64,000 nt of DNA from Bacillota bacterium (GTDB taxonomy: Bacteria; Bacillota; Sulfobacillia; JAJZYS01; JAJZLH01), in NCBI GenBank assembly GCA_021850485.1, contig JAJZLY010000002.1, positions 30,303 to 94,302 on the forward strand, given 5' to 3'. Numbering within the stretch: position 1 is the stretch's first letter; each line of letters opens with the position of its first letter. A model generated the notes under the pieces. The model was not told the DNA's origin. It made no database searches and saw only the letters and a list, made by a program, of their open reading frames with translations. Shown piece by piece: positions 1-64,000 of the stretch. The position numbers were made by a program, and so were the translations under genes.

Positions 1-681
1 GATGCCAACTGGCATGATCCCCTTTGGCGTGCCGGTGAGAATCACATCCCCCGCCTCCAAGGTCATGAACGAGGTGATGAACTCGATCAGATCTGGCACG
101 CCGTGCACCAGGTCCCTGGTGTTGCCACGCTGGCGCACTTCACCGTTCACCGTGGTCGTTACCTCCAGTTGACCGCAGTCGGCAATGTCGTCGCGGTCCA
201 CCAGGTACGGCCCCAGCGGCCCGAAGGTGTCCCAGCCCTTGGCCCGGACCGGCGGTCTAAATAGGTTTTTGATGTAATCTCGCACCGTCACATCATTGGC
301 CACTGTGTACCCGGCGACCACGTCCAGCGCATGGCCGGCGCTGATCCGCCTGGCGCTCTTGCCAATCACCACAGCCAGCTCGGCCTCGTAGTGGACGAAG
401 GCGGCGCCTGGCGGATAGTGAATCGGGGCGAGATGTCCGATCAGCGAGGAAACCGGTTTGAAGAACAAGGTCGGCTCTTCCGGCTGGTCGAGGGCCAGTT
501 CTGTGGCATGATCGGCGAAGTTGAGCGCCAATCCGACCACCGTGCCGGGAGAGACGGGGGGCAAAAAGGTGACCTGGTCGAGGGCAAAGGCTTGGCCGGA
601 GCCATCGACCAGCCGGTCTCCGGCCTCATTCAGTCGGCCCTGGCGGACGCGGCCGCCGGCGACAAAGCGGGCGTGTTTCAT
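1..681 (-). CDS. Fumarylacetoacetate hydrolase (FAH)-family protein, C-terminus cut by window edge
   Basis: 227 codons are visible, running off the left edge. FAH-family signatures are clear: YEAELAVVIGK, then NDVTVRDY, AKGWDTFGPLGPYL, and a C-terminal stretch ending GDVILTGTPKG, the conserved end of the fold. The acidic residues of YEAELA are the usual metal ligands. Family members cleave or decarboxylate 2-oxo acids (acylpyruvate hydrolase, 2-hydroxyhepta-2,4-dienedioate isomerase, oxaloacetate decarboxylase); the sequence does not show which. The ATG overlaps the dapA stop as ATGA, so the two are probably translationally coupled. Only a few tens of residues should be missing compared with ordinary single-domain members. 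Confidence 0.9.
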   Translation of the reverse strand, partial: MKHARFVAGGRVRQGRLNEAGDRLVDGSGQAFALDQVTFLPPVSPGTVVGLALNFADHATELALDQPEEPTLFFKPVSSLIGHLAPIHYPPGAAFVHYEAELAVVIGKSARRISAGHALDVVAGYTVANDVTVRDYIKNLFRPPVRAKGWDTFGPLGPYLVDRDDIADCGQLEVTTTVNGEVRQRGNTRDLVHGVPDLIEFITSFMTLEAGDVILTGTPKGIMPVGI

Positions 682-1610
682 GCGCCACCCGCCGCGGCTG
701 GCAGCGGCGCTTGAATCGCCCAGTCTTTGAGCGCTGCGGCCAGTTTGCGCTGGACCGCCGGCTGTGGGCCGATAAGGGGTAGGCGCAAGCCAGGGTGGAT
801 CTTGCCCATCCAGCCCAGCACACACTTCACCGGCCCTGGGTTTGTCTCCAAGAAGAGCGCCTCGTTGAGCGGAAGTAGCCGGTAGTGCAGATCTCGGGCC
901 TCGTCCCAATGTCCGGCCTGGGTCAGGTTGTACAGATGCGCCACTTCATGCGGCAGCACGTTGGCCGTCGCTGAGACATGGCCCGCTCCACCCAGTGCCA
1001 GCATCGGGAAGCACAGCGCTTCGATGCCCGAGAACACCAGGAAGTCTCGGCCCAAGGTGAGCAAGATGTCGCTCACCTGCTGCAGATCGGTATAGGCCTC
1101 CTTGACGCCGACCACGTTCGGCGACGCCTCGGCGATCCGAGCCAAGGTCTCTGGCAGCAAATTGACTGCGGTGCGGCCCGGGATGTTGTAGACCACAACC
1201 GGCAAAGACGTGGAGTCCGCCACTCGGCGCAGGTACGCTTCTAGGCCCTGCTGGCTCGGCCGGTTGTAGTAGGGAACGATGACCAAGGCGGCGTCAGCGC
1301 CAGAGCGCTCGGCAACCCGGGTCAGGTGCAACGTCTCTTTGAGGTTGTTCGTTCCCGTGCCAGCCAGCACCGGCGCCCGACCAGCCGTGGCCTCCACCGC
1401 CAGCCGAATCATCGTTTCGCGCTCGCCCAAGGAAAGGGCGCTGGGCTCGCCAGTGGTGCCGGTCACTGAAATGCCGTGACTGCCTGAGGCCAGTTGCCAG
1501 TCGATCAAGCTGCGGACCGCCTGCTGGTCGATTTCGTCTTCGACCGTGAAGGGCGTGACCAGCGGCACGATCGAGCCGCGCAGTCGGCTGGCGTCCACCT
1601 GTTTGGTCAT
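678..1610 (-). CDS. dapA: 4-hydroxy-tetrahydrodipicolinate synthase (DapA) or close DapA-family aldolase
   Basis: 310 aa, a normal length. The enzyme condenses pyruvate with aspartate semialdehyde in the lysine/diaminopimelate pathway. Family landmarks are in order: GTTGEPSALS at about residues 51-60, PYYNRPS near 113, the tyrosine of YNIPGRTAVN at 141, and the Schiff-base lysine in GVKEAYTDL at 170. The ATG follows AAGGAGG at good spacing. It lies 22 bases after an aminotransferase gene and overlaps the FAH gene by 4 bases. The DapA family also includes N-acetylneuraminate lyase and keto-deoxy-sugar aldolases. The NIPGRT motif favours DapA, but the FAH-family neighbour keeps a catabolic aldolase role open. 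Confidence 0.87.
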   Translation of the reverse strand: MTKQVDASRLRGSIVPLVTPFTVEDEIDQQAVRSLIDWQLASGSHGISVTGTTGEPSALSLGERETMIRLAVEATAGRAPVLAGTGTNNLKETLHLTRVAERSGADAALVIVPYYNRPSQQGLEAYLRRVADSTSLPVVVYNIPGRTAVNLLPETLARIAEASPNVVGVKEAYTDLQQVSDILLTLGRDFLVFSGIEALCFPMLALGGAGHVSATANVLPHEVAHLYNLTQAGHWDEARDLHYRLLPLNEALFLETNPGPVKCVLGWMGKIHPGLRLPLIGPQPAVQRKLAAALKDWAIQAPLPAAAGGA

Positions 1611-1632
1611 AGGAGCCTCCTTTGGCAGCGGA

Positions 1633-2784
1633 CTAGCGAACGTCGAGCAAGTCGCCCAGGGCGCTCAGGGCACGGCCGATGTCCTCATCGCTGGCAGCCA
1701 GCGACAGGCGCAGCTCGCCTGCGGCAGATGCGCCGAAGGCGCTGCCCGGAACGGTGACCACACCCTTTTCCTCAATCATCCGCCGATGCACCGCGCCAGC
1801 ATCTCCGGCCCCCGACACATCGACCATCAGATAGAAGGCACCGCCAGGTGTGTAGCGATAGAGTCCCCACTGCCGCAAGTGCGTGAGGGCCAGATCTCTG
1901 CGCCGGCGATAGGTGGCAACCACCGACTGAATCTCCGCATCCGGCACCGCCAACGCCGCCAAGGCTGCTTCTTGGGCCACCATGGACGTCGAGCTATACA
2001 CCGTCTCGGCCATCTTCTTGGTGGCATCCACCCGGCTCTGCGGCGTCACCAGATAGCCCAGCCGCCAGCCGGTCATGGCGTAGGTCTTGGAGAAGCTGTA
2101 GACGCTCAACGTGCGTTCTGGATAGAGGGGGCGCATCGCCGTCGGCCGCTGGTCGTAGGTGATCTGGTCATAGACCTCATCCGAGATCACCCACAGTCCG
2201 TTGCGGCTCGCCACCGCCGCAATCCGCTCCATCAATTCGGCAGAAAACACCGATCCGGTGGGATTGGACGGGCTATTCACCACCACCGCCCGAGTGCGGG
2301 GGCCAATCGGCCAACTGTCCGGATCCGGCAGGTAGCCGTCTGCGGACCTAAGTGGGTAAAAACGAGGGATAGCGCCGAACGACAGCACCTGGCTGACCAC
2401 ATTGGGCCAGCCCGGGTCCGGCAACAGCACTTCGTCGCCGACTTCGAGCAGCGTGGCAAAGGCCAGATATAAGCCGCCGATACCGCCGTGCGTGACAAAG
2501 ACCTCGTCAGCAGATGCCGTGACGCCGTTCACCCGCCCAAGCTTGTCGGCCAACGCCTGACGCAGCCGCGCTGGCCCTTCGGTCGGTGTGTACACCATCC
2601 TTCGCTCCAGCAGTGCCTGGGCAGCCGCCTGGCGCACGGCCAGGGGTGGCATCACGCTGGGCTCGCCGAACTCGAGATGGGCCAGTCCCTCCCGGCCGAC
2701 AGCTAAAGACGCCGCCGCCCGGATCCCCGAGCGAGGCAGAGAGGTCGCCATCTGGGAGATTTCGCGATCGGTCTTGGCCACCAT
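1633..2784 (-). CDS. PLP-dependent class I/II aminotransferase (aspartate aminotransferase family)
   Basis: 383 aa, typical fold-type I size. Visible landmarks are VNSPSNPTGSVF (substrate carboxylate contact), ISDEVYDQITY (PLP ring), and SFSKTYAMTGWRLGYLV with the PLP-binding lysine. AAGGAGG precedes the ATG GTG start. In an operon with dapA, it could act as aspartate aminotransferase or as an N-succinyl- or LL-diaminopimelate aminotransferase in lysine synthesis; specificity cannot be read from the motifs. It lies between mutS2 and dapA with short gaps, so one transcript is likely. Confidence 0.9.
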   Translation of the reverse strand: MVAKTDREISQMATSLPRSGIRAAASLAVGREGLAHLEFGEPSVMPPLAVRQAAAQALLERRMVYTPTEGPARLRQALADKLGRVNGVTASADEVFVTHGGIGGLYLAFATLLEVGDEVLLPDPGWPNVVSQVLSFGAIPRFYPLRSADGYLPDPDSWPIGPRTRAVVVNSPSNPTGSVFSAELMERIAAVASRNGLWVISDEVYDQITYDQRPTAMRPLYPERTLSVYSFSKTYAMTGWRLGYLVTPQSRVDATKKMAETVYSSTSMVAQEAALAALAVPDAEIQSVVATYRRRRDLALTHLRQWGLYRYTPGGAFYLMVDVSGAGDAGAVHRRMIEEKGVVTVPGSAFGASAAGELRLSLAASDEDIGRALSALGDLLDVR

Positions 2785-2853
2785 CGATCCTCCTTGCAGT
2801 ACGCCCTCGGCGGGCCTAGATGCTGGCCTTCTCCACCCCGGGCAAGGCCTCCT

Positions 2854-5226
2854 TCACAGGTCGATCACCGTTACGCCGCTGCCGCCGGCCTGGGCATCAG
2901 CCAGTGCGAAGTGCTGCACAGTGGCCTGCTTGGCCAGCACCTCATGGATCGCCCGTCTCAGGCTGCCCGTGCCCTTGCCGTGCACGATGCGCACCCGCTG
3001 CAAGCCGGCCAGGCTGGCGTCGTCCAGATACTTGTCGAGCAATGCCAACGCCTCGTCGACCCGCAGGCCGATCAGGTGTAGCTCCGGGGAGATGGCTTGG
3101 GCCTTGGCCGCCCCGAGCTGGCTCCATCCGGCGCGCTCGACAGCCCGTTCCTGGCCGCCTGGCAGCAAACTGGCTATCGGAACCCGTAACCGCACGGCCC
3201 CGACTTCGACCACCGCCTCCTGGCGTTCGCCGTCGATCTCGACCAGCTGGCCCTGGCGGCCAAGGCGCTCCACCACCACCATCTCGCCCACCCGCAACGC
3301 CAGCTCAGGGCGCACCGCCGCAGCAGGCAGTCGCTCTTCGCCCGAAAGCCGCTGATCCCAAGCCTGCAGCCGACGGCGCACATCTTCCAGGGCCTCGGCG
3401 GCACCCTTTTCCTGCTGCACCCGCCGGATCTCGCGCAGCGCCTCTGACATCTCCTTGCGGGCCTGGCTGAGCAGCTGCTGGGCCTCCTTGAGCGCCTTGT
3501 CCTTGCTCTCTCCGGCCCGTTTTTTGGCCTCTTCGCTGGCTGCCTTGGCCCGGCGCTCGTCGTCGCGCGCTCGATGAACGCTGGCCTCCGCTTCGGTGCG
3601 CAACTCGGCCTGGCGAAGCCGTTCGCGCTCCAGCTCGCCGATCACGTCTTCCATCCGTACCTGATCGGCGGCCACCCGCTCTTTAGCCCGCGCCACCACC
3701 CGGGGGTCCAGACCCAGGCGAGCGGCAATGGCGAAGGCCTGGGAGCGTCCGGGGACACCGATTTGCAGCTGATAGGTGGGCGACAGGGTTTCCAGGTCGA
3801 AGGCCACCGAGGCGTTGACCAATCCCGGGGTGGTCAGCGCCATCGCCTTCAGCTCCGGATAGTGGGTGGTGGCCAAGCCAAGCATCGGCCGAGAGAGCAG
3901 TTCCAACAGCACAGCCCCAGCCAGGGCTGCCCCCTCTTGTGGATCGGTGCCGGCGCCCAACTCGTCCAGCAAGATGAGCGACAGCGACTCGACTCGCGCC
4001 AAGATGTGGATGATCCGCCGCATATGCGAGGAAAAGGTGGACAGGCTCTGGGCGATCGACTGGTCGTCTCCGATGTCGGCCAGCACCTGACTGAACACCG
4101 GCAGCCGCGATCCTTCCGCCACCGGTAGCTGACAGCCGGTCTGAAACAACAAGGCGAGCAGCCCAGCGGTCTTCAGCGTCACGGTTTTGCCGCCGGTGTT
4201 GGGTCCCGTGATCACCACCATCCGGGTGTGGGCGTCCAGGCCGACCGTGATCGGCACCACCACACCAGTCAGGAGCGGATGGCGGGCGTCGCGCAGGTAC
4301 AGAGTCTCGTCTGAGGCAAGCGCCACAGCGCTGGCCCGCCATGCCTCGGCCAGTTCGCCTCTGGCCAGCGCCAGATCGAGTTCCAAGGCCGCCTCAAAGC
4401 CATCATCGAGCACTGCCTGTTCGGCCGCCACCAGCCCGGACAGCACCCGACAGATGCGCTCCACCTCGTCTTGCTCCTGTCGGCGAACGTCCTCCAGGCG
4501 GTTGGCCATCTCCACCGCCCACTCCGGCTCGACAAATACGGTCGACCCGGACTGCGAAACGTCGTGGACAATGCCGGGTACCTGACTGCGAAACTCGGCC
4601 CGCACCGGGATCACCCAGCGACCGCGGCGCTGGGTGACGATCGGGTCTTGCAACATCTTGGCGCCCTCTGCGGAGCGAGTCAGGGCCTCCAGCCGGCGGC
4701 GGATTTCCGATTCGGTGTGCTGGATTTGAGTGCGCAGACGGCCCAGCGTCGCAGATGCCCGGTCCAGCACCCCGGTCTCGTCCACGGCCGCCCGGATGGC
4801 TGCTTCCAAGTCGGCCAGCCAGGGCAGGCGCGCAGCCAGCGCGGCCAACTGCACCAAGGGCGGACGCACCTGTTCGATGGCCCGTTTGGTGAGCCGCAGG
4901 CCGCGCAGCGACTCCACCAGTAAGAACAGTTCGGCGGGACTGAGCACGCCGCCATGACGCGCCCGGCCCACCAGGGCACGCCCATCGCTGACGCCGCCCA
5001 ATAAGACGCCGTCGGTGGCCAGCAGCCGGCGCGCCTCAGCCGTCTGCTCGCCGAGGCGCACCACGACCACAGGGTCCGCAGACGGCCCTTGCCGGCGGGC
5101 CAGTGCCGCTCCGGCATGGGTCCGACAGTGTCCGGCGATCAGCTCCAGGGCCAGCGGGTACTCCAGGAGCTCCAAGGTGCGCTCATCCCAGGCAGCGAGG
5201 CGGGCGGAAAACTCATCTTCGATCAA
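2854..5226 (-). CDS. mutS2: Endonuclease MutS2
   Basis: 790 aa from a TTG start, matching usual MutS2 length (about 785). It has the MutS core ATPase with Walker A ITGPNTGGKTVTLKT (about residues 338-352), the ABC-type Walker B LILLDELGAGTDPQEG (about 414), a long charged helical region, and a C-terminal Smr domain (about 719-790) with IVHGKGTGSLRRAI. MutS2 limits recombination, and in Bacillus splits collided ribosomes. The reading frame stays open upstream through the end of gdhA, so the longest ORF is misleading. The TTG at 5226 lies 2 bases after the gdhA stop and gives the family N-terminus; no good ribosome site is visible, so translation probably relies on coupling. A CTG two codons upstream is possible. 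Confidence 0.9.
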   Translation of the reverse strand: MIEDEFSARLAAWDERTLELLEYPLALELIAGHCRTHAGAALARRQGPSADPVVVVRLGEQTAEARRLLATDGVLLGGVSDGRALVGRARHGGVLSPAELFLLVESLRGLRLTKRAIEQVRPPLVQLAALAARLPWLADLEAAIRAAVDETGVLDRASATLGRLRTQIQHTESEIRRRLEALTRSAEGAKMLQDPIVTQRRGRWVIPVRAEFRSQVPGIVHDVSQSGSTVFVEPEWAVEMANRLEDVRRQEQDEVERICRVLSGLVAAEQAVLDDGFEAALELDLALARGELAEAWRASAVALASDETLYLRDARHPLLTGVVVPITVGLDAHTRMVVITGPNTGGKTVTLKTAGLLALLFQTGCQLPVAEGSRLPVFSQVLADIGDDQSIAQSLSTFSSHMRRIIHILARVESLSLILLDELGAGTDPQEGAALAGAVLLELLSRPMLGLATTHYPELKAMALTTPGLVNASVAFDLETLSPTYQLQIGVPGRSQAFAIAARLGLDPRVVARAKERVAADQVRMEDVIGELERERLRQAELRTEAEASVHRARDDERRAKAASEEAKKRAGESKDKALKEAQQLLSQARKEMSEALREIRRVQQEKGAAEALEDVRRRLQAWDQRLSGEERLPAAAVRPELALRVGEMVVVERLGRQGQLVEIDGERQEAVVEVGAVRLRVPIASLLPGGQERAVERAGWSQLGAAKAQAISPELHLIGLRVDEALALLDKYLDDASLAGLQRVRIVHGKGTGSLRRAIHEVLAKQATVQHFALADAQAGGSGVTVIDL

Positions 5227-5228
5227 GG

Positions 5229-6575
5229 TCAGTGACCGATGCTCGTCGGCGGGACTGCGGCCACCTCTGGCACCGGCGTGGCCATCGCCTGCAACTGGTC
5301 GGAGGGGATCTCCGGAGCTCGCTTGCGGTGCACCCAGCCCCTGGCCTCGGCAGCCTCTGCCACCCGGTGCACGGCAACCAGGTAGGCAGCCTCGCGCATC
5401 GACACCTGGTGGGCTTGCTTCATCTTGTAGACCGTGTCGAAGGCCTTCGTCATCATCGCCTTCAGTTTGCGGTCCACCTCTTGCGGCGGCCAGTAATAGC
5501 CCATGGTGTTTTGCACCCACTCGAAGTAGGACACGGTGACACCACCAGCGTTGCACAAGATGTCCGGAATGATGAACACCCCTCGGGAGGCTAGCAGGTG
5601 GTCCCCTTCCGGAGTGGTCGGACCGTTGGCGGCTTCAGCGATGATCTTGGCCTTGACCAGGCGGGCGTTGGCCTCGTCGATCTGGTTTTCCAAGGCTGCC
5701 GGCACCAAAATGTCCACGTCCAAGCCGAACAGGTCTTGGGTGTTGATCTCAGCGCTGTCGGCGAAGCCGTGCACGGTGCGGGTTCGAGCCACATGTTTGA
5801 GCAACTTCGGCACGTCCAACCCGGCCGGATTGTAGGCGCCGCCCCGCACATCCTCAACTGCGACCACCCGCACACCTGCCTGATGCAGATAGTGCGCCGT
5901 GTACGATCCCACGTTGCCGAAGCCCTGGATGGCGGCTGTCGCCCCTCTCACATCTAGGCCGATCCGCCGAGCGGCGTCCAAGATGGTGAAGACCACACCA
6001 CGGCCGGTGGCCGAGGTGCGCCCCTCGCTCCCGCCTAAGACCAGCGGTTTGCCCGTAATGAAGCCAGGCAGATGCTGGCCTCTGACCCGGTCAAACTCAT
6101 CGAGCATCCAACCCATGATCTGTGGCGAGGTGTTGACGTCTGGAGCCGGGATGTCCACCTCCGGCCCCATCATCGGCGCCAGGCGGCGGATATAGCCGCG
6201 AGACAACTCCTCCAGTTCGCGCTCGCTCATCTGCTGGGGATCGCAGATCACGCCACCCTTGGCCCCACCGTAGGGCAACCCCATCACCGCTGTCTTGAAG
6301 GTCATCCACATGGACAGCCCTTTCACTTCGTCGATGCTGACCGACGGGTGAAAGCGAATGCCGCCCTTGGTCGGCCCGGTGGCGTCCGTATGCTGAGCCC
6401 GATAGCCGATATAGGTCTCCAGGCGGCCGTCGTCCATCCGCACCGGCACCGCCACCTCGATCACCCGCATCGGATCCTTAAGCAGGTTGTACACACTGTC
6501 GCCCAGATCAAGGTTGTCTACAGCCAGCCGCAGTTGACCCTGCACGATGTGAAACGGATTGAGCTCATCAGCCAC
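5229..6575 (-). CDS. gdhA: Glu/Leu/Phe/Val dehydrogenase, probable glutamate dehydrogenase
   Basis: 448 aa. It reversibly deaminates glutamate to 2-oxoglutarate using NAD(P). The dimerization/catalytic half has GPTKGGIRFHP and PYGGAKGGVICDP with the catalytic lysine at about 106; the Rossmann half has GFGNVGSYTAHYL. The late EAANGPTTPEGD motif is also present. The start is GTG (VADELNPF) after CAGGAGG with 7-base spacing. Length and motifs fit the hexameric small GDH class found in Bacillota, though leucine or phenylalanine dehydrogenases share the motifs. It lies 38 bases downstream of pheT and almost touches mutS2. Confidence 0.93.
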   Translation of the reverse strand: MADELNPFHIVQGQLRLAVDNLDLGDSVYNLLKDPMRVIEVAVPVRMDDGRLETYIGYRAQHTDATGPTKGGIRFHPSVSIDEVKGLSMWMTFKTAVMGLPYGGAKGGVICDPQQMSERELEELSRGYIRRLAPMMGPEVDIPAPDVNTSPQIMGWMLDEFDRVRGQHLPGFITGKPLVLGGSEGRTSATGRGVVFTILDAARRIGLDVRGATAAIQGFGNVGSYTAHYLHQAGVRVVAVEDVRGGAYNPAGLDVPKLLKHVARTRTVHGFADSAEINTQDLFGLDVDILVPAALENQIDEANARLVKAKIIAEAANGPTTPEGDHLLASRGVFIIPDILCNAGGVTVSYFEWVQNTMGYYWPPQEVDRKLKAMMTKAFDTVYKMKQAHQVSMREAAYLVAVHRVAEAAEARGWVHRKRAPEIPSDQLQAMATPVPEVAAVPPTSIGH

Positions 6576-6613
6576 GTGGGTTCCTCCTGATGGCGCCTAT
6601 GAGTGGATCTTCT

Positions 6614-8950
6614 TCACCGCTGCCGCAGATCCCCCCCGATGGTGCGCAGAGCGGCCTCCAACAGGGCGCTGTCCCGCTCGACTTCGGCTTCGGTCAATGT
6701 GCGCTCCGGGCTTGCAAAGGTGAGGCGCAAGGCGAAGCTCTTCTTGCCGTCGCCCACCTGTCGCCCGCGGTAGAGGTCGAACAGGGCCACCTCCTGCAGC
6801 CAGTTGGCGCCAGCGGTCACCAGCGCCGTGTGGACGTCTTGGTACGATGTCCGCTCCGCTACGACCACCGCCAGATCGCGCCGGACGGCCGGTTGGCGCG
6901 ACGGGCTTTGTGCCCGGGTCACCTGCCGCCGGCCGATCAGGGCGGCCAGTTCCAGTTCCCACAAGACGACCGGCTGGTGCAATCGATCGGGCCAATGCGC
7001 CGGATGCAGTTCGCCCAGGTAGCCGATGACGTTGCCGTCTAACTGCACCGTCAACTGGCGGTGCGGGTGCAAGAAGCTAAGGCTGCCCCCTGGGCTGATC
7101 GTGATCGGCAGCTGCAAGGAGGCGACCAGGGCGGCCAGCACACCCTTGCCGGTGAAAACATCGGCCTGGTGTCGGGCTTGAGTCCAGGACTCTGCCAAGG
7201 CACCGCTCAGTAGTCCGCCCAGGCGGTCGTGCTCGGCCACCGCCGTACCATGCGGTGCGAACACGCGCCCCACTTCGAACAGGCGCACATCAAAGATCTG
7301 ATGGGCGACATTGAGTGAGAGCGCCTGCAGCAAGCTGGGTGCGAGGGCAGGGCGCAAGCAGGCTTCAGCGACCGACAGTGGGTTGGCAATCTCCACCTTT
7401 GGTCCAAACGGCGCCACTTCCGCAGCCGACAACAGGGAATGTCCCCAGTGCTCGCTGATGCCCATGCCGAGTAGACCGTGTCGAATCTCCTGGACCAACT
7501 GCCAGGCGGGACCAGCGTCCCCCACCTGACTGCTGGCCAAGACAGTTTCCGGGATTTTGTCGTAGCCGAGCAGCCGGCCCACCTCCTCGGCCACGTCGGC
7601 CTCGCCACTGATGTCTCTGCGGCGCTGTGGCACCGTGATCGAGAGTTCGCCTGGCCCTGACTCGCAGTCCAGTCCGAGCCGATCCAGGCAGGATGCGATC
7701 TCGGCTGCCTGCAGTGGGTAGCCGAGCAGGGCGCTGACCCGCTGCGGCTGGATCTGCAGACGTCTCCCTGGCTCCATCGGCACCTGGTGGCGGCAGATCA
7801 CCTCGGCCTGCCCGGCACCAGCCGCCGCCAGGATGGAGAGAGCTTGAGCCATGGCCGCCTCGCTGCGCGAGCGGTCCACCCCGCGCTGGAAGCGCAAGGC
7901 GGCATCGGTGGCTAGTCCCAGCCGCCGGAACGTGCGGCGGATGCGCAGCGGGTCGAAGGCGGCGGCCTCCAGCACAATGTCGGTGGTGGTCTCGGTGATC
8001 GCCGCCCGACTTCCGCCCAGGATTCCAGCGACGTTGAGCACCCCGGTTTGATCGGCGATCACGATGTCGTCGACACCGAGTTCTCGGCTGACTCGGTCCA
8101 GCGTCTCTAGGCGCTCGCCGGCCGTGGCCAAGCGCACCTCGATCGGCCCGTTGATGTGGGCCGCATCAAAGGCATGCATCGGCTGACCCCATTCCAGGGC
8201 GATGTAGTTGGTGACGTCCACATAGGCGTTGTGACTGCGCAGCCCGCTGTCCCACAGTCGCCGCTGCATCCACAGCGGCGACTGAAGGTTCGGCGGGCCC
8301 TTCAGCCGCGCCAGCAGGTAGGTGGGGGCGACTTCGGCAGGCGAGATGGTGGCCGCCTGGTGGGCGGGCTGGGACGGCAACTGCTTGGCAGCAACGGTCA
8401 GCCGATGGCCAAGGCCGGCTGCCAGTTCTTCGGCTACGCCAACGACATGCTGACAAAAGCCCGCCAGATTCGGCGTGAGATCAATCTCGAACACGGTCTC
8501 CGGCAGTCCGCAAGCGGCAGTCACCGTCTGGCCGACGGTCTGGATGGGAAGTTCGATCAACCCCTCACCATCCGGTCCGATGCCGGCCTCGACCGCCGAC
8601 AGCAACATGCCCTGCGACCGCTGGCCGGCAAAGGTCGCCTCACCGATCAGCCGCCCCCGGGGCAAGGTCGTGCCCGGCGGCACCCAGGCGTAGGCCGCAC
8701 CGATGCGCAGATTTGGTGCGCCGCTCACCACCTGCCGGTCACCTTGGCTGGTGCGCACCAGCGCAAGTTGCAACCGGTCGGTGAGCGGGCGTAGGGCCGT
8801 GACCTCTACCACCTGGGCAGCCTCAAGCCCGGCACCGACCTGCTCTTGACCTTCCACCAACAATCCTTGGCGGCATAGCACTGCGGCCGCCGCCTCAGCG
8901 GCCGGTGCGTCAGGCAGGAAGGAGGCGATCCAGCTGTAGGGCACGCGCAT
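6614..8950 (-). CDS. pheT: Phenylalanyl-tRNA synthetase beta subunit
   Basis: 778 aa, close to the usual ~800. It contains the tRNA-binding OB fold (B2, about 40-150), the B3/B4 editing module, a B5 domain, the catalytic-like core (GYDKIPETVL, ISEHWGHSLL) and a C-terminal anticodon-binding FDX domain with LYRGRQVGDGKKSFALRL. It forms the alpha2-beta2 PheRS with pheS, 14 bases upstream. The ATG (MRVPYSWI) follows GGGGAGGAACG. It is presumably controlled by the Phe T-box upstream of pheS. Confidence 0.97.
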   Translation of the reverse strand: MRVPYSWIASFLPDAPAAEAAAAVLCRQGLLVEGQEQVGAGLEAAQVVEVTALRPLTDRLQLALVRTSQGDRQVVSGAPNLRIGAAYAWVPPGTTLPRGRLIGEATFAGQRSQGMLLSAVEAGIGPDGEGLIELPIQTVGQTVTAACGLPETVFEIDLTPNLAGFCQHVVGVAEELAAGLGHRLTVAAKQLPSQPAHQAATISPAEVAPTYLLARLKGPPNLQSPLWMQRRLWDSGLRSHNAYVDVTNYIALEWGQPMHAFDAAHINGPIEVRLATAGERLETLDRVSRELGVDDIVIADQTGVLNVAGILGGSRAAITETTTDIVLEAAAFDPLRIRRTFRRLGLATDAALRFQRGVDRSRSEAAMAQALSILAAAGAGQAEVICRHQVPMEPGRRLQIQPQRVSALLGYPLQAAEIASCLDRLGLDCESGPGELSITVPQRRRDISGEADVAEEVGRLLGYDKIPETVLASSQVGDAGPAWQLVQEIRHGLLGMGISEHWGHSLLSAAEVAPFGPKVEIANPLSVAEACLRPALAPSLLQALSLNVAHQIFDVRLFEVGRVFAPHGTAVAEHDRLGGLLSGALAESWTQARHQADVFTGKGVLAALVASLQLPITISPGGSLSFLHPHRQLTVQLDGNVIGYLGELHPAHWPDRLHQPVVLWELELAALIGRRQVTRAQSPSRQPAVRRDLAVVVAERTSYQDVHTALVTAGANWLQEVALFDLYRGRQVGDGKKSFALRLTFASPERTLTEAEVERDSALLEAALRTIGGDLRQR

Positions 8951-8964
8951 CGTCCGTTCCTCCC

Positions 8965-9975
8965 CTAAAACTGGCTGAGAAAGCGCAGATCGCCTTCCAG
9001 TAACAACCGGACATCTGGGATCTGGTAGTAGAGCATGGCCAGGCGCTCGATCCCCACGCCGAAGGCGAACCCGCTCACCTGCTCCGGGTCATAGCCGCCC
9101 GCCGTCAACACCTTGGGGTGCACCATGCCGGAACCCAATACTTCCAGCCAGCCGCTCATCTTGCACAGTGCGCAACCGGCCTGCTGGCAGAACAAACAGC
9201 CGACATCGAGTTCGGCCGATGGCTCGGTGAATGGGAAGTAGCTGGGCCGAAAACGCAGCGGCACATCTTGGCCAAATAGGGTGCGGGCAAAGGTGGCAAC
9301 CGTCGCTTTGAGATGAGCCATGGAGACTGCCTGGTCGATCACCAAGGCCTCGATCTGGTGGAAGCTGGTGGCGTGGGTGGCGTCGTCATCGCGCCGGTAG
9401 ACACGGCCCGGTGCGATGATGCGCAGCGGGCGCGGGGCTGAGAGCTGCATGGCGCGGATCTGCACGGGCGAGGTGTGGGTGCGCAGCAGCCACCCTCCGG
9501 CGGCCAGGCTGAAGGAGTCCTGCATGTCGCGCGCCGGGTGGTCGTGCGGGAAGTTCAACGCCTCAAAGTTGTGCCAGTCGTCCTCGACCTCTGGCCCAAC
9601 GGCCACCGCAAAGCCCATGGCCACAAAGATGGAGACCAAGCGGTCTTGGATCAGGGCCAAGGGATGCGGGTGGCCCACCGCTACCGGCTCTCCTGGCAGA
9701 CTCAGGTCCACCGCCTCGCTCGCCAAGCGCAGGCGCAGGGCATCCGCCGCCAACTGCTGCTGGCGCTGTGCCAGGTGCTGCTCGACGGCCTGTTTCAGCC
9801 GGTTCAGTTCCTGCCCCACCTGTCGCCTGTGCTCGGGCTCTAAGCTGGCCAGTTGCCTCAGCGCATCGGTCAGGGTGCCGTTTCGGCCTAGCCACGCAAC
9901 GCGCAGCGCCTCAACACCGGGCAGGTCAGCTTGTTCGATCGCGTCCAGATAGAACTGAAGCGGCTTGGCTGGCAC
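8965..9975 (-). CDS. pheS: Phenylalanyl-tRNA synthetase alpha subunit
   Basis: 336 aa from the chosen GTG. It is the class II catalytic subunit: an N-terminal coiled coil (VEALRVAWLGRNGTL region), then motif 1 around GPEVEDDWHNFEALN, motif 2 APGRVYRRDDDATH, and motif 3 GFAFGVGIERLAML. An ATG eight codons upstream (9999) is in frame, but a very strong GGGGAGGAGG lies between the two. Its spacing fits the GTG at 9975 (VPAKPLQF), so I prefer that start. It is preceded by a T-box leader ending about 30 bases upstream. Confidence 0.95.
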   Translation of the reverse strand: MPAKPLQFYLDAIEQADLPGVEALRVAWLGRNGTLTDALRQLASLEPEHRRQVGQELNRLKQAVEQHLAQRQQQLAADALRLRLASEAVDLSLPGEPVAVGHPHPLALIQDRLVSIFVAMGFAVAVGPEVEDDWHNFEALNFPHDHPARDMQDSFSLAAGGWLLRTHTSPVQIRAMQLSAPRPLRIIAPGRVYRRDDDATHATSFHQIEALVIDQAVSMAHLKATVATFARTLFGQDVPLRFRPSYFPFTEPSAELDVGCLFCQQAGCALCKMSGWLEVLGSGMVHPKVLTAGGYDPEQVSGFAFGVGIERLAMLYYQIPDVRLLLEGDLRFLSQF

Positions 9976-10004
9976 CTGGATCAGCCTCCTCCCCAACATG
10001 TTTC

Positions 10005-10248
10005 AGCAACAAAAAAACCGCCCCGCTTGGGGCGGAGCGATCCGCGGTACCACCCAAGTTGCCACCGAGGCGGCCACTTCATCTCATAACGCTCTGGCGC
10101 GCCGCCCTACACAGAGATCCTTCAGGCGGCAACTCGGGAGGGAATGGCGGCGGCTTGCGGCCAGCGCTTGCAGTCTGTGGCGCCAGCTCCCTGGACGGTC
10201 GCTGATGCCGCCTTAATCTCCGTCATCGCTTCAAACTATGCGATTTCG
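10005..10248 (-). promoter_or_regulatory. T-box riboswitch, phenylalanine specifier (UUC), controlling pheST
   Basis: On the minus strand the antiterminator T-box reads AACTTGGGTGGTACCGCG (10043-10060), followed by a terminator (10018-10035) with a CCGCCCC/GGGGCGG stem and seven Ts. A Stem I-like AGCGATGACGGAGA lies near the 5' end. The candidate specifier UUC (10144-10142) is followed after six bases by CGAG. The same offset separates ACC and UGG from the corresponding GAG in the Thr and Trp T-boxes of this window, which supports the assignment. Uncharged tRNA-Phe should promote readthrough. Confidence 0.93.
10018..10035 (-). terminator. Intrinsic terminator of the pheS T-box
   Basis: In the minus transcript CCGCCCC pairs with GGGGCGG across an AAGC loop, followed by TTTTTTT. 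The T-box bulge lies just upstream, so this is the regulated terminator. Confidence 0.9.
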
Positions 10249-10251
10249 CTG

Positions 10252-10280
10252 AGTCTACCACCGCCGCACTGGCCCGACAA
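10252..10280 (-). promoter_or_regulatory. Probable promoter for pheST
   Basis: On the minus strand TTGTCG (10280-10275), a 17-base spacer, then TAGACT (10257-10252). It sits just upstream of the T-box leader and just after the spoU stop. Four of six bases match consensus in each box; spacing is ideal. Confidence 0.6.
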
Positions 10281-10292
10281 GTCCGCACCAGG

Positions 10293-11030
10293 TCATCGGC
10301 GTTGGCCCGCCAAGATGGCCGACAACAACAATGCCGCCGCCACCGCCACGTTCAACGACTCCACGCCGGACCTCAGCGGCCAGGTGACGGCGCGACCGCT
10401 GAGCGCACTGCCATGACCCTCATTGCCCACGACCAGCACCCAGCGGCCAAGCCAGGGTTCAGCCGTCGGTGGCTTCCCATCGTGTGCAGAAGCCATCGCC
10501 ACCTGCAAGCCGTGGTCTTGGACCTCCGCCCAAGCCTCCAGCTCCAGCACCGGCACCAAGAAGGTGGCGGCGGCTGACGCTCTCAACGCTTTGACCGACC
10601 ACGGTCTGGCACACCCGGGACCGACCAAGACGCCGTCCGCGCCGAGCGCCGCCGCCACCCGAATCAGGGCGCCGAGATTGCCCGGATCTTGAACTGCATC
10701 GATGCCCAGTAGCAACTGGGCATCGTCCAGGTCTTGCCAGGTGGTCAAGGGCCGGCGAAAGACAGCGCTGACGCCAGGCAGCGTGCGACTTCCCACCAGC
10801 CGGCCATAGGTGGGCAAGGGTGCTTCAAGGGTCTCCCAGGCCGTGCTCCTGAGTGCCGGCGCAAGACCCTCGAGATGTCCTTGGGCCACGATCAATTGCT
10901 CCGGCACCAACCCGTGCTGGATCAGGTCCAGACAACGAGTCTGGCCTTCTACCAGCACCAGATCGGCATGACCGCTGGCCACGGCGAGCAGTTCAGCCGC
11001 CCTGGGGCCATGCGGACTGAGCCGACTCAC
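10293..11030 (-). CDS. RNA 2'-O-methyltransferase, SpoU/TrmH family
   Basis: 245 aa. It is a trefoil-knot SPOUT methyltransferase using SAM to methylate a ribose 2'-OH in rRNA or tRNA. The three SpoU motifs are present: [13 protein letters not shown] (motif 1), LVVGNEGHG (motif 2) and [14 protein letters not shown] (motif 3). A substrate-binding L30e-like domain precedes them. The ORF is open far upstream through rplT, but the GTG at 11030 overlaps the rplT stop as GTGA and starts the family N-terminus ([15 protein letters not shown]). The location after rplT and before pheST is a classic Bacillota arrangement for this family. The exact target nucleotide is not inferable. Confidence 0.9.
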
Positions 11031-11389
11031 TGCTCGGTCAGACCCCGTTTGGCCTGGGCGACCAGCTGAGAAAACGTGGTTGCATCCACCACCGCCAACT
11101 CGGCCAACACCTTGCGGTTCACTGTCACACCGGATCGCTTGAGACCCGCGATGAAGCGGCTGTAGGTCAGGCCCTCCTGGCGGGTGGCTGCGTTGATCCG
11201 GGCAATCCACAGCCGGCGGAACTCGCCCTTGCGCTGGCGGCGATGGCGGTAGGCGTGCCACAGGGCGTGCAGCATGGCCTCATTGGCCGGACGGTAGAGC
11301 TTAGAGCGCGAACCCCACATACCGCGGGCCAGGCGCAAGATCTTCTTGTGGCGACGGCGTCTGGTGACCCCGCGTTTAACTCGAGCCAT
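11027..11389 (-). CDS. rplT: Ribosomal protein bL20
   Basis: 120 aa, standard length. Typical bL20 sequence: [48 protein letters not shown] and a basic, helical N-terminus that binds 23S rRNA early in 50S assembly. It is the third gene of infC-rpmI-rplT. In Bacillota L20 also represses this operon through the infC leader. Confidence 0.98.
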
Positions 11390-11410
11390 TTCAATCCCCT
11401 CCTCCGGGTA

Positions 11411-11608
11411 TCAGGCGCCGGGCAAGAGCCTCTTCAGTCGCTTCGTATCCGACGCACTCAGTACCGCGCTCTGGCGCAGATCCTGGCGCTTGGCAGCACC
11501 CTTGCGGGTCAGCTTGTGACTGCGGCTGGAATGTGCCGCCACGCCCTTGCCGTTGCGGGTCAGGCGAAAGCGCTTGGCAGCACCTCGGTGGGTCTTTACC
11601 TTGGGCAT
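11411..11608 (-). CDS. rpmI: Ribosomal protein bL35
   Basis: 65 aa from MPKVKTHRGAAKRF, the conserved bL35 start. The ATG at 11608 is chosen over an in-frame upstream one because it starts the family sequence and follows a TAGGAGTGGG ribosome site. It lies between infC (10-base gap) and rplT. Confidence 0.97.
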   Translation of the reverse strand: MPKVKTHRGAAKRFRLTRNGKGVAAHSSRSHKLTRKGAAKRQDLRQSAVLSASDTKRLKRLLPGA

Positions 11609-11618
11609 GTTCCCACTC

Positions 11619-12137
11619 CTAGGTAGCGTTCTTGGGGGCAAAAAACATGATCATGTTGCGACCTTCGAGCCGAGGCGGGCGTTCGACCACGGCCACCTCG
11701 TCAAGTTGCTCAGCCAGGCGGCGCAAAATCTCTTGCCCGATCTCCTGGTGGACGATCTCTCGCCCCCGGAACATGATGGTGGCCTTGACCTTGTCGCCCT
11801 CTTTGAGAAACTTCATGGCGTTTCTCATCTTGACGTCAAAGTCGTGCGCCTCGATGCGGGGCCGCAGTTTGACCTCTTTGACGTTGATTTGCTTTTGCTT
11901 CTTGCGGGTTTCTTTCTCCCGCTTTTGTTCCTCGTACCGGAAGCGGCCAAAATCCATGATCCGGCACACCGGCGGCTTGGCTCCAGCGGCCACCTCGACT
12001 AGGTCGAGGTTTCGTTCAGCGGCCAACTCCAGGGCCCGGGACAACGAGACGATCCCCATCTGCTCTCCGTCCGGTGAAACCAACCGGATCTCGCGGGCCC
12101 GGATTTCGTCATTGATCCGCCATTCTTTGGTGCTCAG
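11619..12137 (-). CDS. infC: Translation initiation factor IF-3, with probable CUG start
   Basis: 172 aa when read from CTG at 12137. IF-3 binds the 30S subunit and checks start codon-anticodon pairing. The N-domain begins [20 protein letters not shown], and the C-domain carries [21 protein letters not shown] and MFRGREI. No ATG or GTG exists in frame ahead of the conserved RINDEIR segment; an ATG-only or TTG call at 12083 truncates the protein by 18 residues. GGAGGGG lies 5 bases before the CTG. IF-3 discriminates against non-AUG starts, and rare starts (AUU, AUC, AUA, CUG) in infC are a known autoregulatory device. Confidence 0.9.
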
Positions 12138-12262
12138 GCTCTCCCCTCCGACGTTGGGCCATGGATCACAAAAGGCAGGCCATGCCTGCCTCTCCTTCGG
12201 TGTTTGGTGACCGAACCTACAGCGCTTTAGCGTGCAGGTGAGAAGTCAGGCTTCTGCTTGGC
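12138..12262 (-). promoter_or_regulatory. infC leader with terminator-like hairpin (candidate L20 autoregulatory leader)
   Basis: About 125 nt of leader separate the predicted start of transcription from infC. It includes the perfect stem GGCAGG/CCTGCC (loop CATGG) followed by TTTT (about 12170-12190). In Bacillus the infC-rpmI-rplT leader is controlled by L20 through transcription attenuation. The position and hairpin fit that, but I could not align the L20-binding elements. Confidence 0.5.
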
Positions 12263-12268
12263 CTCTTT

Positions 12269-12297
12269 AGTATCGGGGCTCTCTCCACCGTCGTCAA
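12269..12297 (-). promoter_or_regulatory. Probable promoter for infC-rpmI-rplT
   Basis: On the minus strand TTGACG (12297-12292), a 17-base spacer, then GATACT (12274-12269). Confidence 0.6.
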
Positions 12298-12372
12298 GGC
12301 TTGGCAGGAGGCCCGATCGACATTGTCTAATCAGCCGAGGCTCAGAGTTTTCCCCTTCGAAGGAGGATCCGA

Positions 12373-13164
12373 ATGGGACTTCTGGATGGCCGGCGCTGTC
12401 TGGTGGCAGGAGTGGCCAACAAGCGCTCTCTGGCGTGGGGTTGTACCAGCGCATTCTTGCGGGAAGGTGCGGAGGTGATCCTCACCTACCAGAACGACCA
12501 CTTCAAGAACACGATCGAGCGGTTGCTCGACGAAAACGGCTATCGGCAACAGGTGGCCCTGTACCACTTGGACGTCTCAGACGAACAGTCGCTGACCGAT
12601 CTGGGCCAGGCGATAGGCCGGCACGGCAAACTGGATGTGCTCGTCCACTCCATCGCCCATGCCCGGACCGAGGATCTGGAGGGAAGCTTCCTGCAGGTCT
12701 CGAGAGAGGGCTTTGGCTTCGCACTGGACATCAGCGCCTACTCCCTGGTCTCGCTCACGCGCGCTCTGCGGGACCATCTGTCCGCCGACGCCAGCGTGAT
12801 CACCATGACCTACCACGCCGGCGAGCGTGTGGTGCCCAACTACAACGTGATGGCTGTTGCCAAGCAGGCCCTGGAGACTATTGTCCGCTACCTGGCAGCC
12901 GAACTGGGACCGGCCGGCGTGCGGGTCAACGCCGTGTCTGCCGGAGCCGTGAAGACCCTGGCCGCTTCTGGCGTCAAGGGAATCTCGCACTCGATCAAGA
13001 CCTACGAGGCGATCGCCCCCTTGCGCCGGGCCGTGACCATCGAGGAGATCGGTGACGCCGCTGTGTTCTTGGCCTCGCCCCTGAGCCGGGCCGTAACCGG
13101 CACCATCATGTTCGTGGATGAGGGCTTCCACGTCCTCGGCTCGGTGCCAACCAACTTACCTTGA
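12373..13164 (+). CDS. fabI: Enoyl-[acyl-carrier-protein] reductase FabI
   Basis: 263 aa. It is an NAD(P)H-dependent short-chain dehydrogenase that performs the last reduction of fatty-acid elongation and is the target of triclosan. The cofactor loop is GVANKRSLAWG (about 13-23), the FabI-specific form of the SDR glycine motif. Active-site tyrosines are Tyr147 (MTYHAGE) and Tyr157 with Lys164 in YNVMAVAK, matching E. coli 146/156/163 with one residue offset. AAGGAGGATCCG precedes the ATG. It is a single-gene unit, divergent from infC and convergent with the GNAT gene. Confidence 0.96.
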   Translation: MGLLDGRRCLVAGVANKRSLAWGCTSAFLREGAEVILTYQNDHFKNTIERLLDENGYRQQVALYHLDVSDEQSLTDLGQAIGRHGKLDVLVHSIAHARTEDLEGSFLQVSREGFGFALDISAYSLVSLTRALRDHLSADASVITMTYHAGERVVPNYNVMAVAKQALETIVRYLAAELGPAGVRVNAVSAGAVKTLAASGVKGISHSIKTYEAIAPLRRAVTIEEIGDAAVFLASPLSRAVTGTIMFVDEGFHVLGSVPTNLP

Positions 13165-13188
13165 CCTGTTGACGACGAAAACGTCGCC

Positions 13189-13212
13189 AGCCGACCCACT
13201 TCCCGGTCGGCT
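13189..13212. terminator. Hairpin between convergent fabI and GNAT genes
   Basis: AGCCGACC (13189-13196) pairs with GGTCGGCT (13205-13212) across an 8-base loop, placed between two convergent genes. A smaller CGACG-AAAA-CGTCG hairpin precedes it. There is no long T run, so efficiency is uncertain. Confidence 0.5.
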
Positions 13213-13267
13213 CGGGTCTGGAGGCATTCTGATCAGGCTCGACGCTGGGACCTGGGTGTGCCTGCTG

Positions 13268-13789
13268 TTAGGAATTTGCTCTCGCTAGTCTGATCAAGCC
13301 CGCTCTGGTCGGTTCAAACCCGCATGCGGCATAGAAATGCTCCAGCTCTGGTTCGTAGTCGACGTGGATCCATTGAATGCCGCGCTCGGCCGCCATTTGC
13401 ACCGCCCGGCGGACCAGCTCGCGGCCAATCCCTTGCCGCTGGAAGCGAGGATGCACGGTGGTGTCCAACAAAAAGGCGTGAATGCCACCATCCCAGGCCA
13501 AATTGACATAACCGATCAGTTCGGACTGCGAAAAGGCCGCCAGGTAGCCCAGACTGTACGCCCACTGGACCTGGAAATCAGTATGCCGGTGCGCTGGCCA
13601 GGCCGCCGCGAATAACTGATTGACCTGATTGCCGGAAAGTGGCGCCCGCACCCGGTAGCTGACCGGCTGCGGCGGAGTCCTGCCGGCTGCTGCAGGCAAC
13701 TGGTCCTGGGCACTAGGCGCCGCCCCCGGTCCCGGCTTGGCCTTCAGCGTTGTGTCCGCAGACAAAACCCCAGCGGACTTTCGCTTCAT
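13268..13789 (-). CDS. GNAT-family N-acetyltransferase
   Basis: 173 aa. The acetyl-CoA pyrophosphate loop is RFQRQGIGRELVRRAV (the Q/R-x-x-G-x-G/A motif A), followed by a C-terminal HFYAACGFEP typical of GNATs. The first ~45 residues are Lys/Ala/Pro-rich and probably disordered. Its ATG shares one base with the thrS stop (TGATG), so it is co-expressed with thrS. The substrate is unknown. Confidence 0.85.
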   Translation of the reverse strand: MKRKSAGVLSADTTLKAKPGPGAAPSAQDQLPAAAGRTPPQPVSYRVRAPLSGNQVNQLFAAAWPAHRHTDFQVQWAYSLGYLAAFSQSELIGYVNLAWDGGIHAFLLDTTVHPRFQRQGIGRELVRRAVQMAAERGIQWIHVDYEPELEHFYAACGFEPTRAGLIRLARANS

Positions 13790-15723
13790 CACGCCCGCCC
13801 GTGACCGTCTGTGTCGGCGAGCTGACTCGGCCCGGACCAGCGACTGGCGATACGCTCTTGGAGATCTCGGGTGAAGGTTCCCTGAGCGATCGTCCCCAGG
13901 TCCTTGCCGCCCCGCTCCCGGACGGCCACGGTGCCGGCCTCGACCTCCCGTTGACCGATCACGGCCACGTACGGAATTTTCTCCTTTTCGGCAGCTCGGA
14001 TCCGGTAGCCGATCTTCTCGTTGCGGTCGTCCACCTCGGCGCGCACGCCACCCTCGCGCAGGGCTTTGGCGACCGTCCCCGCAGCCTGCCGTTCCGCCTC
14101 CGAGATCGGCAGCAGGCGGACTTGGACGGGGGCGAGCCACAGCGGGAAGGCGCCGGCGAAGTGCTCGACCAAGACCCCGATGAAGCGCTCCAGCGAGCCC
14201 ATGATCGCCCGGTGCACCATCACCGGGGTTTTTTGCTTGCCATCGCGGTCGACGTAGTGGAGCTCGAAGCGGATGGGCAATTGAAAGTCGACTTGGATGG
14301 TCGCCACCTGCCAGCGGCGGCCCAGTGCATCGGTCGCAACGAAGTCCAGCTTTGGCCCGTAGAACGCCCCCTCGCCAGGATCGACCACATAGGCCCGGCG
14401 CTCTTCGCCCAAAGCCGCCTCCAGTGCAGCCTCGGCCTGATCCCACAGGGCGTCGTCGCCCATTCGGCTGGGCGGCCTGGTCGAGAGGTGGATCTCAATC
14501 GGCATCTGAAAGGTGGCATAGACCGTGTCGACCAAGCCCAACGTCTCCTCGATCACCGACCCGAGCTGCTCGGAAGCAAGGAAGATGTGGGCGTCATCCT
14601 GATGCATACCGCGCACCCGGAGCAGGCCGTGCAAGGTGCCAGATCGCTCGCGGCGGGTCAGCGGTCCATACTCCGCAATCTTCAGCGGCAGCTCGCGGTA
14701 GGATCGGGTCGCCTCTGCGAACAGCAGACAATGGCCGGGGCAGTTCATCGGTTTGACACCAAAGGCTTCTCCCTCTGACTCCATCAGGAACATGTTGTCC
14801 GTGAAGTGGGCGCTGTGGCCGGACGTCTCCCACAATTCGGTCTTGAAGATCCAAGGAGTGGACACCTCTTGGTAGCCGAGGGGCTGCTGCAGGCTGCGCG
14901 AGAATCCCACCAGCGCTTCGTAGAGGATCAGGCCCTTGGCGTGCCAGAAGGCGAAGCCTGGGGCCACGTCGTGGAAACTGAACAAGTCGAGTTCTGGGCC
15001 GAGCTTGCGATGATCACGCCGCTTGGCTTCCTCGATCAAGAAGAAGTGGCGCTCCATTTCAGCGGCAGATGGAAATGCTGTCCCATACACTCGCTGCAGC
15101 ATCGGCCCCTGATCGTCTCCCCGAAAGTAGGCACCGGCGACGTTGGTCAGGCGCAGGGCCTTGATCAGGCCGGTCCGAGGGAGGTGCGGCCCCCGGCACA
15201 GATCGGTGAACTCGCCCTGGTTGTAGGTGGTGATCAGGGCGTCTTCGGGCAGCGCCTCGATCAGATGCACCTTAAAGGGTTCCCCGGCGCGCTCAAAATC
15301 AGCTAGAGCTTGCGCCCGAGAGACCTCGTCACGCCTTAGGGGATGATCTTCAGCCACCACCTTGGCCATCTCGGCTTCAATCGCAGCCAGATCGCCTGGG
15401 CCGATTGGCTCCGGGAACAAGATGTCATAGAAGAAGCCCTCATCGGTGGCGGGCCCGATTGCCAACTGCGCCTTGGGATAAAGCCGCTTCACGGCCTGAG
15501 CTAAGACGTGGGATGCAGTATGCCTGAACACCTGGCGCCCCTGCGCATCGGCGAAGGTGAGCAGCCGCACCTGGCCCTCTTCAACCGGGCGAAACAACTC
15601 CAAGACCCGGTCGCCGACCGCAACTGCCAAGACGTCCGGGACCCCCAGTTGGGCCACCAGATCTCCATAGCGACTACCACCAGCCAGATCCACAGCACCC
15701 TTGCCCACAACCTCGACACGCAT
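13789..15723 (-). CDS. thrS: Threonyl-tRNA synthetase
   Basis: 644 aa, typical of bacterial ThrRS. Domains in order: TGS domain (1-60), the editing domain with HTASH (His68/His72), the class II catalytic core with MNCPGHCLLF (Zn-site cysteine) and RVRGMHQDDAH, then the C-terminal anticodon domain. The ATG (MRVEVVGKG) follows GAGGAGG; a longer in-frame ORF extends into the T-box and is not the protein. The gene is under Thr T-box control and is followed by a one-base overlap with a GNAT gene. Confidence 0.97.
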   Translation of the reverse strand: MRVEVVGKGAVDLAGGSRYGDLVAQLGVPDVLAVAVGDRVLELFRPVEEGQVRLLTFADAQGRQVFRHTASHVLAQAVKRLYPKAQLAIGPATDEGFFYDILFPEPIGPGDLAAIEAEMAKVVAEDHPLRRDEVSRAQALADFERAGEPFKVHLIEALPEDALITTYNQGEFTDLCRGPHLPRTGLIKALRLTNVAGAYFRGDDQGPMLQRVYGTAFPSAAEMERHFFLIEEAKRRDHRKLGPELDLFSFHDVAPGFAFWHAKGLILYEALVGFSRSLQQPLGYQEVSTPWIFKTELWETSGHSAHFTDNMFLMESEGEAFGVKPMNCPGHCLLFAEATRSYRELPLKIAEYGPLTRRERSGTLHGLLRVRGMHQDDAHIFLASEQLGSVIEETLGLVDTVYATFQMPIEIHLSTRPPSRMGDDALWDQAEAALEAALGEERRAYVVDPGEGAFYGPKLDFVATDALGRRWQVATIQVDFQLPIRFELHYVDRDGKQKTPVMVHRAIMGSLERFIGVLVEHFAGAFPLWLAPVQVRLLPISEAERQAAGTVAKALREGGVRAEVDDRNEKIGYRIRAAEKEKIPYVAVIGQREVEAGTVAVRERGGKDLGTIAQGTFTRDLQERIASRWSGPSQLADTDGHGRA

Positions 15724-15744
15724 GGCACAACCTCCTCGTTCAGC

Positions 15745-15962
15745 AAAGCGACACTCGCCCCGGTCAGGGGCGAGTGTCGCTCGCGGTTCCACCCTAGTTT
15801 GGAAGTTGCCTTCCCTCATTAAGCACGCTATCGGGCGCTGGCCGCCGGTGTTGGCACCGGAGCTCGGAAGTGGTCTTCGCCGTCTGGCCTGCCAGGGGGC
15901 TCACACCCTCCCCCCCTCGCTAGAGCGCCCGAACGGGTACTCGCTTCGTCATCACTATTGAG
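15745..15962 (-). promoter_or_regulatory. T-box riboswitch, threonine specifier (ACC), controlling thrS
   Basis: The minus-strand T-box AACTAGGGTGGAACCGCG lies at about 15782-15799. It is followed by a perfect 14-bp terminator stem (15748-15780, loop of 5). Near the 5' end is AGTGATGACGAAGCGAGTA, a Stem I signature. The specifier ACC lies at 15874-15872, followed by ACTTCCGAGC as in known Thr leaders. ACC codes for threonine, agreeing with the downstream gene. Confidence 0.95.
15748..15780 (-). terminator. Intrinsic terminator of the thrS T-box
   Basis: 14 perfect base pairs, GCGACACTCGCCCC with GGGGCGAGTGTCGC, five-base loop, followed on the minus strand by a short TTT. Confidence 0.85.
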
Positions 15963-15966
15963 GCGT

Positions 15967-15995
15967 ATTCTCATCCATGCCGCAGGCGACGTCAA
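15967..15995 (-). promoter_or_regulatory. Probable promoter for thrS
   Basis: On the minus strand TTGACG (15995-15990), 17 bases, then GAGAAT (15972-15967), about 10 bases before the T-box leader. Confidence 0.6.
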
Positions 15996-16089
15996 GTCAG
16001 TGGACGCACACACGAAGGCGCGTACCCGCCGCTGCCGAAATGGTGCGCAGTTAGGCTGAGCGACCCACTGCCAGGAAAGAGGTGGTCAC

Positions 16090-16503
16090 ATGTCCCGCCG
16101 TTTGAAGTCCCCCAAGAGCCCGGTCAACATCCAGCATCAAGAACAGTTGAAACCGTTGGATCGGGCGGCCCTGGTCATCACCACCCGGGTCGGCACGATG
16201 TCCTTTTTCCTGGTCATCTTCGGCTGGACTGTCGTGTGGCTGCTGTGGAATCTGCTGGCCCCAGTCGGACTCCGCTTCGACCCAGCTCCGGCGTTCGTGT
16301 TCTGGCTGTTCATCTCGAACATGATCCAGATCTTCCTGATGCCTCTGGTGATGGTCGGCCAGAACCTGCAAGGCGCACACAGCGAACTGCGGGCCGAATA
16401 CGACCACCAGACCGTGACCGACATGAAGGCGCAACTAGCCACCATCCTGGCCAAGCTGGAGGCGTTCCCCGAGGTGAGCGGCGACAAGGCCCCTAAGGCC
16501 TAG
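16090..16503 (+). CDS. DUF1003-type small membrane protein
   Basis: 137 aa. LDRAALVITTRVGTMSFF is the DUF1003-like entry, followed by a first membrane helix (about 37-60, containing the W-x(7)-N pattern) and a second (about 72-92). A soluble, probably helical C-terminus follows (TDMKAQLATILAKLEA). The family has no firmly established biochemical role. The gene converges on the ABC-F gene and overlaps its end by 11 bases. AAGAGGTGG lies before the ATG. Confidence 0.8.
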   Translation: MSRRLKSPKSPVNIQHQEQLKPLDRAALVITTRVGTMSFFLVIFGWTVVWLLWNLLAPVGLRFDPAPAFVFWLFISNMIQIFLMPLVMVGQNLQGAHSELRAEYDHQTVTDMKAQLATILAKLEAFPEVSGDKAPKA

Positions 16504-18283
16504 CCGGCCCCTCTCGGTCAGTGTCCTGGGCGAAGGCTGCCCAGGCTGAGTCCAAGTCGCGGGCCAAAGCTTCGGCCTCTAGCGCTAGGCGGCGGCGGGC
16601 GTCCACCTCCAGAGCGGGCCCAGCCATGTCCGTTGCGAGCTGGGCCAGCTTGGCTTCCAGCTTGGCGATCTCTTGACTCCAATCGGGTGCCACGGGGACC
16701 GGTGGCGTTTTCGCCGGCCTTGGCTTGTGGGGGTGCGGTGTGCCCGGCCGATCGGATCGGTAGGTTCCGATCTGCAGCACATCAGCCTTCAGGAGGTCGC
16801 TGAAGTGCTGGTCGTGAGTCGCCACCACCACCGCCCCGGGATAGTCGGCCAGAGCTTGCGCCAGCCCCTCCTGAGCGGTCTGATCGAGGTTGTTGGTGGG
16901 TTCGTCCAAGAGCAGCACCGACGCACCGCTGACCTCCAGACCGGCGATGGCCAGGCGGGTGCGCTCGCCGCCAGAGAGTTGGCCAACGGCCGTCTCGCGA
17001 TGGGCCGACAGGCCGTAGCGGGCGAGCAGGCTGATCGCCTGATGGATGGTGGCGACGCCGACCTCCCGGGTGAGGTGGGCAACCAAGTCTGCCGCGGGAT
17101 TGGGCCAGGTTGGCGACTGTGACACCCAGGCCCGGCGGACGCCGGTGCCCAGTCGGATGCGACCGGCCAGGGGGGCGAGCTCACCGGCAAGCGTGCGCAG
17201 CAATGTCGTCTTGCCGGCTCCGTTCGGGCCCGAGACGATCAATCGACTCCCCCGTTCCAGATTGATGGTCAGGTCTTCGACCAACACCTTGCCGCCGACG
17301 CCAGCGGACAGATGCTCGGCCAGGAGCAACACCCCGTCTTTGCCGTCGGTGCTAAAGCGGGGCCGGGCCACGGGCGGCCGCAGCGTTGGCGGCGGTTCCT
17401 TGAGCCGGGCGAGTTTCTTTTCCCGATCTTTGGCCTGGGTCGCCCGGGTGCCGCTGCCGAACTTGCGGATGAAGGCCTGGAGCTTCTGCCGCTCCTCGTC
17501 CAGGCGCTCTCGCTGGGCACTCAGCTGACTCTCGCCTGCCGTCCGGGCCGCCAGGTAGTCCGCGAATCCCAGGTGGTACACCGCAATGCCGTTTGCGTCC
17601 AGGTGCCAGACCTGATCCGTTAATCCTTCCAAAAAGTCCGGATCATGTGCCACCAGCAGGAAGCTGGGGGTTTGCTGGAGGCGCTTTCTTAGCCAACTCC
17701 GGCCATCTCGGTCCAGGTGATTGGTCGGCTCGTCCAAGATCCACAAAGAGGCATCTTGGGCTGCCAGCGCTGCGATCCGAATCCGCATCCGCTGTCCGCC
17801 GCTCAGCTCAGCCACCGGCCGCGACCAGTCGGTGCGCTCCAGTTGGAGCAGACTCAGTTGCTTGTCCAGTTCGGTGCGGACCGGCCACCCGCCGACAGCT
17901 GCGAAGCGGTCCTCCAGGCGACTGAGCTTGCGAAGCTCCGTCGCACTCGGATTCGGTCCCAGGCTCTGTTGGGCGGCCTCCAACTGTCGGTGCGCGATCG
18001 CCCACCCCCCCAGCAGCGACTGGGCGTACGGTGCCACCGCCATGTCGGTCGGCGGCGCGTCCTCTTGCCACATGGCAGCCAGGCGCACGCTTGCGGATTT
18101 GCGCACGCTTCCTTCGTCTGGCTCCTCTGCGCCAGCCAGCAGGCGCAACAGCGAAGTCTTGCCGGTGCCGTTGGGTGCGACCAGCGCAATGCGCTGGCCC
18201 GCTTCAATCACACCGTGCAGGTGGCGGAAAAGCCAACGGTCTTGGCGGATAAGTCCGAGATCATGAAATGAGAGTAATGGCAT
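16493..18283 (-). CDS. ABC-F family ATPase (ribosome-associated, possible antibiotic target protection)
   Basis: 596 aa with two ABC ATPase domains and no membrane segments, the ABC-F layout. Domain 1 has Walker A APNGTGKTS (36-44), signature LSGGQRMRI and ILDEPTNHLD. A charged interdomain linker (TRATQAKDREKKLARL) follows. Domain 2 has Walker A SGPNGAGKTTLL (about 350), LSGGERTRL and LLDEPTNNLD. A C-terminal helical tail (EIAKLEAKLAQL) ends the protein. ABC-F proteins bind the ribosomal E site; some dislodge antibiotics, others are housekeeping. The leader (below) has a short peptide ORF abutting a terminator, the arrangement used by antibiotic-inducible ABC-F genes. This is suggestive, not proof. 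Confidence 0.9.
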   Translation of the reverse strand: MPLLSFHDLGLIRQDRWLFRHLHGVIEAGQRIALVAPNGTGKTSLLRLLAGAEEPDEGSVRKSASVRLAAMWQEDAPPTDMAVAPYAQSLLGGWAIAHRQLEAAQQSLGPNPSATELRKLSRLEDRFAAVGGWPVRTELDKQLSLLQLERTDWSRPVAELSGGQRMRIRIAALAAQDASLWILDEPTNHLDRDGRSWLRKRLQQTPSFLLVAHDPDFLEGLTDQVWHLDANGIAVYHLGFADYLAARTAGESQLSAQRERLDEERQKLQAFIRKFGSGTRATQAKDREKKLARLKEPPPTLRPPVARPRFSTDGKDGVLLLAEHLSAGVGGKVLVEDLTINLERGSRLIVSGPNGAGKTTLLRTLAGELAPLAGRIRLGTGVRRAWVSQSPTWPNPAADLVAHLTREVGVATIHQAISLLARYGLSAHRETAVGQLSGGERTRLAIAGLEVSGASVLLLDEPTNNLDQTAQEGLAQALADYPGAVVVATHDQHFSDLLKADVLQIGTYRSDRPGTPHPHKPRPAKTPPVPVAPDWSQEIAKLEAKLAQLATDMAGPALEVDARRRLALEAEALARDLDSAWAAFAQDTDREGPARP

Positions 18284-18376
18284 GGGTACCTCCTGGGCGG
18301 CTTCGGCCGCAACCTAGCAACCTGCATCCGTGTCGCCACCGATCAGGCTAGGGCAGCCCATCGCGGTGACAGCAGC

Positions 18377-18398
18377 AAAAGGGCGCGCTTGCCCCTTT
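18377..18398 (-). terminator. Attenuator-type hairpin in the ABC-F leader
   Basis: In the minus transcript AAAGGGGC (18398-18391) faces GCCCTTTT (18384-18377). The 5' arm begins within the stop codon of the short leader ORF, so a ribosome at or near that stop would block the stem. Confidence 0.6.
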
Positions 18399-18426
18399 AG
18401 CCCGCTGCCACCTCGATGAGTCGCAT
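18397..18426 (-). CDS. Putative 9-residue leader peptide of the ABC-F gene
   Basis: The short ORF reads MRLIEVAAG then TAA, with a purine-rich GAAGGGGGATCC before the ATG. It lies about 23 nt after the predicted transcription start and directly against a terminator hairpin. This resembles ribosome-mediated attenuation in front of macrolide/lincosamide/pleuromutilin-responsive ABC-F genes. Chance occurrence of so short an ORF is possible; the combined placement is the evidence. Confidence 0.5.
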   Translation of the reverse strand: MRLIEVAAG

Positions 18427-18456
18427 GGAGGATCCCCCTTCACATTCGGTGTCCTG

Positions 18457-18485
18457 AGCATACCCAAGCTACTGACGGCCCGCAA
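18457..18485 (-). promoter_or_regulatory. Probable promoter for the ABC-F gene
   Basis: On the minus strand TTGCGG (18485-18480), 17 bases, TATGCT (18462-18457). It lies back-to-back with the rsgA promoter, the two -35 boxes being 7 bases apart. Confidence 0.6.
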
Positions 18486-18492
18486 GTGCTGC

Positions 18493-18521
18493 TTGACCGC
18501 GCCGGCTGGCCCAGATAGACT
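18493..18521 (+). promoter_or_regulatory. Probable promoter for rsgA
   Basis: TTGACC (18493-18498), 17-base spacer, TAGACT (18516-18521). Confidence 0.65.
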
Positions 18522-18639
18522 CAAGCCACTCGTTGAAGCGGGGGGTGACTGGAGTGACCAAGGTCGGGAGCTGGATCCAGTCGCGCCCTCTTGCCTCAGT
18601 TTCCGACTAGGATCTGACCAACCGGTCCATCCTCTCTCG

Positions 18640-18665
18640 GGCGCTGCGCCAGAAGGCGCAGCGCC
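18640..18665 (+). repeat. 11-bp perfect inverted repeat in the rsgA leader
   Basis: GGCGCTGCGCC, loop AGAA, GGCGCAGCGCC, about 40 bases before the rsgA start. It has no U tract, so it is either an mRNA structural element or a weak terminator. The roughly 180-nt leader around it (18529-18706) holds nothing else I can name. Confidence 0.6.
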
Positions 18666-18706
18666 TGGTTCGTTGTCAGAGGAAACTGGAGGAGGCCTCC
18701 CACCCG

Positions 18707-19777
18707 ATGGACTTAGCGCGTTTAGGACTCAGTGCCGATTTGCAAAGACAGTTCTCCGAGCATTGGCCAAGCGGCCGGATCCTCGCCCGCGTCGTGGCCC
18801 GCACCGCCGACGGTGCGCTCTGCGTTGGCGATCAAGGCGAGGTGCGGGCCAGTCTGGCCGGGAAGCTTCGCCACCAGGCCCAGAGCGATGGTGCTCTGTG
18901 GCCGGTGGTAGGCGACTGGGTCGCACTGCGCGGCGAGCCCACCACTGGCCTGGTGATCGAGATGGTGCTGGAGCGGCAAGGCGTCCTCGCCCGTCCAGAT
19001 CCGGAACGACCAGGGCTTAACGAAGTGCTGGTGGCAAACGTCGATCTCGTGCTGGTCGTGATGGGGCTAGATCAGGACTTCAATCTGCGCCGCCTGGAAC
19101 GCTATCTGGCGATGATTCGGGCGAACGGACTCCGGGCCGCCGTGGCGCTGACCAAGCTGGACCTGATCGCTGCCTCAGAGCCCCTGGTTCTGGCAGCTGA
19201 GCGCCTCGCCACACCGGCCTTGGTCCATGCGGTATCGGCCGTGTCTGGAGAGGGCGTTGATCGACTCCGCCAGTCGATGTCTAAGAGCCCAACCATAGCC
19301 CTGATCGGCTCGTCCGGGGTTGGCAAATCAACTCTGGTCCACCTTTTAACGGGCGCTGAAGTGGCCACCCAACCGACCCGACTTGCGGATGGCAGAGGCA
19401 GACATACCACAGTCGGCCACCATCTCCACCCTCGTCCGGATGGGGGCTGTCTGATCGACACGCCCGGGCTTCGCTCGGTGGCCCTGCCGGCCGGCTCCGA
19501 TCTGGGCGACACTTTTATCGAGATAGGAACCCTCGCCGGGTCGTGCCGCTTTTCCGACTGCCGGCACCAGGGCGAGCCGGGCTGTGCAGTGCAAGCTGCC
19601 ATGGCCGCCGGCAGCCTCGATTCCGATCGGCTCTCGGCCTATCGCAAGCTGGAACGGGAGGCGCGCCGCCAAGACGCCAAACAAGATCCTCAATTGCGCG
19701 CCGCCGAACGGCAACAGACCCGCAAGTGGGCGCGAGAGATCCGTCAGGAGCTAAAACTCAGACCACCACGCCGCTAG
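18707..19777 (+). CDS. rsgA: Ribosome small-subunit-dependent GTPase RsgA
   Basis: 356 aa. It has an N-terminal OB fold (about 1-90), then a circularly permuted GTPase where G4 (LTKLDL) precedes G1 (GSSGVGKSTL, about 202-211), then G3 (IDTPGLR). A C-terminal zinc motif reads CRFSDCRHQGEPGC (about 280-293). RsgA assists late 30S maturation. GGAGGAGG lies upstream of the ATG (MDLARLGLS). Confidence 0.96.
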   Translation: MDLARLGLSADLQRQFSEHWPSGRILARVVARTADGALCVGDQGEVRASLAGKLRHQAQSDGALWPVVGDWVALRGEPTTGLVIEMVLERQGVLARPDPERPGLNEVLVANVDLVLVVMGLDQDFNLRRLERYLAMIRANGLRAAVALTKLDLIAASEPLVLAAERLATPALVHAVSAVSGEGVDRLRQSMSKSPTIALIGSSGVGKSTLVHLLTGAEVATQPTRLADGRGRHTTVGHHLHPRPDGGCLIDTPGLRSVALPAGSDLGDTFIEIGTLAGSCRFSDCRHQGEPGCAVQAAMAAGSLDSDRLSAYRKLEREARRQDAKQDPQLRAAERQQTRKWAREIRQELKLRPPRR

Positions 19778-19820
19778 GCATGCCAGCAGGCTGGATCGTG
19801 CACGCCTGGGCGTACGGGCG

Positions 19821-19848
19821 TCTTGAGGCAGACCTCTTGAGGCAGACC
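19821..19848. repeat. 14-bp tandem direct repeat
   Basis: TCTTGAGGCAGACC occurs twice back to back between the convergent rsgA and pntB genes. It looks like a recent slippage duplication. Confidence 0.85.
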
Positions 19849-19948
19849 CTGCGGACACGGTCCGCTGACATGCCACGCCGTGGTCGACTGCCGATCGCCC
19901 GCCAAAGGGCCCGACCGGCTACTTCGGTCACGCGCCAGCGCGTCCGAG

Positions 19949-21349
19949 CTAGTCCACGTCCCGCAGTGCAGTCACAAGCTCGGTCAGAGAGGTGCGGGCG
20001 TCGCCGAACAACATCCTGGTCTGGTCCATCAAAAAGAGCGGGTTGTCGATGCCAGCGAAGCCTGGTGCCATGCTCCGCTTGAGCACGACCACCACCTTGG
20101 CCCGGTCGACCTCCAACACCGGCATGCCGTAGATCGGGCTGCCCGGATTGTTTCTGGCCGCCGGGTTAGTGACGTCGTTGGCCCCCACCACCAGGACCAC
20201 GTCGGTGCGCGAAAACTCCGGGTTGATGGCGTCCATCTCATACAGCCGATCGTACGGGACGTCCGCCTCTGCGAGCAGGACGTTCATGTGACCGGGCATC
20301 CGCCCGGCCACCGGGTGGATGCCGAAGCGGACGTCGACGCCGCGTCCTTCCAGCGCCACCATCAGGTCGCGCACCTGCTGCTGGGCCCTGGCCACGGCCA
20401 GTCCGTACCCGGGCACGATCACCACGCGGCTGGCATAGGCTAACAAGGTGGCTACCTCCTCGGTCGAGGTCGCCCGCACCTCGCCGCCGACCGTCTGATC
20501 GGTGCCCTGCTTCACGCTGCTGAAGGCACCGAACAACACGTTGCTGATCGGCCGATTCATCGCCCGGCTCATCAATTGGGTCAAGATGGTTCCCGAAGCT
20601 CCGACCAGCGAGCCAGCCACAATCAGCACGTCATTGCCAAGCACGAACCCGGTCGCCGCAGCGGCCAGACCGGTCAGGGAGTTCAGCAGCGAGATGATCA
20701 CGGGCATGTCGGCGCCGCCGACCGGTAAAACAACCAACGTGCCCAGCACTGCTGCGCCCACGGCCAAAATGATCAGCGGCGTTTCGCGGCCCAAGGGGCC
20801 GCCGCTTACGGCCAGAGCCGCTGCGACCAGGAGCAGGGCAAACAACACGGCGTGCAAGATCTTTTGGCCAGAGAAAGTGATCGGCCGACCGCCGATCAGC
20901 TCTTGCAACTTGGCGAAGGCAACCATGCTGCCGGCGAAGCTGATGGCGCCGATCAGCACGGTGAAGGCGCCGGGGATCGACACAGCCAAAGGGGGGGCGG
21001 CGCCTTGCAACAAGATCCGTAGCGCCTCTCCGAGTGCCACCAATGCGGCAGCTCCACCGCCCATCCCGTTGAACAGCGCCACCATCTGCGGCATCGCTGT
21101 CATCTTCACGGTGCGCGCTGCCCAGGTCCCGATGCCGGCGCCCAGCACCAGCATGGCAGTCATCACCAGCCAGTTCACGAGCGGGACGTATAAGAGCGTG
21201 ACACCTAGGGCGAGCAGCATGCCAAAGGCAGCCAGCAGATTTCCAGAGCGCGCTGTGGCCGGTGTGCGCAGCCGCATGATGCCCACGATCACCAGCAAGA
21301 TGGTGACGATGTAGACACCCTGAGTCAGATTCGCCGCAAAGGCCGTCAT
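19949..21349 (-). CDS. pntB: NAD(P) transhydrogenase subunit beta
   Basis: 466 aa (E. coli PntB 462). The N-terminal half has multiple membrane helices (proton channel, dII); the C-terminal dIII domain binds NADP(H), with VIVPGYGLAVARAQ and ARNNPGSPIYGMPVLEV. The ATG (MTAFAANLTQ) overlaps the alpha-2 gene stop by 4 bases. A longer open frame continues into the upstream gene and is not coding. The complex uses the proton gradient to make NADPH from NADH. Confidence 0.95.
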   Translation of the reverse strand: MTAFAANLTQGVYIVTILLVIVGIMRLRTPATARSGNLLAAFGMLLALGVTLLYVPLVNWLVMTAMLVLGAGIGTWAARTVKMTAMPQMVALFNGMGGGAAALVALGEALRILLQGAAPPLAVSIPGAFTVLIGAISFAGSMVAFAKLQELIGGRPITFSGQKILHAVLFALLLVAAALAVSGGPLGRETPLIILAVGAAVLGTLVVLPVGGADMPVIISLLNSLTGLAAAATGFVLGNDVLIVAGSLVGASGTILTQLMSRAMNRPISNVLFGAFSSVKQGTDQTVGGEVRATSTEEVATLLAYASRVVIVPGYGLAVARAQQQVRDLMVALEGRGVDVRFGIHPVAGRMPGHMNVLLAEADVPYDRLYEMDAINPEFSRTDVVLVVGANDVTNPAARNNPGSPIYGMPVLEVDRAKVVVVLKRSMAPGFAGIDNPLFLMDQTRMLFGDARTSLTELVTALRDVD

Positions 21350-21651
21350 GGGCGGTTCCCCGGTTGTTCCCGGTTGTGCCGGAACATCTCCAGCATGCGA
21401 TCGGTGACCACATAGCCACCGACCACGTTCAACGTACCCAAGAACACGGCAGCCGCCCCGACCGTCAGTTCGACCGGCCCGTGGGCCGTGGCACAGACGA
21501 CCAGGGCACCGATCACGATCACGCCGTGAATGGCGTTGGTGGCTGACATCAAAGGCGTGTGCAAAACGGAGGGCACCTTGGAGATCAGCTGGAAGCCGAC
21601 GAACACGGCCAGCATAAAGACCAAGAGTTCTTGCACCAAGTTGCCGGTCAC
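21346..21651 (-). CDS. pntAB: NAD(P) transhydrogenase subunit alpha-2 (membrane part)
   Basis: 101 aa with three to four hydrophobic helices. It carries SKVPSVLHTPLMSATNAIHGVIVIGAL, seen here in shorter pieces (VPSVLHTPLMSATNAI), the hallmark of the dII part of PntA. It is encoded separately from the NAD-binding part, as in Rhodospirillum-type three-gene pnt operons. Confidence 0.95.
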   Translation of the reverse strand: MTGNLVQELLVFMLAVFVGFQLISKVPSVLHTPLMSATNAIHGVIVIGALVVCATAHGPVELTVGAAAVFLGTLNVVGGYVVTDRMLEMFRHNREQPGNRP

Positions 21652-21709
21652 CAGCTACCATCTCCCTTCCGAGGGGCGTACAGGCCAGGGTGCGGCCACC
21701 GGGCGTCAG

Positions 21710-22861
21710 TTAGCTGAGCGCTTCCCTCTCTAGCCGCTGGCGGGTCGGGACGTGGACGATCTTGCCGCCATGCGTCACACAGGTTGCGGCCAAGATCTCA
21801 TCTGCCAGATCCGGCCCGCTTTTGTCCTCTGTGAGATGAGCGAACAGATGGTTCACAAACGCCAGCAGGTTGCGCGAGTAAAATTGGCTGGAGGGAAGCG
21901 GCATCTGGGACGGCAGATTCAAGGTGCCGTCGACGATCACTCCGTGCGACACAGAGCGCTCTCCTGGCACTGTCAGAGCGCAGTTGCCGCCGGTTTCGGC
22001 GGCCAGGTCCATGATGACGGCGCCGGGGTGCATGGACTTAACCATCTGCTCGGTGATGAGCACGGGCGGCCTGGCCCCCGGCACCATGGCCGTTGTGATC
22101 ACGACATCGGCTCGTTGCACCGGTTCAGCCAACACCTCTTGCTCGAGGGCTTCCTCGTCTTCCGCCAATCTCCGGGCGTAGCCGCCCTGTGCCTCGCCGC
22201 CCTCCGGCAGTGGCAAGGTGAGGAAGACGCCGCCTAGGCTCTCCACCTGTTCTTTGACCGCCGGCCTGGTGTCGAAGGCCTGCACCACGGCGCCCAGACG
22301 TCTCGCCGTGGCCACTGCCTGCAGCCCGGCCACGCCCGCACCCAACACCAGCACCCGGGCTGGCGCTACGGTACCGGCCGCCGTCATCATCAGCGGGAAA
22401 AACCGCTCGGCGAGCACCGCACCGAGCAAGGCGGCACGGTAGCCTGAGACCGTGCTCATCGCCGACAGCACGTCCATGTTCTGGGCACGCGTGATGCGGG
22501 GCATCAGGTCGAGGCTGAAGGCGGTAATCTCATGCTCGGCCAAGCGGGCGATGCGCGCTGGATAGGTCAAGGGCTGCAACAGGCCGACCAGCATGGTCCT
22601 GGGGCGGAGGCCGCTCAGCTCAGTGTCACCAAATCCCTGCACCGTGAGCACGAGATCGGCTCGGGCCAAGAGCTCGGAGGCGTCTTGAACCAATTCGGCC
22701 CCTGCCGTCTGGAAGGCATCATCTGATAATAGGGCGCCTGCGCCCGCTCCGGCCTCGACCGCGACCTGATGCTTGTCAGTCACCAAGCGGACGACAGCTT
22801 CCGGAACGAGGGCGACGCGCCGCTCGCCGTTGGCGACTTCCCGGGGTACGGCCAGGTACAA
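21710..22861 (-). CDS. pntAA: NAD(P) transhydrogenase subunit alpha-1 (NAD-binding)
   Basis: 383 aa from a TTG start. Landmarks are YLAVPREVANGERRVALVP, SRAL-like MPRITRAQNMDVLS, and the Rossmann motif VLGAGVAGLQAVATA followed by the acidic-position segment VVQAFDTRP. AAAGAGGTG lies 5 bases before the TTG at 22861; a GTG two codons upstream is an alternative. The track-length ORF would add about 70 non-homologous residues. This dI domain exchanges hydride with NADP bound in PntB. Confidence 0.93.
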   Translation of the reverse strand: MYLAVPREVANGERRVALVPEAVVRLVTDKHQVAVEAGAGAGALLSDDAFQTAGAELVQDASELLARADLVLTVQGFGDTELSGLRPRTMLVGLLQPLTYPARIARLAEHEITAFSLDLMPRITRAQNMDVLSAMSTVSGYRAALLGAVLAERFFPLMMTAAGTVAPARVLVLGAGVAGLQAVATARRLGAVVQAFDTRPAVKEQVESLGGVFLTLPLPEGGEAQGGYARRLAEDEEALEQEVLAEPVQRADVVITTAMVPGARPPVLITEQMVKSMHPGAVIMDLAAETGGNCALTVPGERSVSHGVIVDGTLNLPSQMPLPSSQFYSRNLLAFVNHLFAHLTEDKSGPDLADEILAATCVTHGGKIVHVPTRQRLEREALS

Positions 22862-23055
22862 GGCCACACCTCTTTCGCATCGTTGCAGCCCCAGTGTAGA
22901 ACTCCCGCCGGTTAGTTCGCCAGTCCTGTGCTCCAAAATCCGGCTAGGGCTGTCCCCGGTCCGGCGGCGGTGACCGGGTGTGGCCGGTGCGGGCTCCCCC
23001 GGGGAGGTTCCGCCGACAGGGTGCGGAATCGTCACCAGCGAGGGAGGTCCACACC

Positions 23056-23538
23056 ATGGAGGTTTCCAGCCGAGGGTTGCCAAGGCGCCAGGGCGCTCGG
23101 CCCAAAACTACGCCGACCAACCCCCACCAACAACTGACCGACACCGCACCGCTCGAGATGCAGCACCGGCTGGCCGAGCTTGCCTTCCTGCTGGCGGACG
23201 TCGAAGAGCACCCTAGCCAGATCTCCGTTCCGGGAACGCGGGCGCTGTGCCTCTCCAGAAAGTGGGCAGCCGGTCCGGGCGAGGCATTCATGATCGGTCG
23301 CGAGTTCGCCCACCTGCACCCGGCCCACGACGGCAGCTTGCATCTGGCGCTTCCACCCCAGCTCGCAGCCGAGGCGTGTACTCAGGGCTGGACGGAGGTC
23401 CATCCCGTGGCCCGTCTGGGCCTAATTCCGCCAAACGTGGTGATGCTTTACGGTCCACGTGACGAGACAGAGGTACAAATCATCCTCGATCTTTTGCGTC
23501 AGTCCCGAGACTTTGCAAAAGGTCAGACTCCCCCCTAG
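23056..23538 (+). CDS. Luciferase-domain (DUF5519-like) protein of unknown function
   Basis: 160 aa from an ATG preceded by GGGAGGTCCACACC. The second half has the family pattern FMIGREFAHLHPAHDGSLHL, then GWTEVHPVAR and VVMLYGPRDETE. The family is named for a small domain found in a eukaryotic luciferase, but bacterial members are uncharacterized. The conserved His and Asp of LHPAHDGSLH suggest a ligand- or metal-binding site. It is divergent from pntAA. Confidence 0.7.
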   Translation: MEVSSRGLPRRQGARPKTTPTNPHQQLTDTAPLEMQHRLAELAFLLADVEEHPSQISVPGTRALCLSRKWAAGPGEAFMIGREFAHLHPAHDGSLHLALPPQLAAEACTQGWTEVHPVARLGLIPPNVVMLYGPRDETEVQIILDLLRQSRDFAKGQTPP

Positions 23539-23570
23539 GCTCGGTGCGCACCTGATCCGCATAAACGGAA

Positions 23571-23594
23571 GGCGCCGCAATGGCTTGCGGCGCC
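23571..23594. terminator. Bidirectional terminator-like hairpin
   Basis: GGCGCCGCAA (23571-23580), loop TGGC, TTGCGGCGCC (23585-23594): a perfect 10-bp stem between the convergent DUF5519 gene and the tRNA operon. Confidence 0.75.
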
Positions 23595-23607
23595 TTGGTC
23601 TTCATGG

Positions 23608-23681
23608 TGGGCGGTAGAGGACTTGAACCTCTGACCTCATGCATGTCAAGCATGCGCTCTAACCAGCTGAGCTAACCGCCC
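23608..23681 (-). tRNA. tRNA-Val (GAC)
   Basis: The cloverleaf closes: acceptor GGGCGGT/ACCGCCC, anticodon loop TTGACAT giving GAC, T arm AGAGG-TTCAAGT-CCTCT, discriminator A. CCA is not encoded. Last gene of a six-tRNA minus-strand cluster. Confidence 0.95.
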
Positions 23682-23693
23682 AAACGAGGTGTC

Positions 23694-23768
23694 TGGAGGC
23701 GACGCCCGGATTCGAACCGGGGAATAGAGGATTTGCAGTCCTCTGCCTTACCACTTGGCTACGTCGCC
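23694..23768 (-). tRNA. tRNA-Cys (GCA)
   Basis: Acceptor GGCGACG/CGTCGCC, anticodon loop CTGCAAA giving GCA, U73 discriminator as expected for Cys, CCA encoded. Confidence 0.96.
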
Positions 23769-23773
23769 AAATT

Positions 23774-23848
23774 TGGAGCGGGAGACGGGATTCGAACCCG
23801 CGACCCTCGCCTTGGCAAGGCGATGCTCTACCACTGAGCTACTCCCGC
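23774..23848 (-). tRNA. tRNA-Gly (GCC)
   Basis: Acceptor GCGGGAG/CTCCCGC, anticodon loop TTGCCAA giving GCC, discriminator U, CCA encoded. Confidence 0.96.
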
Positions 23849-23865
23849 AAACCTGGACTCCGAGA

Positions 23866-23941
<76 letters not shown>

Positions 23942-23950
23942 AGGAACTTT

Positions 23951-24027
23951 TGGCGGAGGCGACGGGGCTCGAACCCGTGATCTACGCCGTGACAGGGCGT
24001 TATGTTAACCAACTACACCACGCCTCC
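23951..24027 (-). tRNA. tRNA-Asp (GTC)
   Basis: Acceptor GGAGGCG/CGCCTCC, anticodon loop CTGTCAC giving GUC, discriminator G (expected for Asp), CCA encoded. Confidence 0.96.
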
Positions 24028-24037
24028 GACTCCGCCA

Positions 24038-24112
24038 TGGTGGGCGAAACAGGGCTCGAACCTGTGACCCCCTCCTTGTAAGGGAGGTGCTCTACCGCTG
24101 AGCTATTCGCCC
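24038..24112 (-). tRNA. tRNA-Val (TAC)
   Basis: Acceptor GGGCGAA/TTCGCCC, anticodon loop CTTACAA giving UAC, discriminator A, CCA encoded. First gene of the cluster. Confidence 0.96.
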
Positions 24113-24124
24113 GACACGCCGTGG

Positions 24125-24154
24125 ATTATACCATCCCCCCGAACACCGCCACAA
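24125..24154 (-). promoter_or_regulatory. Promoter of the tRNA operon
   Basis: On the minus strand TTGTGG (24154-24149), 18 bases, then TGGTATAAT: an extended -10 with a perfect TATAAT (24130-24125). Transcription would begin a few bases before the first tRNA. Confidence 0.8.
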
Positions 24155-24267
24155 CCGATGGCCATTCCGATTCGTGCCGATTCCTGAAACTCCCTGCCGG
24201 GCGAAGGGCGAAGCCCCATGGTGCCGAATGCTGGAGGCGACCGATCAACCGATCTGGGAGAGATGTC

Positions 24268-25224
24268 ATGCCCAGCCGGATCAGCGTGGTGATCCCGGTA
24301 CACAACGGTCTCGCTACCATCGGTGAGGCCATCGCGTCAGCGTTGGCGCAAACCCGTCTCGCAGACGAAGTGGTCGTGGTCAACGACGGGTCGACCGATG
24401 GCACCGCCGACTTGGTGCGCGGCCGGTTTCCCTCCGTGCGGCTGATCGAGCAGCCGCAAAGCGGCCCGGCCTCCGCCAGGAACACCGGCATCGAGGCCGC
24501 CACCGGTGACTGGGTGGCCTTTTTAGACGCCGACGATGTGTGGCTTCCTCGCAAGTTGGAGCTTCAGCTGGCAGCCGTCGAGCGTGCACCAGCGGCGTTG
24601 ATGATCGGATCGGGCTGGGCCGCTCTCGGCTCCCAGCCGACACACATCGCCTACCGAGATGCCCTCTCGCTCGACTTCCGGCAGATCCTGCTCGGCTACT
24701 TCCTGGGTCCCTCTGGGGTCGTCGCCGAGCGGCGTTCGCTTTTGGCCGTAGGTGGTTTTCGTCCAGATCGAGAGGGCATCGAGGATCGCGACTTGTGGTG
24801 CCGTCTCGCCCAGCGCGGCAGTGTGCTCTTCTACCCGCAGGCCCTGTGGATCTACCGGCGAACGCCAACCAGCTTCTCGCGCATTCGCATGCGGGGATTT
24901 GAAGCGGGCCGTCGGTTGATGGCGGACATGCGTCCCTATGTACAGACCCAGTGGGGAGACGGCACCTGGCAGACCGTGCTGGCCGCGGTGGCGTTGCGCT
25001 ACCGCGCCTACTTCGAACAAGATCGCGACCGCGAAGGGGTTCGTTTGTGCAACGAGATGCTGGCTCAGATTCCACCGCGCTGGCGTCGGCAGGCCACCTT
25101 GCGCTTGGTGTTGCCCTATTGGGCGGCCCGGGCCAGACATCGTCTCAGTCAGCGGGACGGCTTTTGGTTCGAACCGCTGCCCCCGCTGTCGGCCTTCGGA
25201 CCCTCTAACCCAGGCGGTGCGTAA
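24268..25224 (+). CDS. Family 2 (GT-A) glycosyltransferase
   Basis: 318 aa from ATG after GGGAGAG. RISVVIPVHNGLATIGEAI and VVNDGSTDGTADL form the nucleotide-sugar site, and WVAFLDADDVWLP carries the metal-binding DxD. GPASARNTGIEAATGDW is typical of GT2. The C-terminus has basic helical stretches but no clear membrane span. It transfers a sugar to an unknown acceptor, perhaps a cell-surface polymer. Its end overlaps the convergent fixX by 20 bases. Confidence 0.9.
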   Translation: MPSRISVVIPVHNGLATIGEAIASALAQTRLADEVVVVNDGSTDGTADLVRGRFPSVRLIEQPQSGPASARNTGIEAATGDWVAFLDADDVWLPRKLELQLAAVERAPAALMIGSGWAALGSQPTHIAYRDALSLDFRQILLGYFLGPSGVVAERRSLLAVGGFRPDREGIEDRDLWCRLAQRGSVLFYPQALWIYRRTPTSFSRIRMRGFEAGRRLMADMRPYVQTQWGDGTWQTVLAAVALRYRAYFEQDRDREGVRLCNEMLAQIPPRWRRQATLRLVLPYWAARARHRLSQRDGFWFEPLPPLSAFGPSNPGGA

Positions 25225-25501
25225 CCCCAAAGCCACCTTTGGGATAGCGCCAGGCGATGTTGTACTCCGGGCAGGCGATACGACAGGAGCCACATTCCAC
25301 ACAACCCTCGAAGCGGACGGCCAGCTCTTGAGTGTCCACCTGCCACTCGTAGACGTTGGCTGGGCAAAAAGCCTCACAGGGCCGTCCCCACTTATCACCG
25401 CACTCCTGGCACTTTTGCATGTCCTTAACCACCAGGTGCGATTCCTGATCAGCCTTGAACTTCAGGGTGTACAGCTTTTGCTCGATGGTTTCTCTGGTCA
25501 T
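25205..25501 (-). CDS. fixX: Ferredoxin-like protein FixX
   Basis: 98 aa from MTRETIEQKLY; its ATG overlaps the fixC stop as ATGA. Cysteines occur in CQECGD...CEAFCP and CVECGSCRIACP, with the GCVECGSC-type cluster near the C-terminus followed by WRYPKGGFGV, the FixX ending. FixX passes electrons with FixC from an electron-transfer flavoprotein (FixAB) to quinone or ferredoxin. No fixA or fixB lies in this window. Confidence 0.92.
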   Translation of the reverse strand: MTRETIEQKLYTLKFKADQESHLVVKDMQKCQECGDKWGRPCEAFCPANVYEWQVDTQELAVRFEGCVECGSCRIACPEYNIAWRYPKGGFGVTHRLG

Positions 25502-26814
25502 CCGCGCATCGCCGCCTTCCACATGCCCCACATGTCCTTGGCTAGGGTCAAGGGGCGCCGTTTGGCCAGAACGGATTTGATCAGGCCACGCTCCTTTTCG
25601 TGCTTGGGCACGCCATCAACCGTCATCAGCGTCTTGGCTGCCTGATTCAGTAGCTCCGGGTAGAGTTCGAAGAAGGCTTGGCGGTTGTGCTCCATGAAGG
25701 TCGGCATGTTGCGGTACTGCTTGAGGTCCTTGAGCACGAAACTCTCTTCCAGTCGCCGCCGATAGGCGCTGAGGGTAGCCGCCGAGAAGTCCCCTTTGGC
25801 CTTGGCCATTACCACCGTCTCACCGGCCAGTTCGCCCGACTTCATGGCCAGGTTTGAGCCTTCCCGGTGCAAGACATTGATCAACATGGCGGCGTCTCCG
25901 GCCAGCAGGAATCCATCTCCCACCACCTCAGGCATGGCGTTCATACCGCCCTCCGGGATCAGGTGGGCAGTGTATTCATCGACCTCACCGCCAGCGATCA
26001 ACGGAGCGATCGTCGGGTGCTGCTTGAGATCTTCCAGGAGCTCGTAAGGGCGCACCTTGCGCTGCTGGAATTCGGACAAAAGGCAGCCCACGCCGATCGA
26101 GATGCTATCCAAGTTGGTGTACAGCCATCCCTGACCGACCATGCCATGGGTGGCGTCTCCCATCATCTCCATCACCACGCCGTGGTTGCCAGAGACGGCG
26201 AACCGCTCGCAGATGGTTTCGGCTGGCAGCCGGATCACCTCTTTGACCGCCAAGGCAACCTGGTTGGCCATCAGTTCGCCGCGCAGACCCATCTCCTTGG
26301 CCAGAAGCGAGTTAACGCCGTCGGCGATCACCACCACGTCGGCCAAAAGCTCTCCGTCCGGCGTGCCAGTGGTCACGCCGATCACCCGCCCGGAGGCGTC
26401 TTTGAGCACATTGGTGACGGGCATCTGGTTGATCAGAAATGCGCCCGCCTCTTCCGCTTTGTGGGCGAACCACTGGTCGAACTTGCCTCTGAGCACGGTG
26501 AAGGCGTTATACGGCTCGTCGCCAAACGACGGATCGCGATAGCCCACCGTGACGGCGGTCGATGCTGTCATCATGCTGATCCGGGACTCCACCACCACCC
26601 GCTCGAGCGGTGCCTCCAGCCAGAAGTTGGGGATCAGATCCTCCAGCATCTTGCGGTAGAGGACGCCGCCCATCACATTCTTGGCGCCTGGATAGTCGCC
26701 TCGCTCCAAGAGCACCACACTGAGGCCGGCCCGAGCCATGGTCAGGGCGGCCGCGGCCCCGGCGGGCCCGGCTCCCACCACAATCGCGTCGAACTTCTCT
26801 GCCTCTGCCACCAA
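25498..26814 (-). CDS. fixC: FAD-dependent oxidoreductase FixC (ETF-quinone oxidoreductase family)
   Basis: 438 aa. The N-terminal FAD-binding motif is DAIVVGAGPAGAAAALTMARAGL, seen as VVGAGPAGAAAAL, followed by VLLERGDYPGAKN. FAD contacts near the C-terminal half are GDGFLLAGDAAMLIN. It works with FixX as a membrane-associated acceptor of ETF electrons. It lies 29 bases after selD in an unusual mixed operon. Confidence 0.94.
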   Translation of the reverse strand: MVAEAEKFDAIVVGAGPAGAAAALTMARAGLSVVLLERGDYPGAKNVMGGVLYRKMLEDLIPNFWLEAPLERVVVESRISMMTASTAVTVGYRDPSFGDEPYNAFTVLRGKFDQWFAHKAEEAGAFLINQMPVTNVLKDASGRVIGVTTGTPDGELLADVVVIADGVNSLLAKEMGLRGELMANQVALAVKEVIRLPAETICERFAVSGNHGVVMEMMGDATHGMVGQGWLYTNLDSISIGVGCLLSEFQQRKVRPYELLEDLKQHPTIAPLIAGGEVDEYTAHLIPEGGMNAMPEVVGDGFLLAGDAAMLINVLHREGSNLAMKSGELAGETVVMAKAKGDFSAATLSAYRRRLEESFVLKDLKQYRNMPTFMEHNRQAFFELYPELLNQAAKTLMTVDGVPKHEKERGLIKSVLAKRRPLTLAKDMWGMWKAAMRG

Positions 26815-26843
26815 AACGCCCTCTTCCCTGAGATGCGGTCTGC

Positions 26844-27902
26844 TCAGTGCTGCTGGGGCCGGCCAATCAGGGTCAAGGCGTGGCCGCCTTCGGCAAGGAC
26901 CTCCCCGATCTGCCAGAACTTCACATCTTCTGCCGCGAATTGGGCCTCCAGTTCCGCCGACCGCTGCCGGTCACAGCTGATCAGAAGTCCGCCCGAAGTG
27001 ACGCCGTCGGCGTAGACCACGATCTCACCTTCGGTCAAAGGCTCAACCACGTCGAGCTCTCCGGCGACATGGCGCATGTTGTCCCAACTACCGCCCGGCA
27101 CCTCTCCGTCTTTGGCGTGGGCGAAGGTGGTGGGATGCACCGGCACCCGGCTGGCATCGATCACCAGCCTGACGCCAGAGGCCGTCGCCATCTCCAGGCC
27201 ATGGCCAAGCAGGCCAAAGCCGGTGATGTCCGTAACCGATCGGATGCCGGAAACAGCCCGTACAGCTTGGGCGGCTGCCCGATTGAGCTGGGCCATCCAG
27301 GCCACCATGCTGCGCTCTACATCGGCATCGATCAGGCCATCCTTGGTCGCCTTGGCCAAGATGCCCGTGCCGATCGGCTTGGTCAGATAGAGCACATCGC
27401 CCGGCTTGGCGCCTTCCTTGGTCCAGATCTGGTGTGCGGGTACCACACCGGTCACGGCCAGTCCGTACTTGGGGATCGGATCGTCGATGGTGTGTCCGCC
27501 GATCAATACGGCACCGGCCTCTCGCACCTTGTCCAACCCGCCTTGCATGATGTCGTGCAAGATCGACGTCGGCAGGTCCTCGACGGGGAAGGCCGCCAGG
27601 GCCATGGCGGTGATCGGCGTGCCGCCCATGGCGAACACGTCGGACAGACTGTTGGCAGCCGCCACCTGGCCGTAGCTGTAGGCGTCGTCAACGATCGGGG
27701 TGAAGAAGTCCACGGTCTGAACCAACCAGGTGTCGTCGTTGATAGCGTAGACCCCGGCATCATCGGTGGCGCCGACAATCAGGCGCGGATCGTCGAACGT
27801 CAAATTGAGATCAGCCAAAATCCGATGCAGGTCCTCCGGACCCACCTTGCAGCCTCAGCCGCTCTTGTTGGATAAAGTGGTCAGGCGCACCGCCTGGGGC
27901 AT
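26844..27902 (-). CDS. selD: Selenide, water dikinase SelD, itself a selenoprotein (UGA at residue 16)
   Basis: 352 aa when the in-frame TGA (27857-27855) is read as selenocysteine. The start ATG at 27902 follows AGGAGG and lies 13 bases after selA. The N-terminus reads TTLSNKSG-U-GCKVGPEDLH, the exact SelD active-site context (Cys/Sec then GCK) where many SelD proteins use Sec; Lys19 is the catalytic lysine. The remainder has GATDDAGVYAI, VQTVDFFTPIVDD and GGHTIDDPIPKYG. SelD makes selenophosphate from selenide and ATP for selenocysteine synthesis. An ordinary ORF caller begins at the GTG after the UGA and loses the active site. Confidence 0.95.
27825..27857 (-). promoter_or_regulatory. Candidate bacterial SECIS hairpin in selD
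   Basis: Beginning 12 nt after the UGA, GGTCC pairs with GGACC around a GGA apex, and an outer TGCA/TGCA helix flanks it with a 5'-side bulge. It is within the distance at which SelB-binding hairpins occur. It is less clear-cut than the one in the formate dehydrogenase gene. Confidence 0.55.
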
Positions 27903-27915
27903 CGCTCCATCCTCC

Positions 27916-29250
27916 TCAGTTCAAAAGGCAGCGGGCCAAAATCTCCGCGACCTCAGCCAATCGCTGAGCGGGCAAGGTCCGCACATCCACCACGATCATG
28001 CCACCTTCGACCTGGACCAGCAACGCGACCGCACCCTGGCGCAGCTCTGCCTGCACGGCCGATGCGGATTTGGGCCGTGGGTCGATGGCGACTGCCACGC
28101 CTGGCAGCTCTACATCGGGCATGCTGCCGCCACCGGCGACGCCCCCCTTTGGCCGGACAGAGGCCTGCACGCCGCGCCGCTTCAGGTGGGCGATCAGTCT
28201 CTTGGCCTGCCTGCGCAGGGCGCCTGGGTCGGCTGTCACCATCTGGCGCACCGGGATCTGGTCCGGTTCCACCAGGGTCTGCCACAAGGTAGCCCGCAGT
28301 GCTGCTAAAGTCATCTTATCCGGCCGCAGTGCCCGGTAGAGCGGATGTCTTTTCATCTGGTCGATCACCGTCAGGCGGCCGACGGCAATGCCAGCCTGTG
28401 GCCCTCCGAGCAGTTTATCGCCGGAAAAGGTGACGACGTCTGCGCCCTGGCGCACCCGGCTGGCGACATCGGGCTCCGCGGGCAGCGGCAGCAGGCTGCC
28501 ACTGCCCAGGTCATCGATCATCACCAGGTGATGGGTATGGGCCAACTGGGCCAGTGCCAGAGGATCGGCTTGCTCGGTGAAGCCGCGGATCTGGAAATTC
28601 GACGGATGGACACGCAATAAGGCGGCGGTGTTCGGTCCGATCGCCCGCTCATAGTCAGCCAGCCGCGTGCGGTTGGTGGTGCCCACCTCAACCAGTTCGG
28701 TTCCGGAGGCCGCCATGATGTCGGGCACCCGAAAAGAGCCGCCAATCTCCACCAGTTCGCCGCGCGAGATCACCACCTGGCGGCCTTGGGTGAGGGTGAT
28801 CAGGGCCAAGAAGACGGCGGCGGCGTTGTTGTTCACCACCACTGCCGCCTCGGCGCCGGTCAAAAGTGTGAGGAGCGACTGCAGGTGGTCTTGGCGGCTG
28901 GAGCGGTGTCCGGACAGGAGATCGAACTCCAAGTCGCTGTAGCCGAGTGCTGCCCGGGCGGCCATGGCGGCAGCACGCTCGGACAACGGCGCTCGGCCGA
29001 TGTTGGTGTGAATCACCACCCCGGTCCCGTTCAAGATCTCGGTCAGACCCGGGCCAGATCGGGCCACGGCCTGCTGCACGCGCCTCGCCAGCTCGCTCTC
29101 GGCGATCGGCTCATGGGTTTTTGTGAGCGTCGCTCTGGCCTGCGCCAGTTCGGCCTCAATCAGGCTCACCCACAACCGATTGGCTGGCAGTGAGGTCAGC
29201 TCCAACAGACGGGTGACAGAGGGCAACTGGCGGCGCGGGTCATCGGTCAT
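27916..29250 (-). CDS. selA: L-seryl-tRNA(Sec) selenium transferase SelA
   Basis: 444 aa. The PLP enzyme converts seryl-tRNA(Sec) to selenocysteinyl-tRNA(Sec). Family marks are INGTGVVIHTNIGRAPLS-like LNGTGVVIHTNIGRAPLS, NNNAAAVFLAL, MIDDLGSGSLL and the PLP-lysine motif TFSGDKLLGGPQAG. It is followed by selD. selB and the tRNA-Sec gene are not in this window. Its start overlaps the end of the deacetylase gene by 11 bases. Confidence 0.96.
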   Translation of the reverse strand: MTDDPRRQLPSVTRLLELTSLPANRLWVSLIEAELAQARATLTKTHEPIAESELARRVQQAVARSGPGLTEILNGTGVVIHTNIGRAPLSERAAAMAARAALGYSDLEFDLLSGHRSSRQDHLQSLLTLLTGAEAAVVVNNNAAAVFLALITLTQGRQVVISRGELVEIGGSFRVPDIMAASGTELVEVGTTNRTRLADYERAIGPNTAALLRVHPSNFQIRGFTEQADPLALAQLAHTHHLVMIDDLGSGSLLPLPAEPDVASRVRQGADVVTFSGDKLLGGPQAGIAVGRLTVIDQMKRHPLYRALRPDKMTLAALRATLWQTLVEPDQIPVRQMVTADPGALRRQAKRLIAHLKRRGVQASVRPKGGVAGGGSMPDVELPGVAVAIDPRPKSASAVQAELRQGAVALLVQVEGGMIVVDVRTLPAQRLAEVAEILARCLLN

Positions 29251-30490
29251 CGCCCGCTCCCCCTCCTTCGCCCGGATGCCCGTATCGCTCCAGCAATACG
29301 CGCCGGGACATCGAGATGAAGACCAGTTGCATCTTCTCCGGACTGCCTGCCCGGTGCGCCCCTTGCGGATGGTAGATCAGCATCAGCCAATTCCGATACG
29401 TTTTCGCCCACCAGCCGCCCAGGTCTTCGGCCACCGGGCTGACTGTGAAGCCGAGGCCGACCGCCGGCCGGCCCAGGATGGTGGTGCCCAAAAACACCTC
29501 GATGTCTTGCCAGCGCGGCTCCACCGCCAGACGATCAGCGAGCAGGGTCAGCGAGTGGCGCAGCGCCCGCAGGCCGCGGATCGCCCCCATCTGGCTGAGA
29601 GCTGTGTTCTTCAGGTGGATCTCTCCATACACCGTCCCTGCCTTGAGTTGGGTGCCGTCAGCGAGGTCGATCGGGTCTTTGAGCACGCCTCGCTGCAGCC
29701 GGAAAATGGAATCCTCGCTCATGGCATCCACATGGTACAGCCGGTCATATAAGGACTCCCAGAGATCCCAGATGCGCATCCGCAACGGCACCGTGGGAAT
29801 GCCATGGGCGATCAGCTGCTCGACGGTGACCAACCCGATGCCGCGCGAGCGCAACTGAGGAAGGGCCAGCTTCAGCGCCTCCACAGTTCGCTGTCGGCCG
29901 TCGCCGCCAGCATCGTGCAGCAAGACGATGGCGCCGGGGCGAGCCTGGGCGATGCGCCCGGCGATGGCCTGCACCGTGTCCTTCTGCCGCCAGTCAAAGG
30001 CGTTGACCGTCCACAGGACCACCCGGTGCTCCAACCTGCTGGCCGCGGGCCACAGGGACAGGTTGAACTGACCCCAGGGGGGGCGCAGGTGGTGCGGACG
30101 CAGGTGCGTGTTGCTTGCCAAGACCGCTGCCGCCTGCTCGAATTGGCGCAAGGTCGCCACCGGCCCTGTCCACCAGAGCCCGGCGTGGGTTTCGGAGTGG
30201 TTGGCGACCTCGTGGCCGCCGGCCTGCACTTGGCGCACTAGGTCGGGATAGCGCTCCGCTTGCCGCCCGACCATGAAGAACGTGGCCTTGGCCTCGGCCA
30301 GTGCCAGTAGGTCGAGGATTTGGGGCGTGAGCGGTCCTGGACCGTCGTCAAAGGTCAGTGCCAACTCCTGACGCTCCGTCTTCACGGCGCGCACGGCCCC
30401 CACGCCCAGGTAATGGCCCAGAAGTTCCGGCAGGCCAACATAGACGATTGCCAGGGCAACAATCCATTCCAAGACCGTCACCGGGCTCAC
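29240..30490 (-). CDS. Polysaccharide deacetylase with C-terminal YkoP-like domain
   Basis: 416 aa. A membrane anchor (about 5-28) is followed by a NodB-type deacetylase domain with all motifs: LTFDDGPGP (general base and metal Asp), NHSETHAG (metal His pair), LRPPWGQ and IVLLHDAGGDG. From about residue 245 a second domain begins at WDLWESLYDRLYHVD and ends near ERYGHPGEG. It resembles Bacillus YkoP, a small protein of unknown function, as judged from memory. The start is GTG overlapping the upstream MFS stop (GTGA). It probably de-N-acetylates a surface glycan. Confidence 0.87.
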   Translation of the reverse strand: MSPVTVLEWIVALAIVYVGLPELLGHYLGVGAVRAVKTERQELALTFDDGPGPLTPQILDLLALAEAKATFFMVGRQAERYPDLVRQVQAGGHEVANHSETHAGLWWTGPVATLRQFEQAAAVLASNTHLRPHHLRPPWGQFNLSLWPAASRLEHRVVLWTVNAFDWRQKDTVQAIAGRIAQARPGAIVLLHDAGGDGRQRTVEALKLALPQLRSRGIGLVTVEQLIAHGIPTVPLRMRIWDLWESLYDRLYHVDAMSEDSIFRLQRGVLKDPIDLADGTQLKAGTVYGEIHLKNTALSQMGAIRGLRALRHSLTLLADRLAVEPRWQDIEVFLGTTILGRPAVGLGFTVSPVAEDLGGWWAKTYRNWLMLIYHPQGAHRAGSPEKMQLVFISMSRRVLLERYGHPGEGGGAGDDR

Positions 30491-31614
30491 GACTCATCCA
30501 CCATCTTCAGCCGGTCCAGTGGGTAGAGGGCGTAGAACAGGCACATCACCGCCAAGATCGCCGCTGCCAGCAAAAATGGTCCTTCCGGCTTCATCAGGCC
30601 CCAAGCGGCTGCCCCCAGCACCGGCCCAACGGTCAACCCGAGCCCTTCCACCGTCATGAATACACCCCACAAAGAGGCCTCCGCCCGGGGATGCACGGTA
30701 CTGGCCAGCAGGGTGTTCCAGGCCGGAAGAATCAGAGCAAAGGCCACACCGATTACCGCTGCCAACAGGGCAGCCGGCCAGAACTGGCGGGCCTGGCCAA
30801 AGAACACCAGGCCGACAGCGGCTAGGCCGAACCCAATCACCAGCGGCCTACGCACACCTGCCCTGTCGGCCATCCTTCCCAGGGGTACCATCAGCAGCAC
30901 CGCCAACCCGCCGCCCACCGCCAGCATCTCGCCGTAGCGAAAGCCGATCAGCCCCAGCACGTTATGCAAGAACAGATTCAACTCGGGCAGCAAAATGCCA
31001 ATGGTCATCGTCTGGGCGAACATGCCGGGGAACAGTACGGACACTTTCCCGACCTGCCGCCACACAGCCAGGCTGGGCAGCGGCACGCCGAGGTGGGCCG
31101 CCCGGGCCGGCAGCAGCAGCGCCAGCAGAAAGGCAACCGCCTGCACGGCCAGGATGATCATCAGGCCCGTTTGGAGGTGGGCCGGCAGCAGAAAGTTCAT
31201 CAACACGGGACCGACTCCAATCGCCACGATCCAGATGGCAAAGATGCCGCCGATGACGCTGCCACGCCGCTCTTCCCGGCCGCGGGTGGCTGTGGTGATC
31301 ACAGAGGGCCAAAGTGGCGAGGTACCAATCCCATAGACAGCTAAGATCAGCCACAGCGGCGATGTGACTGTAGCCCGGCTGACCATGAACAGGGCCAGCA
31401 GGGAGATCGCCGTGCCAACCCCCGTCACAGCCCTGGCGCCGAAGCGGTCGACCAGCCAGCCGGACGGCGAGCGCCCGAAGGTGTCCATCAGATAATGCGC
31501 CGATATGGCAAAGGCAGCGATCGACAGCGGCAGGCCAAAGGACACCGTCACCAGATCTGGCAGCAGGCTGACCAGCACCGTGGCCCGGACAAATTCGGAC
31601 AGGAACAAGAGCAA
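30487..31614 (-). CDS. Major facilitator superfamily transporter (start uncertain)
   Basis: About 375 aa with roughly 11-12 hydrophobic helices. The loop-2/3 signature GRSPSGWLVDRFGARAV resembles the MFS motif G-x-x-x-D-R-x-G-R/A, and the C-half repeats with PLGRMADRAGVRRPLVI. The frame runs open into the upstream glycosyltransferase gene, so the true start is unclear. No ATG or GTG exists near the first helix; the TTG at 31614 is my best guess, which would trim part of helix 1. Context suggests export or uptake linked to lipid/glycan synthesis, but the substrate is unknown. Confidence 0.8.
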   Translation of the reverse strand: MLLFLSEFVRATVLVSLLPDLVTVSFGLPLSIAAFAISAHYLMDTFGRSPSGWLVDRFGARAVTGVGTAISLLALFMVSRATVTSPLWLILAVYGIGTSPLWPSVITTATRGREERRGSVIGGIFAIWIVAIGVGPVLMNFLLPAHLQTGLMIILAVQAVAFLLALLLPARAAHLGVPLPSLAVWRQVGKVSVLFPGMFAQTMTIGILLPELNLFLHNVLGLIGFRYGEMLAVGGGLAVLLMVPLGRMADRAGVRRPLVIGFGLAAVGLVFFGQARQFWPAALLAAVIGVAFALILPAWNTLLASTVHPRAEASLWGVFMTVEGLGLTVGPVLGAAAWGLMKPEGPFLLAAAILAVMCLFYALYPLDRLKMVDES

Positions 31615-31625
31615 TACGGGAAGCG

Positions 31626-32759
31626 CTAGAAGTATCTGGCCAGCAGATCCTGCACGATATCCGCGGCGGCCTGCGGCCGCCCCGCTCGGCTGGCCGCCTG
31701 GCGCATCTGCTCCCGCTCCCCCGCCTGACTGAAGAAGCGGTGGAGTCCCTCCACCAGTGCGTCGACCGTGGTCGCCCAAAAACCGGCCCCCTCATCTAGT
31801 ACCAGTCTGACATTCGCCATCTCTTGGCCTGGAATCGGTCGGAAGATGGCCATGGGCAAACCGCAGGCCATCGCCTCTGACGTGGTCAGCCCGCCGGCCT
31901 TGCTCACCAGAATATCCGCAATCCGCATCACGTCCCAGGTTTCCCTCAGGTATCCCTGGGTCACCAACCGATTCGGTGCCCGAGACGCCACCTCCTTGAG
32001 GGCCTGGGCCAGCGCCTGGTCATGACCGGTCAGGGCTAGGTAGGTAACGGGGGGACCTTGCGTCACGACTTGGTCGATCACCTCGGCAAAGCCACCGATC
32101 ATGCCATAGGCACCGGCCATCAAGAGCACGACTGGCTCGCTGCCCAGCCCGAGGCGCGCTCTCACCCCCGCCACATCCACCGGATCGGCAAACGACGGAT
32201 GGACCGGAATCCCGGTGGCCAGGATCTGATCTGCATTGACCCCACGCGCCACCATGCCTTGGCGCACCGCTTCCGATCCGACGTAGTAGCGGTCCACCGC
32301 GGGATGGATCCACTGACTGTGCACCGTATGATCGGTGACCACGCACACATTGGGCGTGGTCAGCCGACCGCCCAGGCGCAGACTGGAAATGACGCCGGCT
32401 GGAGTCGGGAAGGTGTTGATCAGCACCTTGGGGTGTTCCCGGTGGACGGTATCGAGCAGTTTCTCGCGGCCCAGGCTGTTTAAAAAGCCCTGCACTGCGG
32501 AGTCCGGTCTGACCCGGCTGGTGCCCTGGTAAAATGTGTTCCAAATACTCGGCAGATGGCGGACGCTGACGATATACATCCAGCGAATCAGGTTGTTCAT
32601 GGCTGGGCTGAGTTGCTCAAAGAAATCGATCTCTCGAGTCGTCACAGCCGGCGCCAATCGACGGAAGGCTTCAGCCAGCGCCTCGGCTGCCCGTTGGTGA
32701 CCTGCGCCCATTGTCGCCGATAAGAACAGCGCCCGACCGTCGTTTCCCGCCGTCTGCAT
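31626..32759 (-). CDS. MGDG-synthase-like (UgtP/YkoN-type) glycosyltransferase
   Basis: 377 aa. The N-domain begins RALFLSATMGAGHQRAAEAL, the glycine-rich acceptor motif of monogalactosyldiacylglycerol synthase-like enzymes, and continues with VLINTFPTPAGVIS and VCVVTDHTVHSQWIHP. The C-domain nucleotide-sugar site is ILVSKAGGLTTSEAMACGLPM. Such enzymes glycosylate diacylglycerol at the inner membrane face. The ATG (MQTAGNDG) is chosen; upstream in-frame sequence lacks homology. It is the first gene of a seven-gene minus-strand run. Confidence 0.88.
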   Translation of the reverse strand: MQTAGNDGRALFLSATMGAGHQRAAEALAEAFRRLAPAVTTREIDFFEQLSPAMNNLIRWMYIVSVRHLPSIWNTFYQGTSRVRPDSAVQGFLNSLGREKLLDTVHREHPKVLINTFPTPAGVISSLRLGGRLTTPNVCVVTDHTVHSQWIHPAVDRYYVGSEAVRQGMVARGVNADQILATGIPVHPSFADPVDVAGVRARLGLGSEPVVLLMAGAYGMIGGFAEVIDQVVTQGPPVTYLALTGHDQALAQALKEVASRAPNRLVTQGYLRETWDVMRIADILVSKAGGLTTSEAMACGLPMAIFRPIPGQEMANVRLVLDEGAGFWATTVDALVEGLHRFFSQAGEREQMRQAASRAGRPQAAADIVQDLLARYF

Positions 32760-32836
32760 GCGTTTTCGTTCCCCACCGCCAAGGCGGCTCCTGCCAGGTG
32801 CGGCTCCGATGTGGCGACTGGGGTGCGCCGTTTGCC

Positions 32837-32842
32837 TATAAT
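32837..32842 (+). promoter_or_regulatory. -10 box TATAAT upstream of the AlkP-like membrane gene
   Basis: A perfect TATAAT in TTTGCCTATAATGGGCG overlaps the only upstream in-frame ATG (32841). Transcription would start downstream of that ATG. The -35 region is weak. Confidence 0.55.
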
Positions 32843-32876
32843 GGGCGTGTCCCTTGAGTGCGGGGGAGGGCTGACC

Positions 32877-35150
32877 CTGAAGAGATCGCTGTGGCGCCTT
32901 GGCCTGCTGGCTGTGTTTATCCTGACGCTGGCTGGCTCCATACCCCGCCCGGCTGCCGCTTCCTCGCCCCCGACCCGGCACGTGATCGTTGTCTTGGTCA
33001 ACGACACATCGATCCAAAACTGGGCGTTTACGAATCTGCCGGTCTTGCGCCAGTTGGTGGCGCAAGGTGGGCTCGGCTTGATGAACTCGAACACGTCTGG
33101 CCAGAGTGTGCCACCCAACGGTCTGCTCACCTTGGCCACCAGCGCCCACATGAAGACGGTGGGTCCGGAGCTGAGTCTGGACGCCAGCGGCACCTACCAC
33201 GGACTGTCCGTGGCCAGCCTCTACTTGGCGGAGTTCGGTCACCGGCCGCCGCCCGGATCGGTGGTTTCGTTGGACGCCGGGCAAAATCAGAGTCTAAACT
33301 CTGCCAATCCGTACAGCTTCACGATGGGCGCCTTGGCCCAACAGATTATGGCAGCCGGGGGAACGACGGCCGTCTTCGGCAATGCCGATCAGCCGTTTTC
33401 TCTGACCGCGGACCAGTGGGTCTTCGACCGCTCCGGTGCCCTGGTCGCCGAGAACTCTCAGGGCATCGCCACCCGTGGCAACGTCGGCGACAATCTGCTG
33501 CATACATACACCGGAGCGCCTTTCGGCGTCGCCCTCAACAATCAATTGCTGCTCCAAGATGTGGTGGCCGCCTACCCTAAGACCACCATGACGGTGATCG
33601 ACTACGGCGACACCGTCAGAGCCAACCTGTGGCGACACTTTGCGGTCTCCTCGCCCGTCGCCAACGCCGCCACTGCCTTCGCCCTGCACCACTTCGACAG
33701 CTTCATGGGTCAGTTGTTGCCTTATGTGAACCGACAGAACACCATGATCATCGTCGTCTCAGCCGCCCCCTCGGACCTGGCTGTGACCGAACACGAGTCC
33801 CTGACCCCGCTGCTGGTCGTGGCACCTGGGTATCAGCCTGGCGTGCTCTCTTCCGGCACCACGCACCGCTACGGGATCGTCAGTAACATCGACGTGGCGC
33901 CGACCATCTTGCAGTTTCTAGGCGTGAGCGTGCCGACCGATTTCTTTGGCCGCCCCACCTTTTCGCTGCCGGCCACCCACACCCTGAGCTTTCTGTCCGC
34001 CCTCGGCAGCCGACTGGCCTTTCAGTCATTCCAGCGCCTGCCGGTGCTCAAAACACTTGTCTATTACATCGTGCTCGTATTTCTGGCTGCCATCGGCTAC
34101 GTCTTGTTCAGCCGCCGGTCGCGGCCACGGCTGAAGGCGCTACTCAACGCCACCATGATTTCCGTGATGTACCTGCCGGTGGCGATCTTGCTGGCGCCCT
34201 TGGCCAGCCCGATGTCAGTCGACGCTTCTTTTAGCGCCATCATCGGTTTCACCGCGATCGCCACCTTGGCCACCATCTATCTGTCTCGCAACGCCTTGGA
34301 TCGAATCTGGGCACCGTGCCTCTTGACCTCGGTCGTGTTGATGATCGACCTGCTGACCGGGGCCCATCTGATCAAGAACTCGGCCCTTGGTTACGATCCC
34401 CAGATCGGCGCCCGCTACTACGGCATCGGCAACGAGTACATGGGCGCCTGGATCGGTGCCGCCTGCATTGGCTTCACTGCCCTGTTGGACCGGGCGCGGC
34501 GGAGCTGGCTGATCCCGGTGGTGATCGTATTCTTCTTGGCCATCATCGCCGTCATGGTCACTCCGGATCTCGGGACCAAGGCGGGAGGAGCGATCACCGC
34601 TACCGCCGCCTTCGGCATCCTGATCCTTCTGATCACCGGCCGCAAGGTCGGCCTTAAGGAGGTGGCGGTGATCGGCGGGGCGATCATCGTCTTGCTGCTC
34701 GCCCTGGTGGTCGGCGACATCACCCTGCACAGCGCTGCCAGCCGCACAGACATCGGCCGGGCAGGTCTGCTGATCGTGTCCGGCGGGCCGCAACAGGCGC
34801 TTTTGATCATCGTCAGAAAGCTTGGCACCGACATGTCGCTGATCCAAGGCAGTTACTGGACGTTGCTGTTTTTGGTCGCCCTGGCCATCTTGGTCACCGT
34901 GCTCACGGTGCTGGTCGGAACCTCCCGGCAGTTCCAGGCCAAGTACAAATACCTGGGCTACGGCTTCATCGGAGCTATCGTGGGCTCCGCCGTAGGGCTG
35001 ATGTTCAATGACACCGGCGTGATCGCAGCCACCACCTGCATCATCTTTCCGATTGCCACCATCTTGATGCTCGACCTGATGCAGCCGCCTCTGACCATGC
35101 GCCTGGCCGCCGACACTGACGCCCCTGCCCCGTCGGAAACGGATTCTTAG
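32877..35150 (+). CDS. Membrane protein with alkaline-phosphatase-superfamily ectodomain
   Basis: 757 aa from a probable CTG start. A signal peptide or anchor (KRSLWRLGLLAVFILTLAG) is followed by an extracytoplasmic domain (about 35-375). Its end has EHESLTPLLVVAPGYQPG, THRYGIVSNIDVAPTILQFL, the layout of the alkaline phosphatase/phosphoglycerate mutase fold; NDTS and NGLLTLATS are candidate metal/nucleophile regions. The last ~350 residues form about ten membrane helices. GGGGGAGGG lies 6 bases before CTG AAG AGA. Function is unknown; a membrane phosphotransferase or hydrolase acting on lipid or cell-wall groups is possible. Confidence 0.75.
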   Translation: MKRSLWRLGLLAVFILTLAGSIPRPAAASSPPTRHVIVVLVNDTSIQNWAFTNLPVLRQLVAQGGLGLMNSNTSGQSVPPNGLLTLATSAHMKTVGPELSLDASGTYHGLSVASLYLAEFGHRPPPGSVVSLDAGQNQSLNSANPYSFTMGALAQQIMAAGGTTAVFGNADQPFSLTADQWVFDRSGALVAENSQGIATRGNVGDNLLHTYTGAPFGVALNNQLLLQDVVAAYPKTTMTVIDYGDTVRANLWRHFAVSSPVANAATAFALHHFDSFMGQLLPYVNRQNTMIIVVSAAPSDLAVTEHESLTPLLVVAPGYQPGVLSSGTTHRYGIVSNIDVAPTILQFLGVSVPTDFFGRPTFSLPATHTLSFLSALGSRLAFQSFQRLPVLKTLVYYIVLVFLAAIGYVLFSRRSRPRLKALLNATMISVMYLPVAILLAPLASPMSVDASFSAIIGFTAIATLATIYLSRNALDRIWAPCLLTSVVLMIDLLTGAHLIKNSALGYDPQIGARYYGIGNEYMGAWIGAACIGFTALLDRARRSWLIPVVIVFFLAIIAVMVTPDLGTKAGGAITATAAFGILILLITGRKVGLKEVAVIGGAIIVLLLALVVGDITLHSAASRTDIGRAGLLIVSGGPQQALLIIVRKLGTDMSLIQGSYWTLLFLVALAILVTVLTVLVGTSRQFQAKYKYLGYGFIGAIVGSAVGLMFNDTGVIAATTCIIFPIATILMLDLMQPPLTMRLAADTDAPAPSETDS

Positions 35151-37246
35151 CGCAGTTCAATCCCTTCCGGCCACAAGCGAAGCCCCAGTCTCTCGTCCCA
35201 GGTCCTCATCAACGGCGGACCGTGATGCACACTGATCCGATACTCGCCGGTGTACACCTGGCAGCCGGCCAGCACATGGCCGCCGATCACACTGCCGTCG
35301 GGACGGCCGCCCACCAAGTGCAGATGCGCAAAGGGCCGGCCCTCGAACATAGACAAGTTGCCGCTGAGACTCAAGATCTCCAGCGGCTCAGCGAAGACCA
35401 TCGGCTGGTACAGGCGCTGTTGCTGGTCAAAGAACGCCAGCTGAGCCTGGGTCAGCGAGCCGATGGCGCTGACCCAGGCCGTTTGTACGTCGTTGGCGAC
35501 GGCCCACTGTTGGAAAAATGTGATCAGATCCGCGCCCTGGGGAATGCGGCCCATCTCCATCGATATCCCCTCCTTGACGTCAGGCGGTTGCCCATCTCGC
35601 TCCGGCCCGGGTGATCCCAGCGCCAGGCGCAATGCCGAGACCTCCGAGATCGGCCGACTGCACTGCTGGTCTCGACATACCACAACTCCTGGCGCCAGTG
35701 GATCTGGGCGCAAGGTAGCTCCCGCCGGCAGATGCGCCACGACCACCGCTCGCAGCCGATCCGGCAATCCCGGTGGCAGACTGACTACCAGTGGCCGGAC
35801 CCGCGAGGCAACCAGCATCCGGCCATAGGCCGCACCGAGCATCCCCTGGTTCCTTGCCGCCCGGCAGGCAGCGGTCAGGGCGCCCTGCCAGGCACGGGCC
35901 ATCTCCGCATCGCCGTGGAGGTCGTCTAGTGCCGCTGCCAGCTGGCCAGCCAGGGCATTGACCTGAAGCGGGTACGAAGCTTGCAAGATGTGGCCTTCGC
36001 CAGCATCCATGCGATCTCGAAATCCCTGGGCGTCCAGGGCCCGCAGCAGAAGTTCAGCTGCGACCTGTGCCGCCTGCTCGTATTCCACCGCGGGAGCCAG
36101 TGCGTTGAAGAAGAGTGCGGCAAGACCCACCTCGGCGATGTCTTCGGTCAGGTTTTCGACGGCATCTCGGTGGTCGGTGTGGCGCAAGACGCCATCGGCC
36201 AGGCAGCGCTCGAGCAGGGTGCGAAAGGCCCGAGAGCCAGCCTGCGACCAGTCTGGCCTTTCGTAAACGATCCCGGCTGCGACCAGGGCCCGTGCCGCCC
36301 TGGCATTCCACCCGGCGTACAGGGTGCGGTCCACCAGCGGGGCCGCGGTGGCCCGTCGCTGCTCGGCGTCCAGCTGATAATAGGCTTGATCTGCATCCTG
36401 GCTGCCGGCCAAGCAGGCACCGTCGTAGAGGGTGCGCACCACATAGTCTGCCGTGCCCATGGCGGCCGACCTCAAGAGGGGCGAGGCCCGATCGCCCAGC
36501 CGCAACAGCACCTCCAAGAGGGCCGCTTGATCGTCCAGCATCTTTTCGTAATGCGGCTGAGACCAGTCGCGTTCCGTGCTGTAGCGAAAGAAGCCACCCT
36601 CGATCGGATCGTAAAGACCGCCCGAGACCATCGCCGTTAGGCTGGCCTCCACCATCTCACGAGAGGGGCCGGCCAGGGGCCCTAAGTCTAGATCTTGCAG
36701 TAAGCTCAGCACATCGGTGAGCGGGAACTTGGGTGCATGTCCGAAGCCGCCATGGCGCTGGTCGTATGCCTGGCTGATCTGCTGGTAGAGCGCTTCGAGG
36801 TCCTTTGCTTCCGGTTTGGCGGGGGACATCGGCTCCGGCTCCTGGCGCACTGTCTGCGAGCCGTGTTGACGAAAATAGGCAACCACCCGGTGGATCGTTT
36901 CCAGCATTTGCGCCGGCGGCAGGTAGGTGGCGCCCGTCAGCAGTTCGCCGTCCGCGTTCAAGAAGGCTGTGGTCGGCCAGCCTCCCATGTTGTAGCGGCG
37001 GTCGATGTCCGGCCGCTGGTCGGCATCGACCCGGATCGGCATCAGTTCTCGGCGGATCAGATCGATCACTGCTGGATCCGAGTAGGTGGTCTCATCCATA
37101 ACGTGACACCAGTGGCACCAGACTGCGGACAAAGACAGCAGCACCGGGCGGCCGTCCGCTTTGGCCTCGGCGAAGGCCTCAGCGCCCCACTCCCGCCAGC
37201 CGATCTGCGCCGCCTGATTCGCTCGGGGCGAGAACCGATGGGCCAT
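35147..37246 (-). CDS. YyaL/DUF255 thioredoxin-like protein fused to a PPC (DUF296) domain
   Basis: 699 aa. The N-terminal DUF255 thioredoxin-like domain has VWCHWCHVM (Cys44, Cys47) and MGGWPTTAFLN. A (alpha/alpha)6-like middle region follows, with GGFGHAPKFP and WSQPHYEKMLDDQA, as in YyaL/SPATA20. Residues about 563-699 form a complete PPC/DUF296 domain: GADLITFF, AWVSAIGSLTQAQLAFFD, LEILSLSGNLS and HLHLVGG...VIGGHVLAG. In most genomes PPC proteins stand alone. AAGGAGGGG precedes an in-frame ATG at 35560, so a separate PPC product is likely too. No stop separates the parts. Confidence 0.88.
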   Translation of the reverse strand: MAHRFSPRANQAAQIGWREWGAEAFAEAKADGRPVLLSLSAVWCHWCHVMDETTYSDPAVIDLIRRELMPIRVDADQRPDIDRRYNMGGWPTTAFLNADGELLTGATYLPPAQMLETIHRVVAYFRQHGSQTVRQEPEPMSPAKPEAKDLEALYQQISQAYDQRHGGFGHAPKFPLTDVLSLLQDLDLGPLAGPSREMVEASLTAMVSGGLYDPIEGGFFRYSTERDWSQPHYEKMLDDQAALLEVLLRLGDRASPLLRSAAMGTADYVVRTLYDGACLAGSQDADQAYYQLDAEQRRATAAPLVDRTLYAGWNARAARALVAAGIVYERPDWSQAGSRAFRTLLERCLADGVLRHTDHRDAVENLTEDIAEVGLAALFFNALAPAVEYEQAAQVAAELLLRALDAQGFRDRMDAGEGHILQASYPLQVNALAGQLAAALDDLHGDAEMARAWQGALTAACRAARNQGMLGAAYGRMLVASRVRPLVVSLPPGLPDRLRAVVVAHLPAGATLRPDPLAPGVVVCRDQQCSRPISEVSALRLALGSPGPERDGQPPDVKEGISMEMGRIPQGADLITFFQQWAVANDVQTAWVSAIGSLTQAQLAFFDQQQRLYQPMVFAEPLEILSLSGNLSMFEGRPFAHLHLVGGRPDGSVIGGHVLAGCQVYTGEYRISVHHGPPLMRTWDERLGLRLWPEGIELR

Positions 37247-37303
37247 GGTGATCCCCCCGTCGTTCCCTTAACCGCTACAATGGACGCATCTCGGGAGGTG
37301 TCA

Positions 37304-38014
37304 ATGTTGCGCCTGCGCCTTTTGTTCTTCGCCCAGGCCGCCCAGCAGGCCGGCCAGAGCGAGACCCGATGGGAAGTGGCGGAAGGAGCCACCCTGGCCA
37401 CCGTCCGCCAGCTCCTGAGTGAACGCTACGGCAGCGGCTTTGCTCGCTTCGGGCTAGCTCGCAACCTGGATTGGGCAGATGACTCCACTGCGCTGCAAGA
37501 TGGCGATGAGGTGGCGGTGTTGCCGCCAGTCTCTGGCGGCGGCCAGTTGATCACCGAGCAACCGCTTGACCCTGGGGCGTTGATTGCAGCGGTGTCACGG
37601 TCGGGAGCGGGAGCGATCGCCCTGTTCGTCGGCGTGGTGCGCGATCAATTCCAGGGTACGGCAACGGCCGCTTGCCGTTATCAGGCCTATCCAGAAATGG
37701 CGGAGCGGGTCCTCTCCCAGATTTTGACCGAGGTGGCGGCAACAGATCCAGATCTGCGCATCGTCGCCCGCCACCGCATCGGAGAGCTGGCTGTCGGTGA
37801 GGCCTCACTGATCGTGGCCGCCTCCTCCCCGCATCGCCAGGCCGCCTTTGCCGCTTGCCGTCAGACCGTTGAGGAGATCAAGATCCGCCTGCCGGTCTGG
37901 AAACAGGAGTTGACGGCCCAGGGAGCGGTTTGGCATGAAGATGGTCAGCTCCCCTCTGCCGCCAAGCGATCGACCAGCGAATCGACCAGCGACGGTAACA
38001 CCGAAAACGTATAG
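37304..38014 (+). CDS. MoaD-MoaE fusion, molybdopterin synthase
   Basis: 236 aa. Residues 1-80 are MoaD (ubiquitin-like; begins LRLRLLFFAQAAQQAG and ends VLPPVSGGG). From about 86 it is MoaE, with HRIGELAVGEASLIVA and the active-site run EEIKIRLPVWKQE. Molybdopterin synthase puts two sulfurs into precursor Z; the sulfur sits on the C-terminal Gly-Gly of MoaD. Here that GG is internal, so cleavage would be needed, as reported for mycobacterial MoaX. The ATG follows GGGAGGTGTCA. The last 70 bases overlap the opposite-strand M20 gene. Confidence 0.92.
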   Translation: MLRLRLLFFAQAAQQAGQSETRWEVAEGATLATVRQLLSERYGSGFARFGLARNLDWADDSTALQDGDEVAVLPPVSGGGQLITEQPLDPGALIAAVSRSGAGAIALFVGVVRDQFQGTATAACRYQAYPEMAERVLSQILTEVAATDPDLRIVARHRIGELAVGEASLIVAASSPHRQAAFAACRQTVEEIKIRLPVWKQELTAQGAVWHEDGQLPSAAKRSTSESTSDGNTENV

Positions 38015-39495
38015 CGGCGCTCCAGGCGCTCATCGGCCCGATGCGCACCGTCTCCGCAGGGGCCGGCCAAGATCACCTCACCTGGTGCCAACACCGGTGG
38101 GTCTGGCGTCTTGCCCAGCAACTGGGGCAAGTCGGCGAGCACTTTGCGGTCTTGCTGATCGGGAGAATCGACCATGAAACTCAGATCCGAGATAAAGGGA
38201 AAGTGCCCTGCGTTCACAACTGGTTGGCCCTGTGCCGCCAGCCCATTCAGCCGATGGGATAGTGCAGCGCTACTGGTCACCCGGGGAATCGGCGGTGCTG
38301 CCACATAGACAACCACCGCCGGCGCCGTCCCGGTCAGAGCAACCAGCCGCTCCACCAGGCGCCGATTGAGCTGGTGCGGCTGTTGTCCGGCCAGGCGGGC
38401 GGCTTGCCGTTCCAACGAACGGCGCACGGCCCCGCTGGCCGCCTGCCAGAGCTCGCTCCAGGTGCAGACGCTAACTGGCCAGCCCCGGCTCAGTCCCCGC
38501 ATCTCGGCCTCCTGGGCGGCCACCGCCTGGCGGATCTCGGCAAGCATGGTCTGCAGCCGCTCACTCGGTGCCGAGCGCACCTGCAGCAGATTGTACAGGG
38601 CGTGGGCTGCGATCGGCGTCTGCACGTCGTAGCGCCGCTTGTCATCGGACTGGGACAAGGTGACGACCACCGGCGCTGTTTCGCCATCGGCGGTGCGATC
38701 TGCCAGGTGCGGGCGGTAGGTCAGGGCGGTCGTGATCCCAGCCAGAAGACGGTTGGGGTCGAGTCCAGCCTCCGGCTCGCCGGCATGGGACACAACCCCA
38801 AAAACCGATACACCGAGCAGCACTTTGCCAACGCTGGCGCTGTAGATGCGCCTTGGCTGACCCTCAGTGATGCTGGCCGTGAAATCAGTCTTGATCACCC
38901 CGGCCAGCTGCAACCCGCGTTCGCTGCAAAACCGGCTGATCCAAGGTCCAACCGTCCGTGCCCCCAGCGACGTGGCCTCCTCGTCGGCGCAGGCCGCAAA
39001 CAGGAGATGGGGTCCTGACACCTGATCTCGGGCTCGGCGCAACAAGACGCCGGCTGCCACCGCCAACCCACTTTTCATGTCCAGCACACCGCGGCCGAAC
39101 AGCCACTCGCCGCCCTGCGCCAGTTCAGCCATGGCACCACCCATCGCCCCCTTGGCGATGCGCTCGGTGAGTGCGAGCGGATCGGTGGCCAAGGGCCGCA
39201 GGGCACCGTAATCGGCTGTGCCCACGGTGTCGACGTGGCCCAGCAACACCACCACCTGCCGGTTGGTACCCGCAAGGTGGCAGATCAAATTGGGCCGGTG
39301 CAGACGATCATGATCGGACACCACCGTGCGCACATCTAGCCGAGACCGCTGGTCGGTGCGCCTGATATGCTCGGCCAGGGCTGCGACCACCGCCGCCTCA
39401 CCGGCGCCGCCGGTAACCGATGCGATCCGGCACAGTCGGATGGTCAGCGCCTCCATCTGAGCGCTCTCGGAGTCGGTCAGATCAGGCCCTGACAC
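37945..39495 (-). CDS. M20-family metallopeptidase, RocB-like
   Basis: 516 aa. Zinc-site motifs are LLGHVDTVGTADY (His-x-Asp), WLFGRGVLDMKSGLAV (bridging Asp), and LFAACADEEATSLGAR (Glu-Glu). The length and the long insertion match the RocB/arginine-utilization class, not the ~400 aa carboxypeptidases. It presumably hydrolyses a peptide or acyl-amino acid in the cytoplasm. Its 3' end overlaps moaDE on the other strand by 70 bases and its 5' end overlaps ctaB by 14. Confidence 0.85.
   Translation of the reverse strand: MSGPDLTDSESAQMEALTIRLCRIASVTGGAGEAAVVAALAEHIRRTDQRSRLDVRTVVSDHDRLHRPNLICHLAGTNRQVVVLLGHVDTVGTADYGALRPLATDPLALTERIAKGAMGGAMAELAQGGEWLFGRGVLDMKSGLAVAAGVLLRRARDQVSGPHLLFAACADEEATSLGARTVGPWISRFCSERGLQLAGVIKTDFTASITEGQPRRIYSASVGKVLLGVSVFGVVSHAGEPEAGLDPNRLLAGITTALTYRPHLADRTADGETAPVVVTLSQSDDKRRYDVQTPIAAHALYNLLQVRSAPSERLQTMLAEIRQAVAAQEAEMRGLSRGWPVSVCTWSELWQAASGAVRRSLERQAARLAGQQPHQLNRRLVERLVALTGTAPAVVVYVAAPPIPRVTSSAALSHRLNGLAAQGQPVVNAGHFPFISDLSFMVDSPDQQDRKVLADLPQLLGKTPDPPVLAPGEVILAGPCGDGAHRADERLERRYTFSVLPSLVDSLVDRLAAEGS
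37969..37992. repeat. 12-bp tandem repeat inside the moaDE/M20 antisense overlap
   Basis: ATCGACCAGCGA occurs twice in a row. It encodes STSESTSD-type residues in MoaDE and SLVDSLVD in the peptidase. Confidence 0.9.
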
Positions 39496-40405
39496 TCAAC
39501 ACCACGGCCGCGAACAAGACGGTGAGGTAGATCAGGGAGTAGCGAAACGTGATGCGCGCCCATCGGAAGTCCGGCGGATGCTCAAACAGTTGCAGGGCGC
39601 AGACCACGATGAAGCCGCCACCCAGGGTGGCCGCCACCCACAGATAGAGGGCGCTGACCGTGCCCGTGGTGTACAGCAGTAGCGACGAGACCAGCAGCGC
39701 TACGGTGTACAGCAGGCTCTGCCACTTGGTGACGCGGTCACCGGCGACCACCGGCAGCATCGGAATCGAGGCCCGCCGATAGTCGTCTTGCCGGTAGAGG
39801 GCGAGCGCCCAAAAGTGGGGCGGCGTCCACAGGAAGATGATCAAGAACAAGAGCACCGGCGCCAGAGCCAAGTGCCCGGTGACCGCTGCCCAGCCGACCA
39901 GGGGCGGGAAGGCACCGGCGCCGCCGCCGATCACGATGTTTTGCGGTGTTCTGCGCTTTAGCCAGATGGTGTAGATGAAAACGTAATAGATGTACCCGGC
40001 GAGTGCTGCCAGAGCGGCCACCCAGCCGGCTGCCAGGAACAGAAGTGCGGTCGATACCACACCAGCTGCGATGCCAAAGGCCAGGGCATACGTCGCCGGC
40101 AGGCGGCCAGAGGGTACCGGGCGGCTCTTGGTGCGCTCCATCAACGGGTCGATGTCGCGGTCATACCACATGTTGACGGCGTTGGCGCCACCGGCAGAAA
40201 GACCAAGTCCGAGCATCGTGAACAGCACCAGCCCGGTGTTTGGCCAGCCATGAGCCGCCAGCACCATGGCACATAGCGCCGTGACCAAGAGCAATAGAAC
40301 GATCCGCGGCTTGGTCAGCTCCAGATAAGTCGCCAACAGGCCGCTTAGGCCAGGTCGGCTAGCTGACGGCGCGAGCGCCTGATCGGTCTCCACTTCGTGG
40401 TCCAC
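39482..40405 (-). CDS. ctaB: Protoheme IX farnesyltransferase (heme O synthase)
   Basis: 307 aa from GTG (VDHEVETDQ) with GAGG 7 bases upstream. It is a UbiA-superfamily polytopic membrane enzyme. The first Asp-rich motif is NAVNMWYDRDIDPLMERT, followed by RPVPSGRLP; the second loop is YRQDDYRRASIPMLP. It makes heme O for a heme-copper oxidase, so the organism should have an aerobic terminal oxidase encoded elsewhere. The first 17 codons of the longer ORF are non-homologous. Confidence 0.95.
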   Translation of the reverse strand: MDHEVETDQALAPSASRPGLSGLLATYLELTKPRIVLLLLVTALCAMVLAAHGWPNTGLVLFTMLGLGLSAGGANAVNMWYDRDIDPLMERTKSRPVPSGRLPATYALAFGIAAGVVSTALLFLAAGWVAALAALAGYIYYVFIYTIWLKRRTPQNIVIGGGAGAFPPLVGWAAVTGHLALAPVLLFLIIFLWTPPHFWALALYRQDDYRRASIPMLPVVAGDRVTKWQSLLYTVALLVSSLLLYTTGTVSALYLWVAATLGGGFIVVCALQLFEHPPDFRWARITFRYSLIYLTVLFAAVVLSVRA

Positions 40406-40462
40406 GTATTCGCCTCGAATATGCAAAGAAGTTGAACACTGCGAAGCGTACCACAAACCCTC

Positions 40463-41080
40463 TTAGCGCAGGGCGATCGCCAGGGCATAGCTCGCATCGA
40501 GTTGGGCGTAGGGACCGATCAGGGCCGGGCTGGGCGGCTCAATCAGCAGCCAATGCAGGCCCCCATTGCGCCCGGTGACAACCAGCCAACCAGATACCTG
40601 GGCCAAGGGGCCGACGCCCAGCTGGGCACGCCAGCTGGTGAGCACCGCCGCACTGATGCTGCCCATTTGCCAATTGGCAAGCTTGACCAGGCCCAGGGCG
40701 GTCGAAATCTGGGTGCCTTGAGCGGCGCTCAGCGTCGGTCTTTGGAGATCGATGCCGATGAACAATACCTGCTGTGCGAGTTCACGGTTGTTACGGTCCG
40801 CCTGGGCGATCTCGGCTGCCATCGACCGGGCGCCGGGCGCCGTGGCAGCCGAAAAAAAGACCAGCACCGTCGCCGCCGGTGGTGTCACCCGCTGCACGTT
40901 GCCCACATTCGGATAGCTGATCATCTGATCCGTAAGCTTGCCACTGAGTGGACGGATGGTGGCTGCGGCACGAGCTCGGGCCATCGCCTGCTGGCCCGTT
41001 GCCGGGCGGCTCAAGGACACGGCCCAGGCTAGCGCTAGGACGAGCACCAGACCCAAGGCGATCTTAGAGATGATGCTCAG
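40463..41080 (-). CDS. Membrane-anchored protein of unknown function, thioredoxin-fold-like, next to ctaB
   Basis: 205 aa from a probable CTG start (LSIISKIALG). One N-terminal helix (about 5-22) anchors an extracytoplasmic domain. ATVLVFFSAATAPGARSMAAE looks like the first strand and helix of a thioredoxin/peroxiredoxin fold, but the usual CxxC is replaced by APGA and no cysteine is visible. Next to ctaB, an assembly role in the respiratory oxidase is a guess. GGGAGG lies 7 bases before the CTG. A TATAAT at 41107-41102 overlies the upstream reading frame, so the ATG at 41140 is probably not transcribed. Confidence 0.6.
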   Translation of the reverse strand: MSIISKIALGLVLVLALAWAVSLSRPATGQQAMARARAAATIRPLSGKLTDQMISYPNVGNVQRVTPPAATVLVFFSAATAPGARSMAAEIAQADRNNRELAQQVLFIGIDLQRPTLSAAQGTQISTALGLVKLANWQMGSISAAVLTSWRAQLGVGPLAQVSGWLVVTGRNGGLHWLLIEPPSPALIGPYAQLDASYALAIALR

Positions 41081-41101
41081 ACGCCCACCTCCCTGGCTGG
41101 C

Positions 41102-41107
41102 ATTATA
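41102..41107 (-). promoter_or_regulatory. -10 box TATAAT upstream of the ctaB-adjacent gene
   Basis: The minus strand reads GTGCCTATAATGCCAG. The start codon chosen (41080) is about 22 bases downstream, giving a short leader with GGGAGG. No good -35 is visible. Confidence 0.55.
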
Positions 41108-41178
41108 GGCACTGCCCGGCGGCGACGGCAGGAATCGCAAGCTGTGAGCGGGAAGCGCCTGGCCCGAGGAGGCTTGAT

Positions 41179-42531
41179 ATGTCCACGCTGCGCCGAGTGC
41201 TCGGCTACCGCACCGCCACTTCGACCAGCGCCGGTCTTGCCTTCGCCGCCATCAACTTTCTGGCCGCCGTGCAAGTGGCCGGCTACATGCTGGGAGACGG
41301 CGCCTGGATCGCCCTGGTCATCGCCGGGGCGCTGTGCTTGCTGTCAGCCGCCAACTTCTCCGAGCTAAACGGTGTCTTGCCCTCCGCAGCCGGCATTCGG
41401 GTGTGGACCAGGCAAGGCATTGGCGACCGCTTCTCCCTGACCTTCACCTTGGTTTATCTGACCACCATCTTGGCGGTGATCGCCGCCGATAGTTTCGTGC
41501 TAGGCACCGCGATCCAGGCGGCGATTCCCGGCATCAGCGGATTTTTCTGGATCTGCGCCTTCCTGCTTGTGACCCTGGCTGCCAATCTGCGCGGCGTGAA
41601 GGTGGCAGGGCTGGTCCAAGACCTCACCACCTACCTGCTGCTACTCTCTTTGGCCGCCATCTCGGTGATGGTGCTGGTCCAGGTCCACCATCCCTTCATC
41701 ACGCCGTTTTCACCGCGCGGCAACCTGTTCGAGGCGGTCGCCGTCGGCGTGTTCATCTTCGTCGGATTCGAGTGGGTGACGCCGCTAGCCGAGGAGATGA
41801 CCGACACCCGGGCCATCTCCCGCGGCATGTTTACGGCACTCGGTCTGATCGCCGTCGCCTTTGGCCTATTCATGCTGGCCATGACCCATCTGCTCGGCGA
41901 CCACGCCTTGAGCACCAGCCTCGTACCCCAACTCTTGATCGGCCGAGCGGCCTTTGGCGACTTCGGCTTCTGGTGGATGCTCTTGGTCACCGTGATTACA
42001 GCTGGCACCACGTTCAACGGGAGCTTTGTGTCAGCCAGCCGTCTTCTATACGCCATGTCCCGGGAGCGCACGCTCCCCGCCTGGCTTGGTCGGCTGAACC
42101 AGCGCTTCGTTCCCGCCAACGCCCTCTGGGCGCTTTTTTCCATCTCAGTTGTGCTGGCCGCCGTCGTCTACCTGAGCCGCCTGTATCAGGTCTTGATCTA
42201 CGCCGGCTCGTCTTTGGAGGCGATCATGTACGTGGTCGCTGCCTTGGCCGTCCTCGGCCTGCAGCGCAGACTACCGGACGCCGCCCGCAGCTTCCACCTG
42301 CCATTTGGCAAGCTGATCCCGCTGGTCACCATTCCCGTATTCGGGATCCTGGCGCTAGGGGCCGTAACGGCTACCGCCGGGTTGCCCGGCAACTTCCCGT
42401 GGACGGTGCCGCTGCTGCTTGCAGTGGCAGTGGTGGCGATCTTATACGTCTTCCTCTACGCCCCCCGCCTCAAGCGGGCCGGGCCAGGCGCTGGCGCACC
42501 ACCCTCGGGATCCGGGCCGCAGCGACCCTAG
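41179..42531 (+). CDS. APC-superfamily amino acid permease
   Basis: 450 aa with about 12 membrane helices. The first helix has the unwound glycine pattern FAAINFLAAVQVAGYMLGDGAWIAL, here cited in short as FLAAVQVAGYMLGDG. The helix 6 region is FEAVAVGVFIFVGFEWVTPLAEEM, typical of APC carriers (FVGFEWVTPLAEE). GAGGAGG precedes the ATG. The substrate is not predictable. It shares 4 bases with the end of the opposite rhomboid-like gene. Confidence 0.88.
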   Translation: MSTLRRVLGYRTATSTSAGLAFAAINFLAAVQVAGYMLGDGAWIALVIAGALCLLSAANFSELNGVLPSAAGIRVWTRQGIGDRFSLTFTLVYLTTILAVIAADSFVLGTAIQAAIPGISGFFWICAFLLVTLAANLRGVKVAGLVQDLTTYLLLLSLAAISVMVLVQVHHPFITPFSPRGNLFEAVAVGVFIFVGFEWVTPLAEEMTDTRAISRGMFTALGLIAVAFGLFMLAMTHLLGDHALSTSLVPQLLIGRAAFGDFGFWWMLLVTVITAGTTFNGSFVSASRLLYAMSRERTLPAWLGRLNQRFVPANALWALFSISVVLAAVVYLSRLYQVLIYAGSSLEAIMYVVAALAVLGLQRRLPDAARSFHLPFGKLIPLVTIPVFGILALGAVTATAGLPGNFPWTVPLLLAVAVVAILYVFLYAPRLKRAGPGAGAPPSGSGPQRP

Positions 42532-43127
42532 CGCTCTCCGTAGCGTAGCGCCAGGGAGAGCCCCCAGCCCATGGCCAAGGCTCCGACCATGCCGCCGATC
42601 ACCACTGGGTCAAACCCGGACAGCACAATGTTCAAGATCAGCAGTACAGCCAGCCAGCCCAAAGGACCGGACATGCTGAAGTGCATGCCCCGGCCACTCA
42701 TGGTATGGGCCAAGATGCCGGCCAGGGCGAACGGCGCAAACGTGGATGCAATCGGGAAGCCGCCAATGGTCTGCGCCACCAGGGCGCCGAAGCCACCGGC
42801 CACGAAGAAGATGACAAGATACTTCCAGGGCTGATCCAGTAGCTCCACCTGACTGCCGACCAGCCAAATGAAGAGGCCGCTGAAAATGAGTCCGATCACG
42901 CCAGCCGGAGTGATGGCGGTGGCCAGATCAAACAGGTACGAGCCGAGTACGGGAATCGCCAGCAGCAGGCGGAGCACGCCGTTTCCGACCACCATCATGA
43001 CAGCGGTGGCGATGATCAGGCCTACTGTGACCGGATAACTGCCAAGCCCGCCTCCAATCGGCCGTCCCGCTTGTTTGCGGCTTTGTCTCGCCTGCTCGCG
43101 CCAATATTTCCTGGTATCCGGATCCAT
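42528..43127 (-). CDS. Rhomboid-like membrane protein lacking catalytic Ser and His
   Basis: 199 aa with about six helices. The fold resembles a rhomboid: PVTVGLIIATAV (helix 1), then LFIWLVGSQVELLDQPWKYLVI, matching the rhomboid L1/TM2-3 pattern. Where the GxSG serine should be there is TFAPFALAGILA, and the TM6 histidine segment reads PVVIGGMVGALAMG. So it is probably a non-proteolytic rhomboid-like protein. The ATG follows AAAGGCGG. It is 17 bases after the Mo-enzyme gene, so co-transcription is likely. Confidence 0.65.
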   Translation of the reverse strand: MDPDTRKYWREQARQSRKQAGRPIGGGLGSYPVTVGLIIATAVMMVVGNGVLRLLLAIPVLGSYLFDLATAITPAGVIGLIFSGLFIWLVGSQVELLDQPWKYLVIFFVAGGFGALVAQTIGGFPIASTFAPFALAGILAHTMSGRGMHFSMSGPLGWLAVLLILNIVLSGFDPVVIGGMVGALAMGWGLSLALRYGER

Positions 43128-43144
43128 CGGTCCACCGCCTTTTG

Positions 43145-44239
43145 TTAGCTGATCCACGCCTCTGCAGGGTACCCGTATGACTCCCAGGTGCCAAGCGTCT
43201 GGTTGGCGGCCAGACGGATTTCTTTCACCCACTTAACTGATTTGTAGCCGTACATGGCGGGCACCACCAACCGCACCGGGCCGCCATGCACAACAGGCAC
43301 CAGGCTGCCGTCCATGGCGGTGGCCAAGAAGGCGCCAGACGTCTTCAGCTCGTTCAACGAGAGGCTGTCGACGTAGGTACCGTCGGCTGACAAGAACACA
43401 ATGTAGCGGGCGGCAGGCAGCGGCTTGACGTCAGCCATAAGCCGCTCCAGGCTCACGCCCTGCCAGTGCACACCGCTCACGACCCAGCCAGTGACACAGT
43501 GAAAGGGCTCCAGGCGCCGAATCGGTCCCACCGCCAACAACTCCTGGAATCGGTAGGTGCGCCCAGATGCCACCAACCCGCCCACGGCCAGTCGATAGGC
43601 TGCCGTCGACACGTTCGGGAAAGTGCCCGTGATGGAGTAGATCTGCCAGTTGCCAGCCGCCGCCGCCTGACTGCTGCCGGCTCCGTCCCGCCATAGCCAG
43701 GAGCCGAGCAAGACCGCTGCCACAGCGCCGGCCACAGTCTTGGCGCCACTCACCAAGAAGGCCCGCCGCTCCGCCTTGGCAGCCCCCTCAAACGGCGTCC
43801 GCCACCCCAGCTTGCGGGCGGCGTGAAGCGCAACCCAGCCAATGAGTGCCCAGCTGGCCACCATATGCACCGGCAGAGCTGGAGCCGCCAGCCAGGTTGG
43901 CATCACGGACGGGTACAGCAACACCGCTCCGCTCAGCCCCAGCACGATCAGTAAAATGGCAAGCGGCAACCAATCCAGGAGGTTGCGCCGGTAGGGGAAG
44001 GCCACGCTGGCACCGCCGACCAGCAGACCGCCGAGCACCAATCCGAGGGCCGAGTGCCAGACGCGGATGGCCATCAGCTGGCCGATCAGGTGGGCGTGGG
44101 TGACCGACCAGGTAATGGCGATCCCGGTCAGCAGCGTCAGCGCTGTCACCAAGATGGCCAAGAGATGGGTCTGGCGCCAGGCTTTCGACCACCGGCGACG
44201 GCCCTTGTCCATCCAGCGGGCTATGGCCACTTGGCTCAC
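43145..44239 (-). CDS. Membrane-bound molybdopterin oxidoreductase, sulfite-oxidase fold, with cytochrome-b-like membrane domain
   Basis: 364 aa. The first ~150 residues hold four membrane helices with well-placed histidines (THAHLIGQL, RVWHSALG, PVHMVASW, VALHAAR), like a di-heme cytochrome b. A further hydrophobic helix (about 165-185) leads to an extracytoplasmic sulfite-oxidase-type Mo domain. The Mo-ligand cysteine is in EPFHCVTGWVVSGVHWQG, and VHGGPVRLVVPAMYGYKSVKWVKEI is its C-terminal signature (cited in short as GPVRLVVPAMYGYKS). It may couple oxidation or reduction of an S- or N-oxide to quinone. It needs Moco, supplied by MoaDE. Confidence 0.87.
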   Translation of the reverse strand: MSQVAIARWMDKGRRRWSKAWRQTHLLAILVTALTLLTGIAITWSVTHAHLIGQLMAIRVWHSALGLVLGGLLVGGASVAFPYRRNLLDWLPLAILLIVLGLSGAVLLYPSVMPTWLAAPALPVHMVASWALIGWVALHAARKLGWRTPFEGAAKAERRAFLVSGAKTVAGAVAAVLLGSWLWRDGAGSSQAAAAGNWQIYSITGTFPNVSTAAYRLAVGGLVASGRTYRFQELLAVGPIRRLEPFHCVTGWVVSGVHWQGVSLERLMADVKPLPAARYIVFLSADGTYVDSLSLNELKTSGAFLATAMDGSLVPVVHGGPVRLVVPAMYGYKSVKWVKEIRLAANQTLGTWESYGYPAEAWIS

Positions 44240-44270
44240 CTCTTTGCGCTAGCATAGCACCAGCGTTGGC

Positions 44271-45578
44271 TCACACCCGCTCCAACTGGCCACCCGCCAA
44301 CTGCATCTGCTCCAAGAAGGTCGGGTATGAGATCTCCCAAACCCGATCGCCAAGCAGCGTGCTTACATCTGAGCCCGCCATGGCCGCCACCGACAGCGCC
44401 ATCCCCACCCGATGATCGCCGTCGCTGTCCAGCTGGCCGTGACCGATCCTCCGTCCGCCCTTAATCCGCCAGCCATCGCTGGTGGCGGTGCAGTCTACGC
44501 CGAGAACGCTTAGTCCCCGCTCCATGGCGGCGATGCGGTCCGACTCTTTGACGCTCAATTCCGCCGCCCCCTCCACCCGGCTGAGGCCGGGGGCAACCGC
44601 CATCACGCACGCCGCCAGCGGCAGTTCGTCGATCATGTCTGCCACTTGCGGCCCAGATACCAGGCCGGCGCGCGTCGGCCGTCCGGTCACGACCACCCGG
44701 CCGACGGGCTCGATATCAACCTGATCGACGGTGATCTGAACCTGCACCCCCATCTCGGCGAGCAGGTGCAAAAAGCCGATCCGCCTGGCATTCAGGCAGA
44801 CACCACTGACCTCGGCACGACCTCCGGTGACGGCGGCCGCAGCCCACAAGAACGCAGCGCTGGAAGGGTCCCCCGGCACCTTGAGCAGCCCGGGGGTAGA
44901 CAGTCGGCGGGGCCCGTCCAGCGCCACCACCTCGCCGCCGTCAGGGTCGAGTTGCTGGGAAACCCGCACGCCAAAGGGCGCCAACATCCGTTCGGTGTGA
45001 TCGCGACTGGGCTGCGGCAAGCGCACTTCGCTGTGTCCGGCCGCACCCAGTGCCGCTAGCAGCAGTGCCGACTTGACCTGAGCAGAGGCCACCGCGATCT
45101 GCAGATTAGCTGCGTGCAACGAGGCGGGGCGAACCTGCAGCGGCAACCGATACGAAGATCCCAGTTCATCGATCTCGGCCCCCATCGCCCGCAACGGCTC
45201 CACCACCCGGCGCATCGGCCGCTGGCGCAAGGAGTCGTCCCCATCCAAGCGTGCCTGTACGCCAGCGGCGGCCAAGACACCGAGCAACAGGCGGGCGGTG
45301 GTTCCAGAGTTGGCCGCCTGCAGTGGCTGGTCCGGCTGACTGAGTCTGCCCGCCATGCCCCGGACCTGAACCGAGCCGCTGGGATCTTGCTGAATATCGG
45401 CCCCCAGGGCCCGCAAGCACTGCCAAGTTGCGGTGGTGTCGGCTGAGTGGAGCAGCCCCTCAATCACCGTCACGCCGCTGGCCAGGGCGGACAGAATCAA
45501 GGCCCGGTGCGAGATCGACTTGTCGCCGGGTACCTGTCCCGAGAAGTCGATCGGCTCCGTGGGTCTGATCCTGATCAT
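44271..45578 (-). CDS. aroA: 3-phosphoshikimate 1-carboxyvinyltransferase (EPSP synthase)
   Basis: 435 aa. PGDKSISHRALILSALASG (here PGDKSISHRAL) binds phosphoshikimate, and QAANSGTTARLLLGVLA is the PEP-site LxNSGTT motif. KESDRIAAMERGL and DHRVGMALSVAAM complete the C-terminal half. EPSP synthase is the sixth step of the shikimate pathway. Its ATG overlaps the aroF stop (ATGA). Last aromatic gene of the trp-aro cluster. Confidence 0.97.
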   Translation of the reverse strand: MIRIRPTEPIDFSGQVPGDKSISHRALILSALASGVTVIEGLLHSADTTATWQCLRALGADIQQDPSGSVQVRGMAGRLSQPDQPLQAANSGTTARLLLGVLAAAGVQARLDGDDSLRQRPMRRVVEPLRAMGAEIDELGSSYRLPLQVRPASLHAANLQIAVASAQVKSALLLAALGAAGHSEVRLPQPSRDHTERMLAPFGVRVSQQLDPDGGEVVALDGPRRLSTPGLLKVPGDPSSAAFLWAAAAVTGGRAEVSGVCLNARRIGFLHLLAEMGVQVQITVDQVDIEPVGRVVVTGRPTRAGLVSGPQVADMIDELPLAACVMAVAPGLSRVEGAAELSVKESDRIAAMERGLSVLGVDCTATSDGWRIKGGRRIGHGQLDSDGDHRVGMALSVAAMAGSDVSTLLGDRVWEISYPTFLEQMQLAGGQLERV

Positions 45579-46612
45579 GCCTGCTGCGCTGTTGCCGACT
45601 GCCCGTGCAGGGCGAGGCGCAGTGCGAAGACGGCGGCCATCAGCCGGCTGAAATGGTCGGGCGTCAAGGACTGGGCCCCGTCGGACAGGGCACGGGCCGG
45701 ATTGGGATGGACCTCAACCAAAAGCCCGTCGGCACCAGCCGCCACGGCCGCCAGGGCCAACGGCTCGACCATCCGCCAACGACCGCTGCCATGGCTGGGG
45801 TCGGCGATCACTGGCAGGTGGGAAAGTTCGTGCACGACTGGGATGGCAGCCACATCAAAGAGGTTCCTGGTGTAGGTCTCAAAGCTGCGCACGCCTCGCT
45901 CGCACAAGATCACGTTGGGATTTCCGGACGCCAAGATGTACTCGGCAGCCATCAGCCACTCTTCGTACGTGGCGTTCATGCCTCTTTTCAGCATCACCGG
46001 TCGCGGCCCCTGACCGACCTCTCGCAGCAGCGCAAAGTTTTGCATGTTGCGGGCCCCGACTTGCAACACGTCGGCCACCGCCGAGACCGCGGCCACGTGG
46101 CGAGGGTCCAACACCTCGGTGACAATGGCCAGTCCGGTGCGGGCCTTGGCTTCGGCCAGCAGGCGCAGGCCCTCGGGGCCGAGGCCTTGGAAACTGTACG
46201 GGCTGCTGCGCGGCTTATAGGCGCCGCCGCGCATCGCCACCGCACCGGCTTGGCGGACAGCCTGCGCCGCGGCGAACAGCTGATCGGCATCTTCCACCGC
46301 ACACGGACCGGCGATCACGCCGAAATGGCCGTCGCCGATCAGGGCGGTGGGCCCGACCGGTACAGCCGAGGGCCGCTCCGAGGCCTCTTTGGCCACCAAT
46401 TTGTACGGGGACTGCACCGGCAGGGCCCGGACCACGCCGTCCATCTGAGGCAGCATCTCTTCCAGCTCTGCGGTATCCCCGTCGGCAGCGATGCTGATCA
46501 AAAGCCGCTCCCCGACCATGGTCGTATGCAGTTCAAATCCGGTCATCCGGATGCGCTCCAGCACAGCCTCGACCTCATGCGGCGGCGCCTCCTGGCGCAT
46601 GACCACGATCAT
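45575..46612 (-). CDS. aroF: 3-deoxy-7-phosphoheptulonate synthase (DAHP synthase), ferredoxin-like-domain type
   Basis: 345 aa from MIVVMRQEAP. An N-terminal ferredoxin-like regulatory domain (1-70), as in Thermotoga DAHP synthase, precedes the TIM barrel with IAGPCAVEDADQLF, RGGAYKPRSSPYSFQGLG, IVTEVLDPRHV and IVDPSHG-like VIADPSHGSG. The enzyme starts the shikimate pathway from PEP and erythrose-4-phosphate, and the FL domain usually mediates feedback inhibition. It lies 71 bases after trpA and overlaps aroA. Confidence 0.95.
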   Translation of the reverse strand: MIVVMRQEAPPHEVEAVLERIRMTGFELHTTMVGERLLISIAADGDTAELEEMLPQMDGVVRALPVQSPYKLVAKEASERPSAVPVGPTALIGDGHFGVIAGPCAVEDADQLFAAAQAVRQAGAVAMRGGAYKPRSSPYSFQGLGPEGLRLLAEAKARTGLAIVTEVLDPRHVAAVSAVADVLQVGARNMQNFALLREVGQGPRPVMLKRGMNATYEEWLMAAEYILASGNPNVILCERGVRSFETYTRNLFDVAAIPVVHELSHLPVIADPSHGSGRWRMVEPLALAAVAAGADGLLVEVHPNPARALSDGAQSLTPDHFSRLMAAVFALRLALHGQSATAQQA

Positions 46613-46683
46613 TTCACGGCTCACCTGCTCACCTCTCTCGCCAGACTGAATGACCATTCACTGCCGTCGCACCCTATGATGCA

Positions 46684-47478
46684 TCATCTGTAACCAGCCT
46701 GAACCAGTTCTCCGACAAAGCGTTGGACACTTTCCACCGCCTGCCGACCGTCGCGCTGAACGATGTCGATCAGCGCTGAACCGACGATCACACCATCGGC
46801 ATCTCGGCAAACCTCAGCCACCGCCTGCGGTCCGCTGATCCCGAATCCGACCGCCAGGGGCACGTCGATCAACTTTCGGGCTCGTTGCAGCAAGGGCAGG
46901 GCCCCAGCCGGCAGCCCCTGCCGAGACCCGGTGACGCCAAGCAAGGAGACGCAGTAGACAAAGGCGCCTCGATCGGCAGTGCGGCCGATGTCCGCAAGTC
47001 GCTGCTCGGTCGTGGTCGGGGCGGCAAAAGGGATCACCGCCAGATCGAGTTCTTGGGCCTGGGTGCGGATGGCCGGCGTCTGCTCAAGAGCGAGGTCTGG
47101 GATGACCAGCCCCGCCACACCCGCGGCCCTGAGCGGACTCAGGTTGGCCATGGACAAAAGCGGGTTGAGGTAGGAGAGCAGCAGCATCGGCAATCCCGTG
47201 CGCTGGTGAACGAGGGCCAGCGTCTCCAGCACCTCGTCCCGGCCGATATGCTGGTCGAGCGCCCGCTGCGAAGCCGCCTGGATGGTCGGACCGTCGGCGA
47301 TCGGGTCGGAAAAGGGCCAGCCAATCTCGATCAGATCGGCCCCCCCTGCAGCACAGGCCTCGGCCAGGCGCACTGTGTCGGCGACGCTGGGGTCTCCCGC
47401 CATCAAAAAGGGTATGACGGCCACTCGCCCGGCGGCCTTGGCCTGGGCAAAGGCGATTTCGATGTCAGACTTGGCCAT
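46684..47478 (-). CDS. trpA: Tryptophan synthase alpha chain
   Basis: 264 aa. Catalytic Glu and Asp are in [37 protein letters not shown] is the conserved loop 6. It cleaves indole-3-glycerol phosphate to indole, which tunnels to TrpB. It overlaps trpB by 14 bases. Confidence 0.97.
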
Positions 47479-48664
47479 CGGGGTGTGCCTCCAAAAAGCG
47501 ATTCAGTTCATCCACATCTTTGTCTCCGCGACCGCTCAGGCAGACCACAATCGTCTTTCCGGGCCCCAACTGCCTGGCCTGCTTGATCGCCTCGGCCACG
47601 GCGTGGGCACTTTCCAGGGCACACAGCACACCCTCTGTGCGACTGAGCTGGATCAGGGCGGTCACCGCCTGCTGGTCGGTGCAGCTTACATACTGCACCC
47701 GGCCGCTGTCTTTCCACAGGCTGTGTTCCGGACCCACCCCGGGGTAGTCCAGGCCCGCCGAGAGCGAGTGCGCCTCTTGAATCTGACCTTCATCGTCTTG
47801 CAGCACGTAGCTCCTGGCGCCGTGCAGAACGCCGGGCCGGCCCCGGCTGAGGGTGGCGGCGTGACGGGCCTCTAGTCCCTCACCGGCCGCTTCCACGCCC
47901 ACCATCGCCACGTCGTCATCCAAAAAGGGATGAAACAGGCCGGCCGCATTCGACCCCCCTCCCACCGCCGCCACCAGCAGGTCGGGCAGGCGGCCCGTGT
48001 GCGCCACCACCTGAGTGCGCGCCTCTTGGCCGATGACCGACTGGAAGGTGCGGACCATCAGCGGAAAGGGGTGCGGGCCCATCACCGATCCAATCACGTA
48101 GTGGGTGTCTTGGACCGAGCCAACCCACGCCCGCAGTGCCTCGTTGATCGCGTCCTTGAGCGTACGAGAGCCGCTCTCCACCGTGCGCACCCGAGTTCCC
48201 AACAGCTCCATCCGGCGCACGTTCAAAGACTGGCGGCGAACATCCTCAGCCCCCATGAAGACCTCGCACTCCATTCCGAACAAGGCCGCAACGGTGGCCG
48301 TTGCCACCCCGTGCTGGCCAGCCCCCGTCTCGGCGATCAGCTTGCGCTTGCCCATGCGTCTGGTGAGTAGCGCCTGACCGATCGTGTTGTTGATCTTGTG
48401 GGCACCGGTGTGGTTGAGATCCTCGCGTTTGAGATAGATGTCGGCGCCGCCCACCGCCTGACTCAGCGCGCGGGCGTGATAGAGCAACGACGGCCGACCG
48501 GTGTACTCACGGTTTAGCCGGTCCAGTTCTGCTAAGAAGTCCGAATCCGCCATCGCCTCCGAAAACGCTTGCTGCAACTGGTCCAGAGCCGGGATCAAGG
48601 TCTCCGGCACAAAGCGACCGCCAAAGTCTCCGAAGTGACCACCGGCGTCTGGTTCAGTGGGCAT
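47465..48664 (-). CDS. trpB: Tryptophan synthase beta chain
   Basis: 399 aa, trpB1 type. The PLP lysine is in [18 protein letters not shown], Glu in [15 protein letters not shown], and the phosphate loop [10 protein letters not shown] is present. It condenses indole with serine. Its start overlaps trpF by 11 bases. Confidence 0.98.
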
Positions 48665-49271
48665 GTTGCTTCACCGCTTTCACGAACGCTCGAATCTTGG
48701 CCGGATCTTTGGCACCAGCAGTCTCCACTCCGCTGGAGACGTCGACGCCGAAGGGGTTCATCTGGCCGATGGCGGCGCCGACTGTCTGGGCGCTCAGCCC
48801 TCCCGACAAGATCAGGCGCCCGATGCCAGCGTCCTCTGGAGCGGGGCTCCAATTGGCTGGCTGACCGAGGCCGCCGAAGCTGCCTGCAGGCCCTTGCGCA
48901 TCGAGCAGGTAGGCCCAGGCCGGCGCCAGCTGGCGCGGCCAGGGCGCATCCTTGGCGAGGCGGATTACGCCGATGTGCACCAAACCGCCGAGTTCATCGG
49001 CCCAGCTGGGAATGTCGCCGCCGGCCCATTGCAGGGCGTCCAGCGGGACTGACGACACGATCTCGTCCACAGCCTGGCGCCGGTGATCCACCAGCACACC
49101 GACACGCAAGAGCGCTCCTGCTGCCTGACCGGCCAAAACGGCGGCCTGGGCCGGCGACACATAGCGCCGGCTGGGCGGGTAGAAGACAAAGCCAACAGCA
49201 TCTGCGCCCGCCTCTACGGCTGTTTCCAGCGCCGCTCGATCGGAGATGCCACAGATCTTCACCCAGGTCAT
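48654..49271 (-). CDS. trpF: Phosphoribosylanthranilate isomerase
   Basis: 205 aa from [16 protein letters not shown], with the general base Cys7 in [17 protein letters not shown] and [13 protein letters not shown] are further barrel motifs, and [14 protein letters not shown] is the phosphate-site end. The longer ORF upstream lies inside trpC and is not used. The ATG overlaps the trpC stop by 4. Confidence 0.96.
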
Positions 49272-50014
49272 GGCCGCACCGCCTGACCGAAGATGGCGTC
49301 CGTGCCGCCGCGAAGCAGCGCCTCGCCAATCAAAAAGGCGTCTACTCCGAGTGCGTGCAACTGCAGGCACTGGCTGCGGCTTTGCAGGCCGCTCTCACTG
49401 ACCACCACAGCTTGCTCGGCGACTAACGGCACGAGCCTGGCGCTGACGCTCACGTCGGTCTGCAGTGTGTCCAGATCTCGATTATTGATGCCGATCAACT
49501 GAGCACCGGCGGCCAGTGCGGCCATCACCTCAGGGGCATCGTGGACCTCCACCAGAGCCTCCAGACCCGCCTCTTGAGTCTTCTCAAGCAGCCGGCCCAA
49601 GCGCTCCCCGACCACGCGCACGATCAGCAAGATGGCGTCTGCCCCCATCGCCCGGCTCTCCCAGACGTCTGCCTCATCAGTCAAGAAGTCCTTGCGCAGC
49701 ACAGGCAACCGGCTGGCCTGGCGAACGTTAACCAGGTCGGACGGGCTGCCGGAGAAGAAGTCCGGCTCTGTCAGCACCGACAGCGCAGCGGCGCCCGCGG
49801 CCTGATAGGCCATGGCTGTCGCCACCGCATCACGGCCTACCTGAAGGTCGCCGCCAGACGGCGACCGCCGCTTGAACTCCGCGATCACGGCCAACTCTTG
49901 TGTCGGCTGCAGGGCAGCCAGAAGCGACCTGCGGGGAAGATCGGAGCGGTCCGGGCCAGAGTAGCCGGGACGGTTCGCCTTGGCCCGCAGGATCTGTGTC
50001 AGAATTCCGCTCAC
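49268..50014 (-). CDS. trpC: Indole-3-glycerol phosphate synthase
   Basis: 248 aa. VIAEFKRRSPSGGDL carries the catalytic lysine; LRKDFLTDEADVWESRAMGAD, IGINNRDLDTLQTDV and VSESGLQSRSQ are standard. It decarboxylates and cyclises CdRP. It overlaps trpD and trpF by 4 bases each. Confidence 0.97.
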   Translation of the reverse strand: MSGILTQILRAKANRPGYSGPDRSDLPRRSLLAALQPTQELAVIAEFKRRSPSGGDLQVGRDAVATAMAYQAAGAAALSVLTEPDFFSGSPSDLVNVRQASRLPVLRKDFLTDEADVWESRAMGADAILLIVRVVGERLGRLLEKTQEAGLEALVEVHDAPEVMAALAAGAQLIGINNRDLDTLQTDVSVSARLVPLVAEQAVVVSESGLQSRSQCLQLHALGVDAFLIGEALLRGGTDAIFGQAVRP

Positions 50015-51036
50015 GCCCGGGCCTCGAGTCGGCGGGAAAAGCCGGCCAGGCTTTCTAGGGCGCCCACGGCTCGACCGCTGTCAATCACCTCTGCAGCGCG
50101 CTGTACACCCAGGCGCAGGTCCAACTCCAGCCCTGCCGCCCGCAGGCCCAGGGCCGCGTTGAATAACACCGCCTGGCGGTGGGGACCGGCTGATCCGGCC
50201 AACACGTTTCTCAGCAAAATGGCATTGGTCGGTGGGTCGCCGCCCCGCAACTCGCGCAAAGTTGTGCGTTCGATGCCGGCGTCTTCTGGCTCCAGCGTGT
50301 ACTCTGTGATCTTGCCGTCGACAACCTCGGTCACCCAGGTGGTGCCAATCGGCGACGCCTCGTCTAAGGGCCCCTCGCCGTGAACAACGATCGAGCGCTT
50401 GGTCCCCAGTGCGGCCAGTGCCGGCGCCATCAGCCCCTGGATGCGCCGACTAGCCACACCAAGCAGTTGGAACTCTGCGCCCAAGGGATTGGTCAAGGGT
50501 CCCAGCATGTTGAACACGGTGGGTACACCAAGCTCTCGGCGGGGGCCGGCGGCATGACGCATCGCTCCATGCCAGGCCGATGCGAACAAAAAGCCAATTC
50601 CGACCTCGTCCACGGCCCGTGCCGCATCTTGCGGGGCCAGCTGAACGTCGACTCCGAGTGCTTCCAGCACGTCAGCCGACCCACAGCGACTGGTCGCCGA
50701 CCGATTGCCATGCTTGGCCACGGCCAAGCCGGCCCCGGCCAGGACGAAGGCGGCGGCGGTGGAGATATTGAAGGTCTGCGAGCCGTCGCCGCCGGTGCCG
50801 GCGGTGTCGATCAGCGGGCGGCGCTCAACTCTGGCGGTGGTGGCTTGCCGGCGCATCGCTCGGGCGCAGCCTGTCACCTCTTCGACCGTCTCCCCCTTGG
50901 TGGCCAGCGCCGCCAGAAAGGCGCCGGTCTGAGCCTGGGAGGTTTCCCCGGTCATGATCGACGTCATCGCTGCCTCCGCCTCTTGTGCGGTCAGAGACTC
51001 ACCTTTCACCAATTTGGCCAGTTGCTCCTGAATCAC
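50011..51036 (-). CDS. trpD: Anthranilate phosphoribosyltransferase
   Basis: 341 aa from GTG (VIQEQLAKLVKGESL) overlapping the trpG stop as GTGA. The PRPP site is DTAGTGGDGSQTFNIST; KHGNRSATSRCGSADVLE and FNMLGPLTNPLGAE are further markers. It adds phosphoribose to anthranilate. Confidence 0.97.
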   Translation of the reverse strand: MIQEQLAKLVKGESLTAQEAEAAMTSIMTGETSQAQTGAFLAALATKGETVEEVTGCARAMRRQATTARVERRPLIDTAGTGGDGSQTFNISTAAAFVLAGAGLAVAKHGNRSATSRCGSADVLEALGVDVQLAPQDAARAVDEVGIGFLFASAWHGAMRHAAGPRRELGVPTVFNMLGPLTNPLGAEFQLLGVASRRIQGLMAPALAALGTKRSIVVHGEGPLDEASPIGTTWVTEVVDGKITEYTLEPEDAGIERTTLRELRGGDPPTNAILLRNVLAGSAGPHRQAVLFNAALGLRAAGLELDLRLGVQRAAEVIDSGRAVGALESLAGFSRRLEARA

Positions 51037-51601
51037 GCCACACACCCCCTGAGAAAGTTCCGCACCAACTCGACGCCAGCATCGGTGAGGCACGACTCGG
51101 GGTGAAATTGAACGCCCTCGATCGGCCTGGTCCGATGTCGCAGTCCCATCAGAACCCCGTCGTCGGCCCACGCAGTGGGCTTGAGCTCCGCTGGCAGTGT
51201 GTTCTCCGGCACTGCCAGCGAGTGATATCGGGTGGCGGTGAAGGGGTCGGGCAATCCGGCGTACACCCCTTGGCCGTCATGGGAGATCTGTGAGGTCTTG
51301 CCGTGGCGCAGAACTGGGGCGTGGCGTAGGTCGGCGCCGTAGGCCAAGGCGATGGCCTGGTGGCCCAAACAGACGCCGAGCACAGGCACGGCAGGCGGCA
51401 GATACTGAAGCAACTCCAGTGTGCGGCCAGCGCCCTCTGGGCGGCCTGGTCCGGGCGAAATGATCACACCGGCTGGCGCCAGCGCATCGACGTCGGCCAA
51501 GGCGAAGGCGTCGTTTCGCCAGACCGTCACGTCGACGCCGTCTGCCGCCACCATCTGGTAGAGGTTGAAGGTGAAGGAGTCGTAGTTGTCGACCAGCAAG
51601 A

Positions 51602-51605
<4 letters not shown>
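51033..51605 (-). CDS. trpG: Anthranilate synthase component II (glutamine amidotransferase)
   Basis: 190 aa. Class I amidotransferase with nucleophile Cys in VLGVCLGHQAIA, and the His-Glu pair in GVQFHPESCLT. DNYDSFTFNLYQMV is the N-terminal signature. It supplies ammonia to TrpE and may also serve p-aminobenzoate synthesis (PabA role), since only one copy is seen here. Confidence 0.96.
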
Positions 51606-53044
<1,439 letters not shown>

Positions 53045-53067
53045 CGCCTCCTTGCGGGCATCAGCAA

Positions 53068-53348
53068 CAAAAAAACACCTCCACCCCCGAGGGGCGAAAG
53101 TGTGCTTTCGCGGTGCCACCCTTGTTGAGTCCGAAGACCCATCTCACTGGGCACAGGTCAGGGAATTGACCGATACCCGCCTCCCGATATCGGCGGAGGT
53201 GGCCGACGACGCCTTCCGGTCAGGGGCACCGGTCGGATCGCTGCTCCCGGGTCCATTCGCCCTGCTCTGCCCACCGGCTTCACACCGAGCGCCGGCTCTC
53301 TGAGGGTGGCCACAGGGTTACTCGTCCCGATCATGGCGTTCACGGTAT
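53068..53348 (-). promoter_or_regulatory. T-box riboswitch, tryptophan specifier (UGG), controlling the trp-aro cluster
   Basis: The minus-strand T-box AACAAGGGTGGCACCGCG lies at 53126-53109. The specifier UGG is at 53255-53253, followed by ACCCGGGAGCAGC with the same offset to GAG as in the Thr leader. The terminator ends in seven Ts. Uncharged tRNA-Trp should switch on trpE and the downstream genes. Confidence 0.95.
53075..53103 (-). terminator. Intrinsic terminator of the trp T-box
   Basis: In the minus transcript ACACTTTCGCCCC pairs with GGGGTGGAGGTGT (some G-U), followed by TTTTTTT. Confidence 0.88.
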
Positions 53349-53354
53349 GCGCAG

Positions 53355-53383
53355 ATCATAGTCAGCACCATGAGACATGTCAA
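53355..53383 (-). promoter_or_regulatory. Strong promoter of the trp operon
   Basis: Perfect TTGACA (53383-53378), 17 bases, TATGAT (53360-53355). The best sigma-A promoter in the window, 7 bases before the T-box leader. Confidence 0.85.
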
Positions 53384-53389
53384 CAGGGC

Positions 53390-53416
53390 GGGGCCGGGGA
53401 GGCAATCCCCGGCCCC
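53390..53416 (-). terminator. Terminator-like hairpin after the transporter-like gene
   Basis: An 11-bp perfect stem GGGGCCGGGGA/TCCCCGGCCCC with a 5-base loop. It separates the 53451-54035 gene from the trp promoter. There is no T tract. Confidence 0.65.
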
Positions 53417-53450
53417 TCGTCGTCACGCCTTCAGGCGTCTAACTAGCAGT

Positions 53451-54035
53451 CTAGACCCACCACTTGTAGCCGAGGGCTGTGTTGAGGGTCACGCCGAAGG
53501 TCAGGTACATCAGCCAGAAGGCAAGCACGAACTGGATCAGTCCGACGATCTTGCCACCGGCCGGCAAGGCACCGAAACGGGCCGGGATCTCGAACAGGTA
53601 GATCAGGGCCAGGCCGATGAACAAGATCATCACCGGGGTGTCCCCGGCGCCACTGAATACCATGGCGCCCAGCACGGACAGGAAGAAGAACGCAATCGCC
53701 ATCCAGGCGTCCGGCGCCGCGCTGGCGCCTTCGGCCCGTCTGCGACCCAGCACCAACCAGTGGGTGCCGTAGGATGTGAAGGCCACGGCCGCCATATAGA
53801 GCGGTGCGGCATAGGCATATACCGGGAACCAGCTGAGTCCGACCATTAGGTAGACACCGGTGATCAGCTGCAAGAAACCGGGCATCCAGACACCCCAGTA
53901 GCCCATGGTCTTGTCGACCTCGGGCGTTGCCTTGGGGAAACCGAACAGGGCCTGGCCTCCCCAGATAAAGTAGCCGGTACCGAGGCCAAAGAAGCCGATT
54001 GCAACTGGCCAGAAATGAGACTGTGCCAGTACCAT
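53451..54035 (-). CDS. Six-helix membrane protein, probable acetate-transporter (GPR1/FUN34/YaaH)-like
   Basis: 194 aa with about six helices. FTSYGTHWLVLGRRR aligns by eye with the FSSYGAFWLS region of YaaH proteins, and length and topology match; the NPAPLG signature is absent. It may be a divergent paralogue of the transporter at 59253. GGGAGGCGACTCG precedes the ATG. It follows the formate dehydrogenase operon after a 160-base gap. Confidence 0.6.
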   Translation of the reverse strand: MVLAQSHFWPVAIGFFGLGTGYFIWGGQALFGFPKATPEVDKTMGYWGVWMPGFLQLITGVYLMVGLSWFPVYAYAAPLYMAAVAFTSYGTHWLVLGRRRAEGASAAPDAWMAIAFFFLSVLGAMVFSGAGDTPVMILFIGLALIYLFEIPARFGALPAGGKIVGLIQFVLAFWLMYLTFGVTLNTALGYKWWV

Positions 54036-54196
54036 CGAGTCGCCTCCCTATCATGACTTTCAGACAGTGCGGGTCTATTCGGATCCGAGATTCTAACGAG
54101 CCAAGTCCCCAATGACGTCAGCTAACGCGCCTGCCCCACCCCCTCTCATGGCCCTCGTGCGCACACTAAGGGACTGCGAGAACTCGCCTCGGCCTC

Positions 54197-55060
54197 TTAG
54201 ACCTGCTTAGCGGCTCCCGCCGGTTCGTCTTCAGCCTCAACAAAACTGTACCCGTAGCGGCCTTTGACACATAGGAACCCGAGCGTGATGGGGTGTTGGT
54301 CTGGACTGGTCACCTTCACGATCTCGTTGCGCTCCCGGTCAACGTGCATGTCCAGCTGGCAGCCAACGCCGCAGTAGCCACAGGTCGTCTGAACGATGTC
54401 TTGGCGGCTCTCGTCCCAGCGTCCTTGCTCACGCATGCTGTGCTCGCGCCGATCCATCAGCGCTCCCGTCGGACAGACCTCCACACAGTTTCCGCAGAAG
54501 ACGCAGGCCGACTCCACCAGCGTCTCGTCAAAACCGGCCGAGATGCCCGCCGTAAACCCGCGGCCGGCCACAGTCAGGGCGAACGTATTCTGCACGTCCG
54601 GGCCGCAGGCCTCGACACAGCGGTAGCACAAGATGCACTTGTCGAAGTCACGCACATACAGCTTGTTGTCGTCGAAGAACCCGCGGTCGTAGCGCTGGCC
54701 GCGATAGCGGTCTGGGTCTGCACCCAGCGCCTCGGCCTGGCTGACCAGACCCGGGGCAGTCGAAACATCATTTTGGCTCAGCAGCAACTCAAACACGCCG
54801 CGCCGTGCATTTTGCACCCGCTCGGAATCGGTCCGCACCTCCATACCTGGCTCCACCTTGCGCTCGCAGGACGCGACCAACGGACGGCTCCCCTTGAGCT
54901 CGACCACGCACGCCCGACAGGTCTTCGCTGGTGTCAAGTGCTGGTGCGTGCATAAGGTCGGCGTTTCCACCTCCTGACGCCGCAACACCGTGAGAATGGT
55001 CTCGCCCGGCCGGGCGGGGGCTGGCCTGCCATCGATCAGAATCGTGAACTCTTCTGCCAT
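54197..55060 (-). CDS. Formate dehydrogenase iron-sulfur subunit carrying the Mo-subunit [4Fe-4S] domain at its C-terminus
   Basis: 287 aa. A [2Fe-2S] ferredoxin domain has Cys37, 48, 51, 65. A two-cluster ferredoxin domain follows: CILCYRCVEAC (142-152) and CVFCGNCVEVCP (186-196). The C-terminus is TTCGYCGVGCQL (Cys227, 230, 234) with Cys264 in GFLCVKGRYGYSF. That last block is the [4Fe-4S] start domain normally fused to the catalytic chain of formate dehydrogenase, which is missing it here. Last gene of the fdh operon. AGGGGGGAATC precedes the ATG. Confidence 0.9.
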   Translation of the reverse strand: MAEEFTILIDGRPAPARPGETILTVLRRQEVETPTLCTHQHLTPAKTCRACVVELKGSRPLVASCERKVEPGMEVRTDSERVQNARRGVFELLLSQNDVSTAPGLVSQAEALGADPDRYRGQRYDRGFFDDNKLYVRDFDKCILCYRCVEACGPDVQNTFALTVAGRGFTAGISAGFDETLVESACVFCGNCVEVCPTGALMDRREHSMREQGRWDESRQDIVQTTCGYCGVGCQLDMHVDRERNEIVKVTSPDQHPITLGFLCVKGRYGYSFVEAEDEPAGAAKQV

Positions 55061-55072
55061 GATGATTCCCCC

Positions 55073-56296
55073 CTAGTGTGCGAGCAGGCCGGCAGACTCG
55101 GCATCCATCAAACTGCGGACCGCTGTGGCTGCGGTCTGACCGAGCCCACAGATCGAGGCGTCTGTCATCACCTGGCTGAGCCGGAGCAAGAGACCACGCT
55201 CATCCCCCTGCCCTCGGCCTGCGGCCAGCGTGGCAAGCATCTCGTGCTGGCGCCGGGTGCCGACCCGGCAAGGTACGCACTGTCCGCAAGATTCGTGAGC
55301 AAAGAACCGACCCAGGCGCTCCGCCACCTGCCACAGATTGGTCTGACGGTTGAAGGCAATGACTGCGCCCGAGCCAAGGGTGGTGTGACGCTCCGCCACA
55401 CCTTCGTAGCTAAGCGCCAGATCGAAGTCTTTGGGGAACACAAAGGTGCCTGCGGCGCCGCCCATCAAGACGGCCTGCAGATCCGCTTCACCGCCTGCCA
55501 TCTGCAGCAGTTCACTCAGCGGCGTGCCAAAGGGCACTTCGTAGGTGTCCGGTCTGGCCACGTGCCCAGAGACCGAAAAGAGCTTTGTTCCAGGCGAACG
55601 TTCGGTTCCCCGGCTACGCAGGGCCTTCGCGCCAAAGGCGATGATGTCCGGCACGTTGGCGATGGTCTCTACGTTGTTGACTACCGTTGGCTTGCGAAAA
55701 AGACCGGCCACGGTGGGAAAGGGTGGCTTGGCCATAGGTTCGCCGCGGTATCCCTCGATCGAACGGAAGAGCGCTGTCTCTTCACCGCAGATGTAGGCAC
55801 CCCCACCCCGGCGAATCTCCACCCGCAGGGGGCGGCCTTGCGGCTCGATACCCTCGAGATGGCCTGCCTGCTGCAGCTCCCTGAGGCTTTGCTGCAAGAG
55901 ATCAGCTACCCGCCCGTACTCGCCGCGCACGTAGATGTAGGCGCCGGTGGCCGACACGGCATAGCAGGCGATCAACAAGCCCTCCAGCACCATGAACGGG
56001 TCCGACTCAATCATCACCCGGTCCTTGAAGGTCCCGGGTTCGCTCTCATCGGTGTTCAGGACAACGTAGCGGATGGGGTCTTTGGCGGTGCGTACCGACT
56101 CCCACTTGCGACCCGCCGGGAAGGCGGCGCCACCGCGACCGACCAAACCACTATCGGTCAAGATCCGCACCGTCTCCTCGGGTCCGATGGCACGAGCTTT
56201 GGCCAGTGCCGCCAATCCGCCTGAAGCGACGTAGGCCTTCAGGTTGCGCTGTTCGGCGCCCCGGCGACGGAGCAATACCGCCTCATGCATGGCCAT
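55073..56296 (-). CDS. NuoF/FdhB-like NADH-binding flavoprotein subunit
   Basis: 407 aa from MAMHEAVLLRRRG. The FMN/NADH site is SGLVGRGGAAFPAGRKWE; GGGAYICGEETALFRSIEG is the NADH-binding loop, and the [4Fe-4S] ligands are in ESCGQCVPCRVGTRR plus the cysteine of SICGLGQTA. It moves electrons between the formate site and NAD. The N-terminal ~45 residues of NuoF are shorter than in complex I. Its start overlaps the NuoE gene; ATG at 56296 or 56290 are both possible. Confidence 0.9.
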   Translation of the reverse strand: MAMHEAVLLRRRGAEQRNLKAYVASGGLAALAKARAIGPEETVRILTDSGLVGRGGAAFPAGRKWESVRTAKDPIRYVVLNTDESEPGTFKDRVMIESDPFMVLEGLLIACYAVSATGAYIYVRGEYGRVADLLQQSLRELQQAGHLEGIEPQGRPLRVEIRRGGGAYICGEETALFRSIEGYRGEPMAKPPFPTVAGLFRKPTVVNNVETIANVPDIIAFGAKALRSRGTERSPGTKLFSVSGHVARPDTYEVPFGTPLSELLQMAGGEADLQAVLMGGAAGTFVFPKDFDLALSYEGVAERHTTLGSGAVIAFNRQTNLWQVAERLGRFFAHESCGQCVPCRVGTRRQHEMLATLAAGRGQGDERGLLLRLSQVMTDASICGLGQTAATAVRSLMDAESAGLLAH

Positions 56297-56750
56297 CACC
56301 GATGCCTGCGATATCGTGGCGATGCAAGGGTGCGAGCGGCTCCTCACGATACAGCGCCGCCGGCGCCTGGTCGCACAACCCCAGGCAGGCACAGCGCGTC
56401 CAGGACACTGCACCGTCAGCGCCGGGCTGACCTTCGGGGCCGAGTGTACGCTCCGCCTCGGCGACCAGTTCTTCAGACCCGTGCAAGCAACAGGGAACAT
56501 CCTCGCAGATGCGCAAGACGTTGCGCCCTACCGGATGCTCAGTCAGCAGATCATAGAAGGTGACGACCCCATAGGTGTCGGCCACCGGCACATTCATCCG
56601 CTGCTCGATGGTCTCGGCAGCCGCTCTCGGAATGTGGTGGAACTCTGCTTGAACCTTGTGCAGGACCTCAAGAAGCTGGGTACGTTCTGTTCCGGTCTCG
56701 TCGATCAGCTCGCCAACCCGGTTCATGATCTCTCGCCCTGGTTCAGGCAT
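56283..56750 (-). CDS. NuoE-like [2Fe-2S] subunit of formate dehydrogenase
   Basis: 155 aa from MPEPGREIMNRVGELI. The thioredoxin-like [2Fe-2S] domain has cysteines in CEDVPCCLHG and CACLGLCDQAPA. HHIPRAAAETIEQ and YGVVTFYDLLTEHPVG are typical of NuoE. It pairs with the NuoF-like subunit. It overlaps the catalytic gene by 8 bases. Confidence 0.9.
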   Translation of the reverse strand: MPEPGREIMNRVGELIDETGTERTQLLEVLHKVQAEFHHIPRAAAETIEQRMNVPVADTYGVVTFYDLLTEHPVGRNVLRICEDVPCCLHGSEELVAEAERTLGPEGQPGADGAVSWTRCACLGLCDQAPAALYREEPLAPLHRHDIAGIGDGHA

Positions 56751-58710
56751 GATGGCTGTCAACCGCCTCTCCGACTGCGTGGCCGACAGGTACGGCTGCC
56801 CGCACCCGCTCGATGTGGATCGCCGTCGCCTTGAACTCAGCCGTGCCCGCCACCGGATCAGTGGCGTCCAAGGTGAGCAGGTTGGTGGCAACTTCATCGG
56901 GATAGTTCAGGCTCATGAACACTAGGCCCGGATGCACTTTTCGACTGCGGGTGACCCGCACCTCAAGCGTGGCTCGTCTGGAGCTGACCCGGCAGAGGTC
57001 TCCTTCTTCCAGGCACAGCTTCTCCATGTCCTCGCTGCACATCTCGAGTTTCTCGTGGTGGCCGCGCGGCGCAGCGTAGTGGCGGGTCTGCACGCCTGTG
57101 TTGAAGGCGGCCAGCCGACGTCCCGTGGTCAGCATGAAAGGAAATTCCTGATCCACCTGCTCGGCGGTCGGCTCATGGTCGGCCACCACAAACGGAGCCC
57201 GCTTCCCGACAACCGGTCTCTCCCAAAGCCTGGCGTGCAGGAACGGCGATCCCGCGTGCCCTTCGCTGGGGCACGGCCACTGAATACCGCCGAGCTCTTC
57301 GAGACGGGCGTAGGACATCCCCGTGTGCATCGGCGAAAGTGAGCGCAACTCGTCCCAGGTCTGCTCAGCCGTGCGATGGCTCCAGCCCGGCGTGTGCATG
57401 CGCATCGCCAGCTCCTCGACGATCCACAGGTCGTCCCTGGCTTCACCCGGCGGCTTCAGGGCCGGCCGCATCCGCTGCACTCGCCTTTCTGAACTAGTCA
57501 CCGTGCCTTCGCCCTCCGCCCAGCTGGCTGTCGCTGGCAAAACGACGTCGGCTCGCTCGCCGGTCGGCGTCAGGAAGATGTCCTGGACCAGTAGGAAGTC
57601 GAGCCCGTCGAACAGAGAGCGCACATGGTTGAGGTTTGCCTCGGACTGGATCGGGTTCTCTCCAATCACGTATAGGGCACGAATCTGCCCCTCAGCCATG
57701 GCTTCGAACATGGCTGTCTGGTGCTTGCCGACCTTCTCCGGAACCGCCACGCCCCACACATCTGCGAAGCGCTTGCGGATATCTGGGTCGAGGAGATTCT
57801 GGAACCCTGGCAGGCGATTGGGTAGGGCGCCCATGTCGCCGCCGCCCTGAACATTGTTCTGGCCGCGCAAGGGGGCCAGGCCACTCCCGTAGCGACCGAC
57901 ATGCCCGGTCAAAAGGGCCAAGTTGATCAAGGCGTGCACGTTTTGCACGGCGTTGTGGTGCTCGGTAATGCCAAGGGTCCAGCACAAGATCGCCCGCTCG
58001 GAATGGGCGTACAAGCGGGCCAACTCACGTACAGAGTCGGCGGGGACGCCGGTGATATCCTCTACGTCCTCCGGGCGATAGCTCTGCACCGTGTTCTGAT
58101 AGGCCTCAAAGCCTTCGGTTGCGGCTTCGATGAATTCTGTGTTCTGGAGCCCTTCTTCCAAGATGACGTGGCCGACGGCGTTAGCGAGGGCCACATCGCC
58201 CCCCACGTTCACCGGCAGATACATGCTGGCGAACTCGCTTCCAGAGATCCGCCGCGGATCGACGATCACGAGCTTGGCGCCGCGCCGGCGCACCGCCTTC
58301 ATCATGTGGTGGAACATGACCGGATGGGCCTCTCTGGCGTTAGAGCCCCACAGGATGATCAGGTCCGTGTCTTCCATCTCTTGATACGAAACCGTCCCGC
58401 CGCCGGAGCCAAACGCTGTCGCAAGACCTGCGACACTGGGGGCGTGTCAGGTACGGTTACAGCTGTCGATGTTGTTGGTGCCGATCGCCGTTCGCATAAA
58501 CTTCTGGGCCAGGAAATTGAGTTCGTTGCTGGACTTCGAGCAGCTAAAGCAGCCAAATGCCTCTGGGCCATGCTTCTTCTTGACTCGCTCCAATCCAGCC
58601 ACGGCCCGGGTCAGCGCCTCGTCCCAAGACGCCTGCCGGAGCTTCCCATTGTCCCGAACCAAGGGATGAAGGAGTCGACCCTGTGCGGATCCGGTCATCG
58701 GAATCGCCAT
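56743..58710 (-). CDS. fdhA: Formate dehydrogenase catalytic subunit, selenocysteine-containing, lacking its N-terminal [4Fe-4S] domain
   Basis: 655 aa when TGA at 58449-58447 is read as Sec88. The context NIDSCNRT-U-HAPSVAGL is the active-site consensus of Mo/W-bis-PGD formate dehydrogenases, with the catalytic His next to Sec. Following motifs are WGSNAREAHPV, IVDPRR, LRGQNNVQGGGDMG, and a C-terminal cofactor domain. The chain starts MAIPMTGSAQGRLLHPLVR, equivalent to just after the [4Fe-4S] domain of E. coli FdhF, so that domain is absent; a matching domain ends the 54197-55060 protein. ORF callers see two pieces because of the UGA. Confidence 0.95.
58417..58435 (-). promoter_or_regulatory. 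Bacterial SECIS element of fdhA
   Basis: TGTCGCA-GGTCT-TGCGACA on the minus strand: a perfect 7-bp stem with a GGUCU loop, 11 nt after the UGA. The E. coli fdhF SECIS also uses a GGUCU loop. Confidence 0.93.
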
Positions 58711-58711
58711 C

Positions 58712-58846
58712 CTAACTCACCTTCCTTTGCGTTGCGGATGGGGACCGCACCTCACTGGACAGTGCTGAGCAGGGGCGGCCATCGGAGTCCACCCTGGCCC
58801 GGAGCCGACGCTCGACCTCCGGTGCGTCGGTGGCGATCGCAACCAT
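58712..58846 (-). CDS. Small ORF of 44 aa ahead of fdhA, function unknown
   Basis: Begins MVAIATDAPEVERRLRARVD after GGAGGTGGGGACA, ends with TAG one base before the fdhA ATG. The sequence is charged and soluble-looking. The ribosome site and position support translation; I recognise no family. It may also work mainly as a translated leader coupling fdhA. Confidence 0.45.
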   Translation of the reverse strand: MVAIATDAPEVERRLRARVDSDGRPCSALSSEVRSPSATQRKVS

Positions 58847-58967
58847 TGTCCCCACCTCCATGCCCGGAGCGATTTGACGTCCGGGAAGATTGCCAAAAGA
58901 TCAATTAAACTCGCTGTTGCCGTTCTCCTTCGCCGAGACATCTCCTTCTGACATGGATCGCATTTAT

Positions 58968-59147
58968 TCAGTCGTCCAGCGGCCCGAACAGCGTCTCCTC
59001 GACGTCCTCCATCTCGCCATCTGGCCAAGACACGGTCAGGGTTCTCATGAGACACGCCGGGTTGCGCGTCACCTCTAAGACGGTGCCGACGCGGCCCTGG
59101 CTAGCACCTGGGCGAGGATCTGTCACCTGGTCCCCTACGCTCAGCAT
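58968..59147 (-). CDS. Small 59-aa protein, SH3/KOW-like, function unknown
   Basis: Begins MLSVGDQVTDPRPG and continues GRVGTVLEVTRNP, then LTVSWPDGEMEDVEETLFGPL. The short alternating strands with G-D/G-x-V turns resemble small SH3-like or Tudor-like barrels. AAGGGAG lies 6 bases before the ATG. It lies between the acetate transporter and the fdh genes, so a link to formate/acetate metabolism is possible but unproven. Confidence 0.7.
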   Translation of the reverse strand: MLSVGDQVTDPRPGASQGRVGTVLEVTRNPACLMRTLTVSWPDGEMEDVEETLFGPLDD

Positions 59148-59169
59148 GCGAACTCCCTTCTGTCGACGA

Positions 59170-59200
59170 GGGGCGGGGCCGCCTGCGCCGCCTCCGCCCC
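59170..59200. repeat. GC-rich inverted repeat between the small ORF and the acetate transporter
   Basis: GGGGCGG (59170-59176) and CCGCCCC (59194-59200) can pair with further partial pairing inside. It may mark the end of the acs-satP transcript. Weak as a terminator, no T tract. Confidence 0.35.
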
Positions 59201-59252
59201 CATGCCTCGGATCGATGATGGATCGGCAGGATCCCGGGAGCTGGGAGAGAGG

Positions 59253-59852
59253 CTAGGAAGGCATCGCAGAGGGAGGCGTTTTGGTTAGGTCCTGCCGCTT
59301 TGGCATGCCAAGCGGAAGGACTACTTTGCCGTGCACCTCGTTGATCACCTGGGCGGCCGAAGCGTAAAAGGCCAAGATGGCCGTGATCAGGCCGACGTAT
59401 CCGCCGATCTGAGTCAGCGAGCCGACACCGAAAGCACCGGCCGCCAAGAGCACGAAGGTCAGCCACAGGGCCAAGAACACCAGGTTCAAGGCCGTGTTGA
59501 TCTTCATGGCGCCGATCCACATGTAGAACGTGAAGATTCCCCACATCAGCAGATACCAAGCCACGAACGGGCCCGGAACGCCCTTGCCAAAGACACCGGC
59601 GAACAAGGCGAAGGACAACCAGAAGGCACCGTATGAGAAGAACGCCACGGTTCCGAAGGTGTTGCCGTTGGCATATTCCATCACACCGGCGGCCAACTGG
59701 GCCAGGCCACCGTAGGCGAAGGCCAGGGCCAACACCAGTCCTAGGCCTGTTCCCGGGTACCAACCAGCGTTGATCATGCTCAGCATCCAGGTCGTCAGGG
59801 CGAAGCCTGCGAGGCCCAGCGGAGCGGGGTTCGCTTTCAGGTTCAAGATCAC
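59253..59852 (-). CDS. Acetate uptake transporter, GPR1/FUN34/YaaH (SatP) family
   Basis: 199 aa from GTG (VILNLKANPAPLG) with AAGGAG six bases upstream. NPAPLGLAGFALTTW is the family signature; GNTFGTVAFFSYGAFWLS is the conserved mid region. Six membrane helices are visible. Takes up acetate/succinate with protons. It follows acs, which activates the imported acetate. Confidence 0.92.
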   Translation of the reverse strand: MILNLKANPAPLGLAGFALTTWMLSMINAGWYPGTGLGLVLALAFAYGGLAQLAAGVMEYANGNTFGTVAFFSYGAFWLSFALFAGVFGKGVPGPFVAWYLLMWGIFTFYMWIGAMKINTALNLVFLALWLTFVLLAAGAFGVGSLTQIGGYVGLITAILAFYASAAQVINEVHGKVVLPLGMPKRQDLTKTPPSAMPS

Positions 59853-59934
59853 AACACACTCCTTACGCATCATCATGTAGCGGTGCTTCCACAAGCAGTG
59901 AGCGCGGATCGGAAATCAGGATCCTGCCGTTGGG

Positions 59935-61971
59935 TTAGCCAGCCTGGTGGATCTTTTGAATCTGTTCGACCATCTCCGGATTGGCCAGGGTGGTGATGTC
60001 CCCGGTGTCCGGGTTGTTGTTGGAGATCGCCGCTAAAATGCGGCGCATGATCTTGCCAGACCGTGTCTTGGGCAGATCTGGCACCAGCCACACCTTTCTG
60101 GGTCGGGCAATCGGCCCGATCTCCTTGGCGATGGCGTCCGAGACCTTCTTGGCCATTTCGGCGCTAGCCGCCACGCCTGGCTGCAACGAAACATAGATCT
60201 CAGGCATGACGCCCTTGATGTCATCTTTGGCTGCGACAACGGCCGCCTCGGCGACACCCGGCACGGTTAGGGCTGCCGACTCCAGTTCCTTGGTTCCCAG
60301 CCGGTGACCGGCCACGTTGATCACGTCGTCGATCCGGCCCAGGATCCGGTAATAGCCGTCTGCTGCCAGCATGGCGCCATCGCCGGCGAAGTAGGGCCAG
60401 TCGCGCCAGTCTTTGCTCTTGGGGTCTTTGTTGTACTTGGCGAAGTAGGTGGCCACGAAGCGGTCCGGGTCATGCCAGATGCCCTGGAACATACCCGGCC
60501 ACGGGTTTTGGATACAGATGTTGCCGGCCTTGCCGGTACCCGCCGGCATCTTGTTGCCATCCTCGTCCAGGATCATCGGATGGATACCGGGGATCGGTGG
60601 CCCAGCGCTGCCCGGCTTCATCTTGTCGACGGCTGGCACCGTAGAGCACAAGAAGCCGCCGTTTTCTGTCTGCCACCAAGTGTCGACGATCACGGCCTCG
60701 CCCTTGCCGACGACCTTGTGATACCACTTCCAGACATCCGGCTCGATCGGCTCGCCGACCGTGGTCATGTGCTTGAAGTGGTAGTTGTATTGCTCCGGAT
60801 TGCCGCCGCCGGCCTTGCGTAAGGCTCGGATCGAGGTCGGCGAGGTGTGGAAGATGTTGACCCCCAGTTCCTCGGCCACCCGCCAGGGCCGTCCGGCGTC
60901 GGGATAGGTCGGCGTTCCTTCGTAGATCACCGTGGAAGCGCCCAGTGCGAGCGGGCCGTAGACGATGTAGGAGTGCCCCGTGATCCAGCCGATGTCTGCC
61001 ATGCACCAGTACACATCATCCGGATGGATGTCTTGAATCATCTTCGAAGTCCAGGCGACGTAGGACAGGTAACCGCCGGTGCTGTGCTGGGCACCCTTGG
61101 GCCGGCCGGTTGATCCAGACGTGTACATCAAGAACAGGGGGTCCTCGGCTTTTACCGATACGGGATCGACCCGCTTGCCGCGAAAGGCTGCCAGGTTGTC
61201 GTTGACAACGACATCTCGGCCCGCCTTCAGCGGCGTCGGACTGGAATATTTGCCCGGATAGCGCTGCCAAACTAATACGGTTTCGACCTTTTGACCTTCG
61301 GCGGCGGCCTCGTCACAGGCGACGTCTGCTTTTTCCTTGTGGTCCAGCAGCGTACCAGCTCGGTAGTAGCCGTCCATGGTGATCAGGACGCGGCTACCGG
61401 AGTCCACGATTCTGCCGGCGCACGCCTTGGCGCTGAATCCGGCAAACACAACTGAGTGGATGGCTCCGAGCCGGGCCAGCGCCAGCATCGTAATCGGCAA
61501 CTCCGGCACCATCGGCATGTGGATGGTGACCCGATCCCCAGCCTTGACACCCACCTTGTCGCGCAAAAACGCTGCGAACTCGTTGACCCTGACCCACAAC
61601 TCCTGATAGGTCACATGCTCGATGTGCTCGTTCTCCGGCTCGGGTACGAAGTGAATCGCTGCCTTGTTGCGGTACTTCTCCAGGTGACGGTCCACACAGT
61701 TGTAGGAAACGTTCAGCCGACCACCCACGAACCACTTGTAGAAGGGTGGGTTGGAGGAATCCAACACCTGGTCCCACTTCTTGTCCCAACTCAGCAGGTT
61801 GGCGAAGTCCTCGTAGTAGGTCGGAAAGTTCTCCAAGCTGTATCGCTTGCGGATGTCCCGATCGGTGAGGTTGGCCTGGGCAATAAATGATTCCGGAGGA
61901 GAGAAATAGGCCTCCTCGCCCCAATGGACCGCAATTTCGGCTTCAGAGACACTGCTTGTTTCGTCGCTCAC
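59935..61971 (-). CDS. acs: Acetyl-CoA synthetase (AMP-forming)
   Basis: 678 aa from GTG (VSDETSSVSEAE) after GAGGAGG. LMYTSGSTGRPKGAQHST is the ATP/adenylation P-loop; DTWWQTENGGF, IDDVINVAGHRLGT and PKTRSGKIMRRIL (lysine that is acetylated in the family) are standard. It converts acetate to acetyl-CoA. It forms an apparent unit with the downstream transporter. Residues upstream in the longest ORF are not homologous. Confidence 0.96.
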   Translation of the reverse strand: MSDETSSVSEAEIAVHWGEEAYFSPPESFIAQANLTDRDIRKRYSLENFPTYYEDFANLLSWDKKWDQVLDSSNPPFYKWFVGGRLNVSYNCVDRHLEKYRNKAAIHFVPEPENEHIEHVTYQELWVRVNEFAAFLRDKVGVKAGDRVTIHMPMVPELPITMLALARLGAIHSVVFAGFSAKACAGRIVDSGSRVLITMDGYYRAGTLLDHKEKADVACDEAAAEGQKVETVLVWQRYPGKYSSPTPLKAGRDVVVNDNLAAFRGKRVDPVSVKAEDPLFLMYTSGSTGRPKGAQHSTGGYLSYVAWTSKMIQDIHPDDVYWCMADIGWITGHSYIVYGPLALGASTVIYEGTPTYPDAGRPWRVAEELGVNIFHTSPTSIRALRKAGGGNPEQYNYHFKHMTTVGEPIEPDVWKWYHKVVGKGEAVIVDTWWQTENGGFLCSTVPAVDKMKPGSAGPPIPGIHPMILDEDGNKMPAGTGKAGNICIQNPWPGMFQGIWHDPDRFVATYFAKYNKDPKSKDWRDWPYFAGDGAMLAADGYYRILGRIDDVINVAGHRLGTKELESAALTVPGVAEAAVVAAKDDIKGVMPEIYVSLQPGVAASAEMAKKVSDAIAKEIGPIARPRKVWLVPDLPKTRSGKIMRRILAAISNNNPDTGDITTLANPEMVEQIQKIHQAG

Positions 61972-62161
61972 AGTCGTCCTCCTCACACCCACCGTCTGCG
62001 CAGTCCGCCGCACGGCGGCCTTCACTCACGCCAGGAGCCAAGTTCTGACTATCCGAGCCCACATCGTGGGCGTATCGTCCCCTTCCCTGGGGCTGCGTAT
62101 CGGTGACCAGGCTTCTCCGTGGTCAGCCCCTGATAACCCGCGTGTATTACTTGGCCGATGG

Positions 62162-63994
62162 TCAATTTCCTGCTGCTTGGACGGCGCTAAATGCTGAGGC
62201 CAACAGGCCCATCTCGGATGGCAGGCGCAGCGCCCTAAATGGCGGGAATCCGTGTTGCAATACCCCTTCCAACAATCCACAGCCCCGCAGTTCCAAATCC
62301 AGCGCCGCCACCTGCTCACCGGTAGAAGCGCCAGCCGCCCGCCGCAGCCGGCTTGAGACGTCTTCGTCGCCGCTTGAATCTACCCATACGGCTTCTGCGG
62401 CCTGCCCGCGGCGACCGACGCGACCGCGCATCTGATGCAGCTGAGCGAGGCCAAACGCACCGGCGCCTTCCACGATCACCAAGGTGGCAGCTGGCAGGTC
62501 CAGACCCACCTCCAGCACACTGGTGCCAACCACCAGCGCCGGCGCCCCCTGGCTCAAATCGGCCAGCATGGCACTGACGGCGGCCATCGGTACCGCTCCG
62601 GTAATCAGGTGTACCGGCAACCCTGGCCACCGTTGGCGCAGCTTACGGGCCAGAGCGTCAGCGGCCAGCCCGCCCGACACTGCTTCCTGGATCCGGCGCG
62701 GACAGACGATCAGCACCTGGCCACCGGCACGCACCCGCGCTGCCGCCTGCTGGTAGAGATAGGACCTCTCGGCGCGGCCGACCACCCGCACTGCCGGCAA
62801 CCGCCCGTAAGGATTACCCAGCACCGAGACGCCCAGCTGCTGGCTGACCATTTGTGCCAGGGTACGCGGGATCGGCGTGGCGGTCAGGGTGAGGAGGTGT
62901 GGCGATGGATGCCCAGTCAGAAGCGACTGCCGCTGGCGGACGCCAAAGCGCTGTTCTTCGTCCACGATCAGCAAGCCGACAGGTCGCAGGCGCAGATCTT
63001 GTGCAAACGCAGCACTCGTCGCCACGACCAGGGCTGGAGCCGTGGCCAACTCCAGCTTGCGGCCAGCGGTCAGCCCCAACACGGGCCCGAGGTCGCCGCA
63101 AAAGACCCGAGCTGCTGCCAGGTGTTGCGCCACCAGCAATTCGGTGGGCACCAGCATGACCACATTCAGGCCAGCGGCCAGAGCACCCCGGGCTGCCAGC
63201 ATCGCCACGGCTGTTTTGCCACTGCCGACCTCGCCCAGCAAGATGCGACGCATCGCCTGCGGTCGGCGCAGATCTGCCCGGATCTCGCTCAGGGCTCGGA
63301 CCTGATCCGGACGCAACGGGTAAGGCGTCGGATCCGGGCCCGGGGCCGACAACGGCCAACCAGCGACCGGCGGCAGCGCGGCCCGGACCGCCGTCGCCAC
63401 CGTTGTCGCCTCGATCCTGGCTAACTGCAATCGGCCCTGCTCGGCATCGGCCAGGGTGCCTGGGCAGTGAGCCATTTGGAACCAGCGAACGTGCGGGCTG
63501 GCTGTTCGGGCGAGGGCCGCCTTAGCCGCCAGCCGCAGGACGGTCTGGGTCAGGCCGGACCGGGCTGCATAGATCGGACGCAGTCCCCACTCCAAGCGCT
63601 CGGGGTCGATCAATTCTGGCTCGGTCATTGCGTAGGCCGCACCGATCCGGCGCACCTCTCCCCACCAGGCGACCTCACCTTGGCGAAGCAGCCGGGCGGC
63701 TAGGTACGGTTTGTGGAAAAATGTGCCGCGAACAGGACCCTCGCGGCACTCCAGTTCAGTTTCCAAACGCGGTCCGACCTGTCTTGCCTGGCGGACCCGT
63801 CCTCGCACCACGGCCCAACCCAGGCTCTCACCATCCCACGGACGAAGATCCTCATAGCGGCGAGGCAGATGCCACAGCAGGTCTTCGAGGGCATGAATCT
63901 CCATCTCGGCCAGGGCGCGCAGTCTGATCGGACCCAGCCCGGGCAGTGAGGCCAAGGTTGTCCCAGGTCCTTGGCTCTTGGTTGGCACGCCCAC
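62162..63994 (-). CDS. recG: ATP-dependent DNA helicase RecG (start at window edge)
   Basis: At least 610 aa from a GTG at 63994; the frame stays open to the window end, so a start further upstream is possible. An N-terminal wedge begins SLPGLGPIRLRALAEM and LLWHLPRRYEDLRPW. The helicase has Walker A LGEVGSGKTAVAM, DEEQRFGVRQRQ (motif II), TATPIPRTLAQM (motif III) and, in the C-half, VGTSVLEVGLDLPAAT and QMRGRVGRRGQ. RecG remodels stalled forks and recombination intermediates. It is somewhat shorter than the usual ~680 aa. Confidence 0.93.
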   Translation of the reverse strand: MGVPTKSQGPGTTLASLPGLGPIRLRALAEMEIHALEDLLWHLPRRYEDLRPWDGESLGWAVVRGRVRQARQVGPRLETELECREGPVRGTFFHKPYLAARLLRQGEVAWWGEVRRIGAAYAMTEPELIDPERLEWGLRPIYAARSGLTQTVLRLAAKAALARTASPHVRWFQMAHCPGTLADAEQGRLQLARIEATTVATAVRAALPPVAGWPLSAPGPDPTPYPLRPDQVRALSEIRADLRRPQAMRRILLGEVGSGKTAVAMLAARGALAAGLNVVMLVPTELLVAQHLAAARVFCGDLGPVLGLTAGRKLELATAPALVVATSAAFAQDLRLRPVGLLIVDEEQRFGVRQRQSLLTGHPSPHLLTLTATPIPRTLAQMVSQQLGVSVLGNPYGRLPAVRVVGRAERSYLYQQAAARVRAGGQVLIVCPRRIQEAVSGGLAADALARKLRQRWPGLPVHLITGAVPMAAVSAMLADLSQGAPALVVGTSVLEVGLDLPAATLVIVEGAGAFGLAQLHQMRGRVGRRGQAAEAVWVDSSGDEDVSSRLRRAAGASTGEQVAALDLELRGCGLLEGVLQHGFPPFRALRLPSEMGLLASAFSAVQAAGN

Positions 63995-64000
63995 GGCCTG

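Follow-up and report, generated by a model that had tools for sequence, protein, structure and literature searches.

A predicted NAD-linked formate dehydrogenase whose metal-proximal [4Fe-4S] domain and catalytic domain are encoded by separate genes

All formate dehydrogenases are said to have a bis-MGD-binding subunit that also binds a proximal [4Fe-4S] cluster (PMC7171172; PMC10478512). Their catalytic set consists of a selenocysteine (Sec) or cysteine followed by histidine, together with an RGQ motif (PMC8808070), and in the solved enzymes a conserved lysine (K44 in Escherichia coli FdhF, K331 in MeFDH1) sits between the pterin and the proximal cluster (PMC10478512). The alpha chain of MeFDH1 contains three [4Fe-4S] clusters and one [2Fe-2S] cluster (PMC13397495), and a further cluster, A4, is located at the dimer interface of the Rhodobacter capsulatus enzyme (PMC7171172). 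A comparison of Sulfobacillus genomes describes Sec formate dehydrogenase genes beside NuoEFG-like genes and predicts NADH coupling (formate:NAD); in its excerpted text there is no remark on the proximal cluster domain residing on the NuoG-like gene (Justice et al. 2014, PMC4378227). A literature search confined to open-access full text, with most subscription journals outside it, returned no report of a formate dehydrogenase split in this way. The initial annotation of the locus described here took the usual NAD-linked enzyme to carry its ferredoxin domains, proximal cluster and catalytic domain on a single chain. In PDB sequence searches with both halves, the formate dehydrogenases that were matched were joined chains only, with no split chain among them.

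The locus lies in a 64,000-nucleotide stretch of DNA from a member of the Bacillota (the window), which belongs to a draft assembly of 33 contigs that is 97.2% complete. We consider it highly probable that the products of its four genes form a soluble Mo/W formate dehydrogenase that depends on Sec and reduces NAD+. Its FdsA-type alpha chain would be present in two parts, so that electrons would cross the interface between a catalytic subunit (CAT) and a cluster-bearing subunit (FeS).

Division of the alpha chain between two genes

The genes form a compact operon on the minus strand in the order CAT, NuoE-like, NuoF-like and FeS. CAT (56743-58710; 655 aa plus stop, 72 kDa) is a headless Mo/W-bis-MGD catalytic subunit that contains PF00384 and PF01568. 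It is followed by a NuoE-like [2Fe-2S] subunit of thioredoxin fold (56283-56750, minus strand; PF01257, 3.5e-32), a NuoF-like NAD/FMN/[4Fe-4S] diaphorase subunit (55073-56296, minus strand; PF01512, PF10531 and PF10589) and FeS (54197-55060, minus strand; 287 aa), a ferredoxin-type subunit whose C-terminal part is the metal-proximal [4Fe-4S] domain. CAT and NuoE, as well as NuoE and NuoF, overlap by a few bases, and a gap of 12 bases separates NuoF from FeS. The NuoE start codon was assigned from alignment and the overlap with CAT, as a longer ORF exists, and the NuoF start was assigned from alignments, its longest ORF beginning at 56500. No FdsD (delta) gene was recognized among the operon neighbors. 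The initial annotation gave the coordinates of CAT and FeS correctly, and it rightly placed the NuoE- and NuoF-like genes between the two halves.

The same annotation held that the catalytic Sec protein starts where the [4Fe-4S] domain normally ends and that this domain forms the C-terminus of FeS, and profile searches bear out both statements. The two proteins cover complementary parts of the Fdh-alpha model TIGR01591, with FeS matching positions 1-52 and CAT positions 51-672. Their scores (40.7 bits for FeS and 646.1 bits for CAT) are both below the curated single-chain cut-off of 666.25; CAT falls just under it, as expected, because the chain is without its head. In Pfam searches PF04879 is absent from CAT, whose N-terminus reads MAIPMTGSAQGRLLHPLVRDNGK. 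A hidden Fe4S4 domain upstream of CAT was ruled out, since the upstream sequence has no Fe4S4 cysteine motif and the frame meets an in-frame TGA stop a few codons before the ATG. Formate dehydrogenases are the top family, sequence and fold matches of CAT. In its AlphaFold2 model (pLDDT 85.5, pTM 0.86), residues 9-636 align with residues 56-693 of E. coli FdhF (Z 42), with residues 341-981 of MeFDH1 (Z 44.7) and with the R. capsulatus enzyme from residue 304, and in all three solved chains the match begins directly past the Fe4S4 domain. The U88-H89 pair and the R282-G-Q motif of CAT are invariant among the aligned sequences.

FeS contains a Fer2_4 domain (residues 3-79), two Fer4 clusters (139-201) and PF04879, Molybdop_Fe4S4 (222-275; 54236-54397, minus strand), the last with Cys227, Cys230, Cys234 and Cys264, which are invariant in 38 aligned split sequences. 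In total, 16 cysteines of FeS are invariant, corresponding to one [2Fe-2S] and three [4Fe-4S] clusters. Lys266 within the LCVKG motif (54263-54265, minus strand) is the equivalent of FdhF K44 and is likewise invariant in the alignment, and the stop codon follows about 20 codons past this motif. The structure model of FeS is too weak to read an interface from (pLDDT 69, pTM 0.55; TM about 0.4). Beyond what the initial annotation reported, FeS is also without the His/Cys3 cluster of most fused enzymes (A4, or N5 in complex I), whose motif is found in none of 101 split FeS proteins versus 21 of 24 fused ones; the fused rows without it are L050 and two MeFDH1-like rows (L156 and L158). As A4 is missing from the split FeS, dimerization in the manner of the R. 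capsulatus enzyme is improbable.

Two other identities for these proteins were considered and rejected. FeS is not the NuoG subunit of complex I, as it scores 134.5 bits with the NuoG model against a cut-off of 470 bits and the genome has a separate NuoG, adjoining a NuoF-like gene on contig C26. An electron-bifurcating formate dehydrogenase/[FeFe]-hydrogenase was ruled out because the NuoF-like protein has the 51K, SLBB and one [4Fe-4S] domain only, and among the genes examined there is no H-cluster subunit. In the whole genome the only other PF04879 domain is that of complex I NuoG. A second complete FdhA, which the initial annotation had named as something that would speak against its reading, was not found in this genome (97.2% complete).

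The UGA at 58447-58449 (minus strand) is the sole in-frame TGA of CAT and is predicted to be read as selenocysteine, the metal ligand at residue 88 (SCNRT-U-HAPSV). A SECIS-like hairpin (58417-58435, minus strand) presents a GGUCU loop that begins 18 nt past the UGA, and the same loop at +18 nt is found in nearly all TGA-bearing split loci and in E. coli fdhF, which served as a control. Taken alone, the hairpin of the window folds no better than shuffled sequences (z -0.11), and the SECIS call rests on the cross-locus comparison as the sole informative test. The genome encodes SelA (on the same contig, at about 27934-29232 of the window), SelB and tRNA-Sec (above threshold). With an in-frame UGA, a SECIS-like element and the Sec machinery, CAT is a predicted selenoprotein. 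Relatives in Streptomyces, Amycolatopsis and Nonomuraea carry Cys in place of Sec, and these actinobacterial members suggest that Sec was replaced by Cys inside the split clade. At L065 and other Streptomyces loci with Cys at the Sec site, the SECIS-like stem has decayed.

Directly upstream of the operon lie an acetate uptake transporter and acetyl-CoA synthetase (59253-62025, minus strand), an order that is kept in the congener locus L033. Between the acetate transporter and CAT are two short unannotated ORFs (58712-59147, minus strand; 59 aa and about 49 aa) with no Pfam match, the second of which extends to the start codon of CAT. Immediately past the downstream end of the operon, 53451-54035 (minus strand) encodes a 194-aa membrane protein that remains without a Pfam match at a threshold of E 10 and is 97% identical in L033, above the identity of the formate dehydrogenase subunits. 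It gives a weak colinear alignment with the acetate transporter (YaaH/SatP family; 59253-59894), with 31% identity over 111 aa (E 0.002). It is perhaps a divergent paralogue of that transporter, and possibly a formate or acetate channel.

Recurrence and phylogeny of the split

A search for other genomes with the same split, which the initial annotation had proposed, yielded about 100 independent loci in which the order CAT-NuoE-NuoF-FeS is nearly always kept and CAT is headless wherever the catalytic gene is present. Searching 101 related genomes with FeS revealed standalone relatives, and 20 loci from related genomes show this gene order, with every CAT headless and FeS terminating shortly past LCxKG. 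In the best 80 loci from named genomes, the FeS frame ends 7-37 residues past CxKG in 80 of 80, and CAT, whole or partial, lies upstream in the same order in 69. Split loci occur in at least eight phyla, as judged from the record title or NCBI lineage, and closed genomes and Streptomyces isolates are included. The groups are the Bacillota, Actinomycetota, Chloroflexota, Acidobacteriota, Vulcanimicrobiota/Eremiobacterota, Dormibacterota, Rokubacteria and Hyphomicrobiales (Pseudomonadota). Many of these loci come from MAGs, which carries a binning risk for each phylum, and more than 30 come from actinobacteria in culture. An even sample of 398 genomes from the window's phylum contains eight with a close FeS relative, closed genomes among them. 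Plasmid records, where annotated, hold the usual fused type.

The two halves are not adjacent everywhere. In two Chloroflexota MAGs (L069 and L104), NuoE, NuoF and FeS lie together with no adjoining CAT; the L069 genome has a headless CAT with TGA alone on another contig, and the L104 genome has a CAT fragment at the edge of another contig. The halves can therefore be unlinked. Beside the split FeS in L104, a single 643-aa ORF (L104:3054-4985) joins the NuoE and NuoF homologues. Three genomes of the same taxonomic order as the window (G007, G009 and G012) have both a split Sec formate dehydrogenase and a second, fused one with the A4 motif (loci L036-L038, L054, L149 and L150).

Maximum-likelihood trees were calculated for CAT (81 rows) and FeS (96 rows). 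Split CAT proteins form one clade apart from the sampled fused enzymes (SH-aLRT 100), as do split FeS proteins (SH-aLRT 92-93), with a modest sampling of fused enzymes that is centered on the window's class. A single clade for each half makes a single origin of the split probable, with long retention in many phyla; independent splits elsewhere, beyond the sampled fused enzymes, are possible. Together with the range of at least eight phyla, the single clade for each half points to a widespread old family, which refines the initial annotation in that the locus would not be a single-genome oddity. The break would lie in the loop immediately past LCxKGRxG. The nearest fused relative is L148 in the CAT tree and L050 in the FeS tree. 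L148 as the sister is rejected by the FeS data (p 0.0015), and the CAT tree favors L148 without rejecting L050 (p 0.31). Fission of an L050-like parent is one possible origin. Since the two trees give different nearest fused relatives, assembly from two different parents, and not simple fission, is another.

Proposed electron path and alternative readings

The initial annotation reasoned that the proximal cluster would be placed at a subunit interface, and domain assignments, alignments, phylogeny and recurrence agree with this; we infer from them that the four proteins physically assemble. The substrates would be formate and NAD+, the reaction presumably running toward formate oxidation, with Mo or W as the candidate metal. 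CAT would bind bis-MGD and oxidize formate at Sec88, His89 and Arg282. Electrons would then leave CAT, cross the subunit interface and enter FeS at its proximal [4Fe-4S] cluster (Cys227/230/234/264), with Lys266 of FeS placed between pterin and cluster. Within FeS, the two ferredoxin-like [4Fe-4S] clusters and the [2Fe-2S] cluster may relay them onward to the [4Fe-4S] cluster and FMN of NuoF and finally to NAD+, NuoE capping the diaphorase.

A looser association of the halves can be imagined, in which CAT is loaded with bis-MGD and Sec alone and only afterwards binds, perhaps reversibly, to a detachable unit that comprises the clusters and the NADH module. We regard this as rather unlikely. 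If it were true, the metal site and the first electron acceptor would need no covalent continuity in formate dehydrogenases, and the unlinked Chloroflexota genes would reflect interchangeable halves. Another unlikely alternative makes FeS-NuoF-NuoE a general NADH module that docks several catalytic partners, CAT being one of them and the halves meeting transiently. The separate CAT matches in the L069 and L104 genomes fit such a module, and it is known that several enzymes share HoxU- and HydA-type modules (PMC4967309), but in nearly all other loci CAT is directly upstream in one operon, the binning of these two MAGs may mislead, and FeS always keeps the four Cys and the Lys of the Mo-proximal cluster, residues for which a general NADH module would have no use.

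We judge it very unlikely that CAT is a molybdoenzyme that serves a non-formate substrate through the same NADH module. The motif SCNRT(U/C)HAPSV is specific to the split clade, where CNRT-U takes the place of the CAR[LTV]-U of the sampled fused enzymes, which would be consistent with a different substrate. Against this, the Sec/Cys-His and RGQ catalytic set is invariant, formate dehydrogenases are the best matches of CAT at every level compared, and FdhD is encoded in the genome. Finally, that an assembly or sequencing error broke a normal single-chain FdhA is vanishingly improbable: the draft state of the window's assembly is all that favors it, and chance and error, the latter raised by the initial annotation, are excluded by recurrence in about 100 independent loci. 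These keep the gene order and the three-gene distance between the halves, and they include closed genomes and many Streptomyces strains in culture.

On the preferred reading of a formate dehydrogenase with a divided alpha chain, the one-subunit rule seems not to hold in a clade that spans eight or more phyla and many Streptomyces strains in culture, and the exception falls on the electron-transfer step that matters most. The split lets one ask if electrons can still pass from Mo to the first cluster when an interface lies between the two, and it provides a natural system for separate loading or exchange of the metal site and the cluster, as well as parts for engineering CO2-reducing enzymes. 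It also adds fission to the ways in which modules have been shuffled between formate dehydrogenase, hydrogenase and complex I.

Comparison with known systems

Features of the Fds/MeFDH1 type that are present at the locus are the Mo/W-bis-MGD domain with its Sec-His and Arg residues and the NuoE-/NuoF-like diaphorase genes alongside. The feature that is absent is a proximal [4Fe-4S] cluster in the Mo/W subunit, whose domain sits on FeS instead. In its ferredoxin-type architecture, FeS resembles the N-terminal modules of NuoG and HoxU. In NuoG, the N7 domain corresponds to PF04879, and the chain runs on as a degenerate Mo domain; a Mo-proximal domain is missing from HoxU. E. coli FdhF (FDH-H, PDB 1fdi) shares with CAT the catalytic fold, Sec and the spacing of the SECIS loop, whereas it has no NADH module, and an Fe4S4 domain of its own precedes residue 56 on the one chain. 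FdsABGD of R. capsulatus and Cupriavidus necator (PDB 6tg9) has NuoE-/NuoF-like partners and combines ferredoxin-type and bis-MGD domains, with FeS matching residues 25-306 and CAT residues 304-933 of FdsA. However, FdsA is one chain, the enzyme has an FdsD subunit and, where its dimer halves meet, the extra A4 cluster (PMC7171172), and its operon is ordered fdsGBACD. MeFDH1 of Methylorubrum extorquens (PDB 7vw6 and 8j83) is similar to the split enzyme in the cluster inventory of FeS, the NAD+ module and the fold of CAT, and its relatives L156 and L158 are, like split FeS, without the His/Cys3 A4 cluster. It differs in that Cys stands in place of Sec, in that NuoE and NuoF are apparently fused in its relative L156, and in that a single alpha chain holds the ferredoxin domains, the proximal cluster and the W site. 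Judged by sequence, the split enzyme would thus be a variant of NAD-dependent formate dehydrogenase that departs from the family as described in one respect, in that its catalytic chain is without the proximal cluster.
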